Shown here piece after piece: positions 1 through 64,000 of a stretch of DNA of 64,000 nucleotides. The notes beneath the pieces were generated by a model, which worked only from the letters and a program-made list of their open reading frames with translations, was not told the DNA's origin and searched no databases. A program made the position numbers and the translations under genes. This DNA comes from Rubrobacter marinus (lineage in GTDB: Bacteria > Actinomycetota > Rubrobacteria > Rubrobacterales > Rubrobacteraceae), in the NCBI RefSeq assembly GCF_011492965.1, contig NZ_CP045121.1:2046001-2110000 (forward strand), in the 5' to 3' direction. Within the stretch, counting starts at the first letter, position 1, and each line of letters begins with the position of its first letter.

Positions 1-248
1 ACCTGGAGACGGGCAAGATCGAGATCACGAGCCAGAACCACGGCTTCGCGGTCGTCGGGGAGAAGCTCCCCGAGGGCGTCGAGCTCACGCACCAGAACCT
101 CTACGACGGCACGGTCGAGGGCCTGAAGAGCTCCTCGCTCCGCGCCTGGAGCGTCCAGTACCACCCCGAATCGAGCCCCGGGCCCCACGACTCGGGCTAC
201 CTCTTCGACGATTTCGTCGAGGTGGCCTCCGGCGCCCGGGCGCTCTAG
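1..248 (+). CDS. carA: Carbamoyl phosphate synthase small subunit, C-terminal end (partial)
   Basis: The frame opens at base 3 and runs 81 residues to a TAG at 246-248; the start lies outside the window. CarA is the glutaminase subunit that feeds ammonia to CarB for carbamoyl phosphate (pyrimidines and arginine). The piece carries the class I amidotransferase end: a QNHGFAV segment and WSVQYHPE, whose His and Glu complete the catalytic triad. The nucleophilic Cys lies upstream of the window. carB starts 12 bases later, so the two are surely co-transcribed. No break is seen in this part. Confidence 0.95.
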
Positions 249-260
249 AGGAGACCTTTC

Positions 261-3200
261 TTGCCGCGCCGCAACGACCTTTCGAGCATCCTCATCATCG
301 GCTCCGGCCCGATAGTCATCGGCCAGGCCGCCGAGTTCGACTACTCGGGAACTCAGGCCTGCCGGGCCCTGCGCGACGAGGGCTACCGCGTCATCCTCGT
401 CAACTCCAACCCCGCCACGATCATGACCGACCCCGAGCTCGCGGACGTGACCTACGTCGAGCCCCTCACGGTCGAGACGGTGGCGGAGATCCTGCGCCGC
501 GAGCGCCCCGACGCCCTGCTCCCGACCCTCGGCGGCCAGACGGCCCTGAACCTCGCCATCGAGCTGCACGAGGCGGGCGTCCTCGAAGACCTCGGGGTCG
601 AGCTCCTCGGCGCCTCGGTCCCCTCGATCCAGATGGCCGAGGACCGCCAGCTTTTCCGAGAAGCGATGGACAGGATCGGCCTGAAGGTCCCCGAGAGCGA
701 GGTCGTGAGCCGCGTCGACGAGGCGCTGGAACTGGCCGCGCGCATCGGGTACCCCCTGATCCTGCGCCCCAGCTTCACCCTCGGCGGCAAGGGCGGCGCC
801 ACCGTCCACGACGCCGAGGAGCTGCGCACCGCCGTCGACGACGCCCTGGACGCCAGCCCCGTCCGCAGCGTCCTCGTGGAGCGCAGCGTCGCGGGCTGGA
901 AGGAGTTCGAGCTCGAGGTCATGCGAGACGTCGTCGACAACGTCGTCGTCGTCTGCTCCATCGAGAACATCGATCCCATGGGCGTCCACACCGGCGACTC
1001 CATCACCGTCGCCCCCGCCCAGACCCTCTCCGACCGCCAGTACCAGACGCTGCGCGACGCATCTTTACGCATAATACGTGAGATTGGGGTTTCGACGGGG
1101 GGTTCGAACATACAGTTCGCGGTCGACCCCGACGCGGACGACTTCTACGTGATCGAGATGAACCCGCGGGTATCGAGGAGCAGCGCGCTGGCGAGCAAGG
1201 CGACGGGTTTCCCGATCGCGAAGATAGCGGCGAAGCTCGCGGTGGGTTACTCGCTGGACGAGATCCCGAACGACATCACCCGCGCGACCCCGGCCTCCTT
1301 CGAGCCGGCGCTGGACTACGTGGTCACCAAGATCCCGCGGTTCGCCTTCGAGAAGTTCCCGGCGGCGGCGCCGCGCCTCTCCACGAAGATGCACAGCGTC
1401 GGCGAGGTCATGGCCATCGGCCGGACGTTCACGGAGAGCCTTCTGAAGGCTATGGTTTCGCTGGAGGTAGAGCCCCAGGACATAAAGGCCAGCCTCGACG
1501 AGCCGAACCCGTACAGGATCTTCGCCGTCTTCGACGCCTTGCGGGCGGGGTCGGATATACCCGAGATCTGCGACAAGACGAAGATCGACCCGTTCTTTAT
1601 CGCCTCCATAGCCAGGATCGTCGCGGCCGAGGGCTCCGTCTCGGAGACGCTCTCGGCGGAAGAGCTCATGGAGCTCAAGCGGACCGGCCTCCCGGACGAG
1701 GCGATAGCCACAGCGGCGGGCACGTCGACCGAGGTGATACGGGGCGTCCGCAGGGCTCTCGGCGTCCGACCGACCTACAAGTCCGTCGACACCTGCGCCG
1801 GGGAGTTCCCCGCCCGCACGCCCTACTTCTACTCGACCTACGAGGTCGAGGACGAGGTCGTCCGGGGCGAGAACCCGTCCGTGGTCGTCCTCGGGAGCGG
1901 CCCGAACCGCATCGGGCAGGGCATCGAGTTCGACTACGCCTGCGTGCACGCGAGCTACGCGCTGGTCGAGGCCGGCTACGACGCGGTGATGGTCAACTCA
2001 AACCCCGAGACCGTCTCGACGGACTACGACACCTCGACGAGGCTCTACTTCGAGCCGCTGACCGCCGAGCACGTCCTGGAGGTCGTACGGCGCGAAAGGC
2101 CGGAGGGCGTGGTGCTCCAATTCGGCGGCCAGAGCCCCCTGAAGCTCGCCGACGAGCTCGAAAAGAACGGCGTCAAGATCCTCGGCACCACCCCCGACGC
2201 CATCGACCTCGCCGAGGACCGCTCCCGCTTCGGGGCGCTCCTCGAAGAGCTCGGCATCCCGCATCCACGGTTCGGGACGGCATCCTCGGCCGAGGAGGCG
2301 AGGACCGTCGCCCACGAGCTCGGCTATCCCGTGGTCGTGCGGCCATCTTACGTCCTCGGGGGGCGCAGGATGGAGATCGTCTACGACGACACGGATCTCG
2401 ACCTGTATTTGAGGTCCAGCGTGAGCACGGACCCGGAGCACCCGATCCTCATCGACAAGTTCATGGAGGACTACATGGAGGTCGACGTGGACGCCGTCTC
2501 CGACGGGAGGACGTCTACGTCGGCGGGATCATGGAGCACGTCGAGGAGGCGGGGTTCACTCCGGCGACTCGAGCTGCGTGACCCCCCGATCTCGCTGCAC
2601 AGGGCGCTCCTCGAGCGCATCGAGGACTACACGCGCCGCCTCGCCCTCTCGGTCGGGGTGGTCGGGCTGATGAACATACAGTTCGTCGTCCGGGGCGAGG
2701 ACGTCATGGTGATCGAGTGCAACCCTCGCGCCTCCCGGACGGTGCCGTTCGTCTCCAAGGCGACCGGGGTGCCCCTCGCGAAGGTGGCGACGCGCGTCCT
2801 CGTCGGCGAGAAGCTGCGGGATATGAGCCTCGGGTCGCACACGAACGGCCGCTTCAGCGTCAAGGCGCCGGTCTTCCCGTTCGACCGCTTCGCGGGCGTC
2901 GACCCCCTGCTCGGCCCCGAGATGCGCTCGACCGGCGAGGCGATGGGGATAGATCCGACCTTCGGCGGCGCCTTCGCCAAGGCGCTGACGGCGGCGGGCC
3001 AGACCCTCCCCGCGAGCGGCCGGGTCTACATCTCGGTCGCCAACCGCGACAAGCGCACCGTCGTCCTCATAGCGCGGGCGTTCGCCGACCTCGGGTTCGA
3101 GCTCTTGGGTAGCGAAGGCACGGCCGAGGTTCTGAGCAACAACGGCCTCAGAGTGTCCGTCGTCCCGAAGATAGGGGTCGGCGAGGACGACGTGCTCGGG

Positions 3201-3422
3201 CTCATAGAGCGGGACGGGGTCGACCTGATCGTCAACACCCCGTGGGGCCGGGGTGCGAGGACGGACGGCTACCAGATCCGTCGCAAAGCCCTCATGCACG
3301 GTGTCCCCTGCATAACGACGCTCGCCGGAGCGGCGGCGGCGGTACAGGGCATAGAGTCGAAGATAAGGGGCGGCCTCGGGCGCGTAAACTCCCTCCAGAG
3401 CCTCTACGCCGCGAGGGCCTGA
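261..3422 (+). CDS. carB: Carbamoyl phosphate synthase large subunit
   Basis: The 1053-residue product is close to the usual ~1070 and makes carbamoyl phosphate from bicarbonate, ammonia and two ATP. Two ATP-grasp halves are visible: the first has [11 protein letters not shown] near residue 168, the second [13 protein letters not shown] near 693. An MGS-like regulatory domain (usual site of UMP control) starts near 930. The TTG start at 261 follows an AGGAGA ribosome site. Residues about 749-776 are scrambled: the expected [15 protein letters not shown] then [11 protein letters not shown] sequence lies in the next frame. This implies three single-base losses, at the G runs near 2507 and 2554 and the C run 2582-2587, that together restore frame. 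Probably intact in the organism. Confidence 0.95.
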
Positions 3423-3429
3423 CCCTCCG

Positions 3430-4180
3430 TTGAAGCTCCACCCCGTCGAGGTGCTTAGCAGGGAGGAGCACGGCCGCCACGTCCTCCTTCGCTACGGGTG
3501 GACGGGCGCCGCTCCGCAGCCCGGCCAGTTCGTCATGGCCCGCCCCGGGCGGCACGCGGGCCTCGACCCCTTCCTCCCCCGGCCCCTCTTCGCTCATGAC
3601 CACGACGGCGAGGTCGCGAGCCTGCTCTTCGAGGTCCGCGGACGCGGCACCGCCCTCCTCGCCGAAGAGGACGCGGGACTCCTCGTCAGCGCGCCGCTCG
3701 GGCACGGTTTCGCCGTTCGAAGCGGCGGACCCGTTGCCCTGATCGGCGGGGCGTCTGGGTCTCGCCCTTGAAGCTTCTCTCCCGGCGGCTGGAGGACTCG
3801 GGGATCGAGCACGACGTCTACCTGGAGGTTCCGGGGATGCCCGGAGGCCTACGCCAGCTTCCTGCGCTCCCGCTACGAGGGCGCGACGCTCGTCGAGACG
3901 GGGGGGCCGGGGACCCCTCGCGGGCGGTCCTCGACCGGGTCGGAGACCTCTCTCGCTACGCCGCGCTCTACGCGAGCGGGACGGCGGAGACCCTCGGCGC
4001 GACGAAGCGCGCGGCCGTCGACGGGGTGGTCCCCGCCCAGCTCGCCCTCCGGGAGAGGATGGCCTGCGCCAACGGCTCCTGTTACGGTTGCGCCGTCCCG
4101 TGTGGGAGGCGGGGGAGAAGACGTACCAGAGGACCTGCGTGGAGGGCCCGGTCTTCGAGGCGGAGGCGCTGGCGTGGTAG
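3430..4180 (+). CDS. pyrK: Dihydroorotate dehydrogenase electron-transfer subunit (frameshifted)
   Basis: PyrK is the FAD/[2Fe-2S] subunit that passes electrons from PyrD to NAD. The TTG at 3430 starts a ferredoxin-reductase-like FAD domain (PGQFVMARPG, LPRPLFAHD). The frame then breaks near 3750, where one G is missing from the run before GVWVSPLKLL. It breaks twice more around 3845-3905, and near 4101. The carboxy end carries the iron-sulfur signature MACANGSCYGCAVP and a later Cys (RTCVEGP), giving four Cys ligands. It sits 7 bases after carB and before pyrD, the usual type 1B pair. The breaks look like sequencing losses, since every conserved segment survives in some frame. Confidence 0.85.
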
Positions 4181-4200
4181 CCGGATCCGGGGACACGGTG

Positions 4201-5080
4201 ATGGCGGGAGCCCTCGCCGTCGAGCTCTGCGGCATACCCCTGCGGACCCCCCTGATCCCCGCCGCCGGCACCCTCGGCAAGGAGGCGCTCGACGGCTCTG
4301 AGGAGGTCTACGGGGCGATGCTCCCGAAGACCGTCACGCCGGGGCCGCGCGCGGGCAACCCGCCGCCGCGCCTCGCGGAGGCGCCGTCCGGCATGATCAA
4401 CTCCATCGGACTCCAGAACCCCGGCCTCGACGCCTTCCTCAAAGACCTCGACGCCTTCCACGCGGTCGGCCTCCCGCTCTTCGTCTCCGTCGCGGGCGAC
4501 ACGGTCGCCGAGTTCGCCTCGACGTGCGGGGCGCTGGCCTCCGACGGCCGCGTCTCGGCCGTCGAGCTCAACCTCTCCTGCCCGAACGTCGAGCACGGCG
4601 GCGGGACCTTCTGCGCCGGCCCCTCGACCGTCGGGGAGGTCGTGGCGGCCTCGAGGGAGGCGCTGGGCGGGGCGAAGCCGCTGCTCGTGAAGCTGGCGAA
4701 CGACGGCGTGACATCCAACGCGGTGGCGGCGGAGGACGCGGGCGCGGACGCCGTCACGGTCATAAACACCCTCCCGCGCTCGTCGTGGACGCGGGGGAGA
4801 GGCGCGTCTTCCTGCGCGGGGGCTCTCGGGCCGGCGATCAAACCCGTCGCGCTCCGGGCGGTCTACGAGGTCTCGCGGGCCGTGAGGATCCCCGTCGTCG
4901 GCTGCGGGGGGTGACGAGCGGCACCGACGTCGCCGAGTTCATGCTCGCGGGGGCGACGGCGGTGCAGGTCGGGGCGGGCGGCTTCGTGCGGGAGCCCGGG
5001 CGATGCTCGCCGAGTTCGAGGAGTACCTGCGCGACGGCGGGTTGCTCGCCAGGGAGCTCCCCCTGGCCATCGGAACTTGA
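4201..5080 (+). CDS. pyrD: Dihydroorotate dehydrogenase, class 1B catalytic subunit (frameshifted)
   Basis: PyrD oxidises dihydroorotate to orotate using FMN and partners with PyrK. Recognisable segments are the N-terminal PLIPAAGTLGKE, NSIGLQNPG, the active-site region ELNLSCPNVEHGG (the catalytic Cys of this class follows shortly after), VKLANDG, VINTL and, in another frame, GGVTSGTDVAEFMLAGATAVQVG, which forms the FMN phosphate site. The frame breaks near 4777, 4815-4826, 4910 and 4995, each at a G/C run. ATG 4201 and GTG 4198 are both in frame. The gene ends at TGA 5078-5080, just upstream of the mihF promoter. Confidence 0.85.
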
Positions 5081-5090
5081 AGGGTTACGC

Positions 5091-5099
5091 TGGTATAAT
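5091..5099 (+). promoter_or_regulatory. Extended -10 promoter for mihF
   Basis: TGGTATAAT is a perfect extended -10 (TGn plus consensus TATAAT), standing out in this GC-rich DNA. No convincing -35 is seen, as is usual for extended -10 promoters. The hexamer ends 9 bases before the mihF ATG at 5109 and no ribosome site lies between, so the transcript is probably leaderless or nearly so. Confidence 0.75.
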
Positions 5100-5108
5100 T
5101 TCGGGTCG

Positions 5109-5435
5109 ATGCTGAGGCGCGCACCAGAGAGAACTTCGCAGGAACGCCGCAGCGCGTTGGAGGAGGCCAACCGGATCCGGTTCGCCCGCGCCGACGCGAA
5201 GCGAGAGCTCAAGAGCGGAGGAAGAAACATCTACGGCCTGCTCATGGACCCTTCCGAGGAGCTCAAGGGCGCCAAGGTCGAGGAGATGCTCCTCGCCGTC
5301 CGCGGGATGGGGCGGGTAAAGGTCACCAGGATTCTTCGCGAGGCGGGTGTGAGCCGGTCGAAGACCCTCGTCGGCCTCACGCACGGCCAGCGCGACCGCC
5401 TGCTCGAGGCTCTGGGTTGCGACGAGGACGCCTGA
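5109..5435 (+). CDS. mihF: Integration host factor, actinobacterial type
   Basis: The 108-residue protein belongs to the actinobacterial IHF (mIHF) family, a nucleoid protein with a helix-two-turn-helix DNA-binding fold unrelated to enterobacterial IHF. Visible signs are the basic N-terminal segment, VEEMLLAVRGMGRVKVTRIL and VGLTHGQRDRLLEAL, plus the conserved position directly upstream of gmk and rpoZ. It has its own extended -10 promoter, and I chose ATG 5109 because it follows that promoter by only nine bases. Its end overlaps gmk by 19 bases. Confidence 0.9.
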   Translation: MLRRAPERTSQERRSALEEANRIRFARADAKRELKSGGRNIYGLLMDPSEELKGAKVEEMLLAVRGMGRVKVTRILREAGVSRSKTLVGLTHGQRDRLLEALGCDEDA

Positions 5436-5983
5436 TCGTCGTCTCCGGGCCCTCCGGAGCAGGCAAATCCACCCTTATCCGCCAGGCCCTCTCGGAGGTC
5501 CCCGAGCTGGCCTACTCGGTCTCCGCGACCACCCGCAAGCCCCGCGAGGGCGAGGTCGACGGCCGCGACTACCTCTTCATATCGCGCGAGGAGTTCGAGC
5601 GCTGGATCGAGGAGGGCAGGTTCCTGGAGTGGGCCGAGTACTCGGGCAACCTCTACGGGACGCCGGAGGAGAAGGTCGAGGAGTTCCTCGACGAGGGGCG
5701 CTCGGTGATCCTGGAGATAGAGCTTCAGGGGGCGCGCAAGGTGCGCGAGAAGCGGCCGGACGCGGTGATGGTCTTTGTCAGGGCGCCGTCCCTTGAGGAG
5801 ACCCGGAAGCGCCTCGAGGGCCGGGCGACCGAGGACACCGAGGCGATGGAGCTGCGCATGGCGACGGCCCTCGGCGAGGTTGCGGCCATGGACGAGTTCG
5901 ACCGCGAGGTCGTCAACGGGGACCGTGAGCGGGCGCGGGAAGATATGATCAGGACGATGAGAGAGATTATAGGAGGCAAGTGA
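5417..5983 (+). CDS. gmk: Guanylate kinase
   Basis: Phosphorylates GMP to GDP. The 188-residue product has the P-loop GPSGAGKS at residues 11-18, the GMP-binding SATTRKPREGEVDGRDY region, and LEIELQGARKV. Length is normal. The TTG start at 5417 lies inside the mihF 3' end, so translation is probably coupled. rpoZ begins two bases after its stop. Confidence 0.93.
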   Translation: MRRGRLIVVSGPSGAGKSTLIRQALSEVPELAYSVSATTRKPREGEVDGRDYLFISREEFERWIEEGRFLEWAEYSGNLYGTPEEKVEEFLDEGRSVILEIELQGARKVREKRPDAVMVFVRAPSLEETRKRLEGRATEDTEAMELRMATALGEVAAMDEFDREVVNGDRERAREDMIRTMREIIGGK

Positions 5984-5984
5984 G

Positions 5985-6371
5985 ATGCTGAACGAGCTGA
6001 AGATAGACAACCTTCTCGGCAAGGTCGACTCGCGCTACGGGCTCGTGCTCGCGGGCGCGCGCCGCGCGCGCCAGATCAACGAGTACACCGCGACCCTGGG
6101 GCTGAACGATTCGCTCGGCATCCCCGGTCCGCAGGTCCACACCCGCTCCCAGCACCCCCTGAGCATCGCCTTCGAGGAGCTCCGCTCCGGCAAGCTCGAG
6201 GTCGGCTTCAAGAAGTCCCAGGAGGAGCTGGAGCATGAGGTCGAGCAGGAGGTCGGGGCCGCCGGCGGCGACGCCTTCGGCGTGAACGCCGGGATCCCCG
6301 GTACGGGCCCGACGGTCGGCGAGCCGCAGGAGGACGGCGGCGACGACCCGGACGGCGAGGGCGCCGCTTAA
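5985..6371 (+). CDS. rpoZ: DNA-directed RNA polymerase omega subunit
   Basis: The 128-residue protein keeps the omega core at its N-terminus (DNLLGKVDSRYGLVLAGARRARQIN), which binds the beta-prime subunit and helps polymerase assembly. The C-terminal half is a long acidic, glycine-rich tail, longer than in enteric omega. An AGGAGG ribosome site sits at the gmk 3' end, seven bases upstream of ATG 5985. gmk-rpoZ-coaBC order is conserved across actinobacteria. Confidence 0.9.
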   Translation: MLNELKIDNLLGKVDSRYGLVLAGARRARQINEYTATLGLNDSLGIPGPQVHTRSQHPLSIAFEELRSGKLEVGFKKSQEELEHEVEQEVGAAGGDAFGVNAGIPGTGPTVGEPQEDGGDDPDGEGAA

Positions 6372-6396
6372 ACAGAACCCGGGCGCCCTCCCCGCC

Positions 6397-7492
6397 GTGA
6401 TCCTCCTCGTGGTCGGCCCGGGACCGGGCTCTCTCCGCGCCCCCGAGGTTGCCCGCGAGCTCTCCTCGGCCGGGCACGAGGTCGAGGTCTTTCTGGAGCC
6501 GCGCGCCCGGCTCTTCGCCGGTCCGGCGGCCTTCGCGACCGTGGCTCGCGTCGTCGGTGTGCCGACCGCCGCGCCCGAGGCCGCCGTCTTCGCCCCCGCG
6601 ACCGCCGCAACCCTGGCACGCCTCGCCCGGGCGTGGGGGCGCGGCCTCCCCTTCGACGTCGCTGCGGGCGTCCCGCGGTGGTCGCGCCCGAGCTCGACGA
6701 GGCCACCGCCGCGCACCCCGCCGTGCGGGAGAACCTGGCGCTGCTGGAGGCGGACGGCTTCCGCGTCTTCGGCGGCGCCGGCGGGGAGATGGCCTCGCCC
6801 GTGGGGTGGCCGGCGCCCTGCTGAACGCGATGGACGGGCCGCTCTCCGGCATGCGGGTCTTGATCACGGCCGGGGGACGCGGGAGCCCATCGACCGGGTG
6901 CGGGTCGTCAGCAACCGCTCGTCGGGGAAGATGGGGCGCGCCGTCGCCCGCGAGGCGTGGCGCCGCGGCGCCGGGGTGACGGTCGTCGCGGCGAACGTCG
7001 AGGGGGCCGAGCCGGGGTCACCTGGGTCCCGGTCGAGACCTACGCGGAGCTCGAGGAGGCGACCGTGCGCCTCGCGCCCGAGGCCGATGCCCTGATCATG
7101 GCGGCGGCCGTCTCGGACTTCACCCCGGCCGAGGTAGAGGAGGGGAAGATACGGCGCGGCGGGCGGAAGGAGTTGGAGCTCAGACTCGTCGCGACCGGCG
7201 ACATACTGCGGGCCGTTCGCGAGGGGAACCCGGAGCTCTTTATGGTAGGATTCGCCGCGACGCATGGGAACCCCGTGTCCGACGCCCGTGAGAAGCTGGG
7301 GCGAAAGGGTGTGGACCTCGTGGTGGGGAACGACGTTTCGCTCGCGGGGGCCGGGTTCGGCTCCGACGACAACGAGGTATACATCGTCGGCCCCGAAGGC
7401 GAGCAGTTCGTACCCCGGGCGTCCAAGCGGGAGGTGGCCGGTCGGATACTGGACGCCCTCGCTGCCAACATAGGCGAGGAAAGGGCTGGTTG

Positions 7493-7493
<1 letters not shown>
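6397..7493 (+). CDS. coaBC: Phosphopantothenate-cysteine ligase with a degenerate CoaC half (frameshifted)
   Basis: The second half is a clear CoaB, which joins cysteine to phosphopantothenate in CoA synthesis: [40 protein letters not shown], and VGFAAT ... LVVGNDVS. The first ~148 residues match the CoaC flavoprotein only loosely ([24 protein letters not shown]). They lack the catalytic-His WAD segment, the PxMNxxMW motif (PELDEAT instead) and the active-site Cys (GEMASPVG instead of GELACG). The frame breaks near 6675, 6805, 6880 and 7015, all at G/C runs. The stop overlaps the metK start. CoaB is secure; decarboxylase activity is doubtful. Confidence 0.82.
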
Positions 7494-8737
<1,244 letters not shown>

Positions 8738-11033
8738 TTGACCGGGCCCACGACGACCTCCTCCCGCCGTCGGCGGGGCCCGGCGCGACGGGAAGCGGGA
8801 CGGGTAGCCAGGGTTAGCCTCCTGATCCCGTCCCACGCCCTCCCGCCCCTCGACTACCTCGTCCCCGAAGACCTCGCCGGCGAGGTCCGGGTCGGCACGG
8901 CCGTGACGGCCCCCCTCTCGGGCTACGCCCGCCTCGGCATCGTGGTCGGTCTCGAACGCCAGGGGGAGAACCGGACGCTCGAGGAGGTCCGAACGGTCGT
9001 CCCGTCGCTCTCCCTGCGCCCGGCCGTGGTGAGGCTCTGCGGCTGGGCCGCGATGGCCTCGGCCCAGCCGCTCCCGGCCGTCCTCCAGGCGGCACTCCCG
9101 CCCGGGGTCAAGCTCGCCTACGAGGTGCTGCGTCCTGCCCGGGACTGGCCCTGGAGGGCGGGGGATTCGGTCACGCGGACGGAGCTGCGCCGTACCCTCG
9201 GGGCACCAGCCTCCAGAGCGGCGGAGGTGGAGGGCAGGATCTCCCTCTCCCCGATCCACCCGCGGCGGCGGACCGTGGAGTGGGCCGTGCCTTCGGGGGA
9301 AGCGGGCACCGAGCCCCCGACCCGGGCGACCCGTCAGCGGGAGCTTCTCCGGGTTCTGGAGGAGCAACCCGGCGGCCTGCCCGTCCGGGAGCTTCTCCGG
9401 ATGACCGGCGCCGGGCGCGCCACCTTGAACCAGCTCGTCCGGCGCGGCGCGGTTCGGGTAGAGGAGAGGCCGGACGCAGCCCCGATCTCCTACACGCGCG
9501 GCTCGGGGATCGACCTCGACGGGTACCTCGGGGGCGCGAGGCGGGCGCTCGACGGGGGAGGGGCGTGGGTGTGGCGCGCGCCCACGGGCGAGGGGGCCAT
9601 GGCGGCCGCCGCGATCTCGCGCCTCGCGGCCCGGCGCGGAGGGCAGACCCTGGTGCTCGCGCCGGACGTCGGGTGCGTCGAGAAGCTCGCGCGGGATCTC
9701 GTGCGCCTGCTCCCGGCCGGGCTGACGGTCTCCCCCTACCACGGCTCCCTCGGGCGCGAGCGCGCCACGGCGTACGAGGCGGCGCGCAGCGGCGAGGTCG
9801 ACGTCCTCGTCGGCACGCGGACGGCGGCGCTCGTGCCGCTGGCCTCCCTCGGAGCGATCTGCGTGGTCGACGAGCCGAACGAGGACCACCGGGCCTCGGC
9901 GGACCACAAGGGGCTCCACGTCCACGCCCGCGAGCTCGCCATGGCGCGCGCCCGGATCGAGAACGCCGCCGCGATCTTCCTCTCCCCGACCCCCTCGCTC
10001 AGGCTCTACGCGCCGGAGAGCGGGACGCGCCGTCTGCCGCCCCGACCGCCGGCTCGCTGGCCCTCGATCGGCGTCGTCGACACGCGCGGAACGGGCGCCG
10101 CGCTGAGCTCGTCCCTCGTCGCCGCCTGCCGCGAGACCGTCGGGTCGGGGGGCGGGTAGGCGTCGTGGTCGGCAGGCGCGGCCTCGCCACCAGCGTCTCC
10201 TGCGGCCGGTGCGGGCACGTCCTGCTCTGTCCCTCTTGCGAGCGTCCGCTCGCCCCGCATGGCGGGGGGCCGCGAGCGCCGCCTCGAAGAACGGCTCGCC
10301 GAGCGGCGCCCTGGTCTGCGGGGGTGCGGGCTGCGGGAGGGGACCCCGGGCTCTTGCCCGGCCTGCGGGACCGCGCGTCTCATGGCCGTCGGCCTCGCCG
10401 CGGAGGGGGTGAGGGACGCCCTCGCGGACGAGCTCGGGGTGGTGGTTGGGCTGGCGTCGGTCGAGGATCGGGACGGCGGGGGGCGAGGGTCGTGGTGGGT
10501 ACGCCGCGGCTCGTCCTATGCGGGGCGTGGGAGACCGTGATCGTTCCGGAGGCGGACGCGTTCTTGTCGGGTTCGTTCTCTGCCGAGAAGGGCTTCAGGG
10601 TTCTGTACCGGGCGGCGGAGGCGAGCCGGACCAGGGTCCTCGCGCAGACGCGTACGCCGGAGCATCCCGCGCTTCTGGCGGCGCTCCGGGGCGACTACGA
10701 GTCCTTCGCGGAGAGGGAGCTTCCGAGGCGCCGGACTCTGGGCTATCCGCCGCACGGCCACATGGCGGAGATCTCGCTAAGCGGGCCCGAGGGCGAGGTG
10801 CGGCGTGCGGTAGAATCCAAGCTGCGGCCGGCCCTCGGGCCGGGGGTTACGGCGACGGACCCCATGCCGCTTGCGGCGTCCGGGCACGACGGGGGGCGTA
10901 CCGTGTGGCGGCTGCTCCTCCGGGGGCGCGCCCGCGCCGAGGTCGCGTCGGCCGCGGCGGTCGTAGCGAAGGCGGCGGCCGGGACCGGCGGCAAGCTCCG
11001 GGCGCGGATCGAGATGGACCCGAGGAGGTATGA
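8738..11033 (+). CDS. priA: Primosomal protein N' (PriA), helicase-motif-deficient type (frameshifted)
   Basis: PriA restarts stalled replication forks. The N-terminal 3'-DNA-binding domain (VSLLIPSHALPPLDYLVP), the winged-helix segment, the Cys-rich zinc region (SCGRCGH, CPSC, then CPACGTARLM in another frame) and the C-terminal GYPPHGHMAEISLSG are all present. Helicase motif I reads APTGEGAMA near residue 281 instead of GSGKT, and motif II reads VVDEPNEDH instead of DEEH. This matches the known actinobacterial form thought to lack helicase activity. The frame breaks near 10155, 10260-10320 and 10445-10500. The exact stop is uncertain; a TGA at 11031 fits if one C is missing near 11020. Confidence 0.82.
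11022..11029 (+). promoter_or_regulatory. Ribosome-binding site deciding the def start
   Basis: GAGGAGGT lies six bases before ATG 11036 but directly against ATG 11030. The spacing favours the second ATG (protein starting MAHEIRTFG). Confidence 0.6.
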
Positions 11034-11035
11034 AC

Positions 11036-11545
11036 ATGGCACACGAGATCAGGACGTTCGGCGACCCCGTGCTGAAGTCGAGGGCGACGCCGGTCAAGGA
11101 GTTCGACGATTCCTTGCAGAAGCTCGCCGAAGAGATGCTGAAGATCATGCGCGAGAACGACGGGGTCGGCCTGGCGGCGAACCAGATCGGCCGCCTCAAG
11201 CGCATCCTCGTCGCCGCGTACGAGGAGGAGAACGGGGAGACGGTGGAGTTCGCCGTCGTGAACCCGAAGATCGAGGAGCGCTCGGAGGAGACCGATAAGC
11301 TGGAGGAGGGCTGCCTCTCGCTGCCCGGCACGAGGGTGGACGTCGAGAGGCCGACGGCGGTGACGATCACGGGACAGAACCCGTCCGGCGAGCCCCTGCG
11401 GGTGGAGGCCGAGGGCCTCCTCGCGCGCATCTTCCAGCACGAGATCGACCACCTCGACGGCGTCCTCATCCTGGACCGCACCGACCGCGAGTCGCGCAAG
11501 CAGGCCATGCGCGAGATGCGCGAGCGCAACCTCGCCCGCGGCTAG
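11036..11545 (+). CDS. def: Peptide deformylase
   Basis: Removes the N-formyl group from new proteins; works with Fmt encoded next door. All three metal-site motifs are intact: GVGLAANQIG (residues 43-52), EEGCLSLPG with ligand Cys93, and HEIDH with His135, Glu136 and His139. The 169-residue length is normal. ATG 11036 was preferred to ATG 11030 because of ribosome-site spacing. Confidence 0.94.
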   Translation: MAHEIRTFGDPVLKSRATPVKEFDDSLQKLAEEMLKIMRENDGVGLAANQIGRLKRILVAAYEEENGETVEFAVVNPKIEERSEETDKLEEGCLSLPGTRVDVERPTAVTITGQNPSGEPLRVEAEGLLARIFQHEIDHLDGVLILDRTDRESRKQAMREMRERNLARG

Positions 11546-11560
11546 CGTCCCCGACGCCCC

Positions 11561-12478
11561 ATGAAGCTAGCCTTCGCCGGCACCCCGAGCTTCGCCGCGA
11601 CGATCCTGCGGGGCCTCCTGGGCTCCGAGCACGAGGTCGGGCTCGTGATCTCCCAGCCCGACCGGCCCCGGGGCCGGGGCCGGAAGGTCACCCGTAGCCC
11701 CGTCGCGGAGCTCGCCACCGAGGCGGGGCTCTCGCTGGCTCAGCCCGCCCGCATCGGCGAGGCGGCCGGGGAGATCTCCGCCCACGACGCCCTCGTCGTC
11801 GCCGCCTACGGCCAGATTCTGCGCGCCGATACCATCTACGCGGCCCCCTCGGGGCCTGGAACGTCCACGCCTCCCTGCTCCCCCGCTACCGCGGCGCCGC
11901 CCTATCGAGCGCGCCATCATGGCGGGGAGGGGGAGACCGGCGTCTCCTTGATGCGCATGGACGAGGGCCTCGACACCGGCCCCTTCGCCCTACAACTCAG
12001 GACGCCCATCCCGCCCGACATGACCGGGGGCGAGCTCACCGCCGCGCTCGCGGAGCTTGGAGCTAAAGCTGTGGTAGAGGGTATGTCTAGCCTCGCCAAA
12101 AAAATGCTAACCCTCACCGAACAGGATAACGATCTGGCCACCTACGCACCTAAACTCGGGGATGAGGAGAGGGTGATACGGTGGGGTGAGCCGGTCGAAA
12201 GGGTGCACGATCGGGTCCGTGCTCTTACACCACATATAGGAGCACGCGCCTATCATCCGGATCTGTCCGGTCCGATCAAGGTGCTGCGCGCCAGGATCTC
12301 CGAGAAAAACGTTCGAAGAGGAGTCCCGGGAACTATTTTACCTGCAAAGGAGCACATTCTGGTGGCGTGCGGCGAGGGAGTGTTGGAGGTTCTGGAGCTT
12401 CAAGCGCCGGGCTCGAAGATGCTCTCGGCACCGGATTTCTTGCGTGGAAGGCGGTTGGAGGGCACTTTTTCGTCCTGA
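11561..12478 (+). CDS. fmt: Methionyl-tRNA formyltransferase
   Basis: Formylates initiator Met-tRNA using formyl-THF. The N-terminal Rossmann half reads LAFAGTPSFAA and DALVVAAYGQIL. The catalytic stretch expected as [24 protein letters not shown] is out of frame between about 11852 and 11930, where three single-base losses return the frame, leaving a nominally open 305-residue product. The C-terminal tRNA-binding domain starts near residue 205. From about 12060 on, codon use drops sharply in GC compared with the first half and its neighbours. Confidence 0.88.
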   Translation: MKLAFAGTPSFAATILRGLLGSEHEVGLVISQPDRPRGRGRKVTRSPVAELATEAGLSLAQPARIGEAAGEISAHDALVVAAYGQILRADTIYAAPSGPGTSTPPCSPATAAPPYRARHHGGEGETGVSLMRMDEGLDTGPFALQLRTPIPPDMTGGELTAALAELGAKAVVEGMSSLAKKMLTLTEQDNDLATYAPKLGDEERVIRWGEPVERVHDRVRALTPHIGARAYHPDLSGPIKVLRARISEKNVRRGVPGTILPAKEHILVACGEGVLEVLELQAPGSKMLSAPDFLRGRRLEGTFSS

Positions 12479-12483
12479 GTGGG

Positions 12484-12497
12484 CACTACCTGTAGTG
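12484..12497. repeat. Short perfect inverted repeat after fmt
   Basis: CACTAC and GTAGTG flank a two-base centre. A second pair of arms, CTCGCGC and GCGCGAG, lies at about 12503-12509 and 12534-12540. No T-run follows. This may be the fmt transcript end, but support is weak. Confidence 0.35.
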
Positions 12498-12553
12498 GGT
12501 AGTCTCGCGCATTCACTCACCATGTAGAGATAAGCGCGAGCCCTATGCCACGA

Positions 12554-12562
12554 TGCTAGAAT
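12554..12562 (+). promoter_or_regulatory. Extended -10 promoter before the acetyltransferase/pilus block
   Basis: TGCTAGAAT matches TGn plus a near-consensus -10. It ends seven bases before ATG 12570, so the predicted transcript start falls on or next to that ATG (leaderless). It would drive the NeuD-like gene and perhaps the pilus genes behind it. Confidence 0.65.
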
Positions 12563-12569
12563 GCCACGC

Positions 12570-13260
12570 ATGGGCCACCCAACCGTGTCGGAGAGGAGAC
12601 CGAGATAACCGAGCCCGGGGCAAGTACTGGCATACCTCAACCGCAAGTTCAGGTTCAAGAAATCGGCCTCGACGACGGTGTCAGGGTAGCGATCGTCGGG
12701 GCCGGCGGTTATGGGCGACTGGCGCTGGATGTCCTGGTAGCTTCGGGTTTTTCGTCGCTCGTGATCGGCTTCTACGACGACGCTCACGCTGCGCTTCCGG
12801 CTCACGTTCGGGGTTTTCCGGTGCTCGGGGACGTGGGGATGTTGAAGAGCATGCTCTCCGTCGAGGAGGTACACGTCATCGTGGCCGTGACGGACAACGC
12901 GGCGCGGTTGAGGATAGCCAACTCCGTGCGCGGGTTGGGGGCGAGCTTCTTCACGGCCATACACCCGATGGCGTACGTCTCGTCGGAGGCGACGCTCGGG
13001 GACGGCACGGTCGTCACGGCGGGCGCGGTCTTGCACCCGGACTCTTCGGTGGGGAGCCACTGTTACGTGGGCCGGGGCCGTCGTGGATCGGGACGCGATG
13101 GTCGGGCCGGGTCGTGGCTCGCGTCCGGGGCGGTCGTGGGTCCGGCGGCGCGGGTCGGGGTGCGGGCCGTGATCGGGCAGAACGCGAGCGTGGGGCGCAG
13201 GGCGGTCGTGGAGGAGGACGTCCAGGTCCCCCGCTGCGGGCGGTGGAGGCCGACGCGTGA
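12570..13260 (+). CDS. NeuD/PglD-type sugar O-acyltransferase (frameshifted)
   Basis: The N-terminal part is a Rossmann-like sugar-nucleotide domain (VAIVGAGGYGRLALDVL, IGFYDD, GFPVLGDVGML). It is followed by left-handed beta-helix hexapeptide repeats (IHPMAYVSSEATLGDGTVVTAG, LHPDSSVGSHCYV, GAVVG, VIGQNASVG). Relatives acetylate amino-sugars of surface glycans or glycoproteins. No in-frame start exists for the main frame, so a base is missing near 12600, and further breaks lie near 13070-13110 and 13226. The TGA at 13258 overlaps the prepilin peptidase start. The neighbourhood suggests pilin or surface-glycan modification, which is inference. Confidence 0.75.
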
Positions 13261-14013
13261 TCGTGGTCGTCGCCGTGCTCTTCGGGCTGGTGGTGGGGAG
13301 CTTCCTCAACGTCGTGATACACCGCGTCCCCCTGCGCCAGTCCATCGCCTGGCCGGGCTCGCAGTGCCCGCGGTGCGGCGCTCCCATAAAGAGCTTCGAC
13401 AACGTGCCGCTCCTCTCGTACCTGTTGCTCCGGGGGAAGTGCCGCAACTGCGGGGCGCGCATCTCGCCGCGCTACCCGCTCGTCGAGGGGCTCACCGGGC
13501 TCCTGTTCGGGGTTGCGGCCTACCGCTACGGGCTCTCGCTGGAGCTCGTCTCCGCGCTCGTCCTGATCGGGGTGCTCGTCGCGCTCGCCGGGACGGACCT
13601 CGAGTACAGGTTGCTGCCCAACGCGATCGTCTTCCCGGCGACGGCCGTGGGGCTCGTGCTCTCCATAGCGCTGGAGCCGTCGCGCTGGTGGGTGTACGTC
13701 GTCTCCACGATCGGGGTGGCGGGGGCGCTCTTCGCGCTCGCCATCGCGCGTCCCGGCGGCATGGGGATGGGGGACGTGAAGATGGGGGGATGCTCGGGCC
13801 TTTCTCGGGCTCTACGCCCTGTTGGCCGTCTTTCTCGGGGCGCTGCTCGGGCGGTCGTCGCCGGGGTCCTCATGGCGACGGGGAAGATGGGGCGGAGGAC
13901 CGCGCTGCCGTTCGGGTGTTCCTCGCGGTGGCGGGGTCCTCGTGTCCTTTGTGGGGTCCGAGATCTGGGGCTCCTACAGCGAACTCTTTCTAGCCCTGAT
14001 CGGGGAGGTGTAG
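13257..14013 (+). CDS. pilD: Prepilin peptidase/N-methyltransferase (frameshifted)
   Basis: An inner-membrane aspartic protease that cleaves prepilin leader peptides. It shows GSFLNVVIHRVP, the two Cys pairs CPRCGAPI and CRNCGARIS of the methyltransferase domain, the first catalytic Asp in TDLEYRLLPN and the second in GMGMGDVKMGG. Several membrane helices follow. The frame breaks near 13790, 13815-13850 and 13915; the true C-terminus (ending LFLALIGEV) is read in another frame and stops at 14013. It starts with a GTG overlapping the acetyltransferase stop and lies four bases before pilM. Confidence 0.85.
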
Positions 14014-14017
14014 GGGG

Positions 14018-15115
14018 ATGGGACGTTTCAGGCCGCAGGCCGTGGGGCTGGACATAGACCGCGGGCGATAAAGGCGGTGCAGATCTCGCAGTCCGGCGGC
14101 GGCTACACGCTGCAGCACGTCGGGTACCGGAAGCTTCCCGCAGGCGCCGTCGCGGACGGGGAGGTCGCCGACCACGACCTGCTCGCCGCGGAGCTCAAGG
14201 AGTTCTGGGGCTCGCACTCGTTCAAGGGCAAGAACGCCTACCTCGGGGTCGCGAACCAGAAGGTCGTCGTGCGTCTCCTGGACTTTCCCAGGATGAGCCC
14301 GGACGACCTCAAGGGCGCCATAAACTTCGAGGCCCAGGACCACATCCCCATGCCGGTCGACGAGGCGATCCTCGATTACGTCGTGCTCGGGCCCGCGGGG
14401 GAGGGCTCCGACCTCGACCGCATCCTGATCGTGGCGGCGCAGAAGGACATGATCGGGCGCTTCGCCTCCGTGATGCGGACGGCCGGGCTGAGGCCGCAGG
14501 GGGTGGACGTGAAGGCCCTCTCGCTCGTCCGCTCGACGCTGCCCAACGCCCTCTTCGACGACGAGGGGCGATCCTGCTGCTCGACGTCGCCACGGAGATA
14601 ACGAACCTCGTGGTCGCGCAGGGGGGCACCCCGACGCTGACGCGCTTCATCCCCGGGGCTCGGGCTACCTCGCCCAGGTCGTCTCCGAGGTCGCCGACGT
14701 GCCCGAGGAAGAGGCCGAGCGCCAGCTTATGAACCCGAAGGTCAGGATCGGGCCGGAGGCGATGGACGACGACGGCGCGGGCGGGGACGACGACTTCGAC
14801 CCGGCGCTGATGTACGACGTCAGGCGGGGGCTCGAGGACGCGGTCCAGGCGCTCGCCGAGGACGTGCAGCGTTCGATCGAGTACCACTACTCGCAGCCCG
14901 GCTCGCGGGAGGTGGCGCAGGTCTTCGTCTCGGGCGAGGGCGCGCTGGTGAACGGTCTCGACGCCTACCTCGGGGAGCTGCTCGGCATCCCGACGCGGCG
15001 CGGCGCGCCGTTTCAGAAGCTCGCCGGGAACAAGTCCAACGTGCCGGACGAGCAGCTCAGGGTCATGGAGCCCGTCCTCGCCGTCTCCCTGGGGCTCGCC
15101 CTGGAGGAGGCGTGA
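14018..15115 (+). CDS. pilM: Type IV pilus assembly protein PilM (frameshifted)
   Basis: PilM is the cytoplasmic actin-like ATPase that binds the PilN N-terminus. Seen here are GLDIDRG at the start, then VVVRLLDFPRM, INFEAQDHIPMPVDEAILDY, ILIVAAQKDMI, LLLDVATEITNLVV (out of frame) and VFVSGEGALVNGLDAYLGELLG near the end. One G is missing near 14065, 14568 and 14656. The ATG at 14018 follows a GGGGG ribosome site. pilN follows after 25 bases. Confidence 0.87.
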
Positions 15116-15140
15116 GCCAGACGAAGCGTAGGGTTGCGCC

Positions 15141-15914
15141 GTGAGGCGGATCAACCTTCTCCCGGCCGACGAGCGGCGTGGCCGCCGGCCGGGCCTACCG
15201 TCGGCGTCGAGGGGCGGCATCATCGGCGCGCTACTGATCGCCGGGGCGCTCCTCGTGCTCGTGATGATCGGGCTGTACCTTCTGTACTTTATCCGCCTCG
15301 GGAGCGAGCAGGACCGCATCGCCGCCGTCGACGGGGACATCGCCCAGCAGCAGGCGCGCATCCAGGAGCTGGAGCCCTACGCGGACCTGCAGGCCCGCCT
15401 CGACGCGAAGAAGCCCATCGCCGACGGCATCTACCGGACGCGGTTCCCGTGGGACGAGTTCTTGCAGGGGCTCGCGTTCGTGATCCCGGACGCCACGGCG
15501 CTCGACAGCTTCGTGGGCCAGGCGACCCCGGTCAACATCCAGACGCCGCCGGTCGAGCCGCCCAACGTGCAGAACCTCGAGCCGCCGGGGGCCATCACCT
15601 TCACGGGCGTGGCCGAGCCCGAGTACCAGAACGTCTCGGACTTCATGGTGCGGATGAACAACCTGCGCTTCCTGGCGAACACGCGGCTCACCACCGCCGA
15701 GCTCGACCGGGAGACCTTCGCGAGCGAGGCGATCACCTTCGAGGTCGCCGCCGAGCTTGTCACGCGCGTCGGGGACGACGGCAACGAGGTGCGCCTGGAG
15801 GACGGCGAGCCCGACGAGGGCGAGGACGACACCGGGGCGCCGATCGAAGACCAGCAGGCGAGCCGCGCCGGCCGCGACGACTTCTCGGAGGTGGAGTACC
15901 AGTATGGACCGTAA
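15141..15914 (+). CDS. pilN: Type IV pilus assembly protein PilN
   Basis: The 257-residue bitopic protein begins MRRINLLPADERRG, the PilM-binding motif of PilN. It then has one membrane helix at about residues 27-52, a coiled-coil stretch (EQDRIAAVDGDIAQQQARIQELE), a ferredoxin-like periplasmic-side domain and an acidic tail. GTG start. The pilO ATG lies inside its last codons, so the two are coupled and probably heterodimerise. Confidence 0.88.
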   Translation: MRRINLLPADERRGRRPGLPSASRGGIIGALLIAGALLVLVMIGLYLLYFIRLGSEQDRIAAVDGDIAQQQARIQELEPYADLQARLDAKKPIADGIYRTRFPWDEFLQGLAFVIPDATALDSFVGQATPVNIQTPPVEPPNVQNLEPPGAITFTGVAEPEYQNVSDFMVRMNNLRFLANTRLTTAELDRETFASEAITFEVAAELVTRVGDDGNEVRLEDGEPDEGEDDTGAPIEDQQASRAGRDDFSEVEYQYGP

Positions 15915-16611
15915 CGACCGGAACATCCTGATATTCGGGCTCCTGATCCTGCTGCTCCTCGCGGTCGGCTACTACTTCTTGCTCTTCAGCCCGCTGCGCC
16001 AGCAGTACCTCGCCGCCTACGAAGAGCGGACCCAGAAGGAGCAGCAACGCGCCCAGCTCGAGCAGAGCGTCGCCGAGCTCGAGAACGTCCGGCGCAACGC
16101 CCCGCAGATCGAGCGGAACATCCTCGAGTACTCCAAACGCCTCCCCGAGCAGGAGGAGATCCCGACCCTCATCGTCCAGATCGAGCAGATCGCCGAGGGG
16201 GCGGGCGCGACCCAGCTCCTGATCACGCCGGAAGACCCCGGCGCGGCGGGCGGAGGGACGGCGGGGGGAGACGCCGCCGCCGCGCCGGCCGATGGTGACT
16301 TCTCGCGCATACCCATTACAATGTCTTTTGAAGGGACGTACCTCGAAATGCAGGACTTTCTGTTCCGGCTCAAGAACCTGAGCCGCCTCGTGACGGTCAA
16401 CGAGGTGACCTTCGAGGAGCTCGAGGAGGAGGGGGGCAGCACCACGGTGGCAGGGGCGGAGGAGATCCTGACGGTCGAGATCCTGGCGGAGACCTACGTG
16501 CAGCCCGCGAGCGGCAGCGCGAGCCCGGACGCCCCCGCCGCCCCCGGCGGTCCTACCGGCGGTACGACGGCGGCACAGGGCGGCACGACGGCCGCCGGGG
16601 GGACCACCTAA
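15904..16611 (+). CDS. pilO: Type IV pilus assembly protein PilO
   Basis: The 235-residue protein has a membrane helix at residues 8-28 and a coiled coil (about 35-75). A globular domain follows (ITMSFEGTYLEMQDFLFRLKNLSRLVTV is the usual PilO fold signature), then a Pro/Gly/Ala/Thr-rich tail. It partners PilN in the pilus alignment complex. ATG 15904 overlaps the pilN end by 11 bases; the next gene starts two bases after its stop. Confidence 0.87.
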   Translation: MDRNDRNILIFGLLILLLLAVGYYFLLFSPLRQQYLAAYEERTQKEQQRAQLEQSVAELENVRRNAPQIERNILEYSKRLPEQEEIPTLIVQIEQIAEGAGATQLLITPEDPGAAGGGTAGGDAAAAPADGDFSRIPITMSFEGTYLEMQDFLFRLKNLSRLVTVNEVTFEELEEEGGSTTVAGAEEILTVEILAETYVQPASGSASPDAPAAPGGPTGGTTAAQGGTTAAGGTT

Positions 16612-16612
16612 G

Positions 16613-17320
16613 ATGGTCCGCCGCCTCCAGCTTATGGAGCCCGAGCGCCGGAGCTTCGGCTCCCGCGTGGCCGAGGCGATCGGCGGCCTGCGCGACGGCC
16701 TGCTCCGGGACAACAAGGTGCTGCCGCCCGTACTCGCGGCGCTGGCGCTCATCATCTTCGCCTGGCTGCTCGCGGGCGTCATCATCGGGGACCCGAGCGA
16801 GGAGGATCGCGTCGCCCGCCAGGCCGCGCAGCCCTCGGTCGCGCAGGCGCCGGAGGACGGCGCCGGCTCCGGTACCCCGGCCCCGGGCGTGGAGAACCGC
16901 GACAACGAGGCCCTCGACGTCTTCGAGAGCAAGGACCCGTTCCGCGAGCTTATCCCCCCGCCGACGCGGGCGGCGGCGACACCACCGGCAGCGACACGGG
17001 CACGAGCCCTCCGGTCGACGACGGCACGGGGAGCGGGACGGGCTCCGACCCCGGCACGGGGACCGGGGACGGCACCGACTCCGGCTCGGGACGGGCTCCG
17101 ACGGCGGAGACGACTTCCTGGATCAGACGTCGCCCGGCGATTCGGGCTTCGACGACGGCTCCGGCAACGGTAACGGCGGGAACGGGGCGGCGGCAACGGG
17201 GGCGGTTCCGGCAACGGCGGCTCCGGCGGAGGCTCCGGCAACGGTGGCGGTTCCGGTCAGTACGACGACGGGGACGGGAACGGGAACCTCTTCGACAGCG
17301 GCGGCGGGCTAGGCCGGTAG
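16613..17320 (+). CDS. Membrane protein with KDPFREL motif and Gly/Ser/Asp-rich tail, pilus block (frameshifted)
   Basis: Not matched to a named family. The N-terminal ~45 residues are cytoplasmic and basic, one membrane helix follows (VLAALALIIFAWLLAGVII), and then an acidic linker leads to DVFESKDPFRELIPP. That motif resembles the KDPFR element of PilP/GspC-type alignment proteins. After about 16975 the frame shifts several times; the reconstructed tail is low-complexity Gly, Ser, Asp, Thr and Asn ending GGGLGR at TAG 17318. The two-base gap from pilO makes a pilus role likely. Where PilP would stand in other operons, this may be its monoderm counterpart. Confidence 0.6.
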
Positions 17321-17361
17321 CGAGCCTCGGGAGGGGTTTCGCCGGGGCTTACGGGACGGTC

Positions 17362-17400
17362 GTTCGCGCGGGGTGTTCGTGCGGGGTGTTCGTGCGGGGG
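17362..17400. repeat. Three tandem 13-bp repeats upstream of aroC
   Basis: The unit GTTCGTGCGGGGT occurs three times head to tail, with one base changed in the first copy and one in the last. It ends nine bases before a TATATT hexamer. It could bind a regulator or be slippage; function unknown. Confidence 0.5.
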
Positions 17401-17409
17401 TCGAGGGTT

Positions 17410-17415
17410 TATATT
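17410..17415 (+). promoter_or_regulatory. Possible -10 element for aroC
   Basis: TATATT is an AT-rich hexamer in the 167-base gap between the pilus block and aroC. Spacing to ATG 17488 leaves a leader of about 65 bases. No clear -35 is seen. Confidence 0.45.
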
Positions 17416-17487
17416 AGCCGGACGGCCCGAGAGGACGACGGTCGCCTTGTTCGTTAGGTCTCATAAGAGAGGGAGTGTGCGGGGAAG

Positions 17488-18669
17488 ATGAGGTTCGATT
17501 TTTCCACGGCGGGGGAGTCGCATGGGCCCGGCGAGGTCGCGTTGGTACACGGGGTTCCCGCGGGCCTCGGGCTCGTCGCGGGGGACGTGAACCGGGACCT
17601 CGCGCGCAGGCAGAGGGGCTACGGCCGGGGCGGCCGGCAGAAGATAGAGAAGGACGAGATCGAGTTTCTCGGCGGGGTGCGCCACGGCTACACCCTGGGC
17701 TCGCCCATAGCGATGCTCGTCCGGAACAAGGACTACGCAAACTGGGAAGACCGGATGAGCCCGGAGCCGCCCGAGAAGGAGCCCAAGAAGGTCACGCTCC
17801 CGAGGCCCGGCCACGCCGACCTCCCGGGGATGCAGAAGTACCACTTCGACGACCTGAGGAACGTCCTGGAGCGCTCCAGCGCCCGGGAGACCACCGCCCG
17901 CGTCGCCGCCGGCGGCATAGCGCGCAAGCTCCTCGCCGAGTTCGGCGTCGAGATCAACAGCGCGGTCTACCGGATCGGGGCGGTCGCGATGGACAAGGAG
18001 GCCGCCGCGCTGGCGGCCGGGAAGGCCGACGAGTCCGAGGTCCGCTGCCCGGACCCGGAGGTCACCGAGAAGATGAAGGCCGAGATCGACGCGGCCCGCT
18101 ACGCCCGCGACGCCCTGGGCGGCGAGTTCGTCGTCGTCGCCGAGGGCGTCCCGCCGGGGCTCGGCTCCTACGTGGACTGGCGCGACAAGCTCGACGCGAG
18201 GCTCGCGCACGCCGTCATGTCCATCAACGCCATGAAGGGCGTCGAGGTCGGGATGGGCTTCGGGGTGGCGAGCCGGAGGAGCAGCGAGGTTCAGGACGAG
18301 ATCCTGCTGGAGAACGGCGAGCTGGTCCGTTCGTCCAACCGCGCCGGCGGCCTGGAGGGCGGCATGACGAACGGCGAGCCCGTCGTCGTCTCCGCCGCGA
18401 TGAAGCCGATCTCGACGATCGCGAAGGCCCTGCGGACGGTCGACCTCTCGACCTACGAGCCCGCCCGCGCCTTCAAGGAGAGGGCCGACTCCTGCGCGGT
18501 CATGGCCGCCGCGGTGGTCGGGGAGTCGATGGTGGCGATCGTGCTGGCCGACGCCATGCTGGAGAAGTTCGGCGGCGACAACATGACCGACCTGCGCGCC
18601 GCCTACGAGGCCTACACGGGCCGCCTGCGCGACGAGGCACGAGCCAAGGGCGCGGGGAACGGCGCATAG
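17488..18669 (+). CDS. aroC: Chorismate synthase
   Basis: Last step of the shikimate pathway: removes phosphate from EPSP to give chorismate, using reduced FMN. The 393-residue intact protein shows the STAGESHGP start, RRQRGYGRGGR, the SSARETTARVAAG signature, NRAGGLEGGMTNG and RADSCAV. It starts the aroC-aroK-aroB-aroQ run; aroA lies 37 kb downstream. Confidence 0.96.
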   Translation: MRFDFSTAGESHGPGEVALVHGVPAGLGLVAGDVNRDLARRQRGYGRGGRQKIEKDEIEFLGGVRHGYTLGSPIAMLVRNKDYANWEDRMSPEPPEKEPKKVTLPRPGHADLPGMQKYHFDDLRNVLERSSARETTARVAAGGIARKLLAEFGVEINSAVYRIGAVAMDKEAAALAAGKADESEVRCPDPEVTEKMKAEIDAARYARDALGGEFVVVAEGVPPGLGSYVDWRDKLDARLAHAVMSINAMKGVEVGMGFGVASRRSSEVQDEILLENGELVRSSNRAGGLEGGMTNGEPVVVSAAMKPISTIAKALRTVDLSTYEPARAFKERADSCAVMAAAVVGESMVAIVLADAMLEKFGGDNMTDLRAAYEAYTGRLRDEARAKGAGNGA

Positions 18670-18673
18670 CCGC

Positions 18674-19183
18674 GTGCGGGGGCCGCTCGCCTTGGTCGGC
18701 TACATGGGTAGCGGCAAGACCACGGTCGGCCGCGTCGTCGCGAGGGACCTCGAGTGGGACTTCGTCGACCTCGACGCGGCGATCGCCGAGCGGGCCGGGC
18801 TCTCGATACCGGAGATCTTCGCCGAGGCCGGCGAGCCCCGCTTCCGCGAGCTGGAGCGCCTCGAGCTCTCCCGCGCCCTGGGCGGCCCCCGCGAGAGGGT
18901 GGTCTCCTGCGGCGGCGGCGTCGTGATCGACCCGCGCAACCGCGCCCTGCTGCAAGGGGTCCCGACGGTCTTTCTGTGGGAGGACGCCGACGTCCTCTAC
19001 CGCAGGACGCGAGGGCCGAACCGTCCACTCAGGGGCACGAGCTTCGAGGACTTCTCCCGACGCTACGCCGAGCGCCTGCCGTACTACCTGGAGGTCGCCT
19101 CCCTGCACCTCGAGCCCGGCGACCGCCCCCCCCGCCGCGTCGCCGACGAGATCGTCGAGTGGCTCCGGACAGAGGCGGCCTGA
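18674..19183 (+). CDS. aroK: Shikimate kinase
   Basis: Phosphorylates shikimate at the 3-OH. The 169-residue protein has the P-loop GYMGSGKTT (residues 9-17), the shikimate-binding DLD motif (FVDLDAAIAERAG), FRELE and the SCGGGVV loop. GTG start four bases after aroC. aroB starts just after its stop. Confidence 0.95.
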   Translation: MRGPLALVGYMGSGKTTVGRVVARDLEWDFVDLDAAIAERAGLSIPEIFAEAGEPRFRELERLELSRALGGPRERVVSCGGGVVIDPRNRALLQGVPTVFLWEDADVLYRRTRGPNRPLRGTSFEDFSRRYAERLPYYLEVASLHLEPGDRPPRRVADEIVEWLRTEAA

Positions 19184-19185
19184 GG

Positions 19186-20286
19186 GTGCCTCCTGCGGGA
19201 AGCGTAACGGTCGGCACCGGCTCGGCCGCACCCTACGAGGTGCGCGTCGAGTCTGACCTGGATCTCTCCGCCGCCGTCTCGGAGGCGCTGCCGCCGGGAG
19301 CTGCGGCCGTACTCACCGATTCGTCCGTGGGACCGCTCCACGCCGACGCCGTCGTCGGCGCGCTCGCGGGGGCGGGTTGGGAGATCTCGGAGGTCGTAAC
19401 CGTCCCGGCGGGGGAGCCCTCCAAGAGCCTCGCCGTCTACGAGACCGTCCTGCGCCGCCTCGCCGCGGCCGGGCTCTCGCGCGACGGCACGCTCTTCGCC
19501 CTCGGGGGCGGTGTGGTCGGGGACCTCGGGGGCTTCGTCGCGAGCAGCTACATGCGCGGGATCTACCTCGTTCAGCTTCCGACCTCGCTGCTGGCGATGG
19601 TGGACAGCTCCGTGGGCGGCAAGGTCGGCCTGGACCTGCCGGAGGGGAAGAACCTCGTCGGGGCGTTCCTGCAGCCCCGCCTCGTCGCCGCGAACCTCGA
19701 CTGGCTTCTGACGCTCCCCGACCGCGAGCTCTCCCAGGGCCTCGCCGAGGTGGTGAAGATGGGCATCCTCTCTGGCGGCTCGTTCTTCGACGACCTCCAC
19801 GAGTACCTGGGCCCGGCCAGGGAGCGCGACGCCGAGGCCTTGCGGCGCTTGATCCTGCACTCCGTCCGGTACAAGGCCGCCGTGGTCGCCGCGGACGAGA
19901 GGGAGAGGGGTCTCCGCGCCGTCCTGAACTACGGCCACACGGTCGCCCACGGCCTCGAGGCCGCCGCGGGCTACGACCTGCCGCACGGGGAGGCGGTGGC
20001 CGTCGGCATGCTGGCCGCCGCCCGTCTCTCGCACGAGAAGCTCGGGCCCGACCTCGTCGAGGTCCACCGGGACCTCCTTCGGGCGGCCGGCCTCCCGTTG
20101 AGCGTGCCCGCCACGGACGTAGAGGCCGTCCTGAACGCGATGGGCCGCGACAAGAAGCGGCGGAGCTCGGACGGCGAGGGGCGCTACCGCTTCGTCCTCC
20201 TCGAAGGGATCGGGCGCCCCGTCCACGGCGTCCCCGTAACCGCGAGCGAGGCCCGCGCCGCGATCGGGAGCATCCTTGAACGATAG
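19186..20286 (+). CDS. aroB: 3-Dehydroquinate synthase
   Basis: Second shikimate step: cyclises DAHP to dehydroquinate with NAD and a metal. The 366-residue protein carries ALGGGVVGDLGGF, PTSLLAMVDSSVGGKVG, NLVGAF, the metal-site GLAEVVKMG and LNYGHTVAHGLE ... LPHGEAVAVGM. I chose GTG 19186, two bases after the aroK stop, because no Met start fits. Its end overlaps aroQ by 11 bases. Confidence 0.95.
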   Translation: MPPAGSVTVGTGSAAPYEVRVESDLDLSAAVSEALPPGAAAVLTDSSVGPLHADAVVGALAGAGWEISEVVTVPAGEPSKSLAVYETVLRRLAAAGLSRDGTLFALGGGVVGDLGGFVASSYMRGIYLVQLPTSLLAMVDSSVGGKVGLDLPEGKNLVGAFLQPRLVAANLDWLLTLPDRELSQGLAEVVKMGILSGGSFFDDLHEYLGPARERDAEALRRLILHSVRYKAAVVAADERERGLRAVLNYGHTVAHGLEAAAGYDLPHGEAVAVGMLAAARLSHEKLGPDLVEVHRDLLRAAGLPLSVPATDVEAVLNAMGRDKKRRSSDGEGRYRFVLLEGIGRPVHGVPVTASEARAAIGSILER

Positions 20287-20719
20287 GACCGGCGCTAGCG
20301 TCCACGTCCTCAACGGCGTGAACCTCGGCACCCTCGGCAAGCGCCGCCCCGAGGTTTACGGAACCCTCACCCTCGACGACATCGAGAACCTGCTGCGGGA
20401 CGAGTACCCGGGGGTGAACTTCGAGTTCAGGCAGACGGACCACGAGGGGGAGATGGTCGGGTTTATCCGCGAGGCCGCGGGATCGGACGGTCTCCTCATA
20501 AACCCCGGCGCGTGGACGCACTACGCCTACGCCCTCCACGACGCCCTGGAGGCGGTGGACGTACCGAAGGTCGAGGTTCACCTCTCCAACGTCCACGCCA
20601 GGGAGACCTGGCGGCGTCACTCCGTCGTCTCGCCCGCGGTCGACGCCGTCGTCGCCGGGATGAGGCAGTGGGGCTACGTCGCGGCCGTGCGCTACGTGCT
20701 GGAGCGCAGTCTGGGGTAG
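20276..20719 (+). CDS. aroQ: 3-Dehydroquinate dehydratase, type II
   Basis: The 147-residue type II enzyme dehydrates 3-dehydroquinate. Visible are VLNGVNLGTLGKRRPEVYG with the catalytic Tyr, the GLLINPGAWTHYAYALHDAL loop and VEVHLSNVHARETWRRHSVVS with the catalytic His. TTG start inside aroB. A large hairpin about 95 bases after the stop likely ends the operon. Confidence 0.95.
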   Translation: MNDRTGASVHVLNGVNLGTLGKRRPEVYGTLTLDDIENLLRDEYPGVNFEFRQTDHEGEMVGFIREAAGSDGLLINPGAWTHYAYALHDALEAVDVPKVEVHLSNVHARETWRRHSVVSPAVDAVVAGMRQWGYVAAVRYVLERSLG

Positions 20720-20814
20720 GGGGCCGCCCGTCCGGGAGCGCGGGTAGGCTCGGCGTACACACCGGCACGCGGGACCCCCCCGACGGGTGAGGAAGGCGCA
20801 ACCACGGTACCGGC

Positions 20815-20858
20815 CGAAGCCGCGGCGCGTCTGCCAGGCAGGACGCGCCGCGGCTTCG
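20815..20858 (+). terminator. Long hairpin ending the aro operon
   Basis: Perfect 17-base arms (20815-20831 and 20842-20858) enclose a 10-base loop. There is no real U-tract (CCGTTTCGG follows), so this is the I-shaped type often seen in GC-rich actinobacteria. The rest of the 431-base gap 20720-21151 holds only the efp promoter region. Confidence 0.75.
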
Positions 20859-21094
20859 CCGTTTCGGGCCTCCCGCCGGGTGGAAGGCGTGCAGAACGAT
20901 CTCTGCCTCCCGAGTCGCAGCCAGGCGCTTTCGTGGTGCGCGGTACGGAGCACTTTCTACCGCTCTCTTCCCGGCCCATGGAGGCGCTCGGGAGGGTGAG
21001 AGGCGCCTTGATGCGTGGGTGTGGGACGGCCGGAGGGGCGTTGTCGCGGAGGGGCATCGGGGCGTCGGGCGGAGGCTAGCCGGGGGACGGCGTG

Positions 21095-21103
21095 TGCGAT
21101 AAT
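21095..21103 (+). promoter_or_regulatory. Extended -10 promoter for efp
   Basis: TGCGATAAT matches TGn plus a -10-like hexamer. The transcript would start near 21110, leaving a leader of about 42 bases before ATG 21152. Confidence 0.55.
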
Positions 21104-21151
21104 ATCGCGACGTTCAGAAGTAGGGTAGCGGTATCGGGAGTTTTGGTTTTC

Positions 21152-21709
21152 ATGATTTCGACGAGTCAGTTCAGAAACGGCGCGGCCTTCCGGTCGGACG
21201 GCAAGCGCTTTACGATCTTGTATTTCCAGCACGTCAAGCCCGGCAAGGGCGGGGCGTTCGTGAGGACGCGCCTCAGGAACATCGACACCGGGGCGATCAT
21301 CGAGAAGACCTTCCGGGCCGGCGAGAAGTTCGATCCGGTGAGGACCGAGACCCGGGCGATGACGTTCCTGTACGCGGACGGGGACCTGTACAACTTTATG
21401 GACTCGGGGACCTTCGAGCAGGTCGCGGTGCCGGCCGAGGTGCTCGGCGAGGCCACGGGCTACATCGTGCCCAACGGCGAGGTAAAGGTGCTGAGCGCGG
21501 ACGGGGAGGTAATAGGGGTGGAGCCCCCGGCGCACGTGGACCTCGAGGTGACGGAGACGGACCCCGGCCTCAAGGGCGACACGGCGACCGGCGGGTCCAA
21601 GCCCGCGACGCTCGAGACCGGGCTCGTGGTGCAGGTGCCCCTCTTCGTGAACATCGGTGACAGGGTGCGGGTGGATACGCGCACCAGAGAGTACCTGACG
21701 AGGGTCTAG
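21152..21709 (+). CDS. efp: Elongation factor P
   Basis: Relieves ribosome stalling at proline runs. The 185-residue protein has the three-domain EF-P layout. The tip loop is [17 protein letters not shown] with Lys32 at the usual modification site, and the C-terminal signature is [17 protein letters not shown]. An upstream in-frame GTG (21092) would overlap the promoter, so ATG 21152 ([10 protein letters not shown]) is chosen. nusB follows 14 bases later. Confidence 0.95.
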
Positions 21710-21723
21710 GGGAGACTAGGGGC

Positions 21724-22164
21724 TTGAGCAGCCGGCGCACGGCGCGTAAGAACGCTTTTATCGTGCTCTACCAGAGCGACGTCACGGGGCGTCCCGTGGA
21801 GGACGCCTTGGCGAGGTGGCGCTCCTACCGGGGCGAGGTCGACGCCTACATGGCCCGGCTCGCGCGGGGGGTCGAGGAGCGCGGGGAGGAGCTCGACGAG
21901 CGTATTGGGGAGGCCGCCGTCGGCTGGACGGTCGGGCGGATGAGCGCGATCGACCGGAACATCCTGCGCCTCTCCCTCTACGAGATGCTCTACGTCGAGG
22001 ACGTGCCGCCGGAGGTGGCGGTGAACGAGGGGATGGAGCTCGCGAAGGGCTTCTCCAGCGAGGAGGCCCCGCAGTTTGTCGGGGGCGTGCTGCGCGGCGC
22101 GAGGCCGTCCGGGCCGGCCGGCGCTCCGACGGGCCACGAGGAGCGGCGAGCCAGCTTTGGATAG
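21724..22164 (+). CDS. nusB: Transcription antitermination factor NusB
   Basis: Binds boxA RNA and S10 in rRNA antitermination. The 146-residue all-helical protein reads RRTARKNAFIVLYQSDVTG at the start. It ends with SAIDRNILRLSLYEMLYVEDVPPEVAVNEGMELAKGFSSEEAPQFVGGVL, the standard C-terminal signature. TTG start 14 bases after efp, as is common. Confidence 0.93.
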   Translation: MSSRRTARKNAFIVLYQSDVTGRPVEDALARWRSYRGEVDAYMARLARGVEERGEELDERIGEAAVGWTVGRMSAIDRNILRLSLYEMLYVEDVPPEVAVNEGMELAKGFSSEEAPQFVGGVLRGARPSGPAGAPTGHEERRASFG

Positions 22165-23074
22165 CGGGGGGACGCCGGACGCTACCTCCGGGGGGGGCTC
22201 TCCCTGGGAGGGGCACCGGGTGGCCTTCGAAGGCTACCTCGAGACGCTGTACTTCTCCGAGGAGCCGCTGCTGCAGCGGCTCGTCGAGGCGATGCGCTAC
22301 TCGATGCTCGGCGGGGGCAAGCGGGTGCGGCCGACGCTGTGCATGGAGGTCGCGCGCGTCTTCGGCGCGGAGCCTTCCGTTACGCTGCCGAGCGCCGCGG
22401 CGATCGAGCTCATCCACACGTACTCCCTGATCCACGACGACCTGCCGGCGATGGACGACGACGACTTCCGGCGGGGGAGGCCGACCGCGCACAAAAAATA
22501 CGGCGAGGCGATGGCGATACTGGCCGGCGACGCGTTCTTCGGCGAGGCGCTGACGCTCATCACCGTGCACCAGAAGGGGACGTGCGAGCAGATCCTGGAG
22601 GTCGTCCGGGAGCTCGCGGGCTCCACGGGGGTGAACGGGATGGTCGGCGGTCAGGTCGTGGACATGGACCTGACGGGGGTGGGGGGATCTGCAGACCCCG
22701 AGGCCCTGCGCCTCATACACACGTTCAAGACGGGCGCCCTCATCAAGTCCAGCGCGCGGATTGGGGCGATCCTCGCCGGGGCGGACGCGGCGGGGCAGAA
22801 GGCGGTCTCGGACTACGCCCTGGAGCTCGGGCTGTGTTTCCAGATCGTGGACGACGTCCTCGACGCCACCTCGACGCGCGAGGCCCTGGGCAAGAGCGGC
22901 GGGAAGGACGCCGAGCAGGGGAAGGCCACCTTTGTCGGCGTCTACGGCCTAGACGGGGCGAGGCGCGAGGCGGACGAGTCCGTGGGCCGGGCGCTCGCCT
23001 CCCTCTCGACCCTGCCCGGCGACACCTCGGGGCTCCGTGAGCTCGCCCTCTTCGTCCGGCACCGGGGCCATTAA
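22157..23074 (+). CDS. ispA: Polyprenyl synthetase (farnesyl/geranylgeranyl diphosphate synthase type)
   Basis: A head-to-tail prenyl transferase. The 305-residue protein has GGGKRVRP, the first Asp-rich motif in IHDDLPAMDDDD (from residue 93) and the second, DDVLD (232-236), followed by GKSGGKD. The chosen TTG 22157 overlaps the nusB stop and avoids a long antisense-like extension. Chain length (C15 or C20) cannot be read safely. tlyA overlaps its end by 38 bases. Confidence 0.87.
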   Translation: MDSGGTPDATSGGGSPWEGHRVAFEGYLETLYFSEEPLLQRLVEAMRYSMLGGGKRVRPTLCMEVARVFGAEPSVTLPSAAAIELIHTYSLIHDDLPAMDDDDFRRGRPTAHKKYGEAMAILAGDAFFGEALTLITVHQKGTCEQILEVVRELAGSTGVNGMVGGQVVDMDLTGVGGSADPEALRLIHTFKTGALIKSSARIGAILAGADAAGQKAVSDYALELGLCFQIVDDVLDATSTREALGKSGGKDAEQGKATFVGVYGLDGARREADESVGRALASLSTLPGDTSGLRELALFVRHRGH

Positions 23075-23864
23075 GGCCGCGCGGAGCGCCCGGCTCGACG
23101 CCCTGCTCGTCGAGAGGGGGCTCGTCGAGAGCCGGACGCGCGCCCAGGCCCTCGTCCTCGCGGGGCTCGTGAGGGTCGGCGGGGAGGTAGCGGGCAAGGC
23201 CGGGCAGAAGGTCGCCGCCGACGCGGAGCTGTGCGTCGAGGGCGGCAGCCGGTTCGTCTCGCGGGCCGGGGAGAAGCTGGACCACGCGCTCGACGCCTTC
23301 GGCATCGGGGTGGAGGACCGCGACTGCCTCGACGCCGGGGCCTCGACCGGGGGGTTCACGGACGTGCTGCTCCGGAGGGGGGCCCATCGCGTCCTCTCCG
23401 TCGACGTCGGCTACGGCCAGTTCGACTGGAGGCTGCGCAACGACGGTCGCGTGACGGTGATGGAGCGGACGAACGTGCGCCGCCTCTCCGGCGAGGACCT
23501 GCCGTTCGCGCCGGATCTCCTCGTCGCGGACCTCTCGTTTATCTCGCTTCGCGTCGCTCTGGAGAACCTGCTCCGGACGACGCCGGGGATGGGGGAGGCC
23601 GTGCTGCTCGTCAAGCCGCAGTTCGAGGCCGGCCCCGAGAGCGTCTCGCGCGGGGGGCTCGTGCGGGAGGCGGGGGCCCGGGCGGCGGCGGTGCGGTCCG
23701 TGGCGGAGGCGTTCGCGTCTTTGGGCTTCGGCGCCGTGGGGCTCACCCGCTCGCCCGTCGCGGGGCGCAAGTCCGGCAACAGGGAGTACCCCGTCCATCT
23801 GCTGAGGGGGTCCGCGACTACTTTGGGGGAGGGGGAGATCCTGTCGGTGGTGGAAGAAGCGTGA
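23037..23864 (+). CDS. tlyA: rRNA 2'-O-methyltransferase TlyA
   Basis: The 275-residue protein begins with an S4 RNA-binding domain (RLDALLVERGLVESRTRAQALVLAGLVRV). An FtsJ-like methyltransferase domain follows: SRAGEKLDHAL, the SAM site DAGASTGGFTDVLL, DLSFISL and LVKPQFEAG. In mycobacteria TlyA methylates 16S and 23S rRNA and sets capreomycin sensitivity. tlyA-nadK-recN-steA-steB order matches Mycobacterium. Confidence 0.93.
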   Translation: MSSPSSSGTGAIKAARSARLDALLVERGLVESRTRAQALVLAGLVRVGGEVAGKAGQKVAADAELCVEGGSRFVSRAGEKLDHALDAFGIGVEDRDCLDAGASTGGFTDVLLRRGAHRVLSVDVGYGQFDWRLRNDGRVTVMERTNVRRLSGEDLPFAPDLLVADLSFISLRVALENLLRTTPGMGEAVLLVKPQFEAGPESVSRGGLVREAGARAAAVRSVAEAFASLGFGAVGLTRSPVAGRKSGNREYPVHLLRGSATTLGEGEILSVVEEA

Positions 23865-24575
23865 AGGTGCGGCGCGTCGGGGTGGTGGCGAACCCGAAGG
23901 TGAGCGAGGGGTACTCGGAGAGGCTGACCGGCGTCCTCGCCGCCCGGGGGTCGAGGTGGAGCGCTTCACCGGGCCGACGGGGAGGCTCGGCGGGAACGGC
24001 GGCGTCGAGGAGCTCGACCTCGTCTTCGTGCTCGGGGGGACGGGACGATGCTGCGGGCCTCGAAGATGTACCCGGGCCGGGTGCTCGTAGGGGTCAACCT
24101 CGGGAGGGTCGGTTTCATGAGCGGGATGCGGCCCGAGGAGATCGAGTCGGGCGTCGACAAGATCCTCGACGGCGGGCTGCACGTGCAGGACTACCGCATG
24201 CTGGAGACGCGCATCTCCGGGGAGAGCGAGCCGCGCCTGGCCGTCAACGACTCCGTCCTGCTGAAGAAGCTCCCGCACCAGATCGCCTCCGTCGAGGTCT
24301 CCGTCGCCGGGGAGGACCTCGTCTCGTACCAGTGCGACGGGCTGGTCGCCGCGACGCCCCTGGGCTCGACGGCCTACGCGCTCTCGGCCGGCGGGCCGCT
24401 CATCTCCGGGGACGTGCCCTGCTACGTGCTCGTGCCCATCGCGCCGCACTCCCTGATTAGCCGCCCGCTCGTCCTCGGGGAGGACCAGGTGGTCGAGCTG
24501 ACGGTTACGGAGCGGCCCGCGCTCGTCTCGGTGGACGGCGGGGACCCGGTGGAGGTGCCGGAGGGGGGCGCGTGA
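23861..24575 (+). CDS. nadK: NAD kinase (frameshifted)
   Basis: Makes NADP from NAD and ATP. Recognised by LVFVLGGDGTMLRA (the D of GGDGT is recovered only after adding one G near 24044), VNLGRVGFM, NDSVL, YQCDGLVAATPLGSTAYALSAGGP and LVPIAPHSL. Two single-base losses, near 23949 and 24044, break the frame. GTG 23861 overlaps the tlyA stop by four bases. Confidence 0.9.
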
Positions 24576-24600
24576 GGCTCAGCCTCTCCCCCGAACGGGT

Positions 24601-24606
24601 TAGAAT
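24601..24606 (+). promoter_or_regulatory. Possible -10 element for recN
   Basis: TAGAAT sits in the 100-base gap after nadK. A ribosome site AAGGAGGG at 24660-24667 stands eight bases before GTG 24676, which fixes the recN start. Confidence 0.5.
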
Positions 24607-24675
24607 AGGCAGGACCGACGAGTGGACGTGGTGGCGTGCCGTTCGGAGGACGTTCTTGTAAGGAGGGACCCGCAG

Positions 24676-26363
24676 GTGCTAGCCGAGATCTCCGTCCAAA
24701 ACGTGGCCCTTATCGAGGAGGCCACCCTGGAGCTCGCACCCGGCCTGAACGCCATCACCGGCGAGACGGGAGCCGGAAAGACCCTGCTCGCCACCTCCCT
24801 CCAGATGCTCCTCGGCGGTCGCGCCCGCGCCGAGGCCGTCCGCTCAGGGGCCGAGAGGGCGACGATCGAGGGGACGTTCTTCCTGCCCGACGGGATCGCC
24901 GAGAAGATGCTCTCGGAGTCCCTGGGCGACCTGGCCGAGGAGATCGAGGCCGACGACGGGCTCGTCCTCAGGCGCACCCTGACGCGGGAGGGCCGCTCGC
25001 GCTGCTTTGTCGGCGGCGTCTCCGTGCCGGTGAAGGCGCTCTCGAGCCTCGGGGAGAGGCTCGTCTCGTACCACGGGCAGCGGGACCAGGCGCGCCTCGT
25101 GGAGCCCGCTGCACAGATGGGCATCCTCGACGACTTTCTGGACGAGGACGCGCTGCGGGCGAAGGACGAGCTCGCCGGGCTGTGGGCGAGGGTCGAGGGG
25201 GACCGGCGGGAGCTCGCGGACCTGAGGAGCAACTCCGAGGCGCGCGTGCGCGAGGTCGAGTTTCTGCGCTACCAGGTCGCGGAGCTCGAGGAGGCCGGGC
25301 ACGGCGGCGAGGCCGAGGTCGCGGAGCTCACGCGCGAGAGGGACCGCCTGAGGAACGTGACGGACCTGATCTCCGCGGCCTCCGCCGCGTCGTCGGCCCT
25401 CTCCGGGGAGGAGGGGGGCGCCGCCGACGCGGTGGCGCGCGCCGGGGCCGAGCTGGAGCGGGCGGCGCGCTACGACGAGGAGCTCTCGGGGCTGGAGGGG
25501 CGCATCGCGGGCCTCTCGGCGGAGCTCGAAGACGTGGCCTACGAGCTCGCCACGTACCTGAACGACCTCGAGGCCGACCCGAACCGGCTGGAGGTCGTCG
25601 AGGAGCGGCTGCAGGTCCTCAGAGCCCTGGAGCGCAAGTACGGCCCCGACGTGGGGGGGTACCTGGAGGAGGCCCGCGCGCGCCTCTCGCGCCTGGAGAA
25701 CTTCGAGGAGGAGACCGCGGGCTGGAGGGTCGCATCGCGCGGGGCGAGGCCGAGCTGGAGGGGATCGGGGAGGTGCTCTCCGCCGGGAGGTCGAGGGCCG
25801 CGGAGGAGCTCTCCCGCAAGGTCCAGGAGAACCTCGGGGACCTGAACCTCGACAAGACGACGTTCCGGGCGGAGCTCCTGCCGGTGGCGCTCGGGCCCGG
25901 GGGGAAGGAGCGGGTGGAGTTCGTGATCCGGCCGAACCCCGGCGAGCCGGAGCTGCCGGTGAGGAAGTACGCGTCGGGCGGAGAGCTCAGCCGGGTGATG
26001 CTCGCGATCCGTCTCGCCCAGGGGCGGGTCGAGCCGGGGGCCACGTACGTCTTCGACGAGGTGGACGCCGGGATAGGCGGCGAGACGGCGACGGCGGTGG
26101 GCCACAAGCTCCGCGAGCTCGGGGGGCGCAACCAGGTCCTCACGATCACGCACCTGCCCCAGATCGCCTCGGAGGCCGCCTCGCACGTCGTCGTGCAGAA
26201 GGCCGAGGCCGACGGGCGGACGACGACCCGGATCCGCAAGGTCGAGGACGAGGAGCGCCGCAGGGAGCTCGCCCGGATGCTCTCCGGCAGGGTGGACGAG
26301 GCCTCCCTCGCCCACGCGCGGGAGCTTCTCGTGGGCGTCGCGGGCGGGGACGCGAGCGGGTGA
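24676..26363 (+). CDS. recN: DNA repair protein RecN (one frameshift)
   Basis: An SMC-like ATPase in double-strand break repair. It starts MLAEISVQNVALIEEATLEL with Walker A GETGAGKT at residues 29-36. The DQARL hinge-side motif (YHGQRDQARLVEP), a long coiled coil, and the C-terminal signature KYASGGELSRVMLAIRL with Walker B TYVFDEVDAGIGG follow. One base is missing near 25720, splitting the frame before LEGRIARGEAE. Full length is about 560 residues, as expected. Confidence 0.92.
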
Positions 26364-27535
26364 CGCGCCTCTCGCGGATCCTGCGCGGGGGGCGGGACGG
26401 CGAGGAGTTCCGCCTCCTCGGGCGGGCGGTCCTCGGGAGGAAGACCAAGGAGATCGTGCCCCGCCTCGACGCGTCCACGATCCCGGTCATAGACCACGAG
26501 AACCTCGACCGGGTGACGGCGGAGACGCTGGTGGAGAGGGGGGTGGGGGCGGTCGTAAACGCGGAGCGTTCGGCGACCGGCTCCTACCCGAACCTGGGGC
26601 CCGTGATCCTGGCGCGCGCCGGGGTCCACATCGTCGACGGCGTGGGGGGCGACGTCTTCGAGCGCCTGAAGACGGGCGACGAGATCGAGGTGAGGGGCGA
26701 CGGGGTGTACCGGGACGGCGTCCTGCTCGCCACCGGGGAGCACCTCGACTTCGAGGGGGCCGAGCGCCTCCTGAGGAGCAGCCGGGAGACGGTCGGGGTC
26801 GCCCTGGAGAGCTTCGCGCAGAACACGGTCGAGTTTATGCGCCGGGAGAGCGACCTTCTGTTCTCGACCCTGGAGGTGCCGCCGGAGGTCTCGCGCCGTA
26901 TCCGGGGCCGCCACGTCCTCGTCGTGACGCGCGGCTACGACTACCGCGAGGACCTCGCCACCCTGGGCCCGTACCTTCGCGACGTGAAGCCCTTCATCCT
27001 CGCCGTCGACGGCGGCGCCGACGCCCTGTTGGAGACGGGCCGGCGCCCGGACCTCGTCTTCGGGGACATGGACTCGGTCTCCGGGGGGGCGCTTAGGGCC
27101 GCGGACCGCGTGCTCGTGCACGCCTACCCCGGGGGCGAGGCGCCCGGGCTCGCTCGCGTGCGGAACGCAGGCGTTCGGGAGGCGGGGGTGCTGGCGGCGC
27201 CCGGGCTCTCGGAGGACGTCGCGATCCTGCTCGCGGAGCAGTGCGGGGCGGAGCTTATCGTGGCGGTCGGCACGCACGTCGGTCTGACGGAGTTTCTGGA
27301 CAAGGGCCGCAAGGGTGCGTCCTCGACGTTTCTGACGCGCCTGAAGGTTGGCCCGAAGCTCGTCGACGCCAAGGGCGTCTCGAAGCTCTACCCGACGCGG
27401 CTCTCGGTGGCGCACCTCGTGGGGCTCGTCGTGGCCGGTCTCGTCGCCGTCTCCGCGGTCGCCGCGAGCTCGCAGGTGGTGGCGGACATCTTCCGCCTCC
27501 TCGCGCTGAAGCTCAGGCTCCTCCTGGGCATTTAG
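26360..27535 (+). CDS. steA: SteA-like cytokinetic ring protein (TPK-like fold)
   Basis: The 391-residue protein matches the actinobacterial SteA family (Mycobacterium Rv1697), which has a thiamin-pyrophosphokinase-like core and acts in septal cell separation. Signs are KTKEIVPRL, VVNAERSATGSYPNLGP, FMRRESDLLFSTLEVP, then PFILAVDGGADALLETGRRPDLVFGDMDSVS, and one C-terminal membrane helix (about residues 344-366). ATG overlaps the recN stop; steB follows after 21 bases. Catalytic kinase activity should not be assumed. Confidence 0.85.
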   Translation: MTRLSRILRGGRDGEEFRLLGRAVLGRKTKEIVPRLDASTIPVIDHENLDRVTAETLVERGVGAVVNAERSATGSYPNLGPVILARAGVHIVDGVGGDVFERLKTGDEIEVRGDGVYRDGVLLATGEHLDFEGAERLLRSSRETVGVALESFAQNTVEFMRRESDLLFSTLEVPPEVSRRIRGRHVLVVTRGYDYREDLATLGPYLRDVKPFILAVDGGADALLETGRRPDLVFGDMDSVSGGALRAADRVLVHAYPGGEAPGLARVRNAGVREAGVLAAPGLSEDVAILLAEQCGAELIVAVGTHVGLTEFLDKGRKGASSTFLTRLKVGPKLVDAKGVSKLYPTRLSVAHLVGLVVAGLVAVSAVAASSQVVADIFRLLALKLRLLLGI

Positions 27536-27556
27536 GGGCGGCGGGGGCTCACAGCG

Positions 27557-28372
27557 TTGCCGGACCTCCGCTACCACGTCGTCTCCCTGATCTCGGTCTT
27601 CCTCGCCCTCGCCATCGGGGTGCTCCTCGGCATAGCGATGGCGGACAACGGCCTCCTCGACGAGCAGCTGAGGGCCCAGGTCTCCGACATCCGGGCCGAC
27701 CTCGAGGGGCAACGCGCGCGCCTCGACGAGAAGGACGAGCGCATAGCCGAGCTGGAGCAGCGCGCCGCCGGGGACGACGCCATGCTCGCCGGAGTCTCGG
27801 AGGCCGTGATCTCCGGCCGCCTGGAGGGGACGAGCGTCGCCCTCGTCCTCGGCCCGTACGCCGACGAGGGGACCGCCGAAGCCCTCCAGGACGCCCTGGC
27901 CCTCTCCGGCGCCACCCTGACCTCGGTGACGGAACTCGAGCCCCCGGCGCCCGCGACGGGCGGGACTTCCACCCCGGAGGAGCAGTACGCCGAGGAGGCG
28001 GCCGACGTTATCGGCCCCTACCCCGTCACGGAGGGCTTGGCCTCCGCCGGACCCGAGATCGTGGTGTTCCTGGGCGGCGGAAACCCCCCGCCCGAGGCCG
28101 ACGAAGAGACCCTCAACGCGCTCGCCAGCGCCGAGGCGTCGATGTTCCGGGTCTGGCAGGGCGCGAACGTGCGCATCGTCGGCGCCGAAGCCTCCGGCGA
28201 CGGGCGCAGCCAGGTACCTCAGTACAACGACCTCGGCGTCCCCTCCGTGGACAACGCCGATCGACCCGCCGGGCGCGCCGCCCTCGTCCTCCTCGCCGCC
28301 GGCGCCGCCGCGGACGGCGCCTACGGCACGAAAGAGACCGCCTCCGACCCCTTCCCCCCGGTCCCCGGCTAG
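27557..28372 (+). CDS. steB: SteB/MctB-family membrane-anchored protein
   Basis: The 271-residue protein begins with a membrane helix (about residues 7-29, HVVSLISVFLALAIGVLLGIAMA). A coiled coil (about 38-70) and an extracytoplasmic alpha/beta domain with VALVLGPYADEGT and VVFLGGGNPP follow. This is the family of Rv1698 (called MctB or SteB), often annotated as a copper transporter; with SteA beside it, the cell-separation role is more likely. The conserved order would continue to pyrG, but here about 19.5 kb of other DNA intervenes. Confidence 0.82.
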   Translation: MPDLRYHVVSLISVFLALAIGVLLGIAMADNGLLDEQLRAQVSDIRADLEGQRARLDEKDERIAELEQRAAGDDAMLAGVSEAVISGRLEGTSVALVLGPYADEGTAEALQDALALSGATLTSVTELEPPAPATGGTSTPEEQYAEEAADVIGPYPVTEGLASAGPEIVVFLGGGNPPPEADEETLNALASAEASMFRVWQGANVRIVGAEASGDGRSQVPQYNDLGVPSVDNADRPAGRAALVLLAAGAAADGAYGTKETASDPFPPVPG

Positions 28373-28451
28373 CCCGGTAGTCCCTGGAACCCGGAAGGGC
28401 GTAGGCCCCGGATCTACCGTCGGTGGCGTCGGGCCACGGTCGCTCAAAGCT

Positions 28452-28785
28452 TCAGGCTTTCGTCCCGTCCTTCTCCGGCGCGGCCAACCTCGCGACGTCC
28501 GAGGCTACCAAGCGGGTCCCCTCCGCGGCCAGCGCCACGCGAGTATTGGCGATGCCTCGAGCTTCGGCGCGAGTGGCCGTCTGCGCCACCTTCTCCGCCA
28601 CGTCGTTCGCGCGGCGCCTGACGTCCGGACGTTCGGGGTCCTCCGCCAGCGGCTCCAGCGCCCGGGCGAGCTCGTTCAGCGCGAGGGCGAGCCAGCCCGG
28701 CGGCGCGGCGCGCTCCTCCGGCAGGAGACGGAGGGTCGCGAGAGAGGAGCAGGGTGCCGACGGAGGAGGGATCCAGCCCTCCCAT
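28452..28785 (-). CDS. Hypothetical helical protein (frameshifted)
   Basis: Not recognised. Reading leftwards from ATG 28785 gives MGGLDPSSVGTLLLS. After one missing base near 28738 it continues ATLRLLPEERAAPPGWLALALNELARALEPL ... VRRRANDVAEKVAQTATRAEARGIANTRVALAAEG and stops at 28452. The second part has convincing charged/leucine helical periodicity and codon bias, unlike the other frames. It faces steB tail to tail and is the first gene of the accessory block. The 5' end may extend further right, where a stop intervenes. Confidence 0.4.
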
Positions 28786-28956
28786 CCGGGCGTCGAGGCG
28801 CGCGTGCCGGTCCGCCTCCAGCCTGCCGCGGAGCGTCCGGCTCGCGACCTATCCCTGTTCGGCTCTCGAAGGCCCTGTCGGGTCAGCGGGGCTCGTCGTC
28901 GCGCAGGTGCGTGGCGTGGGTTGAGGGGTAGCGCTCGTCGTGGAACAGCTTCGCGG

Positions 28957-29121
28957 TCACGACCCTGCGTCGGGAGGCGGCTGTGGGGAAAGACAGCGGC
29001 GAGCGGGGCTCCCGGGACCGGAGAGATAGACCCACAAGGAGGGGGACGTCGCGGACACGACGCCGGGGCCGAGGGTGCGCGCGGGGTTCATGCCGGCGCC
29101 GGTGGGAGGCCCGACGGGGAC
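28957..29121 (-). pseudogene. Aquaporin/MIP channel, C-terminal fragment
   Basis: Reading leftwards from 29121, the frame gives GPPTGAGMNPARTLGPGVVSA and then WVYLSGPGSPA. This is the second NPA box of major intrinsic proteins with the usual Arg and the following WVY-xGP helix. Nothing of the first five helices is present upstream, and the frame degrades after about 45 residues, so this is a relic. It begins right after the stop of the VPGYG-repeat gene in the same frame, which suggests a deletion joined the two. Confidence 0.65.
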
Positions 29122-29547
29122 CTATCGACCGGAAGCTCCGGCTCCCGTTCTCCCGCCCGCCGAAACGCCTGCTCCCCCGAAGTTCGTCTTGAGGGTCACG
29201 CCGCCATAACCGGGCACCGCGAGACGGAGCCGCCCCGTGTCGCCCGGTACGCTTTCTCCGTTGCGCGGCGAGAGCCGAACCCCGATCACGCGTCGCCCGT
29301 AGCCGGGCACCCGGATCTTCAGCTTCGCGTCCGCCGGAACCTTTCCGCTTCCGTTCTCGGCCGGACCTTCGACCAGAACGGCGCTCAGGGGTGCTCCTCC
29401 GTAGCCGGGTACCTCGTTTCGGAGGGTGATCTTCTCGCCGAGGCCGAAACCCGGGCGGGCCTCCGTCTCGACGCCGGGGTTCTCCCGCCGCTCCGGGCGC
29501 GTGAGCGTCCGGGTGGTAGCGTGCCTCGCGTACTGTCGCTGGTTCAT
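29122..29547 (-). CDS. Small protein with three VPGYG-centred repeats
   Basis: Not recognised. The 141-residue product has VPGYG at residues 46-50, 80-84 and 111-115, each inside a similar beta-rich unit (LRNEVPGYGGAPLSAVL, LKIRVPGYGRRVIGV, LRLAVPGYGGVTLKT) about 31-34 residues long. There is no signal peptide or membrane helix; the N-terminus is basic, with many Arg and Thr. A ribosome site AAAGGA precedes ATG 29547. The last ~17 residues are Gly/Ala/Ser-rich and may be an artefact of the junction with the aquaporin relic. VPGYG resembles the elastin-type VPGxG turn. Confidence 0.6.
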   Translation of the reverse strand: MNQRQYARHATTRTLTRPERRENPGVETEARPGFGLGEKITLRNEVPGYGGAPLSAVLVEGPAENGSGKVPADAKLKIRVPGYGRRVIGVRLSPRNGESVPGDTGRLRLAVPGYGGVTLKTNFGGAGVSAGGRTGAGASGR

Positions 29548-29691
29548 ACCGTCGTCCTTTCGTTTACGGTCTCTACGCTCCCGACCTGCCGGCCGTCTCG
29601 GGAGGACCCGATATGCGACCCAGGTCTCCCGGCGCGGATCGTCGAGGTACTCCGTGGGCTCGCTCGCCGCGCCCGACGGTCAGTCTTCTCC

Positions 29692-30899
29692 CTACGCGGG
29701 CACTTCCTGCGTCCCTTTGTGCGTCTCGGCGGCGTGCGGCGCGCGTCCCAGGATCCCCGCCATCGCGGCGACGGTGGCGCTCAGCGCCACGACGATAAAA
29801 AGGGCCGCCCCGAGCCCGGTGAGCTCGGCGACGAAGCCGATCGCCGAGGGGCCGACGAGGAAGCCGAAGTACCCGGCGGTGGAGACGGCCGCGATCGCCG
29901 TTCCGGCGGGCATCTCGCCGTCGCGCCCGGCGGCGCTCAGCACGCTGGGGAAGACGACCGAGAACCCGGCCCCCGCGCAGGCGAAGCCGATAAGGGCGAG
30001 CACCGGGTGCCCGACCGCCAGGGAGATCCCGAGCCCGGCGGCGGCGAGGGCAGCGCCCGCGCGCACGAGCGCTGCGGGCCGGAAGCTCTTCGCGAGCCTG
30101 TCGCCGCAGAGCCGGCCGGCCGCCATGGTCAGGGAGAAGACGGCGTAACCTGCGGCGGCGAATCCGGGGCCGGACCCCAGCGTCCCGCCGAGGTAGACCG
30201 CGCTCCAGTCCGCCATCGCGCCCTCCCCCAGCAGCACGCAGAAGGCTATGAAGCCGAGCCCCGCGAGCGCGCGGTTCGGCCGCACGAAGGTCGGCCCCTC
30301 CTCTTCGCCCCCGCGATCCGCGCTCGGGGCAGCAGCGCCCTCGAAGAGACGGCGAGCGCGAGCGCGCTCACCACGGCCACGCCGCCGAGGTGCGGCGCGA
30401 GGCCCACCCCGTAGGCGGAGAGGAGCCCCCCGCCCGCGGCGCCCGCGAGGCCGCCCAGGCTGAAGGCCGCGTGGAAGGAGGACATGATCGGGCGCCGGTA
30501 GTCCCTCTCCACCGCCACGGCGTGGGCGTTCATCGAGACGTCCAACGCCCCGTGCCACGCCCCCGCGACGAGCAGGGCCACTACCAGGGCGGGCAGGCTC
30601 TGCGCCAGCGCCGGCAGCACCAGCGAGAGCCCGAAGACCGTACCCGCCACACCCACCACGGGCCGGCTGCCCAGCTTCTGCACCACGCCGCCCGTGAAGA
30701 CCATCGTCGCGAGCGCCCCGCCCGCGAGCGCGAGGAGCGCCAGCCCCAACGAACCCTCGCTCAACCCCAACTCCTCCTGCACCGTGGGGATGCGCACGAT
30801 CCAGTTCGCGAAACCGAACCCGTTAATGAAAAAGACCACGAGCGCGGCCAGACGCGCCCGCTTCAACCTCGCCAGCTCCATCATCTGCTTTCCGAGCAC
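29692..30899 (-). CDS. MFS transporter (one frameshift)
   Basis: A twelve-helix major facilitator. The N-terminal half (VVFFINGFGFANWIVRIPTVQEELGLSEG, GSRPVVGVAG, WHGALDVSMNAHAVAVE, FHAAFSLGG) and the C-terminal half (GEGAMADWSAVYLGGTLG, AGRLCGDRLAKS, GFLVGPSAIGFVAELTGLG) lie in two frames joined near 30330. The style resembles YbjJ-like MFS proteins; the substrate is unknown. GTG 30899 has an AAGGGAG ribosome site. It is divergent from a LacI-family gene, whose operator lies between them, so the transporter is probably under its control. Confidence 0.8.
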
Positions 30900-30927
30900 G
30901 TCACGCTCCCTTCTGTAACGATTTAAT

Positions 30928-30941
30928 CTGTAACGTTACAG
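30928..30941. promoter_or_regulatory. LacI-family operator
   Basis: CTGTAACGTTACAG is a perfect 14-bp palindrome with central CG, the form bound by LacI/GalR regulators. A half site CTGTAACG lies 15 bases to its left. It overlaps the presumed -10 (TACAGT, 30937-30942) of the LacI gene and lies in the MFS promoter region, so it should control both. Confidence 0.8.
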
Positions 30942-30950
30942 TAGGTTATC

Positions 30951-32064
30951 ATGGGGTGCATGGATGTCAATCGGGCGGCGGAGAAAAGTCCGCAGCGGAG
31001 ACGTGTGACGGTCAAGGAGGTTGCGGCGGAGCTGGGGGTTTCTCCGTCGACGGTGTCGAACGCGTACAACCGGCCGGACCAGCTTTCGGCGGGGCTGAGG
31101 GAGAGGGTGTTCGAGGCGGCGCGCAAGCTGGGCTACGCGGGTCCGGATCCCTTCGGGCGCGGTTTGAGGCAGCGGCGGGCGAACGCGGTGGGGGTCTTGT
31201 TCAGGGACAAGCTCTCCTACGCGTTCGCGGACCCCGCGGCCGTGTTGTTTCTCGAGGGGTCTCCGAGGCCGTGGAGGAGGCCGGTCTCGGGATGCTGTTG
31301 CTCCCCGGCGGGTCGCTCGGAGCAGGGACGCGGAGGTGGTAAGGGGGGCGGCGATCGACGGGGTGGTCATCCACAGCATGGCCGCGGACGACCCGCTCGT
31401 CGGAGCGGCCGTCGAGCGCCGGCTACCGGCCGTGATCGTGGACCAGCCGCCCGTCGATGGGGTGCCGGCCATCAACATAGACGACGAGGGGGCGGCCCGG
31501 GCGGCGGCCGAGCACCTGATCGAGCTCGGCCACCGGCGCCTGGGCGTGGTCTCTTTCCGGCTGGCGCTCGAGGCGAGGAGCGGCATGGTCGAGCCCGACC
31601 GGCGGGGGATCGCCACCTTTCGGCCGAGCGGAGCCAGGCTGCGGGGCGTGGCATCCGCGGCCGGCGCCGCCGGGATCCCCTGGGACGACGTCCCGGTCTA
31701 CGAGTGCGCCGTGAGCAGCCCGACGGAGGGCAGGGCCGCCGCCGAGGCGTTGCTCGCCCGCGAGCCGCGCCCGACCGCGATCCTGGCCCTGAGCGATCAG
31801 TTAGCCTTCGGAGTCATCGACGCGGCGGCGCGAATCGGCCTATCCGTGCCGGAAGACCTCTCCGTCGTCGGCTTCGACGACGTCCCCGAGGCGGCGCGCT
31901 CGAACCCCCCGCTGACCACCCTGCACCAGCCGCACGTCGAGAAGGGCCTGCAAGCCGGGCGGAAGCTCGTGGCACAGCTCGGCGGGGAAGACGCCGGAGA
32001 CCAGGAAGAGGTGCTCCTGCCCACCCGGCTCGTCGTGCGAGGCTCGACGAAGACGTTCTCGTGA
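30951..32064 (+). CDS. LacI-family transcriptional regulator (one frameshift)
   Basis: The N-terminal helix-turn-helix reads VTVKEVAAELGVSPSTVSNAYNRPDQLS, with the hinge ARKLGYAGPDP. The periplasmic-binding-like sensor domain follows in another frame after a shift near 31258: DGVVIHSMAADDPLV, PAVIVDQPPVDGVPAINIDDEGAARAAAEHLIELGHRR, AILALSDQLAFGVIDAA and LSVVGFDDVPEAA, ending SAKT-like KTFS at 32064. No ribosome site precedes ATG 30951 and a -10-like TACAGT ends eight bases before it, so the mRNA may be leaderless. Ligand unknown; the divergent MFS gene is the probable target. Confidence 0.83.
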
Positions 32065-32111
32065 GCCGTGGTGGCGCGAGCCGAGGAGGGCGGCCCGTTG
32101 CGCTACGACGG

Positions 32112-32135
32112 CGAGCCGGGGCGAGCACCGGCTCG
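32112..32135 (+). terminator. Hairpin after the LacI gene
   Basis: Eight-base arms CGAGCCGG (32112-32119) and CCGGCTCG (32128-32135) with an 8-base loop and no T-run; about 48 bases past the LacI stop. Confidence 0.5.
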
Positions 32136-32178
32136 TTCCGGAGTTGCGTCGCGTTGAGATGCTCGATGCATCCAAATC

Positions 32179-32207
32179 TTGACAGCCCCACCCGGGACGA
32201 CTAGCCT
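32179..32207 (+). promoter_or_regulatory. Sigma-70-type promoter for the LysE-family gene
   Basis: TTGACA (32179-32184), 17 bases, then TAGCCT (32202-32207). The -10 ends seven bases before ATG 32215, so the transcript should start at the ATG (leaderless). Confidence 0.7.
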
Positions 32208-32214
32208 CCCGGGC

Positions 32215-32829
32215 ATGTCCGTCGAGTTCTTGCTGACATCGCTCGTGGTGGTCCTGATCCCGGGTACCGGGGTGGTTTATACGGTCTCTAGCTCGGTCGG
32301 CGGTGGCTGGCGCCGCGGGCTGTACGCGGCCGTGGGCTGCACCCTGGGCATCGTCCCCCACATGCTGGCGGCGATACTCGGCCTCTCCGGGATCATGCAG
32401 GCGGGGTCGGTCGCGTTCGAGGCGGTCCGTTGGGCGGGGGTCGCTTACCTCGTCTTCATGGGCCTGTCGATGATCCGGGAGGCCGGCACGGTACCGCTCG
32501 ACGCGGGAGAAGCGCCGATCGAGCGCATGGACGCGGTCGTGCGGCGCGGGATACTCTTGAACGTGCTGAACCCGAAGCTGACCCTGTTCTTCTTCGCCTT
32601 CCTCCCGCAGTTTCTCGACGCCACCCCCGGATTTTTCGACGCGCGCCTGATCGGGCTCGGCGGCATCTTCATGCTCATGACCCTCGCGGTCTTCGCCGTC
32701 TACGCCCTGGCTAGCGCCGCCGCACGCGACCTCATCCTCGCCGCGCCCGTCGTCCGCCGCTGGATCGAGCGGTCCCTGGGCGCGCTGCTGATCGGGTTCG
32801 CCGCCAGACTAGCCCTCACGGATCGGTGA
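32215..32829 (+). CDS. LysE-family translocator
   Basis: The 204-residue membrane protein of the LysE/RhtB exporter family has about six helices. Family marks are the N-terminal FLLTSLVVVLIPGTGVVYTVSSSVGGGWRRGL, the re-entrant GCTLGIVPHMLAA, LVFMGLSMIREA and GILLNVLNPKLTLFFFAFLPQFLD. These proteins export amino acids or related metabolites; the substrate cannot be read from sequence. An upstream TTG (32179) is in frame but is the -35 box, so ATG 32215 is the start. Confidence 0.85.
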   Translation: MSVEFLLTSLVVVLIPGTGVVYTVSSSVGGGWRRGLYAAVGCTLGIVPHMLAAILGLSGIMQAGSVAFEAVRWAGVAYLVFMGLSMIREAGTVPLDAGEAPIERMDAVVRRGILLNVLNPKLTLFFFAFLPQFLDATPGFFDARLIGLGGIFMLMTLAVFAVYALASAAARDLILAAPVVRRWIERSLGALLIGFAARLALTDR

Positions 32830-32982
32830 GAACCGCGCGGGCCTCTGGGGCCGTGAACATCCGCGGCCGGGCCGTCCGCAGATCAGTACGCGCTTCGTCG
32901 GCAGAGAAGAAGTATGTCGCAAGAGCTGAGGACGTATGCGGGGTCAGAGAAAAGCGGGGCGGGTCCGCCGTCTGCGGCTCCA

Positions 32983-33597
32983 TTACGAAGGCCGTGCTTG
33001 ATCCGGGCCGGAAGACCGGGAGCGCCACCTCGCGTTCGCGAGGTGGTCCATGAAACGGTCCCTGGCGAGGGTGACGAGGCCGACGGTCCTCTGGGCCACC
33101 ATCTCCGGCAGGGGGTCGAGGGCCACCTCCTTGACGCATGCGTAGGGCCCGCAGAGAACGTAGATGAGACCCCCGTTGCGAATCTCGGTCACCCGCCATT
33201 CGTCGTCCGCTTGCCCGAGATGGAGGAAGATCTCGGCCTCCTCCGCGTGGCTGAAGACCGGCAAGGTCCCTCCGGTGCCGCAGTCGAGGGTCAGCACTTC
33301 CACCCGGCCGTTCGCGGTCTTCGTGATCAGCCAATACGCCCCCCGTGGCCGATACCGCGTCCGCTCGGTTGCTCCCTCTGTCTCTCGCGTTGCCGTCCCG
33401 ATCACCACGTCTCCTCGCCTTCTCTCTCCCCGACTCTCCTCGAAGTCCTCCATGACGTGGTCCGGGGTCTCGGCATCGTCGTCGCCGGGTGCTTTACTCC
33501 CGCGCGACTCTCCCCGATCTTCCCTCGCTCTCCGCGCCCGCAACGTCCCGCCGCTTCGGGCGTGACGGTCGATCTTCTGCGGATCTGCCGGTCGCAC
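32983..33597 (-). CDS. Conserved-looking hypothetical protein
   Basis: Not recognised. The 204-residue product has a charged, disordered N-terminal third. It then has a compact domain with YWLITKTANGRVEVLTLDCGTGGTLPVFS, HAEEAEIFLHL, WRVTEIRNGGLIYVLCGPYACVKEVALDPLP and a C-terminal RDRFMDHLA. The start GTG 33597 is backed by a strong AAGGAGGA ribosome site 4-5 bases away. It converges with the LysE gene. The PVF-x-EEAE-FL pattern suggests a small sensor or regulatory fold, but I would not name a function. Confidence 0.6.
   Translation of the reverse strand: MRPADPQKIDRHARSGGTLRARRAREDRGESRGSKAPGDDDAETPDHVMEDFEESRGERRRGDVVIGTATRETEGATERTRYRPRGAYWLITKTANGRVEVLTLDCGTGGTLPVFSHAEEAEIFLHLGQADDEWRVTEIRNGGLIYVLCGPYACVKEVALDPLPEMVAQRTVGLVTLARDRFMDHLANARWRSRSSGPDQARPS
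33025..33046. repeat. Perfect 10-bp inverted repeat inside a hypothetical gene
   Basis: CCACCTCGCG and CGCGAGGTGG are separated by two bases. It lies in the last ~20 codons of the leftward gene. If that gene's true stop lies upstream, this could be its terminator. Confidence 0.5.
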
Positions 33598-33920
33598 GTC
33601 TCCTCCTTAGCTGTAGAAGCCTCTCCTGCGAGAGCTACCGGCGCCCCGCCGGTGGAGCGGGTAAGGAAGGCGAAAACGTCGGCACCCCTCGACTTTCCTC
33701 CCGAAACTTTTCATCCGGGAGGCCCCTGGCCGCCCATCGTGAGGCGACCTGCAGGGAACCAAGACTACCGACCGTCCCCGGCGCCCGGCGACGACAAAAT
33801 CCTTCAATTCTCGCTAGGTCATTTTCCCCATCTCCTACGACCGGCCGCGCGGCTCGGTGGGGCGGCCCTCCCGCGAGGACGGTCGCGAACCGTCTCCCGG
33901 ACCGTTCTCGGCGGGTTACT
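33598..33920. other. Intergenic region, 323 bases
   Basis: No coding frame with a credible start or family match. It holds the hypothetical gene's ribosome site at the left and, at 33878-33894, a hairpin GACGGT/ACCGTC that may end the leftward regulator transcript. The middle (33700-33830) is less GC-rich and may carry the leftward promoter, but I see no clear boxes. Confidence 0.5.
33878..33894 (-). terminator. Hairpin after the LuxR regulator
   Basis: Six-base arms GACGGT and ACCGTC with a five-base loop, 27 bases past the leftward regulator's stop. Weak on its own. Confidence 0.4.
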
Positions 33921-34573
33921 CTAGGAGATCTTGACGGCGCCGTGGCGGACGGCGAAGACGAGGGCCTGCAGTTGGGAGTGGACCCCGAGCTTCATCAGGA
34001 TGCTCGCCACGTGGTTGCGATGCGTACGCTTTGCGATGTGCAGCCTCTCGGCGATGCCGTCGCTGTCGAGGCCCTCCGCGAGCTTCTGCAGGACCTCCAT
34101 CTCGCGGGGGTGAGGCTCGCTATGGACTGACGGGCCTCGTACTCCTCGTCCTTCTTGGTCCCGGCGAAGCGGAGCAGCTCGACGACCTCCTCCAGGGGCA
34201 TCAGGGTCTCGCCCGCCCTGAGCCGTTCCAGGGCCCCGACGACCTCGTCCAGGTGGGCCGTCTTGTGCAGGACGCCCGCGGCCCCGCTCTGGACCGCGCG
34301 GGCCGTCTCGGCGCGGTCCAGGCTCGCGGAGAGCACGAGCGCCTGAGCCTCGGGGTTGGCGGCTCGCAGGTCCCCGATCAGGTCCCCCCCGTAGCCGTCC
34401 GGGAGGCCGAGGTCCACGACGGCCACGTCCACCGGGACCCCTTCGGCGAGCAGCCGGCGGGCCGCCTCCAGCGAACCGGTCTGGCCCACCACCTCGAAGC
34501 CGGTCTCCCGCTCCAACGAGGCGGCGACGGCCTCGCGGACGGCGACGTGATCCTCGACCAGCAGGACTCGCAC
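33921..34573 (-). CDS. NarL/LuxR-type response regulator (one frameshift)
   Basis: Receiver domain: VRVLLVEDHVAVREAV with the acidic pair, VDVAVVDLGLPDG with the phospho-acceptor Asp, LVLSAS and GVLHKT with the conserved Lys. After a missing base near 34110 the LuxR helix-turn-helix follows: SLTPREMEVLQKLAEGLDSDGIAERLHIA, then RNHVASILMKLGVHSQLQALVFAVRHG. GTG 34573 is the natural start, but the upstream kinase frame runs into it with no stop, so the two may be fused. The partner kinase is of the HisKA_3 type, the usual match for this regulator class. Confidence 0.85.
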
Positions 34574-37259
34574 GTCCGACTCCGGCTCGTCTCTCTTCCG
34601 CTCCAGGGCCATCTCGAAGCGCACCTTCGTGCCCATCGCGGGCTCGCTCTCGATCCTGAGTTCCCCGCCGAGGGCGCGCGCCCGCTCTCGCATCCCCTTT
34701 ATGCCCATGCCGCCGTCGGGGGACGGCTCCCTCGACGGGTCCGTGCCCCGGCCGTCGTCGGAGACCTCCGCCAGGAGTCTGCCGTCCGAGGTCGAGACCG
34801 AGATCCCGATGTTGCGCGCCCCCGAGTGGCGCCGGGCGTTGGTCAGGGCCTCCCGACTATGCGCAGGGTCTCCCTGCCCGGGGTCCCGAGCGGTCCTTCG
34901 AGGACCCCGTCGCGCAGGTCCAGGCTGATCTCGGTGTTCGGGGCCATGGTGCGGTGCAGCTCGATGAGCGAATCCAGAAGCCCCGAGAACGGTTTGTCGT
35001 GCTCGGCCTCCAGGCGCAGGTCGTAGATGGCGACGCGCAGTTGCTGCTCGACGCGCTTGAGCGCCGCGGTCAGCCTGCCCGCCCGGTCCGCGGTCTCGCC
35101 CCCGGCGGGCGCGGCCCGCACCATCTCGGCCTGGGTCATCGCGTAGGCCAGGTCCTGGAGGGCCTCGTCGTGCAGGTCGCGGGCAATGCGGCTGCGCTCG
35201 GCCTCCCTGACCTCGCCGAGCTCTTTCCCGGCCTTCTCGCGCTCTATCGCCGTGGCGAGCACGTTGGCTACGGCCTGCAGGAAGTTCGCGTCTTCATCGG
35301 AGAAGGTCCGGCGGGTGCCCGCGTGCGCTCCCAGCGCCCCGTAGGGCTCCTCCCTGCCGGGGACGAGGACGGTCATGCCGCTTACCACGCCGTGCGCCAA
35401 GAGTATGGGGGCCGGCTCGAAGCGCGTCTCCGCCTCCAGGTTCTCGAAGATCACGGGGTCGCTCCCGTCCAGGGTGTAGGCGACTTGGGGGTCTATCTCG
35501 TCCGTGCTCCCGACGGCCCCTCCTGCCAGCCGAACCCCGCGCGCAGCGTCAGCTTCTCGCCTCCGGGCAGGATCTCAACGATCTTGCAGAACTCCACGTC
35601 CAGGGTCCGGGCTACGAGGGCCACGGTGTCGTCCAGGAGCGACCCGAGGCCGTCGTTCGCCAGCGCCCTGAGACCCAGGTCCGCGACGACCGCCTGCTGG
35701 CGGGTCTGCTCCTGGCCCGTCTCCTCGGCCCGCTTGCGCTCCGTTACGTCCTGGAAGTAGATCGACAGGCCCTGCTCCGAGGGGTAGGCGTGCACCTCGA
35801 AGACCGGGCCGCCGCCAGGGTAGGGGTACTCGAAGACGGCGGTCCGCTGCTCGCGGACGGCGCGACGGTACTCGTCCTCGATCGAGGTGCCCAAGATGGC
35901 GGGGAGCGTCTCCCAGAGCGTCCGGCCGATCAGGTCATCTCGCGTAAACTCCTCGCCCGCCAGTTGCGAGGCGAAGCGCAGCGCCCGCTCGTTCAGGTAG
36001 GTGAGGCGCCACTCGTGGTCGAGGGCGTAGAAGGCGTCGGTTACGCTCTCCAGGATGTCCTCGGTGCGCCGGCTCGATTCTCTGAGCGCCTCCTCGTTCC
36101 GCTTGCGCTCGGTGACGTCCCTGACGAGTACCTGCACCGCGGGGTCGCCCTCGTGGACGATGGCTATCGCCGACACCTCCACGTCCACTGCCCCCCCGTC
36201 GGACCGGAGGGCCCTCGCCTCGAACGGCCCCACGGTCTCGCCCCCGAGCGCCCGCGATACCCCCGCTTCCACAGCCGCCCGCGAGCCCGGGTGGAAGAGG
36301 TCGAGGTAGGGCACGCCCAAAAGCTCGCCCGGGCTTCCCGCGCCGACGAGCCTCGCCCCGGCGGGGCTCACGAAGGCGATGCTGCCCTCGGCCAAGACGG
36401 CTATGGCGTCCGGGGAGTTCTCGACCAGCCGCCGGTAGCGCTCCTCGCTCTCGCGCAGCCTCTCCTCTGCCTCCCTGCGCCCACTTATGTCTCGCATGAT
36501 GCACAGGTAGCCCGTGGTTTCGTCCTGCCCTCCGCGCAAGGCGACGGTTATCCCTTCGGCTTGAACCGGCGCGCCGTCCTTTCGGTACCAGGTCCTCTCG
36601 CCACGCCACCGACCCGTGTCGGTCAACTCCTGGAGTTCTTGGGCAAGTTCCTCGTCGCCGTAGTCCCTGGGGACCACCTCTTGTATCGAACGACCCAGCG
36701 CCTCGTTGGCCGTCCAGCCGAACATCCGCTCCGCGCCCTTGTTCCAGGCCGTCAGCACGAACCGCGCGTCCGTGGCCAGGACGGCGTCGTGGACGTTCTC
36801 CAGCAGGCCTGCGTCGTAGCGGCGCCTCTCCTCGGCCCGCTTCTCCTCGGTCACGTCGCGCACGAGGAGTACACCGGCGACGACGCGCCCCTCGTCGTCG
36901 TAGATGGGCGAGGCGTCGCAGCGCATCGTGCCCCGGGTGCCGTCGGCGGCGACGTAGTCGTACTCCTCGTCGCTCACCTCCTCGCCCGTCCTTATGGACC
37001 TCATCACGGCCCACTCTTCGAGTTCGTAAGCATCTCCGTCGGGACGGTACAGCTTGAAGTCACCGGCGTCGCGAAGGTCCTTGAAACCTTCCACCCTCGG
37101 GGGCACGGGCCCGGTCAGGATCCGCCTCATCATGGCCTTCGCCTCTTCGTTGGCGAGGATGATCTCCCCCGAGGCGGCCTCGACGATGGTGACCGCCGCG
37201 GGCACCTGCCGGACCGCTTTTTCCAGGCCCGCACCCCGGATCTTCTGAAGGTCAAACAC
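34574..37259 (-). CDS. Sensor histidine kinase, 4xPAS-GAF-HisKA_3-HATPase (two frameshifts)
   Basis: No membrane helix is seen, so it is a cytoplasmic sensor of about 895 residues. Four PAS/PAC units end in VRDVTEEKRAEE, MRDISGRREAEE, VRDVTERKRNEE and FQDVTERKRAEE. A GAF domain follows (DDTVALVARTLDVEFCKIVEI ... FSDEDANFLQAVANVLATAIER). The dimerisation helix is ERSRIARDLHDEALQDLAYAMTQAE with the phospho-accepting His. The ATPase is REALTNARRHSGA, then SDDGRG and GGMGIKGMRERARALGG. Frames change near 35505 and 34852. GTG 37259 has a GAGAGGA ribosome site. No stop separates it from the receiver. Confidence 0.85.
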
Positions 37260-38209
37260 GCCTGGTCCTCTCGTCCCGGGCACCCGGGCGGTCGAACAGA
37301 GCACCCGATCGTATTCGTCCTGTTCGCTGCTCGAACCCCCCACCCCGGCCGTAAAATGCTTCGCCGGGGGTGGCGGTCTGAATGGGCCCGAGCCGAGGCG
37401 ATGTCCTTCCGGAGACCGGACACGCGGTTGCGGGAGTGTATGTGAGATCTAGCCTCACGCCGGGACCCTCCTTGGGGGTTGGTCTGGTATAGATCGTCAC
37501 GGAACGTCCCCTCTTAGACTACGGTTCTGTGTGTAATGTTACTTTCTTGTGTGGGCTTTTACCCTTTTTTTGTGAGCTTTACGCCAAGTGAAACCTCCGC
37601 ACGGCCCCTCCGGGATGGATGTACCGGTCTTTCGTGGGTGATTTGCCCCGCGAGAACATAGACTCTCTGCCTCACGACCGTCCGACCCTCCGGGTGGAGT
37701 ATGTGTACCGACCGAAGTCGAGACGCGAGGGAGCTGACACAATCCCACGAGGACCGCTGGACGCTCCCCCGTTCCTCCACCGGGGCGACCGGAGCGCGCG
37801 CCCGACGGGCATGGGGGACCTCGCGGTCGCCGTCCGGGACGTCTTTCGCAGGCCGGATAAGTAAGGCCGCGGGCCGAACGTCGGAGCCTGGGGAAAATGT
37901 ACCAGGCGGCCGTGGTCCTTTTGTCTCAGGCGAAGATGGATAACGTAACCCATGACGCAAGGCCGCCGGCGGGTGATCATCGGGCCTCGAAAGCGAGGTA
38001 GGAAGCCAACGAGCTTGTCGGAGGCCGGAACCCTGTGTCCCGCGTGACGCCCTGGGCGGCGCGAAGGACTGCATGCACACTTCGGACCATACTACATGCA
38101 CACTTCGGGCCATTCAAGGGTACCGGGACCGGCAAGACGGACGTTGCCTACCACGCTTCTCGAGTAGCGCGGGAGCTGGATGTTGGAAGATCGATCAGAG
38201 GAGGACGCA
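37260..38209. other. Intergenic region, about 950 bases
   Basis: Between the leftward kinase and the rightward dehydrogenase. Frames here show no family signature or credible codon pattern; an 81-codon frame at 37619-37864 is possible but unsupported. The 37500-37600 stretch is clearly AT-richer (runs of T near 37560-37572) and may hold the kinase promoter. A pair of 19-base direct repeats lies at 38072-38113. Confidence 0.5.
38072..38113. repeat. Two 19-bp direct repeats upstream of the dehydrogenase
   Basis: CATGCACACTTCGG-A-CCAT (38072-38090) recurs as CATGCACACTTCGG-G-CCAT (38095-38113), with one mismatch, four bases between and a 23-bp period (about two helical turns). The layout fits a dimeric activator or repressor site about 100 bases before ATG 38210. 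Confidence 0.65.
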
Positions 38210-39358
38210 ATGAAAGCACTTGTGTACCATGGGCCTCGCAAAGTAAGCGTGGACAACGTCGCCGACGCGGCGATCCAGAAGCCGACCGACGTCGTCGTCA
38301 AGATCACCTCGACCAACATCTGCGGGTCCGACCTGCACATGTACGAGGGCCGGACGGACTTCGAGGAGGGCCGTATCTTCGGCCACGAGAACGTCGGCGA
38401 GGTGGTAGAGGTCGGCGACGCGGTAGACAAGATCCAGGTCGGCGACATGGTCTCCGCGCCCTTCAACATCTCCTGCGGCCACTGCCGCAACTGCGAGCAC
38501 GGCCTGACGAACTACTGCATCAGGATGCAGCCTGTCGACGGATGGGCGGGTGCGGCCTACGGGTTCGCGGACATGGGTCCCTACGCCGGCGGGCAGGCCG
38601 AGTTCCTGCGTGTCCCCTACGCGGACTTCAACCTCCTCAGGCTGCCGGAGGACGCGCGGGAGAAGCAGGACGACTACGTGATGCTCTCGGACATCTTCCC
38701 GACCGGCTACCACGCCACCGAGATGGCCGACGTGCAGCCCGGAGACTCCGTCGTGGTCTACGGCTCCGGGCCCGTGGGGCTCATGGCGGCGTACTCGGCG
38801 ATCATCAAGGGGGCCGGCAAGGTCATGGTCGTGGATAGGCATCCGGACAGGCTGCGGCTTGCCGAGCAGATCGGCGCCATCCCCATCGACGACTCGAAGG
38901 GCTCTCCGGTGGACGCGGTGTTGAACGAGACCGACGGGGTGGGCGCGGACAAGGGCTGCGAGTGCGTGGGCTACCAGGCGCACGACCCGAACGGCAACGA
39001 GGACCCCGCCATGACCATGAACAACCTCGTCAACTCCGTGAAGTTCACCGGCAAGATCGGCTGCGTGGGGGTGTTCGTACCGCAGGATCCCGGAGGGCCG
39101 GACCAGATGGCCCAGCAGGGGAAGGCCGCCTTCGATTTCGGCATGTTCTGGTTCAAGGGCCAGCAGGTGGGCGTCGGCCAGGCCCCGATCAAGCGCTACA
39201 ACCGCCAGCTCCGGGAGCTGATTCACCTGGGTAAGGCCAAGCCCTCGTTCATAGTCTCCCACGACCTCACGCTCGACCAGGGACCGGACGCCTACGAGCA
39301 CTTCGACAAGCGCGAAGAGAGCTGGACCAAGGTCGTCCTCCACCCGAACGGGTCGTAG
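38210..39358 (+). CDS. Zinc-dependent dehydrogenase, glutathione-independent formaldehyde dehydrogenase type
   Basis: The 382-residue MDR enzyme resembles PFDH (dismutating, tightly NAD-bound formaldehyde dehydrogenase). Catalytic zinc site: ICGSDLHMYEGRT and GHENVGEV. Structural zinc: CGHCRNCEHGLTNYC, four Cys. NAD fold: VVVYGSGPVGLMAA. The family-specific GADKGCECVGYQAHDP and PFNISCGHC are present. ATG 38210 follows an AGAGGAGG ribosome site. It heads a run of oxidoreductases and is followed by a hairpin terminator. Confidence 0.88.
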   Translation: MKALVYHGPRKVSVDNVADAAIQKPTDVVVKITSTNICGSDLHMYEGRTDFEEGRIFGHENVGEVVEVGDAVDKIQVGDMVSAPFNISCGHCRNCEHGLTNYCIRMQPVDGWAGAAYGFADMGPYAGGQAEFLRVPYADFNLLRLPEDAREKQDDYVMLSDIFPTGYHATEMADVQPGDSVVVYGSGPVGLMAAYSAIIKGAGKVMVVDRHPDRLRLAEQIGAIPIDDSKGSPVDAVLNETDGVGADKGCECVGYQAHDPNGNEDPAMTMNNLVNSVKFTGKIGCVGVFVPQDPGGPDQMAQQGKAAFDFGMFWFKGQQVGVGQAPIKRYNRQLRELIHLGKAKPSFIVSHDLTLDQGPDAYEHFDKREESWTKVVLHPNGS

Positions 39359-39379
39359 AAGAGCGAACGAGAACGAACG

Positions 39380-39409
39380 CGGGTGGGTTTCGAGGCCGAG
39401 GCCCACCCG
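39380..39409 (+). terminator. Hairpin after the first dehydrogenase
   Basis: Eight-base arms CGGGTGGG (39380-39387) and CCCACCCG (39402-39409) around a 14-base loop; about 20 bases past the stop, no T-run. Confidence 0.6.
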
Positions 39410-39474
39410 TACACACCAGACGACGGAAGATGCGTACGAGCAGCACTCGCCCGCCGTCTCGGAAGGAGCCATGC

Positions 39475-40047
39475 ATGGCTAACGAACTACAGGGGCGCAA
39501 GGTCGCCATCCTCGCCGCCGACGGGGTCGAGCGCGTCGAGCTCGAGCAGCCGCGCCAGGCGTTGCGGGAGGCCGGCGCCGAGACCACGCTCCTCTCCATC
39601 CACCAGGGGGAGATACAGGCCCGCAACAACGACATCCAGGAGGCCGGGACCTTCGCGGTCGACGGCCTCGTCTCCGGGGCGTCGGTGGACGACTACGACG
39701 CCCTGCTCCTCCCGGGCGGCACGGTGAACCCCGACCAGCTGCGCGTCGACGGCGACGCGGTGGGCTTCGTGCGGGACTGGTTCGCGACCGGCAAGCCGGT
39801 CGCGACGATCTGCCACGGCCCGTGGACGCTCATCACCGCGGGCGTCGCCGAGGGCCGCACGCTCACCTCCTACCCGAGCGTGCGCGTCGACCTGAGCAAC
39901 GCCGGCGCCGAGGTGGTGGACCAGGAGGTCGTCGTGGACGACAACCTGACCTCCAGCCGCGACCCCAACGACCTGCCGGCGTTCTGCTCCAGGATCGTCG
40001 AGGAGTTCGCCGAGGGCAAGCACCCGGTCAAGGCGGGCAGCGCCTAG
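39475..40047 (+). CDS. DJ-1/PfpI-family protein, copy 1
   Basis: The 190-residue protein has the flavodoxin-like fold of the PfpI/DJ-1 family: VAILAADGVERVELEQPRQAL with the conserved acidic residue, DALLLPGGTVNPDQLR, and the nucleophile elbow TICHGPW with Cys113 and His114. Relatives act as proteases, glyoxalases or deglycases in carbonyl stress. RBS GGAAGGAG before ATG 39475. A second copy at 42987 is nearly identical from the ATG to about 40018. A 14-bp hairpin follows. Confidence 0.9.
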   Translation: MANELQGRKVAILAADGVERVELEQPRQALREAGAETTLLSIHQGEIQARNNDIQEAGTFAVDGLVSGASVDDYDALLLPGGTVNPDQLRVDGDAVGFVRDWFATGKPVATICHGPWTLITAGVAEGRTLTSYPSVRVDLSNAGAEVVDQEVVVDDNLTSSRDPNDLPAFCSRIVEEFAEGKHPVKAGSA

Positions 40048-40075
40048 AGAGTAGGAGATCCGTAAAGGAGCAGGA

Positions 40076-40109
40076 CCGGCCCGAGACCGTCGACCCGGTC
40101 TCGGGCCGG
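40076..40109 (+). terminator. Hairpin after DJ-1 copy 1
   Basis: Perfect 14-base arms (40076-40089 and 40096-40109) with a six-base loop TCGACC, 28 bases past the stop; no T-run. Confidence 0.7.
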
Positions 40110-40157
40110 ACTGCCCGAACACCACGCGCCCCACGAGAGGCGCGGAAGGGACGAAGG

Positions 40158-40712
40158 ATGAAGGCAAAGAAGGTCGTAGCTATAGGCGGGCTTGCCGCCG
40201 CGGGCGGGGGGACTGCCCTGCTCATCGGGCGCCTCACCGGCAGCAGGTGGGCCGGACGGGTGGTCGGCGACGGGTACCGCCCGTCCGGCGCGGCGACGCG
40301 CGCGTTCTTCGCGGGCGGTGGGGCTCCCTCCGGCGGACGCGCGGATCGCTGGCACGCCGTCACGGTCAACGTCCCGCCCCAGGAGGTCTCCTCCGGCGAC
40401 GGGCTTCCGGGCCCGCTCGCCGCGATGGCCGACAGGATCGAGGTGCGCATAAAGCCCGCACCCGGGGACCGCGGCACGGAGATCCACGCACGACTGCGCG
40501 GCTCCGTGCCTTCGGGCCCGAGCGCGATAAAGGCCCGGGCTTCCGGCGAGGACCCCCGCCAGGACCTGCGCGCGGCCCTCAGGGAGACAAGGTCGATACT
40601 CGAGATAGGCGAGGTTCTGAGCCCGGACAAGCCGCCCACGACGAAGGATACGCCGGGCGGCAAGCTCCTCGGTATGGTGACGAGCCGCGGCAGAGGGGAG
40701 GGGCTGATTTGA
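40158..40712 (+). CDS. Membrane-anchored SRPBCC/cyclase-like hypothetical protein
   Basis: The 184-residue protein has an N-terminal membrane or signal segment (KKVVAIGGLAAAGGGTALLIGRL), then WHAVTVNVPPQEV, the PEPLARL-type PGPLAAMADRIEVRIKPAPGDRGTEIHARLRG region and DPRQDLRAALRETRSILEIGEVL. This resembles SRPBCC/polyketide-cyclase-like proteins found beside dehydrogenases in actinobacteria. ATG 40158 has a GAAGGGACGAAGG leader. Its stop overlaps the TTG of the next dehydrogenase. A truncated relative of its N-terminus lies at 43663. Confidence 0.6.
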   Translation: MKAKKVVAIGGLAAAGGGTALLIGRLTGSRWAGRVVGDGYRPSGAATRAFFAGGGAPSGGRADRWHAVTVNVPPQEVSSGDGLPGPLAAMADRIEVRIKPAPGDRGTEIHARLRGSVPSGPSAIKARASGEDPRQDLRAALRETRSILEIGEVLSPDKPPTTKDTPGGKLLGMVTSRGRGEGLI

Positions 40713-41905
40713 AAGCCCTAGTTTGGAACGGCGTCAATAAGCTCGGGGTCGAGCAGGTTCCCGACCCCCAGATCCTCAACTCCGGGGACATCATACTGAA
40801 GGTGCGCCTGAGCTCGGTCTGCGGCTCGGACCTGCACCTCCTGGGCGGCTACCTCCCGGCGATGCGCGCGGGCGACGTCCTGGGCCACGAGTTCATGGGC
40901 GAGGTCGTCGAGGTCGGACGGGGGGTGCAGAACCACTCCGTCGGCGACCGGGTCGTCGTCTGCTCGTTTATAGCCTGCGGGCGCTGCTGGTTCTGCCAGC
41001 ACGAGATGTACTCGCTGTGCGAGAACTCCAACACCAACCCCGCCATAACCGAGACGCTGTACGGCAGCGCTCTGGGCGCCTGCTTCGCCTACTCGCACGC
41101 CCTCGGCGGCTTCGCCGGCAGCCACGCCGAGTACATCCGGGTGCCGTTTGCCGACCAGGGCGCCTTCACCATCCCCGACGGGGTCTCCGACGAGGCGGCG
41201 CTCTTCGCCTCCGACGCGGCGCCGACCGGCTGGACGGGCGCGGACGGGGCCGGCGTCCAGCCCGGCGACGTGGTCGCCGTGTGGGGCGCGGGCGCCGTCG
41301 GGCAGATGGCGGCCAGGGCGGCGATCCTCATGGGAGCCGAGCGCGTCGTCAACATCGACCGGTACCCGGAGCGGTTGAGGATGGCCGAGAAGAACATCGG
41401 CTCCGAGGCTATCAACTACACCGAGACCCACGTCGAGGAAGAGCTGCGGGAGATGACCGGCGGCAGGGGCCCCGACGTGTGCATCGAGGCCGTGGGCATG
41501 GAGTCGCACGCCGACAACCCGATGTTCCTCTACGACTGGGCCAAGCAGCAGACGTACATGCAGTCGGACCGGGCGTTCCCCCTGCGCGAGGCCGTTCACG
41601 CCTGCCGCAAGGGCGGCTCGCTCTTCGTCCTCGGCGTGTATCTGGGGACGGTGGACAAGTTCCCCATGGGCGCGGCGATGAACAAGGGGTTGCAGATCCG
41701 CGGGGCGCAGCAGCACGGGCAACGCTACATCCCGCAGATCCTCCAGCACATACAGAACGGCGAGCTGGAGACGAGCCACCTCATGACCCACCCGATGTCC
41801 CTCGACGAAGGACCCAAGGGCTACGACATGTTCAAGAACAAGATCGACGGCTGCGTCCGCTCGGTCTTCCAGCTCGACGGCCACTCGAACGGACACTCCC
41901 ACTGA
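40709..41905 (+). CDS. Zinc-dependent alcohol dehydrogenase
   Basis: The 398-residue MDR enzyme has catalytic zinc residues in VCGSDLHLLGGYLPAM and GHEFMGEVVEVG, and structural zinc in CGRCWFCQHEMYSLC. The NAD site is VAVWGAGAVGQMAARAAILMGAERVVNIDRY. RGPDVCIEAVGMESHA and the HPMSLDEGPKGYDMFKNK end mark the glutathione-independent aldehyde/alcohol dehydrogenase-like group. The TTG start overlaps the previous stop, so it is coupled to the SRPBCC-like gene. Substrate unknown. Confidence 0.88.
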   Translation: MKALVWNGVNKLGVEQVPDPQILNSGDIILKVRLSSVCGSDLHLLGGYLPAMRAGDVLGHEFMGEVVEVGRGVQNHSVGDRVVVCSFIACGRCWFCQHEMYSLCENSNTNPAITETLYGSALGACFAYSHALGGFAGSHAEYIRVPFADQGAFTIPDGVSDEAALFASDAAPTGWTGADGAGVQPGDVVAVWGAGAVGQMAARAAILMGAERVVNIDRYPERLRMAEKNIGSEAINYTETHVEEELREMTGGRGPDVCIEAVGMESHADNPMFLYDWAKQQTYMQSDRAFPLREAVHACRKGGSLFVLGVYLGTVDKFPMGAAMNKGLQIRGAQQHGQRYIPQILQHIQNGELETSHLMTHPMSLDEGPKGYDMFKNKIDGCVRSVFQLDGHSNGHSH

Positions 41906-41973
41906 CCACTGTCGGAACCACGAAGGCCGGAATTGTCGCGCCGGTGCGGGTCGAGAGGTAAAGGAGGTCCGAG

Positions 41974-42822
41974 GTGCCTATTGCAACGATACGCACGATA
42001 CCGCTCCCGTCCGGCGAGGAGATCCCGGTCTTGGGGCAGGGGACGTGGGGTTACGCCGAGGACCCGGGGCGCCGGGAGAGCGAGATCTCGACCCTGCGCC
42101 ACGGCCTCGACCTCGGCATGACGCTGGTCGACACCGCCGAGATGTACGCCAACGGCGCCGCCGAGGAACTCGTCGGGGAGGCGATCTCCGGCCGGCGCGA
42201 TGAGGTCTTTCTCATCAGCAAGGTACTGCCGTCCAACGCCACGCGGGAGGGCACCATCGCCGCCTGCGAGCGCAGCCTGCGGCGGCTCGGCACGGACCGG
42301 ATCGACCTCTACCTCCTGCACTGGCGCGGCCCCGTACCGCTGGAGGAGACGATCGACGCCTTCACGGCGCTGGTCAACGCCGGGTACGTCCGCCACTGGG
42401 GCGTCAGCAACTTCGACGTCGCGGACCTGGCGGAACTCGCGAGCCTCCCAGGCGGCGCGGCCGTCGAGACCGACCAGGTACTCTACAACCTGACGCGCCG
42501 CGGCATCGAGTGGGACCTGCTGCCCGCGTGCCAGGGGAGAGGCCTCCCGATCATGGCCTACTCGCCCTTCGAGCGGGGGCGCATGATCGGGCACCCGGGC
42601 CTCGGGACCATAGCCGAACGCCATGGCGTCTCCTCGGCCCAGGTGGCCCTCGCCTGGACGCTGCACCAGGACGGCGTCAACGCGATCCCGAGGGCCGGCA
42701 CCGCCGAGCACGCCGAGGAGAACCGCGCGGCACTCGACCTGCAGCTCACGCCAGGGGACCTGGCCGAGCTCGACCGCATGTTCCCGCCCCCGACGGGACC
42801 GCGGCCCCTGGAGGTGCTCTGA
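41974..42822 (+). CDS. Aldo/keto reductase
   Basis: The 282-residue TIM-barrel enzyme has the full catalytic tetrad: Asp53 and Tyr58 in LVDTAEMYANG, Lys83 in LISKVLP and His116 in LLHWRG. GVSNFDVADL and the NADPH-end IPRAGTAEHAEENRAA are typical. It reduces aldehydes or ketones. GTG 41974 follows AAAGGAGG. Placed between the second dehydrogenase and DJ-1 copy 2, it fits a carbonyl-detoxifying set. Confidence 0.9.
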   Translation: MPIATIRTIPLPSGEEIPVLGQGTWGYAEDPGRRESEISTLRHGLDLGMTLVDTAEMYANGAAEELVGEAISGRRDEVFLISKVLPSNATREGTIAACERSLRRLGTDRIDLYLLHWRGPVPLEETIDAFTALVNAGYVRHWGVSNFDVADLAELASLPGGAAVETDQVLYNLTRRGIEWDLLPACQGRGLPIMAYSPFERGRMIGHPGLGTIAERHGVSSAQVALAWTLHQDGVNAIPRAGTAEHAEENRAALDLQLTPGDLAELDRMFPPPTGPRPLEVL

Positions 42823-42986
42823 ACTTACGCGGGTCCAGGCATGCCGCCCTTCGGGGCAACGAACAGATAGATCCAGAGGAGGGACGCGACGGGGAAGCGA
42901 ACCGGGTTCCTCTACGAGTACCTGCAATTCCCTCAGAGAACAACGGTAGACCGGGGCGCAAGTCCCACGACGAATAGGAGAAGTTT

Positions 42987-43556
42987 ATGGCTAACGAACT
43001 ACAGGGGCGCAAGGTCGCCATCCTCGCCGCCGACGGGGTCGAGCGCGTCGAGCTCGAGCAGCCGCGCCAGGCGTTGCGGGAGGCCGGCGCCGAGACCACG
43101 CTCCTCTCCATCCACCAGGGGGAGATACAGGCCCGCAACAACGACATCCAGGAGGCCGGGACCTTCGCGGTCGACGGCCTCGTCTCCGGGGCGTCGGTGG
43201 ACGACTACGACGCCCTGCTCCTCCCGGGCGGCACGGTGAACCCCGACCAGCTGCGCGTCGACGGCGACGCGGTGGGCTTCGTGCGGGACTGGTTCGCGAC
43301 CGGCAAGCCGGTCGCGACGATCTGCCACGGCCCGTGGACGCTCATCACCGCGGGCGTCGCCGAGGGCCGGCGGCTCACCTCCTACCCGAGCGTGCGCGTG
43401 GACCTGAGCAACGCCGGCGCCGAGGTGGTGGACCAGGAGGTCGTCGTGGACGACAACCTGACCTCCAGCCGCGACCCCAACGACCTGCCGGCGTTCTGCT
43501 CCAGGATCGTCGAGGAGTTCGCCAAGGGCAGGCAGACGGCGCAGGTCCGTTCCTGA
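42987..43556 (+). CDS. DJ-1/PfpI-family protein, copy 2
   Basis: The 189-residue protein matches copy 1 almost perfectly. From the ATG to about 43530, only about six bases differ by eye, three of them clustered (EGRRLT against EGRTLT). Past that point the C-terminal ten residues differ. The active-site TICHGPW is unchanged. The upstream DNA is unrelated, and the ribosome site here is TAGGAGAAG. Identity that starts exactly at the ATG points to a recent duplication or gene conversion. Confidence 0.9.
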   Translation: MANELQGRKVAILAADGVERVELEQPRQALREAGAETTLLSIHQGEIQARNNDIQEAGTFAVDGLVSGASVDDYDALLLPGGTVNPDQLRVDGDAVGFVRDWFATGKPVATICHGPWTLITAGVAEGRRLTSYPSVRVDLSNAGAEVVDQEVVVDDNLTSSRDPNDLPAFCSRIVEEFAKGRQTAQVRS

Positions 43557-43571
43557 GAGAAGGCTTACTTG

Positions 43572-43599
43572 CCAGGACCCGGCTACTTTCGGGTCCTGG
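43572..43599 (+). terminator. Hairpin after DJ-1 copy 2
   Basis: Perfect 10-base arms CCAGGACCCG (43572-43581) and CGGGTCCTGG (43590-43599), 8-base loop, no T-run. Confidence 0.65.
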
Positions 43600-43662
43600 T
43601 CGCCGCACGTCCGGCCAGGCGGACGCGGAAGAAGACTAGAGAGAGGGAAAGCGAAAAAGGTA

Positions 43663-43818
43663 GTGGCCCTAGGCGGGCTTGCCGCCGCAGGCGGGGGTGC
43701 GGCCCTGCTGATCGGACGGTTGTCGGGCAGCCGGTGGGCCGGCCGGGTGGTCGGCGTCAGCGGCGGTACCGGCGAACAGGACCAGACCGTCGCCGAGGCC
43801 GCCGCCGCTGCGTTCTGA
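43663..43818 (+). CDS. Small membrane protein, truncated relative of the SRPBCC-like protein
   Basis: The 51-residue frame (GTG 43663) reads VALGGLAAAGGGAALLIGRLSGSRWAGRVVG, almost the N-terminal anchor of the 40158 protein, then an unrelated acidic/Ala tail ending AEAAAAAF. Similarity extends a few codons upstream (KAKKV), but the ATG of the parent is missing there. It is either a real small membrane peptide or the remnant of a duplicated DJ-1 plus anchor unit. Confidence 0.45.
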   Translation: MALGGLAAAGGGAALLIGRLSGSRWAGRVVGVSGGTGEQDQTVAEAAAAAF

Positions 43819-43909
43819 TCCGAAGCTCGCACTTTGAAACGCCGCATCAGGCGGAGCGGGGGTGGCTCGTTGCCGCTACCGACAAGAGACATATCGAAAG
43901 GAGATAGTC

Positions 43910-44218
43910 ATGGCCGAAACGGTTACCGTAGGGCTGCTGATCCGGCTGGAGGCGGCGCCGGGGAGAGAGGGGGACGTCGAGAACCTCCTCATACAAGGGC
44001 TCTCCGCGGTCCAGGAGGAGCCGAAGACGACCGCGTGGTTCGGCATCCGCATGGGGCCCTCGACGTTCGGCATCTTCGACGTGTTCCCGGACGAGGACGG
44101 CCGCCAGGCGCACCTGTCGGGCCGCGTCGCCCAGGCGTTGGCGGACAATCCCGATTTTTTCGCGGAGCAGCCCAACATCGAGCAGATCGACGTCATCCGA
44201 TCCAAGCTTCCGGGATAG
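43910..44218 (+). CDS. Antibiotic biosynthesis monooxygenase (ABM)-fold protein
   Basis: The 102-residue ferredoxin-like dimeric alpha/beta-barrel protein reads VTVGLLIRLEAAPGREGDVENLLIQGLSAVQEEPKTTAWFGIRMGPSTFGIFDVFPDEDGRQAHLSG. This is the putative quinol monooxygenase/ABM pattern. Such proteins handle quinones or act as small oxidoreductases; this one is unassigned. ATG 43910 has AAAGGAGAT upstream. Stands between the DJ-1 unit and the membrane paralogues. Confidence 0.8.
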   Translation: MAETVTVGLLIRLEAAPGREGDVENLLIQGLSAVQEEPKTTAWFGIRMGPSTFGIFDVFPDEDGRQAHLSGRVAQALADNPDFFAEQPNIEQIDVIRSKLPG

Positions 44219-44273
44219 ATGTGGGAAGGAGACGTCCCTCTGCCGAGGACGCCCTCGAAGGGGGTGAGTCAGC

Positions 44274-45455
44274 TTGACATCTGAAATGAACGAACCGCGA
44301 ACGGGACGCCAGCAGGGAGACGGGGCGGGCGCAGCCAGCGGCGTCGTGGTGCTCGGTCTGCTGGCGCCCCCCCAGGTGCCCCGGGAGGTCGTAGAGGATC
44401 TCGCGGCCGAGCTGCCCGGGGCGCTCTCCGAGCACGTCAGCGACCGCGTTTCCTGGAAGGTGCCCACCATGCGCGACCCGCGCGTCCCGGACGCCGAAGG
44501 CGGGGAACACGCCGGGGACGAGACTATCGAGGATGTCGGCGAATGGAGGCGCAAGGAGGGCTGGGACCTCGCGGTATGCGTGACCGACCTGCCGCTGCTG
44601 CACGACGACGGGCGGGCGGTGGTGGCCGAGGCGTCCCCGCAGCAGGACGTGGCGCTGGTCTCCCTGCCGGCCCTCGGGGTGGTTCGGAGGCGCCGGCACG
44701 CGCGGGACGCGATCGTCCGGTTCGTCGACGAGGTCCTCGGTGAGAGGCTCGGGGTCGGTCAGGAGCACGAGGAGGATCACGGCGAGGGCGGCCGCCGTTC
44801 CTCCAAGCCCACGACGGCCTCCGGGCTCGTCGTGCGGAGCGAGGAGGATGGCCACCTGCAGCTCGTCATGCCGGCGGGGCTCGGCCAACTGCGGCTGCTG
44901 ACCGGGATGGTGCGCGCCACCCACCCCTTCCGGGTCGTCCTCGGCCTCTCCTACGCGCTCACCGCGGCCCTCGGGACGGCGGCCTTCACGATCACCACCA
45001 GCACCATATGGCAACTGAGCGGCGCGTTTAGTTGGGCGAGGCTCTCGGTGCTGGTGGTCGCCTCGGTGGTGACGATGATCGCCTACATCACCGTCCGCCA
45101 CGGCATGTGGTACCGGTCGGGCGGCCGGACGAACCGGGAGCTCACGGCGCTCTTGAACGCGACGACCCTGATCACGCTAACCATAGGAGTGCTGTCTTTC
45201 TTCGCCGCTTTGTTCGCGCTGACGCTCGCCGTGGCGGGGTTCCTCATAGATGCCGGCGTGCTCGGGACGACCATCGGACGTCCGGCCGGCCTGGGCGAAT
45301 TCGTGGCCCTGGCCCTGATGACGAGCTCGCTGGCCACGCTCGGAGGCACCCTCGGCTCGGGACTGCAGACCTCGGACGACGTGCACGAGGCCGCCTATAC
45401 ATACCACGGAGAGCGACGCAGCAATGAGGGTCAGAGCCAGGACGGTTCGGGCTGA
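44274..45455 (+). CDS. Membrane protein with N-terminal alpha/beta domain and four helices, paralogue 1
   Basis: No named function. Of 393 residues, the first ~190 form a soluble domain: VVVLGLLAPPQVPREVVEDLAAELPGALSEHV, EEWRRKEGWDLAVCVTDLPLL-like segment (WRRKEGWDLAVCVTDLPLLHDDGRAVVAEAS), VSLPALGVVRRRRHARD. Four membrane helices follow (about residues 222-250, 258-278, 292-324 and 338-362). The C-terminus is charged. TTG 44274 is the called start; an ATG four codons on is possible. The next protein in the block is a clear paralogue. Confidence 0.65.
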   Translation: MTSEMNEPRTGRQQGDGAGAASGVVVLGLLAPPQVPREVVEDLAAELPGALSEHVSDRVSWKVPTMRDPRVPDAEGGEHAGDETIEDVGEWRRKEGWDLAVCVTDLPLLHDDGRAVVAEASPQQDVALVSLPALGVVRRRRHARDAIVRFVDEVLGERLGVGQEHEEDHGEGGRRSSKPTTASGLVVRSEEDGHLQLVMPAGLGQLRLLTGMVRATHPFRVVLGLSYALTAALGTAAFTITTSTIWQLSGAFSWARLSVLVVASVVTMIAYITVRHGMWYRSGGRTNRELTALLNATTLITLTIGVLSFFAALFALTLAVAGFLIDAGVLGTTIGRPAGLGEFVALALMTSSLATLGGTLGSGLQTSDDVHEAAYTYHGERRSNEGQSQDGSG

Positions 45456-45627
45456 CGCGACAGCCGCCGCGGAGGAGGTGCTGGATGGTCTCGTGAACGT
45501 CCAGTACCGCCAGGACGGAGTGAACGTACCTGCATCGAGAACCAGTCGAGGTCGAGCGCGGCCAGGACCGGGAGACGGTGATGGCGAACGGCGAGCAGAG
45601 CGTCCCATACGGTGAGTAAGGAGGAGC

Positions 45628-46833
45628 GTGGCCTCTACGGACCCCAGGGAGGGCGAATCGCGGGCGGTACGCTCACGCCGGAACCAGCCCGCAAACGGTA
45701 GCACCGTCACGCTGGGGTTGGTACCCGCCCCCGAAATACCGGAGAAGATCGCCAGGGACCTCGCAGCCGAGCTCCCCGAGCTCCTCGGCGATCGGGTCGA
45801 CGTCCGCGTGTCGTGGGACGTCGCGGTCTTCGTCGATCCGCTCACGGGCAGCGAGCGGGACGCCCCCGAGATCCTGGACGTCTGCCGCGACCGCAAGGAG
45901 CGGGAGGGCTGGGACATGGCCGTCTGCCTGACCGACCTGCCGGTGTACAGGAACGGGCACCTCGTCGTGGCGGACGCGAGCGCTTCGCGCGGGGTCGCCG
46001 GGCTCTCGCTGCCCGCCCTCGGGGCGCTCAGGCTCCGCTCCAGGGCCAGGGAAGCGACCCTCCAGCTCGTCGGAGAGCTGTACGCGAGGCTCCAGGGACT
46101 CAAAGATGACGCCCGTGTCCCGGAAGACGGCGCTGACGCTGGCGTGGTTGAAGGCCGAGGGGGCGGGTTCCTCGCCCCCTTCCGCCGGATCGCGCCCCCC
46201 GACGAGGACATGAAGAGCATGGGCGTCGACGTGCGTTTCGCCGCCCCGCGGGTGAACGGGCGTCCGCGGCTCCTGGCCGGCATGGTACTCGCCAACCGCC
46301 CCTGGAAGCTCTTCCCCAGCTTCGGGGGCGCGCTCGCCGCGGCGTTCGCCACGGGCGCCTACTCCCTGATCACCCCCACCATCTGGACCTTGAGCGACCT
46401 GTTCGGTTGGGCTCGCCTCCTGCTGCTCATGGTCGTGGCGCTAGTGGCGATGGTCGCCTGGGTCATCGTCGCCCATGGGCTCTGGGAACGCCCCGGGGAC
46501 GGGGAGCCCCGGCACTGGGCGAGACTGTATAACGGCGTGACCGCCCTCACCGTTACGGCGGCGACGCTGCTCTCGTACGCCATGCTCTTCTTACTGGTGT
46601 TCGTCGCGGCCTGGGTCTTCGTGCCGAACGGCTACCTCCAGAGCACCCTCGGCCACCCGGCCGGCTTCGGGGAGTACCTGATCCTCTCCTGGTTCACAGC
46701 CTCGCTGTCCTTGGTCGCGGGCGCTCTGGGGTCCTCGCTGGAGGACGAGGACACCGTGCGCGAAGCGGCCTACGGTTATCGTCAGAGACGCCGCCACGAG
46801 GACGCCGACGAAGACGGGTCCGACGCGTCGTGA
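45628..46833 (+). CDS. Membrane protein with N-terminal alpha/beta domain and four helices, paralogue 2
   Basis: The 401-residue protein has the same architecture as the 44274 gene: VTLGLVPAPEIPEKIARDLAAELPELLGDRVDVRVSWDVAV, REGWDMAVCLTDLPVYRNGHLVVADAS, LSLPALGALRLRSRAREA, then four helices with TPTIWTLSDLFGWARLLLLMVVALVAMVAWVIVAHGLW matching TSTIWQLSGAFSWARL of its neighbour. Both end in a charged tail after EAAY-Y. The soluble half being most conserved suggests it carries the activity. GTG start; a GAGA-loop hairpin follows. Role unknown. Confidence 0.68.
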   Translation: MASTDPREGESRAVRSRRNQPANGSTVTLGLVPAPEIPEKIARDLAAELPELLGDRVDVRVSWDVAVFVDPLTGSERDAPEILDVCRDRKEREGWDMAVCLTDLPVYRNGHLVVADASASRGVAGLSLPALGALRLRSRAREATLQLVGELYARLQGLKDDARVPEDGADAGVVEGRGGGFLAPFRRIAPPDEDMKSMGVDVRFAAPRVNGRPRLLAGMVLANRPWKLFPSFGGALAAAFATGAYSLITPTIWTLSDLFGWARLLLLMVVALVAMVAWVIVAHGLWERPGDGEPRHWARLYNGVTALTVTAATLLSYAMLFLLVFVAAWVFVPNGYLQSTLGHPAGFGEYLILSWFTASLSLVAGALGSSLEDEDTVREAAYGYRQRRRHEDADEDGSDAS

Positions 46834-46868
46834 CTCCGCCCCCTTAGCCCACCGCTACACGCCGCAAG

Positions 46869-46888
46869 ACGGGCCCGAGAGGGCCCGT
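46869..46888 (+). terminator. GAGA-tetraloop hairpin after paralogue 2
   Basis: Perfect 8-base arms ACGGGCCC and GGGCCCGT around GAGA, 36 bases past the stop; no T-run. Confidence 0.7.
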
Positions 46889-46954
46889 ACCGAATGTCGA
46901 GGAAGGAACGGTCTACGACGGGCCGCCGGAGAGCGCGAAGGCCCTGAGCAGGGG

Positions 46955-47858
46955 GGCTCCGAGAGCCTCCCCAAGGCGGAGTTGACGGACCTCGTCGTCG
47001 GGGTAGACCGCTGGACGCATTTCCCGGCCCGCCTCACCTACGCCGCCGGATCCGAGCCCACGACCGCCGGCCTGAGGAGACACCTCCACGCCGCGATCCT
47101 CGCCCGGGTCACCAACGTGGGGCCAGTCAGGATGGCGGACCTGGCCGAACTCTCCTACGAGAAGATCGCCTGGGCCACCACCTGGTACGTGAGGGAGGAC
47201 ACCCTAACGGACGCCGTGGCCTCGGTCGTCGACTTCCACCACGTCCTCCCCTGGGCACCGTTTGGGGAGGCGGCACCTTCTCCTCCTCGGACGGCCAGCG
47301 CTTCCCCGTCGACGTCAAGGCGAAGAACGCGAGGGCATTACCCTGCTGCTTCGGCTACTGCAAGGGGGTGACGCTCTACTCGTGGACGAGCGACCAGTTC
47401 TCCCAGTACGGGACCAAGGTCATACCGTCGACGGTCCGCGACGCCACCTACGTGCTCGACGGCACCCCGGACAACGAGACGGAGCCCCCGCTCTTCGAGC
47501 ACACCGTGGACACCAGCGGTTTCACGGGAACCGTTTTCGCCCTCTTCGCCGGGCTCGGGATGAGATTCTCCCCCCGCATAAAGGACGTCGCGGACCGGAT
47601 CCTCTACGGCCTGGCCCTCGTCACGGGCGAGGCGCCCGGCGCTCCGAGAGGCGCCCTCGCGTGGTCGCTGCTCTCGAAGAGGACCGACGAGTAGCTTATC
47701 CTCCGCTACTGGGACGACGTCCGCAGGGTAATAGCCTCCCTCGAGCTCGGGTGGGTCACCGCTCCCTGTTCGTAAGCCGTCTCGAAGCGAAGCCGAGGAG
47801 GAGCGGCGTGGCCAACGCGATACAGGAATACCGACGCCCGCAGAAGTCCTTGTTGTAA
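46955..47858 (+). pseudogene. Tn3-family transposase, C-terminal relic
   Basis: Only the last ~300 residues of a normally ~1000-residue TnpA remain, in several frames. Segments are VGVDRWTHFPARLTYAAG, LHAAILARVTNVGPVRMADLAELSYEKIAWATTWYVREDTL, then (shifted) GGGTFSSSDGQRFPVDVKAKNA with a catalytic Asp, GYCKGVTLYSWTSDQFSQYGTKVIPSTVRDATYVLDGT, DTSGFTGTVFALFAGLGMRFSPRIKD and the terminal NAIQEYRRPQKSLL. An in-frame TAG at about 47692 and other breaks show decay. No terminal inverted repeats or resolvase were found. It abuts the resumed core genes. Confidence 0.8.
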
Positions 47859-47905
47859 CCAGGTCTGCGAGGCATCCCCTGCCTGTCGGTGTAGAGGCGC
47901 TGCCC

Positions 47906-47911
47906 TAAACT
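47906..47911 (+). promoter_or_regulatory. -10 element for the glycosyltransferase gene
   Basis: TAAACT ends six bases before GTG 47918 with no ribosome site between, fitting a leaderless transcript. No clear -35. Confidence 0.5.
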
Positions 47912-47917
47912 GACCCC

Positions 47918-48613
47918 GTGCGCGACGGTTTTACGGCGGTGGTGGCGGCGCGGGACGAGGAGGGTCTCCTCCCCGCGACCCTCGACGCCCTGTTCGGGAT
48001 CCCGAACTTGTCCCGCCTCGTGGTAGCCGACGACGGCAGCCGGGACGCCACCGCCGCGCTGGCCCGCGCCGCCGGCGCGGAGGTCGTCTCCCTGCCCTCG
48101 CCGCGGGGCAAGGGGGCCGCCTTACGCGCGGGCATCCTCCTCGCCCGCAGCGCGGGCCCCTCCTTCTCCGCTCAACCGCTGCTCCTCGCCGACGCGGATC
48201 TCGGGCCCTCGGCCTCGCGCCTCGCCGCCCTCCTCGATGCCCTCGACGAGGACCACCCGGCCTCCGTCGCGGCGTTCCCGAAGGGCGTCGCCGCTCGCGG
48301 CGGGTTCGGCCTCGTGAAGGGCCTCGCCCGCCGCGCCATCTCCCGGCGCGCGGGCGTCGCGCCCCTGGAGCCCCTCTCCGGACAGAGGGCCCTGCTCCCG
48401 GCGGCCCTCGACGCGCTGCCGGGCCTCGCCCCCGGCTTCGGCGCCGAGGTGGGGATGACCCTCGACCTCCTCTCCTCGGGCATAACGCCGCTCGAGGTCC
48501 CGCTCCCCCTCGCGCACCGGACGGCCGGAAAGACCTTCGAGGGCTTCGCCCACCGCGCCCGCCAGGGCCTCGACGTCCTCAGAGCCCTCCGGGGCGAGCG
48601 CGTCCCCTGGTAA
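47918..48613 (+). CDS. Family 2 glycosyltransferase
   Basis: The 231-residue GT-A protein reads FTAVVAARDEEGLLPATLDAL, LVVADDGSRDATAALAR, SLPSPRGKGAALRAGI and the DxD region LLADADLGPSA. No membrane helices are seen. It likely transfers a sugar from a nucleotide sugar to a lipid or wall precursor. It marks the return to core gene order: in related genomes such a gene lies between steB and pyrG (inference). Confidence 0.83.
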   Translation: MRDGFTAVVAARDEEGLLPATLDALFGIPNLSRLVVADDGSRDATAALARAAGAEVVSLPSPRGKGAALRAGILLARSAGPSFSAQPLLLADADLGPSASRLAALLDALDEDHPASVAAFPKGVAARGGFGLVKGLARRAISRRAGVAPLEPLSGQRALLPAALDALPGLAPGFGAEVGMTLDLLSSGITPLEVPLPLAHRTAGKTFEGFAHRARQGLDVLRALRGERVPW

Positions 48614-48617
48614 GCGC

Positions 48618-51134
<2,517 letters not shown>

Positions 51135-51151
51135 GGGCCGCCTACCGCGAG

Positions 51152-51190
51152 CACGCCAGCCGGGCGTTGCCGCCCCGCCCGGCTGGCGTG
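51152..51190 (+). terminator. Long hairpin after pyrG
   Basis: Perfect 15-base arms (51152-51166 and 51176-51190) with a 9-base loop, 18 bases past the pyrG stop. No T-run. It reaches the GTG chosen as start of the next gene and could also mask its translation start. Confidence 0.7.
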
Positions 51191-51694
51191 GCGCTTCTCC
51201 CCGGCGAGCGCGCCGGCAAGATCTGCACCGCCTCCGCCGGCTCGGTCTCCGTCGAGGCCTTGCTCTGCGCGCGCCCCGGTGAAGCCCTGCCGTCCCCCAG
51301 CCTCCCCGACTGCGGCCCGCGCGCCCGCCGCTACGGGCTCCGGGAAGACGGCGGGGGCGGAACGTACGAGCTGGCCTGCGAGGTCAGGGCCCTGCGCGGC
51401 GCCGAACTCGCGGAGGCCGTGGACGAGCTCCTTCGCGCCGTCTCGGCCCACGCGGCCCTCGTCGGGGCCGTGCTCGAGACGCGGGTCGTGCGCCTGGGCG
51501 AGCCGCTAGTGCCGGACCCCCTCGTCCTGGGCAGGCTCGCCCGGTACCTCCGGTCCTCGGGGCTCGGCGTGAGCTTCGGCCCCTCGTGGACCCCGGCGCC
51601 GCAAGCCGAGGCCTGGGTCGGCGCGGGCGGCCGACGGCGCGAGATCGAGCATCTCCTGCGGGAACACCCCTCTTGGCAGCCCGTCCTCCCGTAG
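51188..51694 (+). CDS. Hypothetical protein between pyrG and DUF3866 gene
   Basis: Not recognised. From GTG 51188 the product is 168 residues: VALLPGERAGKICTASAGSVSVEALL, YELACEVRALRGAELAEAVDELLRAVSAHAALVGAVLETRVVRLGEPLVPDPLVLGRLARYLRSSGLGVSFGPSWTPAP, ending in an EIEHLLREHPSW helix. TTG 51167 is an alternative start. It looks like a soluble alpha/beta protein, and codon bias is coding-like. It overlaps the DUF3866 start, so both are coupled. Confidence 0.55.
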   Translation: MALLPGERAGKICTASAGSVSVEALLCARPGEALPSPSLPDCGPRARRYGLREDGGGGTYELACEVRALRGAELAEAVDELLRAVSAHAALVGAVLETRVVRLGEPLVPDPLVLGRLARYLRSSGLGVSFGPSWTPAPQAEAWVGAGGRRREIEHLLREHPSWQPVLP

Positions 51695-52698
51695 CCCTGC
51701 GCCGGGCGCGCGTGCTCGAGGCCGGGGAACGCTTCCTCCGGATCGAACCTCTGGAGGGACCAATGCGCGGCCAGGACCTCCCCGCGCTCGCCCCCTTCGA
51801 GCCCCTACCAGAGGTCGGGGACGAGGTCGCCGTCAACCTCCTCGGCCCGGAGATGGGGCTCGGCACCGGCGGCTTCGCCTTCGTCCTCCCCACGACGGAC
51901 GGGGACGGCGCGGCCGTCCCCGAGAACCGGGATCACTTCGTGAAGCTGCCCTACACGCCGCTGCAACACCCGGCCCCTCCACCCGCCGAGAGGGGCGATC
52001 TCGTCGGGGTGCCGGTCGTCGTGCTCCCGCTGCACTCGCACCTCGCGCCCGCCTGCGCGGCGGCGGCCGACCTCCGCCCCGGCGTCAGGGTCGCCTTCGT
52101 GTGGCAGGAGGGCGGCGCGCTGCCCGTCGCGTTCTCCGGCGTCGTGAGGGCGCTCGAAGAAGGGGGGCTTCTGCACGCGGTCGTCTCCTCGGGGGCCTGC
52201 TTCGGGGGCGACGTCGAGGCGCCGAACGTCTACTCGGGGCTCCTGTCGGCGGCCGGGCCGTCGGTCGGGGCGGACCTCGTGATCTCGGGCATCGGGCCCG
52301 GAGTGGTGGGGACGGCCACGGCCCACGGCCACGGCGGCATGTCCGCGGCGGTCGCGCTCAACGCCGCCTCCTCGCTCGGGGCCTCGCCCGTCCTCGCCCC
52401 CCGTCTCTCCGCGGCGGACGGGAGGCCGCGCCACGGGGGCGTCTCGCACCACACGGTCTCCGCCCTCCGGGCCGCGCTCGCCGGATGCCGCGTGGCCGTG
52501 CCAGAGGCGGCGGGCGAGCTTCCCGGCGGGCTCCCCTCGCGCCACTCCTACGAGCGCGTCCGCTGGTCTGCCGCTGGATTAGAGGGGCGTCACGGGGTAA
52601 CCTTCTCCAGCATGGGACGCGGTTACAAGGACGATCCGGTCTTCTTCGACGCGGCGGCGGCGGCGGTCGCCCTCGCCCTCGGGGGGGGCGCGCCGTGA
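51673..52698 (+). CDS. DUF3866 family protein
   Basis: The 341-residue protein fits the DUF3866 family of Gram-positive and actinobacterial genomes, function unknown. Marks: VKLPYTPLQHP, VVVLPLHSHLAPACAA, VSSGACFGGDVEAPNVYSGLLSA, GADLVISGIGPGVVGTATAHGHGGMSAAVALNAASSLG, RPRHGGVSHHTVSALRAAL, FSSMGRGYKDDPVFFDAAA. TTG 51673 overlaps the preceding gene by 22 bases; GTG 51712 is an alternative. The ald GTG overlaps its stop. Confidence 0.83.
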   Translation: MAARPPVALRRARVLEAGERFLRIEPLEGPMRGQDLPALAPFEPLPEVGDEVAVNLLGPEMGLGTGGFAFVLPTTDGDGAAVPENRDHFVKLPYTPLQHPAPPPAERGDLVGVPVVVLPLHSHLAPACAAAADLRPGVRVAFVWQEGGALPVAFSGVVRALEEGGLLHAVVSSGACFGGDVEAPNVYSGLLSAAGPSVGADLVISGIGPGVVGTATAHGHGGMSAAVALNAASSLGASPVLAPRLSAADGRPRHGGVSHHTVSALRAALAGCRVAVPEAAGELPGGLPSRHSYERVRWSAAGLEGRHGVTFSSMGRGYKDDPVFFDAAAAAVALALGGGAP

Positions 52699-53828
52699 GG
52701 ATAGGGGTGGTTCGCGAGCTGACGCCCGGCGAGGGCCGGGTGGCGCTGACGCCGCACGCCGTCCACGAGCTCGTCAGGGCGGGGCACCGGGTGCACGTCG
52801 AGGCCGGGGCGGGGGAGGGGGCCGCGGTCTCCGACGAGGAGTACCGCCGGGCCGGGGCCAGGGTCGTCGCCGGCGCCGAAGGGGTGTGGCGCGACTCCGA
52901 GTTGATCGCCAAGGTCTTCGGGCCCCTGCCCGAGGAGTACCGGTACTTGAGGGAGGACCTGATCCTCTTCGCCTTCCTCTCCCTGGCGGTCGATGCCGGG
53001 CTTCTGGAGGCCCTCCTGGCCTCGCGGTGCGCCGCGTTCTCCATGGAGGCCATCGGCGACGGGAGGGGCGGGCTGCCCGTGCTCGCGCCGATGAGCGAGA
53101 TCGCCGGCCGCCTCGTGCCGCAGATCGGGGCGCACTACCTCCAGCGTCCCTCCGGCGGCAGGGGCATCCTGCTCGGGGGCGCGGCGGGCGTCCGCCCGGG
53201 CCGCGTGGTCGTGCTGGGGGCCGGGATCGTGGGCTCCGGCGCGGCCTGCGTCGCCAGCGGCCTCGGGGCCGAGGTGGTCGTGGTAGATCGCGACCTCGAC
53301 CGGCTGAGGCGCCTCGAGGCGATGCGCCTCGGCGGCGTGAAGACGCTCGCCGCGAGCAGCATGGGCATGCGGGAGGTCGTCCCGGACGCCGACCTCCTCA
53401 TAGGGGCGGTGCTCGTCGTGGATTCCAGGACCCCGCACCTCATCGACCGCGAGACCGTCCGCGCGATGAGGGACGGCGGCGTGATCGTCGACGTCGACGT
53501 CGACCAGGGGGGCTGCGTCGAGACCTCGCGCCCGACCACCCTGGAAGCCCCGACCTTCGTCGACGAGGGCGTGACCCATTACTGCGTGAAGAACGTGCCC
53601 GCCGCCGTCCCCGTCACCGCCGCCCACGCCCTCTCCAACGCCCTCGTCCCCTACGTGGCCAAGGTCGCCGGACGCGGCCTCGTCGACGCCCTGAACGCGG
53701 ACGCGGGCCTCGCCCGCGGCGCCTCGGTCGTCGAGGGGCGCCTCGTCAGCCCGTCCCTCGCCCGCGAGCACGCGGCGGAGCACCACCCCCTGACCTCCAT
53801 CCTCCCCCTGCACGCGGAGGCCCGGTGA
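52695..53828 (+). CDS. ald: Alanine dehydrogenase
   Basis: Interconverts alanine with pyruvate and ammonia using NAD. The 377-residue protein shows RIGVVRELTPGEGRVALTPHAVHELVRAGHRV, LIAKVFGP, APMSEIAGRLVPQIGAHYL, the NAD loop VVVLGAGIVGSGAACVASGLGAEVVVVDRDLDRL, and GVTHYCVKNVPAAVPVTAAHALSNALVPYV. Length and motifs are normal. It overlaps DUF3866 upstream and scpA downstream by four bases each. Confidence 0.92.
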   Translation: MRIGVVRELTPGEGRVALTPHAVHELVRAGHRVHVEAGAGEGAAVSDEEYRRAGARVVAGAEGVWRDSELIAKVFGPLPEEYRYLREDLILFAFLSLAVDAGLLEALLASRCAAFSMEAIGDGRGGLPVLAPMSEIAGRLVPQIGAHYLQRPSGGRGILLGGAAGVRPGRVVVLGAGIVGSGAACVASGLGAEVVVVDRDLDRLRRLEAMRLGGVKTLAASSMGMREVVPDADLLIGAVLVVDSRTPHLIDRETVRAMRDGGVIVDVDVDQGGCVETSRPTTLEAPTFVDEGVTHYCVKNVPAAVPVTAAHALSNALVPYVAKVAGRGLVDALNADAGLARGASVVEGRLVSPSLAREHAAEHHPLTSILPLHAEAR

Positions 53829-54574
53829 GCGATGGATCCCGCGGGGCCGAAGCCGGTGCCAAGCCCCTGAGCGCCTTCACCGTCGAGCTCGACGTCTACT
53901 CGGGCCCCTACGAGGGCCTGCTCGCCCTGATCCTGCGCGACGAGCTGGAGATCTTCGAGGTCCCCCTGGCCGAGCTCGTGAACCTCTACCGCAGCTCGGG
54001 CGGGTCGGACGAGGGCTCCCCCGGCGCCCTGGAGCGCGACACGGACTTCGTGGACTCCGCGACCTCTCTCGTCCTCTTGAAGGGGCGCTCGCTCGTCCCC
54101 GCAGGCTCCGAGACGGGCGACGAGGACGGCGACGAGGCCATCGGCCCGGAGGAGCTGGAGGCGCGCCTCGTCGCCTACCTGAAGGTGCGCCGCGCCGCGG
54201 AAGCCATCGGCGAGCGCCTCGCGCGCAACGCCGGCTACTACCCGTCCGGGCACGCGCCGCCGCCGAAGCCCGGGAAGCTGCGCATCAGGCCCGAGAAGAT
54301 CTCCGCCGCCGCCCGCCGGACGTTCTCCCGGACGGTCGAGCCGGAGACGCGCCACCTCGGCCCGATCACGGTGACCGTCGGCGAGCTCGTCGCCCTGCTG
54401 CGCCGCTCCCTCGCCGGGGGCGAACCGGTCTCGTTCGAGGCCCTGACGCGCGAGATGGACCGCCTCCGCTCGGCCGTGACCTTCGCCGCCGCCCTCAGCC
54501 TGGCCTCCGAGGGGAGCATCGTCCTCGTCCAGCCCGAGCCCTTCGGCCCCCTGACCCTGAGGCCCGTCCCTTGA
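53825..54574 (+). CDS. scpA: Segregation and condensation protein A
   Basis: The kleisin subunit bridging SMC heads. The 249-residue protein has FTVELDVYSGPYEGLLALILRDELEIFEVPLAELVNLY at the N-terminus, DFVDSATSLVLLKGRSL, a middle linker, and a C-terminal winged helix (SFEALTREMDRLRSAVTFAAALSLASEGSIVLVQPEPFGPL). GTG start; overlaps ald and scpB by four bases. Confidence 0.9.
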   Translation: MSDGSRGAEAGAKPLSAFTVELDVYSGPYEGLLALILRDELEIFEVPLAELVNLYRSSGGSDEGSPGALERDTDFVDSATSLVLLKGRSLVPAGSETGDEDGDEAIGPEELEARLVAYLKVRRAAEAIGERLARNAGYYPSGHAPPPKPGKLRIRPEKISAAARRTFSRTVEPETRHLGPITVTVGELVALLRRSLAGGEPVSFEALTREMDRLRSAVTFAAALSLASEGSIVLVQPEPFGPLTLRPVP

Positions 54575-55173
54575 CCGGGAACGCCCGCTACGAAGCGCCG
54601 CCGGAGCACCTGATCGAGGCCGTCCTCCTGTCGAGCCCGAGCCCCATCGCCCTGCCCGACCTCCTCTCCGCGACGGGCCTCGCGCAAGGGGAGGCCCTCG
54701 CGGCCCTAGAACACCTCCGGGCACGCTTCTCCCCGGCGTCTTCGGGGATCGTGCTTCGAGAGGTCGCGGGGGGCTACGCCCTGGCGACGAACCCCACTTG
54801 CGCGGCGGCGGTCGAGCGCTTCCGCGCGGAGGCCCGCCCCGCCCCGCTCTCCGGCGCCGCCCACGAGGTCCTCGCCTCTGTCCTCTACCTCGGTCCGATG
54901 ACGCGCGCCGCCGTCTCCGCCGCGCGCGGCGTGAACTCGGACGCCGTCGTCCGCAACCTCCTCGAGCGCAACCTCCTCGAGGAGCGGGGCCGGGACGAGG
55001 GCCTCCCCGGCTCCCCGGCCCTCCTCGGCGTCACGGACGACTTTCTCGCCGCCGCCGGCGCCCGGGACCCCGAGGACTTCCCGCCCCTCGACGCCCTCGT
55101 GGACGAGGCCGAGCTCGCCCGCGTCCGCGAGCGCATCTCCGGCGCGAGGCCGGACGCCGCCGGGGAGGCCTAG
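54571..55173 (+). CDS. scpB: Segregation and condensation protein B
   Basis: Two tandem winged helices in 200 residues: HLIEAVLLSSPSPIALPDLLSATGL, GIVLREVAGGYALATNP and APLSGAAHEVLASVLYLGPMTRAAVSAARGVNSDAVVRNLLERNLLEERGRDEG. ScpB dimerises and binds ScpA within the SMC complex. TTG start coupled to scpA. rluB follows after six bases, the common order. Confidence 0.9.
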   Translation: MTGNARYEAPPEHLIEAVLLSSPSPIALPDLLSATGLAQGEALAALEHLRARFSPASSGIVLREVAGGYALATNPTCAAAVERFRAEARPAPLSGAAHEVLASVLYLGPMTRAAVSAARGVNSDAVVRNLLERNLLEERGRDEGLPGSPALLGVTDDFLAAAGARDPEDFPPLDALVDEAELARVRERISGARPDAAGEA

Positions 55174-55179
55174 AGCCCC

Positions 55180-55890
55180 TTGCGACTCCAGGCGTTTCTC
55201 GCCCGGAGCGGCGCCGCCCCGTCGCGCCGCAAGGCCGAGGCCTTTATTACGGATGGCCGGGTCAGGGTGAACGGCAGGACGGCCACCCTCGGCGAGGGGG
55301 TCGAGCCCGGGACCGACCGCGTCCTCCTCGACGGCAGGCCGGTCGAGCTCCCGAGCGCCCACGCCTACCTGGCGCTAAACAAGCCCGCCGGCTACCTCAC
55401 CACCCTGCACGACGACCGCGGCCGCCCGACCGTCGCCTCCCTCATGCCCGAGGGCGTCCCCGGCCTCGTCCCCGTCGGCCGCCTCGACGCCGACACCACA
55501 GGCCTGCTCCTCCTGACGAACGACGGCAACCTCGCCAACCGCGTCGCCCACCCGTCCTCCGAGATAGAGAAGGAATACGAGCTGACCATAAAGAACCCCG
55601 TCGCCCAAGGGTCCCTCGAGGCCCTCGCCGAGGGCCCCACCCTCGAAGACGGCAAGATGCTGCCGCCCAGGATCTCCGACCCCCGCCGCACCTGCGAGCA
55701 CACGACCCTCAACGTGACGATCCACGAGGGCCGTAACCGCATAATACGCCGAGCCTGCGACGCGGTCGGGCTGCGGCTCCTCCGGCTGAGGCGGGTGAGG
55801 GTCGGTCCCGTGCGCCTCGGCGGGCTCCGCGAGGGGCGCCACCGCCCGGTGACCCGCGAGGAGCTAAAGGGATTGCGGGGCGGCGCATGA
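55180..55890 (+). CDS. rluB: 23S rRNA pseudouridine synthase (RluB/RsuA family)
   Basis: The 236-residue protein has an S4 domain (RLQAFLARSGAAPSRRKAEAFITDGRVRVNG) and the RsuA-type catalytic domain: LALNKPAGYLTTLHDDRGRPTV, VGRLDADTTGLLLLTNDG with the catalytic Asp, IEKEYELTI, and HEGRNRIIRRACDAVGL. Placement after scpB supports the RluB assignment over RsuA. TTG start. Its TGA overlaps the aroA ATG. Confidence 0.9.
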   Translation: MRLQAFLARSGAAPSRRKAEAFITDGRVRVNGRTATLGEGVEPGTDRVLLDGRPVELPSAHAYLALNKPAGYLTTLHDDRGRPTVASLMPEGVPGLVPVGRLDADTTGLLLLTNDGNLANRVAHPSSEIEKEYELTIKNPVAQGSLEALAEGPTLEDGKMLPPRISDPRRTCEHTTLNVTIHEGRNRIIRRACDAVGLRLLRLRRVRVGPVRLGGLREGRHRPVTREELKGLRGGA

Positions 55891-57233
55891 GCGGGGAGCG
55901 GACGAGGCCCGTCGCCGGCGTGCCCGGCGTCGACTTCACCGTCGACGACGTGCGGGGGCGGTTCCCGGTGGAGCTGGAGATCAAGCCTCTGTCGCGCCCC
56001 GTGGACGCCACCGTGAGGGTGCCCGGCTCCAAGAGCGTCACAAACCGCGCGCTCGTCGTGGCGGCGCTCGCGGACGGGCGCTCCAGGATCCTGAACCCCC
56101 TCTTCAGCGACGACTCCTACTGGCTTATGGACGCCCTCGTCCGCCTCGGCTTCGGGGTCCGCGCCGACCGCGAGGGGGGGGAGGTCGAGATCCTTGGCCT
56201 CGGGGGCCGCGTCCCGAACGAGGACGTCGAGGTCTTCGTGGGCAACGCGGGCACGGTGGCGCGCTTCCTCCCGCCGGCCCTCGCCCTGGGCCCGGGCCCG
56301 TACCGCCTCGACGGTGTCCCCCGCATGCGCGAGCGCCCGGTCGGCGACCTCGTGGACGCCATGCGCGAGCTCGGCGCCGCCGTCCGCTACGCCGACGGGG
56401 AGGGCCGCTTCCCCCTCGTCGTCGAAGGCGGTGGCCTCCGGGGCGGCACGGCGAGCGTCGAGGGGAGCAAGAGCAGCCAGTTTCTGAGCGGCCTCCTCAT
56501 GGCGGCCCCCTACGCCCGGGAGGGCATGACGCTCGAGGTCGAGGGGGAGCTCGTCTCGAAGCCCTACGTCGGCATCACGACCGGGGTGATGCGCTCCTTC
56601 GGCGTCGGCGTCGAGGAGGAGGGAGGCCGCTTCACGGTCCGGCCCGCGGCCTACGGCGCCCGCGACTATCCCGTCGAGCCCGACGCCTCGGGGGCCTCGT
56701 ACTTTATGGCCGCCGCCGCGGTGACCGGCGGGAGGGTGGAGATCCCCGGCCTCGGCTCGTCCTCGCCCCAGGGCGACCTGCGCTTCGCCGAGGTGCTAGA
56801 GCGGATGGGCTGCGAGGTCCGGATCGAAAGGGACCGCGTCGCGGTCCAGGGCCCCCGGCGCCTCCGGGGCGTCGACGTCGACATGAACGCCTTCTCGGAC
56901 ACCATGATCACGCTCGCCGCCATCGCCCCCTTCGCCGACGGCCCGACCACCATCCGAGACGTCGAGCACACCCGCCACCAGGAGACCGACCGCATCTCCG
57001 CCGTCGCCACCGAGCTCGCCCGCCTCGGCGCGGACGTACGGGAACACCGCAACGGTATCCGCATAATACCCCGAGAAACCCGGCCCACCTCGATCCGGAC
57101 GTATGACGACCACCGGATGGCGATGGGCTTCGCCGTGACCGGGCTTGTGGCGGCCGGGATCAGCATCCAGAACCCCGCGTGCGTCACGAAGACCTTCCCG
57201 GACTTCTTCCGCAAGCTCGACGCGCTCCGGTAG
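55887..57233 (+). CDS. aroA: 3-Phosphoshikimate 1-carboxyvinyltransferase (EPSP synthase)
   Basis: Adds PEP to shikimate-3-phosphate. The 448-residue intact protein shows VRVPGSKSVTNRALVVAALADG, VFVGNAGTVARFLPPALAL (glyphosate-site loop, near residue 119), RMRERPVGDLVDAMRELGA, SSQFLSGLLMAAPYA, and YDDHRMAMGFAVTGL. An N-terminal extension of about 30 residues precedes the usual start of the fold. It is 37 kb from aroCKBQ. Confidence 0.95.
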   Translation: MSGERTRPVAGVPGVDFTVDDVRGRFPVELEIKPLSRPVDATVRVPGSKSVTNRALVVAALADGRSRILNPLFSDDSYWLMDALVRLGFGVRADREGGEVEILGLGGRVPNEDVEVFVGNAGTVARFLPPALALGPGPYRLDGVPRMRERPVGDLVDAMRELGAAVRYADGEGRFPLVVEGGGLRGGTASVEGSKSSQFLSGLLMAAPYAREGMTLEVEGELVSKPYVGITTGVMRSFGVGVEEEGGRFTVRPAAYGARDYPVEPDASGASYFMAAAAVTGGRVEIPGLGSSSPQGDLRFAEVLERMGCEVRIERDRVAVQGPRRLRGVDVDMNAFSDTMITLAAIAPFADGPTTIRDVEHTRHQETDRISAVATELARLGADVREHRNGIRIIPRETRPTSIRTYDDHRMAMGFAVTGLVAAGISIQNPACVTKTFPDFFRKLDALR

Positions 57234-57398
57234 CCGAGACGCCGGGCCTCACCTACGGGCGGATGCCGGCGGCGAAGGCCGCGTCGCCGGAGTGCGCGAG
57301 GGCCCGGATCGGCGTCTCACCCCTCCCATCGCCGGGGACGCGTGGTCGTCCGGATCTCGTGCTGACCGGCTTCCTCGGGAACCTGCGCGCCGTTCGGG

Positions 57399-57998
57399 TT
57401 GTACTTTGTAGCAGGGTCGGGAAGGGAGAGGGCTGGGGGCCGTTTCGGAGGATTGGAAGCTCGTGGAGCGTGCGAGGGGGGCGATGCGGCGGCGTACGAG
57501 GTCCTCGTGCGGGCGTACGGGGGCGTGGCGTTTCGGGCGGCGTACCTGATCCTCGGGGATTCGGCGGAGGCCGAGGACGCCTCGCAGGAGGCGTTCGTGA
57601 AGGCTTATCGCGCGCTGGCGCGGTTCGAGCCGGGGGCTTCGTTCGGGCCCTGGATCCTCGCCATAACCTCCAACGAGGCGCGCAACCGGCGCAAGGCCGC
57701 GGGGCGTAGGGTGGGCCTCTCCCTCCGCGCGGCCGAGGAGGGCGTCGGGCGTGGAGACGGGTCCCTCTCGCCGGAGGCGGCCCTCGTCGCGCAGGAGAGG
57801 CGGGCGGAGCTGCTCGAAGCCCTCGAAGGCTTGCGCGAGGAGGACCGGGCCGTGATCGGCTACCGCTACTTTCTCGACCTCTCCGAGGCGGAGACCGCGG
57901 AGGTGCTCGGCTGCGCGCGCGGGACGGTCAAGTCCCGGCTCTCGCGGGCGCTCGGGCGGCTGCGCGAGGCCCTCAGGAAGGAGCAAGATGCCGGATAG
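57399..57998 (+). CDS. ECF-type RNA polymerase sigma factor (one frameshift)
   Basis: Region 2 reads EVLVRAYGGVAFRAAYLILGDSAEAEDASQEAFVKAYRALARFEPGASFGPWILAITSNEARNRRKA. Region 4 reads ALEGLREEDRAVIGYRYFLDLSEAETAEVLGCARGTVKSRLSRALGRLREAL. The true N-terminus (EDWKLVERARGGDAAAYE) lies one frame over, with a G missing near 57481, and no ordinary start is visible for it, so the start is uncertain. The next gene overlaps its end by 11 bases and looks like its membrane anti-sigma factor. Confidence 0.87.
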   Translation: MYFVAGSGRERAGGRFGGLEARGACEGGDAAAYEVLVRAYGGVAFRAAYLILGDSAEAEDASQEAFVKAYRALARFEPGASFGPWILAITSNEARNRRKAAGRRVGLSLRAAEEGVGRGDGSLSPEAALVAQERRAELLEALEGLREEDRAVIGYRYFLDLSEAETAEVLGCARGTVKSRLSRALGRLREALRKEQDAG

Positions 57999-58825
57999 GG
58001 AGCAGGATCTGGAGAGGGAGCTTCGGGAGCTCGGCTCCCACATCGAGTACCCCGAGCCCCCCGACCTCGCCCGAAGCGTCCGGCGCAGGCTCGACGCGGA
58101 GGCCGCGCGGCGCCGCGGCTGGCCGCGAAAACTCGCCACGCCCCGGTGGGCCGCTGCCGCCGCGACGCTCCTGATCTCCCTGTCCCTACTCTCGCCCGCG
58201 GTGCGCTCCACCGTCTCGGACACCCTGTCGTCCGGGGCATCGGGGGTGGCGGGGCCGCCGGGGGGCCGGCGCATCCTCCGCGGAGTACGCCCGGGAGGCA
58301 GCCCCCCAACCTGCCGAAGGGGATGCACCGGCCTCCGCCGGCAGACCCGAGGCGCCGCCCGGGAAGACCCTCGGTCTCGGCGAGAGGCTCACCATGACGG
58401 AGGCCCGTGACGAGGTCGGGAGGCTACTCCTACCCGAGAGCCCGGAGCTTACGGGCGAGCCCCGGGCGCTCTACGACGCCGGCTCGCCCCGGCGAGCCGG
58501 CGTCGTCCTCGTCTTCGGACCGGGCCCCGACCTGCGGCCGCTCGGCGACACGGACGCAGGGCTCCTCCTCGTCGAGGTACCCGGGAGCCTCGCCTCCGCC
58601 TACCCGGGGGTGGCCACGGCCTCCCGACCATCGTCCGAGGAGGTCGACGTCGGCGGTCGCCGGGGCTACTGGTTCCCCGACGGACGGAAACTGCGCCCGC
58701 AGCCCGGAGAAGCCGAACGCCTACCCGGCGGCGCCCTGTTGTGGGAGCAGGGAGAAGCAACGCTCCTCCTGCGGGCAGGTATCCCGCGGGAGGAGGCCGT
58801 TCGGATCGCCGAGACGGTCCGGTAG
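57988..58825 (+). CDS. Probable membrane anti-sigma factor (one frameshift)
   Basis: The N-terminal ~55 residues are cytoplasmic, acidic then basic ([39 protein letters not shown]). One membrane helix follows (WAAAAATLLISLSLLSPAV), and after a shift near 58262 comes an extracellular domain (RLTMTEARDEVGRLLLPESPELTGEP, VVLVFGPGPDLRPLGDTDAGLLLVEVPGS, GRRGYWFPDGR). Arrangement and overlap with the ECF gene support an anti-sigma role. No zinc HxxxCxxC motif is present. Confidence 0.65.
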
Positions 58826-58935
58826 GAGTGCGCCGGGAACCGATCCCGCTCGTCCCTTGTACTAAGGGCGTACGGTAAGCCAGAGCCCGCGCGTTCTCGC
58901 GCCAGCGCCGGATGTGCGGCGCGGAAGGAGGCAGG

Positions 58936-59966
58936 ATGCCCCGGATCTTCCCCTGGTTCGAGAACGACCGATGCCCGGCCGAACGCGCCCTTGCACCAAC
59001 GCCAAGCACGGGCCTTCGCGCCTCGCTCGACGGGAACATCGCGGCCTACGCGTGGCCGATCGCCCTGACGGCCCTGCTCGTGTTCGCCTCGGCCGCGTGC
59101 GGGGGTGCTGGAGGGGGCGGGGCGCAGTCGTCGGGTTCGTCGGCGGGTCAGGCCTCTCCGGAGACAGACTTCGCCCCGACGCCCGGGGACGAGGCGGCCT
59201 CGTCCGCCGGCGCCGCTGCCTCGTCCGCCGCGCGGCAGGTCGAAGGTGGGGCCGAGGAGGGCCCGCGGGCCGCCCTGCCGGGCTTCGACGGCGAGAAGAT
59301 CGTCAAGACGGCCGAGCTCGAAGTGCGGTCCGAGGACGTCCGCGGCGCCGCCTCGCGGGCGCAGGAGGTCGCCGCGCGGTTCGGGGGGAGCGTTACAAGC
59401 TCGCGCGTGGACGGCGGGGACGATGGGGTCACGGCCGACCTCGTCCTCTCTGTGCCGTCCCCGGAGTTCGAGGCGGCGCTCGAGGAGTTGCGGGCCTGGG
59501 CGAGGTTACGACCGACACCGTCGGCGGCGAGGACGTGACGGAGGAGTTCGTGGACCTCGAGTCGCGCGAGCGGAACCTGCTCGCCGCCGAGGACGGGCTC
59601 CTCGGGCTCTACGGCGAGGTAGAGAGCGTCGACGACGCGCTCGCCATAGAGCGCGAGCTCACGGACCTGCGCGGCCAGATCGAGACGGTGCAGGGCCGCA
59701 TCCAGTTTCTCGAAGACCGTGCGACGACCTCGCGCATAGCGCTGGGGATCCAGCCGGTTCGGGGCCCCGCGACCCCTGAGCCGGCCCTGGAGCCCGTCCG
59801 CGCCGTCGCGGCGGCCTGGGAAGCTTCGCTGGCTTTTCTCGGGACGGTCGCCGGCGCAGTCATCTCCGTCGTCGTCTTCGGCTGGTGGCTCCTGCCCGCG
59901 CTCGTGGCGGCCTCGGTCTGGTGGCGGCGCAGGACGCGGCGCGCGAGCCCCGCCGAGGGTCCCTAG
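58936..59966 (+). CDS. DUF4349 lipoprotein-like protein (one frameshift)
   Basis: Starts at ATG 58936 after GAAGGAGG. A 36-residue N-terminal extension leads to a hydrophobic stretch ending in a lipobox-like ASAAC with Cys55, then a Gly/Ser/Ala linker. The DUF4349 domain is EKIVKTAELEVRSEDVRGAASRAQEVAARFGGSVTSSRV, LVLSVPSPEFEAALEEL and, after one lost G near 59501, EVTTDTVGGEDVTEEFVDLESRERNLLAAEDGLLGL, a coiled coil, and a C-terminal membrane helix. Function unknown; extracytoplasmic. Confidence 0.75.
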
Positions 59967-60006
59967 CCCCCGGAGCGCGAGGCCCGTTCTGCCGCCCGGC
60001 ATCGGT

Positions 60007-60012
60007 TATACT
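60007..60012 (+). promoter_or_regulatory. -10 element for cmk
   Basis: TATACT ends nine bases before ATG 60022, with no ribosome site between, again fitting a leaderless transcript. It is flanked by ATCGG and CCGAT. Confidence 0.6.
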
Positions 60013-60021
60013 CCCCGATCG

Positions 60022-60681
60022 ATGCGAGCTTTCCTTGTAGCGATAGACGGTCCCGCGGGGAGCGGGAAGAGTTCGGTGGCGCGCGCGGTGGCCGAGAAGC
60101 TGGGCATCGTGAACCTCGATACCGGCGCGACCTACCGGGCGGTGGCCCTCCTCTCCCTCAGGGACGGCGTCGCCCCGGACGACGGCCCGGCGCTCGCCGC
60201 CCTCGCCGGGCGGGTCGAGCTCGACGGGGCGGGGGTCCGGGTCGACGGCGAGCGGGTCCCGGGCGACGCCCTGCGCACCCCCGAGGTCGCCGCGGCGGCT
60301 TCGCGCGTCTCCACGCACCCCGAGCTGCGCCGCGTCCTCGTCGAACGGCAACGGGCGGCGGCCCGGAGCCTCGGCGGCGCCGTGATGGAGGGGCGGGACA
60401 TAGGGACCGTCGTCCTCCCCGACGCGGCGCTCAAGGTCTTCCTCTCCGCCTCGGCCGACGAGAGGGCCCGACGCCGCGCCGCCCAGACCAACCGCGAGGC
60501 CGAGCTCGACCGCATCCGCGAGGCGATGCGCACCCGCGACAAGCGCGACGCCGAGCGCGAGGCCTCGCCGCTCGTCCCCGCCCCGGACGCCGTCGTCATA
60601 GACACCACCGGCCTCTCCCTGGAAGAAGTCGTAGAGCGCGTCGTGGGCCTCGCCGCGGCCGCGCGGGCCGAGGGAGGGTGA
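60022..60681 (+). CDS. cmk: Cytidylate kinase
   Basis: Phosphorylates CMP/dCMP. The 219-residue protein has the P-loop DGPAGSGKSS (residues 9-18), LDTGATYRAVAL, the CMP-binding insert, MEGRDIGTVVLPDAALKVFLSASADERARRRA, and RDKRDAERE. Its stop overlaps plsC by four bases, then der: the common cmk-plsC-der order. Confidence 0.94.
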   Translation: MRAFLVAIDGPAGSGKSSVARAVAEKLGIVNLDTGATYRAVALLSLRDGVAPDDGPALAALAGRVELDGAGVRVDGERVPGDALRTPEVAAAASRVSTHPELRRVLVERQRAAARSLGGAVMEGRDIGTVVLPDAALKVFLSASADERARRRAAQTNREAELDRIREAMRTRDKRDAEREASPLVPAPDAVVIDTTGLSLEEVVERVVGLAAAARAEGG

Positions 60682-61346
60682 GCCCCGTAGACGGTTTCCC
60701 GAAGCACGGCGGACGCAGGATCATGTCCCCGCGCTACAAGCTCTTCAGGGCCCTTATGCGCGCGCTCACGCGGCTCCTCGTCGGGTTCGAGGTGCACGGC
60801 GTCGAGAACGTGCCCGAAGACGGGCCCGTGATCCTGGCCGCCAACCACCGCCGGTACGCGGACCCGGTCCTGGTGTGCATGGCCGTCCCCCGGCGCATAC
60901 AGTGGATGGGGAAGAAGGAGCTCTTTACCCCTCCGTTCGACAGGTTCTTCTACTTTATCGGCACGTTCCCGGTGGACCGCGAGGGGGGCGGCCGCGGCGC
61001 CCTTCGGAGCTCCCTCGTGTTCCTGAAGCACGGGTGGACACTGGGCATCTTCCCCGAGGGGACGCGCCGCAAGGCATACGACCCGGGCGACCCGCCCAAA
61101 GGCGGCGTCGCCATGCTCGCCGCCCGCTCCGGCGCACCCATAATCCCCGTGTTCATGGATAAGGTGCCGAGCTTCTCCGAGCGTCTGCGGGGCGGGAAGC
61201 TCCGGGCGTACATCGGGGCTCCCATACGGGTGGACGCGACGAGAAAGGGCAAGCCGTCCTACGACGAGGTCGCGGACCGGGTGCTGCGCGGGATCTACGC
61301 CCTCGGCGAGACCAGGGGCTCGGCCAGGAAAGCCGGGGTCTCTTGA
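60678..61346 (+). CDS. plsC: 1-Acyl-sn-glycerol-3-phosphate acyltransferase
   Basis: The 222-residue membrane-associated acyltransferase has the HX4D catalytic motif in ANHRRYADP (His57, Asp62), and FPEGTR at residues 125-130 for glycerol-phosphate binding. PIIPVFMDK is typical. It makes phosphatidic acid. GTG start overlaps cmk; its TGA overlaps the der TTG. Confidence 0.9.
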   Translation: MSPVDGFPKHGGRRIMSPRYKLFRALMRALTRLLVGFEVHGVENVPEDGPVILAANHRRYADPVLVCMAVPRRIQWMGKKELFTPPFDRFFYFIGTFPVDREGGGRGALRSSLVFLKHGWTLGIFPEGTRRKAYDPGDPPKGGVAMLAARSGAPIIPVFMDKVPSFSERLRGGKLRAYIGAPIRVDATRKGKPSYDEVADRVLRGIYALGETRGSARKAGVS

Positions 61347-62651
61347 GCCGCCTGCCGGTCGTGGCCATCGTCGGAGCCCCGAACGTGGGGAAGAGCACGC
61401 TGGTGAACAGGATCCTGGGCCGGCGCCAGTCCGTGGTCGCGGACGAGCCGGGGACGACGCGGGACCGCTCCTACAGCCGCGCCGAGTGGGCGGGGAGGGA
61501 GTTCTCGCTCGTGGATACCGGGGGGATGGAGCCCACGGCCAAGACCGGCCTCGAAGCTCTCGTGACGCTGCAGGCGCGGGTCGCCGTCGAGGAGGCCGAC
61601 GTCATCATCCACCTCGCCGACTCCAGGCTCGGGGTCACGGAGGCGGACGCCGCGATCGCGAGGGAGCTCCGAGGGTCGGGCAAGCCCGTCCTCCTCGCCG
61701 CGAACAAGCTCGACAACCCCGCCGACGACACGGCGCGCTACGACTTCTACGCCCTCGGCGAGGGCGAGCCCCACGCGGTGAGCGCGGTCCACGGCATAGG
61801 GACGGGCGACCTGCTCGACGAGATCGTCGCCCTCCTCCCGGAGGCGGAGCCCGAGGAGGAGGCCCCGTACCCGAAAGTGGCCGTCGTCGGCCGCCCCAAC
61901 GTCGGCAAGAGCACGCTCCTCAACCGCCTCCTCGGCGCCGAGCGAGCCGTCGTCTCGGAGGTCGCCGGCACCACCACCGACGCCGTCGCCCACGAGATCT
62001 CCGCCCCCGAAGGCGCTTCGGTCCCGGGCGGACGGTTCCTGCTGCTCGACACCGCCGGCATCAACCGCAGCGCGAGGAGGGCGTCGGGCGTCCCCTACTA
62101 CTCGACGCTCAAGACCGAAGGGCCATCCGCCGCTCCGACGTCTCCCTGCTCCTCGTCGACGCCGTCGAGGGCTCGTCGGGGAGGACCTGAGGCTCGCCCG
62201 ACAGATCGAGGAGGCCGGACGAAGCTGCGGGGTGCTCGTGAACAAGAGCGACCTCGTCGACGAGTACCGGCTGCGGGAGATCGAGGCCGACGTCGTCTAC
62301 CGCATGACGGACCTCAAGCCGCCGCTCCTGGCCATCTCCGCCCTCTCGGGCGCCGGCGTGAGCGGCGTGGTGCCGCTCGCCGCCCGATTGCACAGCTCGT
62401 ACAACACCAGGGTCCCGACCCACGAGGTCGCCGAGTTCGTCAACGAGCTCACCGCGCGCACCCCCCCGCCCGGGAACGTCAAGATCCGCTTCGCCACCCA
62501 GACCGGCACCGCCCCGCCCCGCTTCTCCGTCTTCGCCACCCGCCCGAACGACGTCCCCGACGGCTACCTCCGCTTCCTGGAGAACTCCTTCCGCGAGCGC
62601 TACGGCCTGAGGGGCGTGAGCGTCAAGCTGCGCCTGAAGAGCAGCCGCTAG
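61343..62651 (+). CDS. der: Ribosome-associated GTPase Der (two frameshifts)
   Basis: Tandem GTPase for 50S assembly. The first G domain shows VAIVGAPNVGKSTLVNRILG, DEPGTTRDRSY, DTGG and ANKLDN; the second shows VAVVGRPNVGKSTLLNRLLG, VAGTTTDAV and DTAGIN. After two lost bases near 62123 and 62172 come LVNKSDLVDEY and the KH-like C-terminus (LTARTPPPGNVKIRFATQTGTAPPRFSVFATRP, ending LKLKSSR-like). The TTG start is fixed by overlap with plsC. Confidence 0.9.
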
Positions 62652-62652
62652 A

Positions 62653-62678
62653 CCGTCCCCGGCCTGCGTGCGGGACGG
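62653..62678 (+). terminator. Hairpin after der
   Basis: Arms CCGTCCC (62653-62659) and GGGACGG (62672-62678) with a 12-base loop, one base past the der stop; no T-run. Confidence 0.5.
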
Positions 62679-62706
62679 AACCGCTCGTGGGGGACCCCTG
62701 CGTCGC

Positions 62707-62715
62707 TGGTAAGAT
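62707..62715 (+). promoter_or_regulatory. Extended -10 promoter upstream of the pyrophosphorylase gene
   Basis: TGGTAAGAT fits TGn plus a -10-like hexamer. The leader to GTG 62876 would be about 150 bases and includes a small perfect hairpin, GGCCGC-ACCA-GCGGCC, near 62743-62758. Confidence 0.45.
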
Positions 62716-62875
62716 ACCCGTCAGGAAAAACGCAACGGGAAGGCCGCACCAGCGGCCGGCGGAAGCAGCCGGGGAAGGCAGGGAGTATGTATCATTCGGG
62801 TCGTGGGGCCTCGCGCCCCGCACGCTCGCGCCGCTCGCGTGTTCGGGGGGGCGCGCCGGCCGCCGGGGGTCCCTC

Positions 62876-64000
62876 GTGAAGGCCGTGATCATGGCCGGCG
62901 GTCAGGGGACGAGGCTCCGGCCGCTCACGAGCAACCAGCCCAAGCCCATGATCCCGATCGTCGGCGTGCCGTGCATGGAGCACATCGTCACCCTCCTCAA
63001 GCGACACGGGATCGAGGAGATCGTGGTGACGCTCCAGTTTATGCCGGACGAGATCCGGGACTACTTCGGCGACGGCTCGGAGTGGGGCGTCTCGATGAGC
63101 TACTCGGTCGAGGACGCCCCGGCGGGCACCGCGGGCTCCGTGAAGCTCGCCGAGGAGCACCTCAAGGGCGAGCGCGTCCTCGTCATCAGCGGCGACGCCC
63201 TCACGGACTGCGACCTCGGCGCCGTCCTCGCCTTCCACGAGGAGCGTAAGGCCGAGGCGACGATGGTCCTCAAGAGCGTCGAGAACCCCTTGGAGTTCGG
63301 CGTGGTCATAACCGAGGGCGACGGGCGCATCGTGCGCTTTCTTGAGAAGCCGACCTGGGGGCAGGTCTTCTCCGACACCGTCAACACCGGCATCTACCTG
63401 CTCGAACCCTCCGTGCTCGAGGAGATCCCGGCCGAGGGCGAGTACGACTTCTCCAAGGAGCTCTTCCCCAGGCTACTCGACGCCGGCCGCCCGCTCTACG
63501 GCTACGTCACCGAGGAGTACTGGGAGGACATAGGGACGCTCGAGCAGTACATGAAGGCCCAGCGCGACGTCCTCGACGGCAGGATGCGCGGGGCGAGGCC
63601 GCCCGGCACCCGCCTGAGGGAGAACGTCTACGTCGGCGCCCGCGCCCAGGTCGACGATGAGGCCCTCGAGGGTCCCGTCGTCATCGGGGAGAACGTCAGG
63701 GTCGACGAGGGGGCGAGGGTCAGCCCGTACTCCGTGATCGGGGACAACGTCGTCGTTGCCTCGGGCGCGTCGGTCGAGCGGAGCGTCGTCGCCGAGGGGA
63801 CGTACGTCGGGGAGGGGGCGGAGATCCTCGACGCCCTCGTCGGCCGCAACTCCTACATCCAGGAGCGGGCGCGCATCCTCGAGCGGAGCGCCCTCGGCGA
63901 CGACGTGATCGTGGGCGAGGGCGCGACGATAGCGCCGGAGGTCAAGGTCTTCCCGCACAAGACCGTCGAGAGCGGGGCGAACGTCACGCAGTCCCTGATC
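62876..64000 (+). CDS. Sugar-1-phosphate nucleotidyltransferase with hexapeptide domain (partial, cut by window end)
   Basis: 375 residues are visible with no stop. The nucleotidyltransferase domain reads AVIMAGGQGTRLRPLTSNQPKPMIPIVGVPCMEHIV, VISGDALTDCDL, FLEKP and VNTGIYLLEP, then YWEDIGTLEQYMKAQRDVL. Left-handed beta-helix repeats follow (VVIGENVRVDEGARVSPYSVIGDNVVVASGASVERSVV and on). The family uses GTP or another NTP to make GDP-mannose-like sugars. In many actinobacteria this two-domain part is followed by a phosphomannomutase domain in one chain; that cannot be checked here. Confidence 0.85.
   Translation, partial: MKAVIMAGGQGTRLRPLTSNQPKPMIPIVGVPCMEHIVTLLKRHGIEEIVVTLQFMPDEIRDYFGDGSEWGVSMSYSVEDAPAGTAGSVKLAEEHLKGERVLVISGDALTDCDLGAVLAFHEERKAEATMVLKSVENPLEFGVVITEGDGRIVRFLEKPTWGQVFSDTVNTGIYLLEPSVLEEIPAEGEYDFSKELFPRLLDAGRPLYGYVTEEYWEDIGTLEQYMKAQRDVLDGRMRGARPPGTRLRENVYVGARAQVDDEALEGPVVIGENVRVDEGARVSPYSVIGDNVVVASGASVERSVVAEGTYVGEGAEILDALVGRNSYIQERARILERSALGDDVIVGEGATIAPEVKVFPHKTVESGANVTQSLI

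Follow-up and report, generated by a model that had tools for sequence, protein, structure and literature searches.

A small three-unit protein family of a few Rubrobacteraceae, tentatively read as three beta-hairpins

An open reading frame (ORF) on the minus strand of the window, the whole 64,000-nucleotide stretch of Rubrobacter marinus DNA analysed here, is in our judgement, and with good confidence, a genuine gene: its homologues have conserved open frames and ribosome sites. The reading that we prefer for its product, and that we hold tentatively, is a family of small, probably cytosolic proteins that occurs in only a few Rubrobacteraceae and folds as three beta-hairpins. The evidence for the family comes from three sequences. 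The Rubrobacteraceae are known for radiation- and desiccation-tolerant species.

Results

The ORF of this orphan protein lies at 29122..29547 on the minus strand and runs for 141 amino acids plus stop from an ATG start; its assignment draws on the ORF listing, the homologues and the lowest pN/pS. A Shine-Dalgarno-like AAAGGA is found 5' of the ATG at approximately 29554..29559 (minus strand), within CGAAAGGACGACGGT-ATG. All three genes have a purine-rich ribosome site ahead of the ATG, which in both homologues is GGAGGT at the equivalent place. The position and the good ribosome site described in the earlier note are thus correct.

The forward frame is free of stops in each of the three homologue pairs, and in all three pairs pN/pS in the ORF frame (0.70-0.72) is the lowest of the six frames. 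The runner-up (0.73-0.85) is the antisense frame with the common wobble position, and stops are present there. An antisense coincidence, which the earlier note had named as a way for its claim to fail, is refuted by the open minus-strand frame in three homologues and by this ranking of frames. The value of ~0.7 points to weak constraint, so that the protein would be fast-evolving. Promoter, terminator and Rfam searches around the gene gave no match.

Two clear homologues were recovered in six-frame searches of relatives, which answers the concern that none might exist. Both belong to other Rubrobacteraceae genera than the window. One, at 45% identity and E 2.2e-16 to the window protein, is a 115-aa ORF of the uncultured actinobacterium CALMWA010000324.1 (genome G013; L025:298-645). 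The other, at 33% identity and E 2.4e-12, is WP_041339011.1, a 115-aa 'hypothetical protein' (RRADSPS_RS15010) encoded on plasmid 2 of Rubrobacter radiotolerans RSPS-4 (NZ_CP007516.1; contig 2 of genome G012, 149,806 bp); the genome of this strain has been described (PMC4148983). When searched from the G013 side, the R. radiotolerans protein is found at 50% identity and E 1.1e-27 and the window protein at E 6.3e-16. The window protein shares with WP_041339011.1 homology across the whole core, the three-unit layout with equal unit order and a Shine-Dalgarno site; WP_041339011.1 differs in its length, in its turns and in being encoded on a plasmid. The G013 ORF, 45% identical in the core, also has a Shine-Dalgarno site and similar turns; in contrast to the window protein, its charge is near-neutral, its N-terminus is shorter and its neighbours are others.

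By profile search, the gene is present in 3 of 40 Rubrobacteraceae genomes, representing 3 of 13 genera, where some of the genomes lacking it are incomplete drafts. Searching 397 genomes sampled across the phylum gave only those three. When 84,980 species were scanned by pattern, the G013 contig was the sole match; as the scan is strict, absence from the other species is no proof. Viral contigs, phages and plasmids yielded no homologue apart from that on R. radiotolerans plasmid 2. Weak matches in relatives (E 0.004 to 1) were left out of the membership because a selection of them, read in frame, resembled unrelated proteins or chance frames. Likewise, a DNA pattern of two spaced PGYG turns matched the window and G013 genes and gave single matches in genomes G005, G007 and G009, which the profile did not recognise as members.

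The window protein contains VPGYG exactly three times, each copy within a 17-residue unit. On the minus strand, these are: unit 1, residues 42-58, LRNEVPGYGGAPLSAVL (29374..29424); unit 2, residues 76-92, LKIRVPGYGRRVIGVRL (29272..29322); and unit 3, residues 107-123, LRLAVPGYGGVTLKTNF (29179..29229). The spacings between units starting at residues 42, 76 and 107 are 34 and 31, in agreement with the three-fold repeat of 31-34 residues noticed earlier. Symmetry was scored as the best three-way ungapped self-alignment of each protein against 300 shuffles of the same composition. The window protein scores 104 against a shuffled mean of 39.7 (sd 9.4; z 6.9) and the G013 homologue 76 against 19.1 (sd 8.4; z 6.8), and in each case none of the 300 shuffles reaches the score. 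The R. radiotolerans homologue, in which the turns have diverged, scores 37 against 25.1, a value reached by 21 of 300 shuffles. The three-unit symmetry therefore exceeds chance in the window and G013 proteins only. No tandem DNA repeat was found in the gene, so the similarity of the units lies at the protein level.

Comparison of the nine units from the three proteins indicates which positions are kept. All nine have the first turn glycine and eight the second; the preceding proline occurs in seven and the tyrosine in only six, while unit position 1 and the fourth residue past the turn are mostly hydrophobic. The turns are AAGYG, APGYG and VPGYG in the G013 protein, and AAGRG, LPGLG and VPGHD in that of R. 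radiotolerans. Because tyrosine, proline and VPGYG itself are not fully kept, VPGYG is one local version of a (P)GxG turn, and it does not hold as the defining feature for which it was first taken. Equivalent units of different proteins share a mean of 8.8 of 17 residues, as compared to 5.3 of 17 for different units within one protein; this greater likeness suggests that the triplication predates the split of the three lineages. In the three-protein alignment, G-x-G-x-x-P in the linker that follows unit 1 is invariant, and the core has 24 invariant columns. Neither homologue has the basic N-terminal tail of the window copy or its C-terminal tail, which is rich in Gly and Ala.

The earlier impression that no known family takes this form is borne out among the named families tested: Pfam, PHROGs and PADLOC gave nothing for the orphan protein at E up to 10, and no paper on the family was found in the literature. 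NCBIfam returned only a stray lipase match (E 0.15) in one member, which was discarded. Searching the PDB by sequence gave a best E of 1.3, which is chance, and Foldseek against the PDB, using the better model (G013), gave no meaningful match (best E 2.0). AlphaFold models, built on an alignment of two sequences, reach pLDDT 54.3 and pTM 0.43 for the G013 protein and pLDDT 36.2 for the window protein. In both, the turns of the first two units are flanked by strands, with weaker ones at unit 3. Together, the sequence pattern and this weak model suggest, at low confidence, that each unit is a beta-hairpin. The proposal of a beta-rich protein is plausible on the basis of strands beside the turns in both low-confidence models (pLDDT 54 and 36). 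A beta-solenoid, the more specific form of that proposal, fares less well: in the low-confidence model, the units resemble hairpins separated by long linkers; no rung pattern is seen, no PDB fold match is significant, and the number of units, only three, disfavours a solenoid.

The gene stands in different company at each of its three loci, and no partner gene is common to them. In the window, an MFS gene lies upstream and an aquaporin remnant downstream. On R. radiotolerans plasmid 2, the gene has a LysR regulator on one side and a 65-aa hypothetical protein on the other, beyond which is a PPOX-class enzyme. The neighbours in G013 are a Rieske-type protein and a DoxX-like protein, both named by eye from sequence. 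In genome G005, of the same genus as the window, MctB and the MFS gene follow in the same order, and the orphan gene is lacking. Its DNA homology to the window (82-83%) ends at the end of MctB (~28371) and restarts at ~29737, inside the MFS gene; within the gap (28372-29737, against L086:1160-3680), G005 has genes for an AAC(3)-type aminoglycoside acetyltransferase and an SDR oxidoreductase. Since the flanks are equal but the gene content differs, the site is variable, a state that arose by either gain or loss.

The aquaporin remnant (28886..29121, minus strand; recognised by translation and Pfam) corresponds to the C-terminus with the second NPA motif, GAGMNPARTLGP. It lies outside the orphan gene, whose stop codon it follows without a gap, and is truncated on its 5' side and frameshifted. 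With the window's own residues as query, it matches Pfam MIP PF00230 at E 3.5e-08 over profile positions 179-211 of 222. A further aquaporin probe joined the two remnant frames by a few added bridging residues, so its matches are meaningful over the NPA segment only. The MFS transporter (29692-30899, minus strand) is split by a frameshift near 30300 and intact in G005 (408 aa); the split copy is a pseudogene, or else the assembly is in error there. An open stretch at 28450-28750 (minus strand; LALALNELARALEPLAEDPERPDVRRRANDVAEKVAQ...) is helix-like and without a Pfam match, and may be the tail of a further broken gene.

Discussion

In the three-hairpin arrangement proposed here, each unit would consist of a strand, a (P)GxG turn and a second strand. 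Three such hairpins and their linkers of ~14-18 residues, the first bearing the conserved G-x-G-x-x-P, would pack compactly into one domain behind a variable and probably disordered N-terminal tail; the units would have been distinct already before the three lineages separated. The orphan protein lacks cysteine, a conserved catalytic set is not evident, inspection by eye shows no signal peptide, and the gene is absent from most relatives. For these reasons, we would guess at a non-catalytic accessory or binding protein serving a condition-dependent trait, a view that we hold weakly. A cytosolic accessory or binding role would be the least demanding guess, and with no partner gene common to the three loci, it is without independent support.

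Several alternatives bear on the nature of the protein itself. That the ORF is spurious or the gene decaying, with the repeat an accident of G+C-rich DNA, would fit the adjoining broken aquaporin, the frameshifted MFS gene nearby, the pN/pS of ~0.7 and the tail beyond residue 123 that the homologues lack. This reading is nevertheless very improbable and largely refuted, given open, alignable homologues with ribosome sites in two other genera and a three-unit symmetry that exceeds shuffles. The exact VPGYG motifs would invite comparison with elastin-like (VPGXG)n polypeptides, with which the pentapeptide is shared, and the papers found to contain 'VPGYG' all appear to concern elastin-like or self-assembling peptides. 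However, tandem VPGXG runs, the hallmark of such polypeptides, are missing: there is a single pentapeptide per 31-34 residues, as isolated turns in a putatively folded domain; the residues beside the turns alternate as in folded strands; and the homologues have lost the pentapeptide and its tyrosine. Turn spacing and pentapeptide loss thus disfavour elastin-like behaviour, and a self-assembling or desiccation/heat-responsive polypeptide acting via its VPGYG pentapeptides is scarcely credible. A nucleic-acid-binding role, such as that of a nucleoid or stress factor, in which the basic protein would contact DNA or RNA with its hairpin faces and N-terminal tail, is unlikely. Nucleic acids are often bound by small beta-barrels, and the window protein has a pI of 11.05 and a net charge of +10.6 at pH 7 (core, +5.8). 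Charge varies in the family, however: the whole proteins carry just +0.5 in G013 and +3.6 in R. radiotolerans, the cores of these homologues only +0.8 and +0.9, and neither has the long basic N-terminus. No family or fold match in Pfam, NCBIfam or Foldseek speaks for this role, and the earlier suggestion of binding through the basic N-terminus falls because charge and tail are both unconserved.

Other alternatives concern how the gene travels. It is doubtful, with some likelihood left to the idea, that it is cargo of a mobile or plasmid-borne island, for instance an accessory gene with an anti-defence, antitoxin or resistance-associated role. In its favour, a 149.8-kb plasmid carries one homologue, the distribution is patchy across genomes and genera of the family, and G005 carries other genes at the equivalent site. 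Against this, phages, viral contigs and other plasmids hold no homologue, PADLOC finds no match, no adjoining recombinase or toxin gene was recognised, and for the 65-aa neighbour of the R. radiotolerans copy no counterpart was seen in either other genome. In addition, the divergence of the protein (33-50%) is not far from that of MctB across the same genera (45-52%), so vertical descent with repeated loss would fit too. A bolder version of the three-hairpin reading, in which a new domain fold of three pseudo-symmetric (P)GxG-turn hairpins, so far of Rubrobacteraceae, serves as a transferable stress-protective or ligand-binding module, is improbable.

Orphan genes of this lineage-restricted kind are common among bacteria, which makes the find a modest one without a function. 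The orphan protein is undescribed but ordinary: a lineage-restricted small family with an unusually clear three-unit architecture. What was an isolated 'hypothetical protein' becomes a small undescribed family with defined structural targets, and if the hairpin reading is true, it would offer a tractable small repeat domain.
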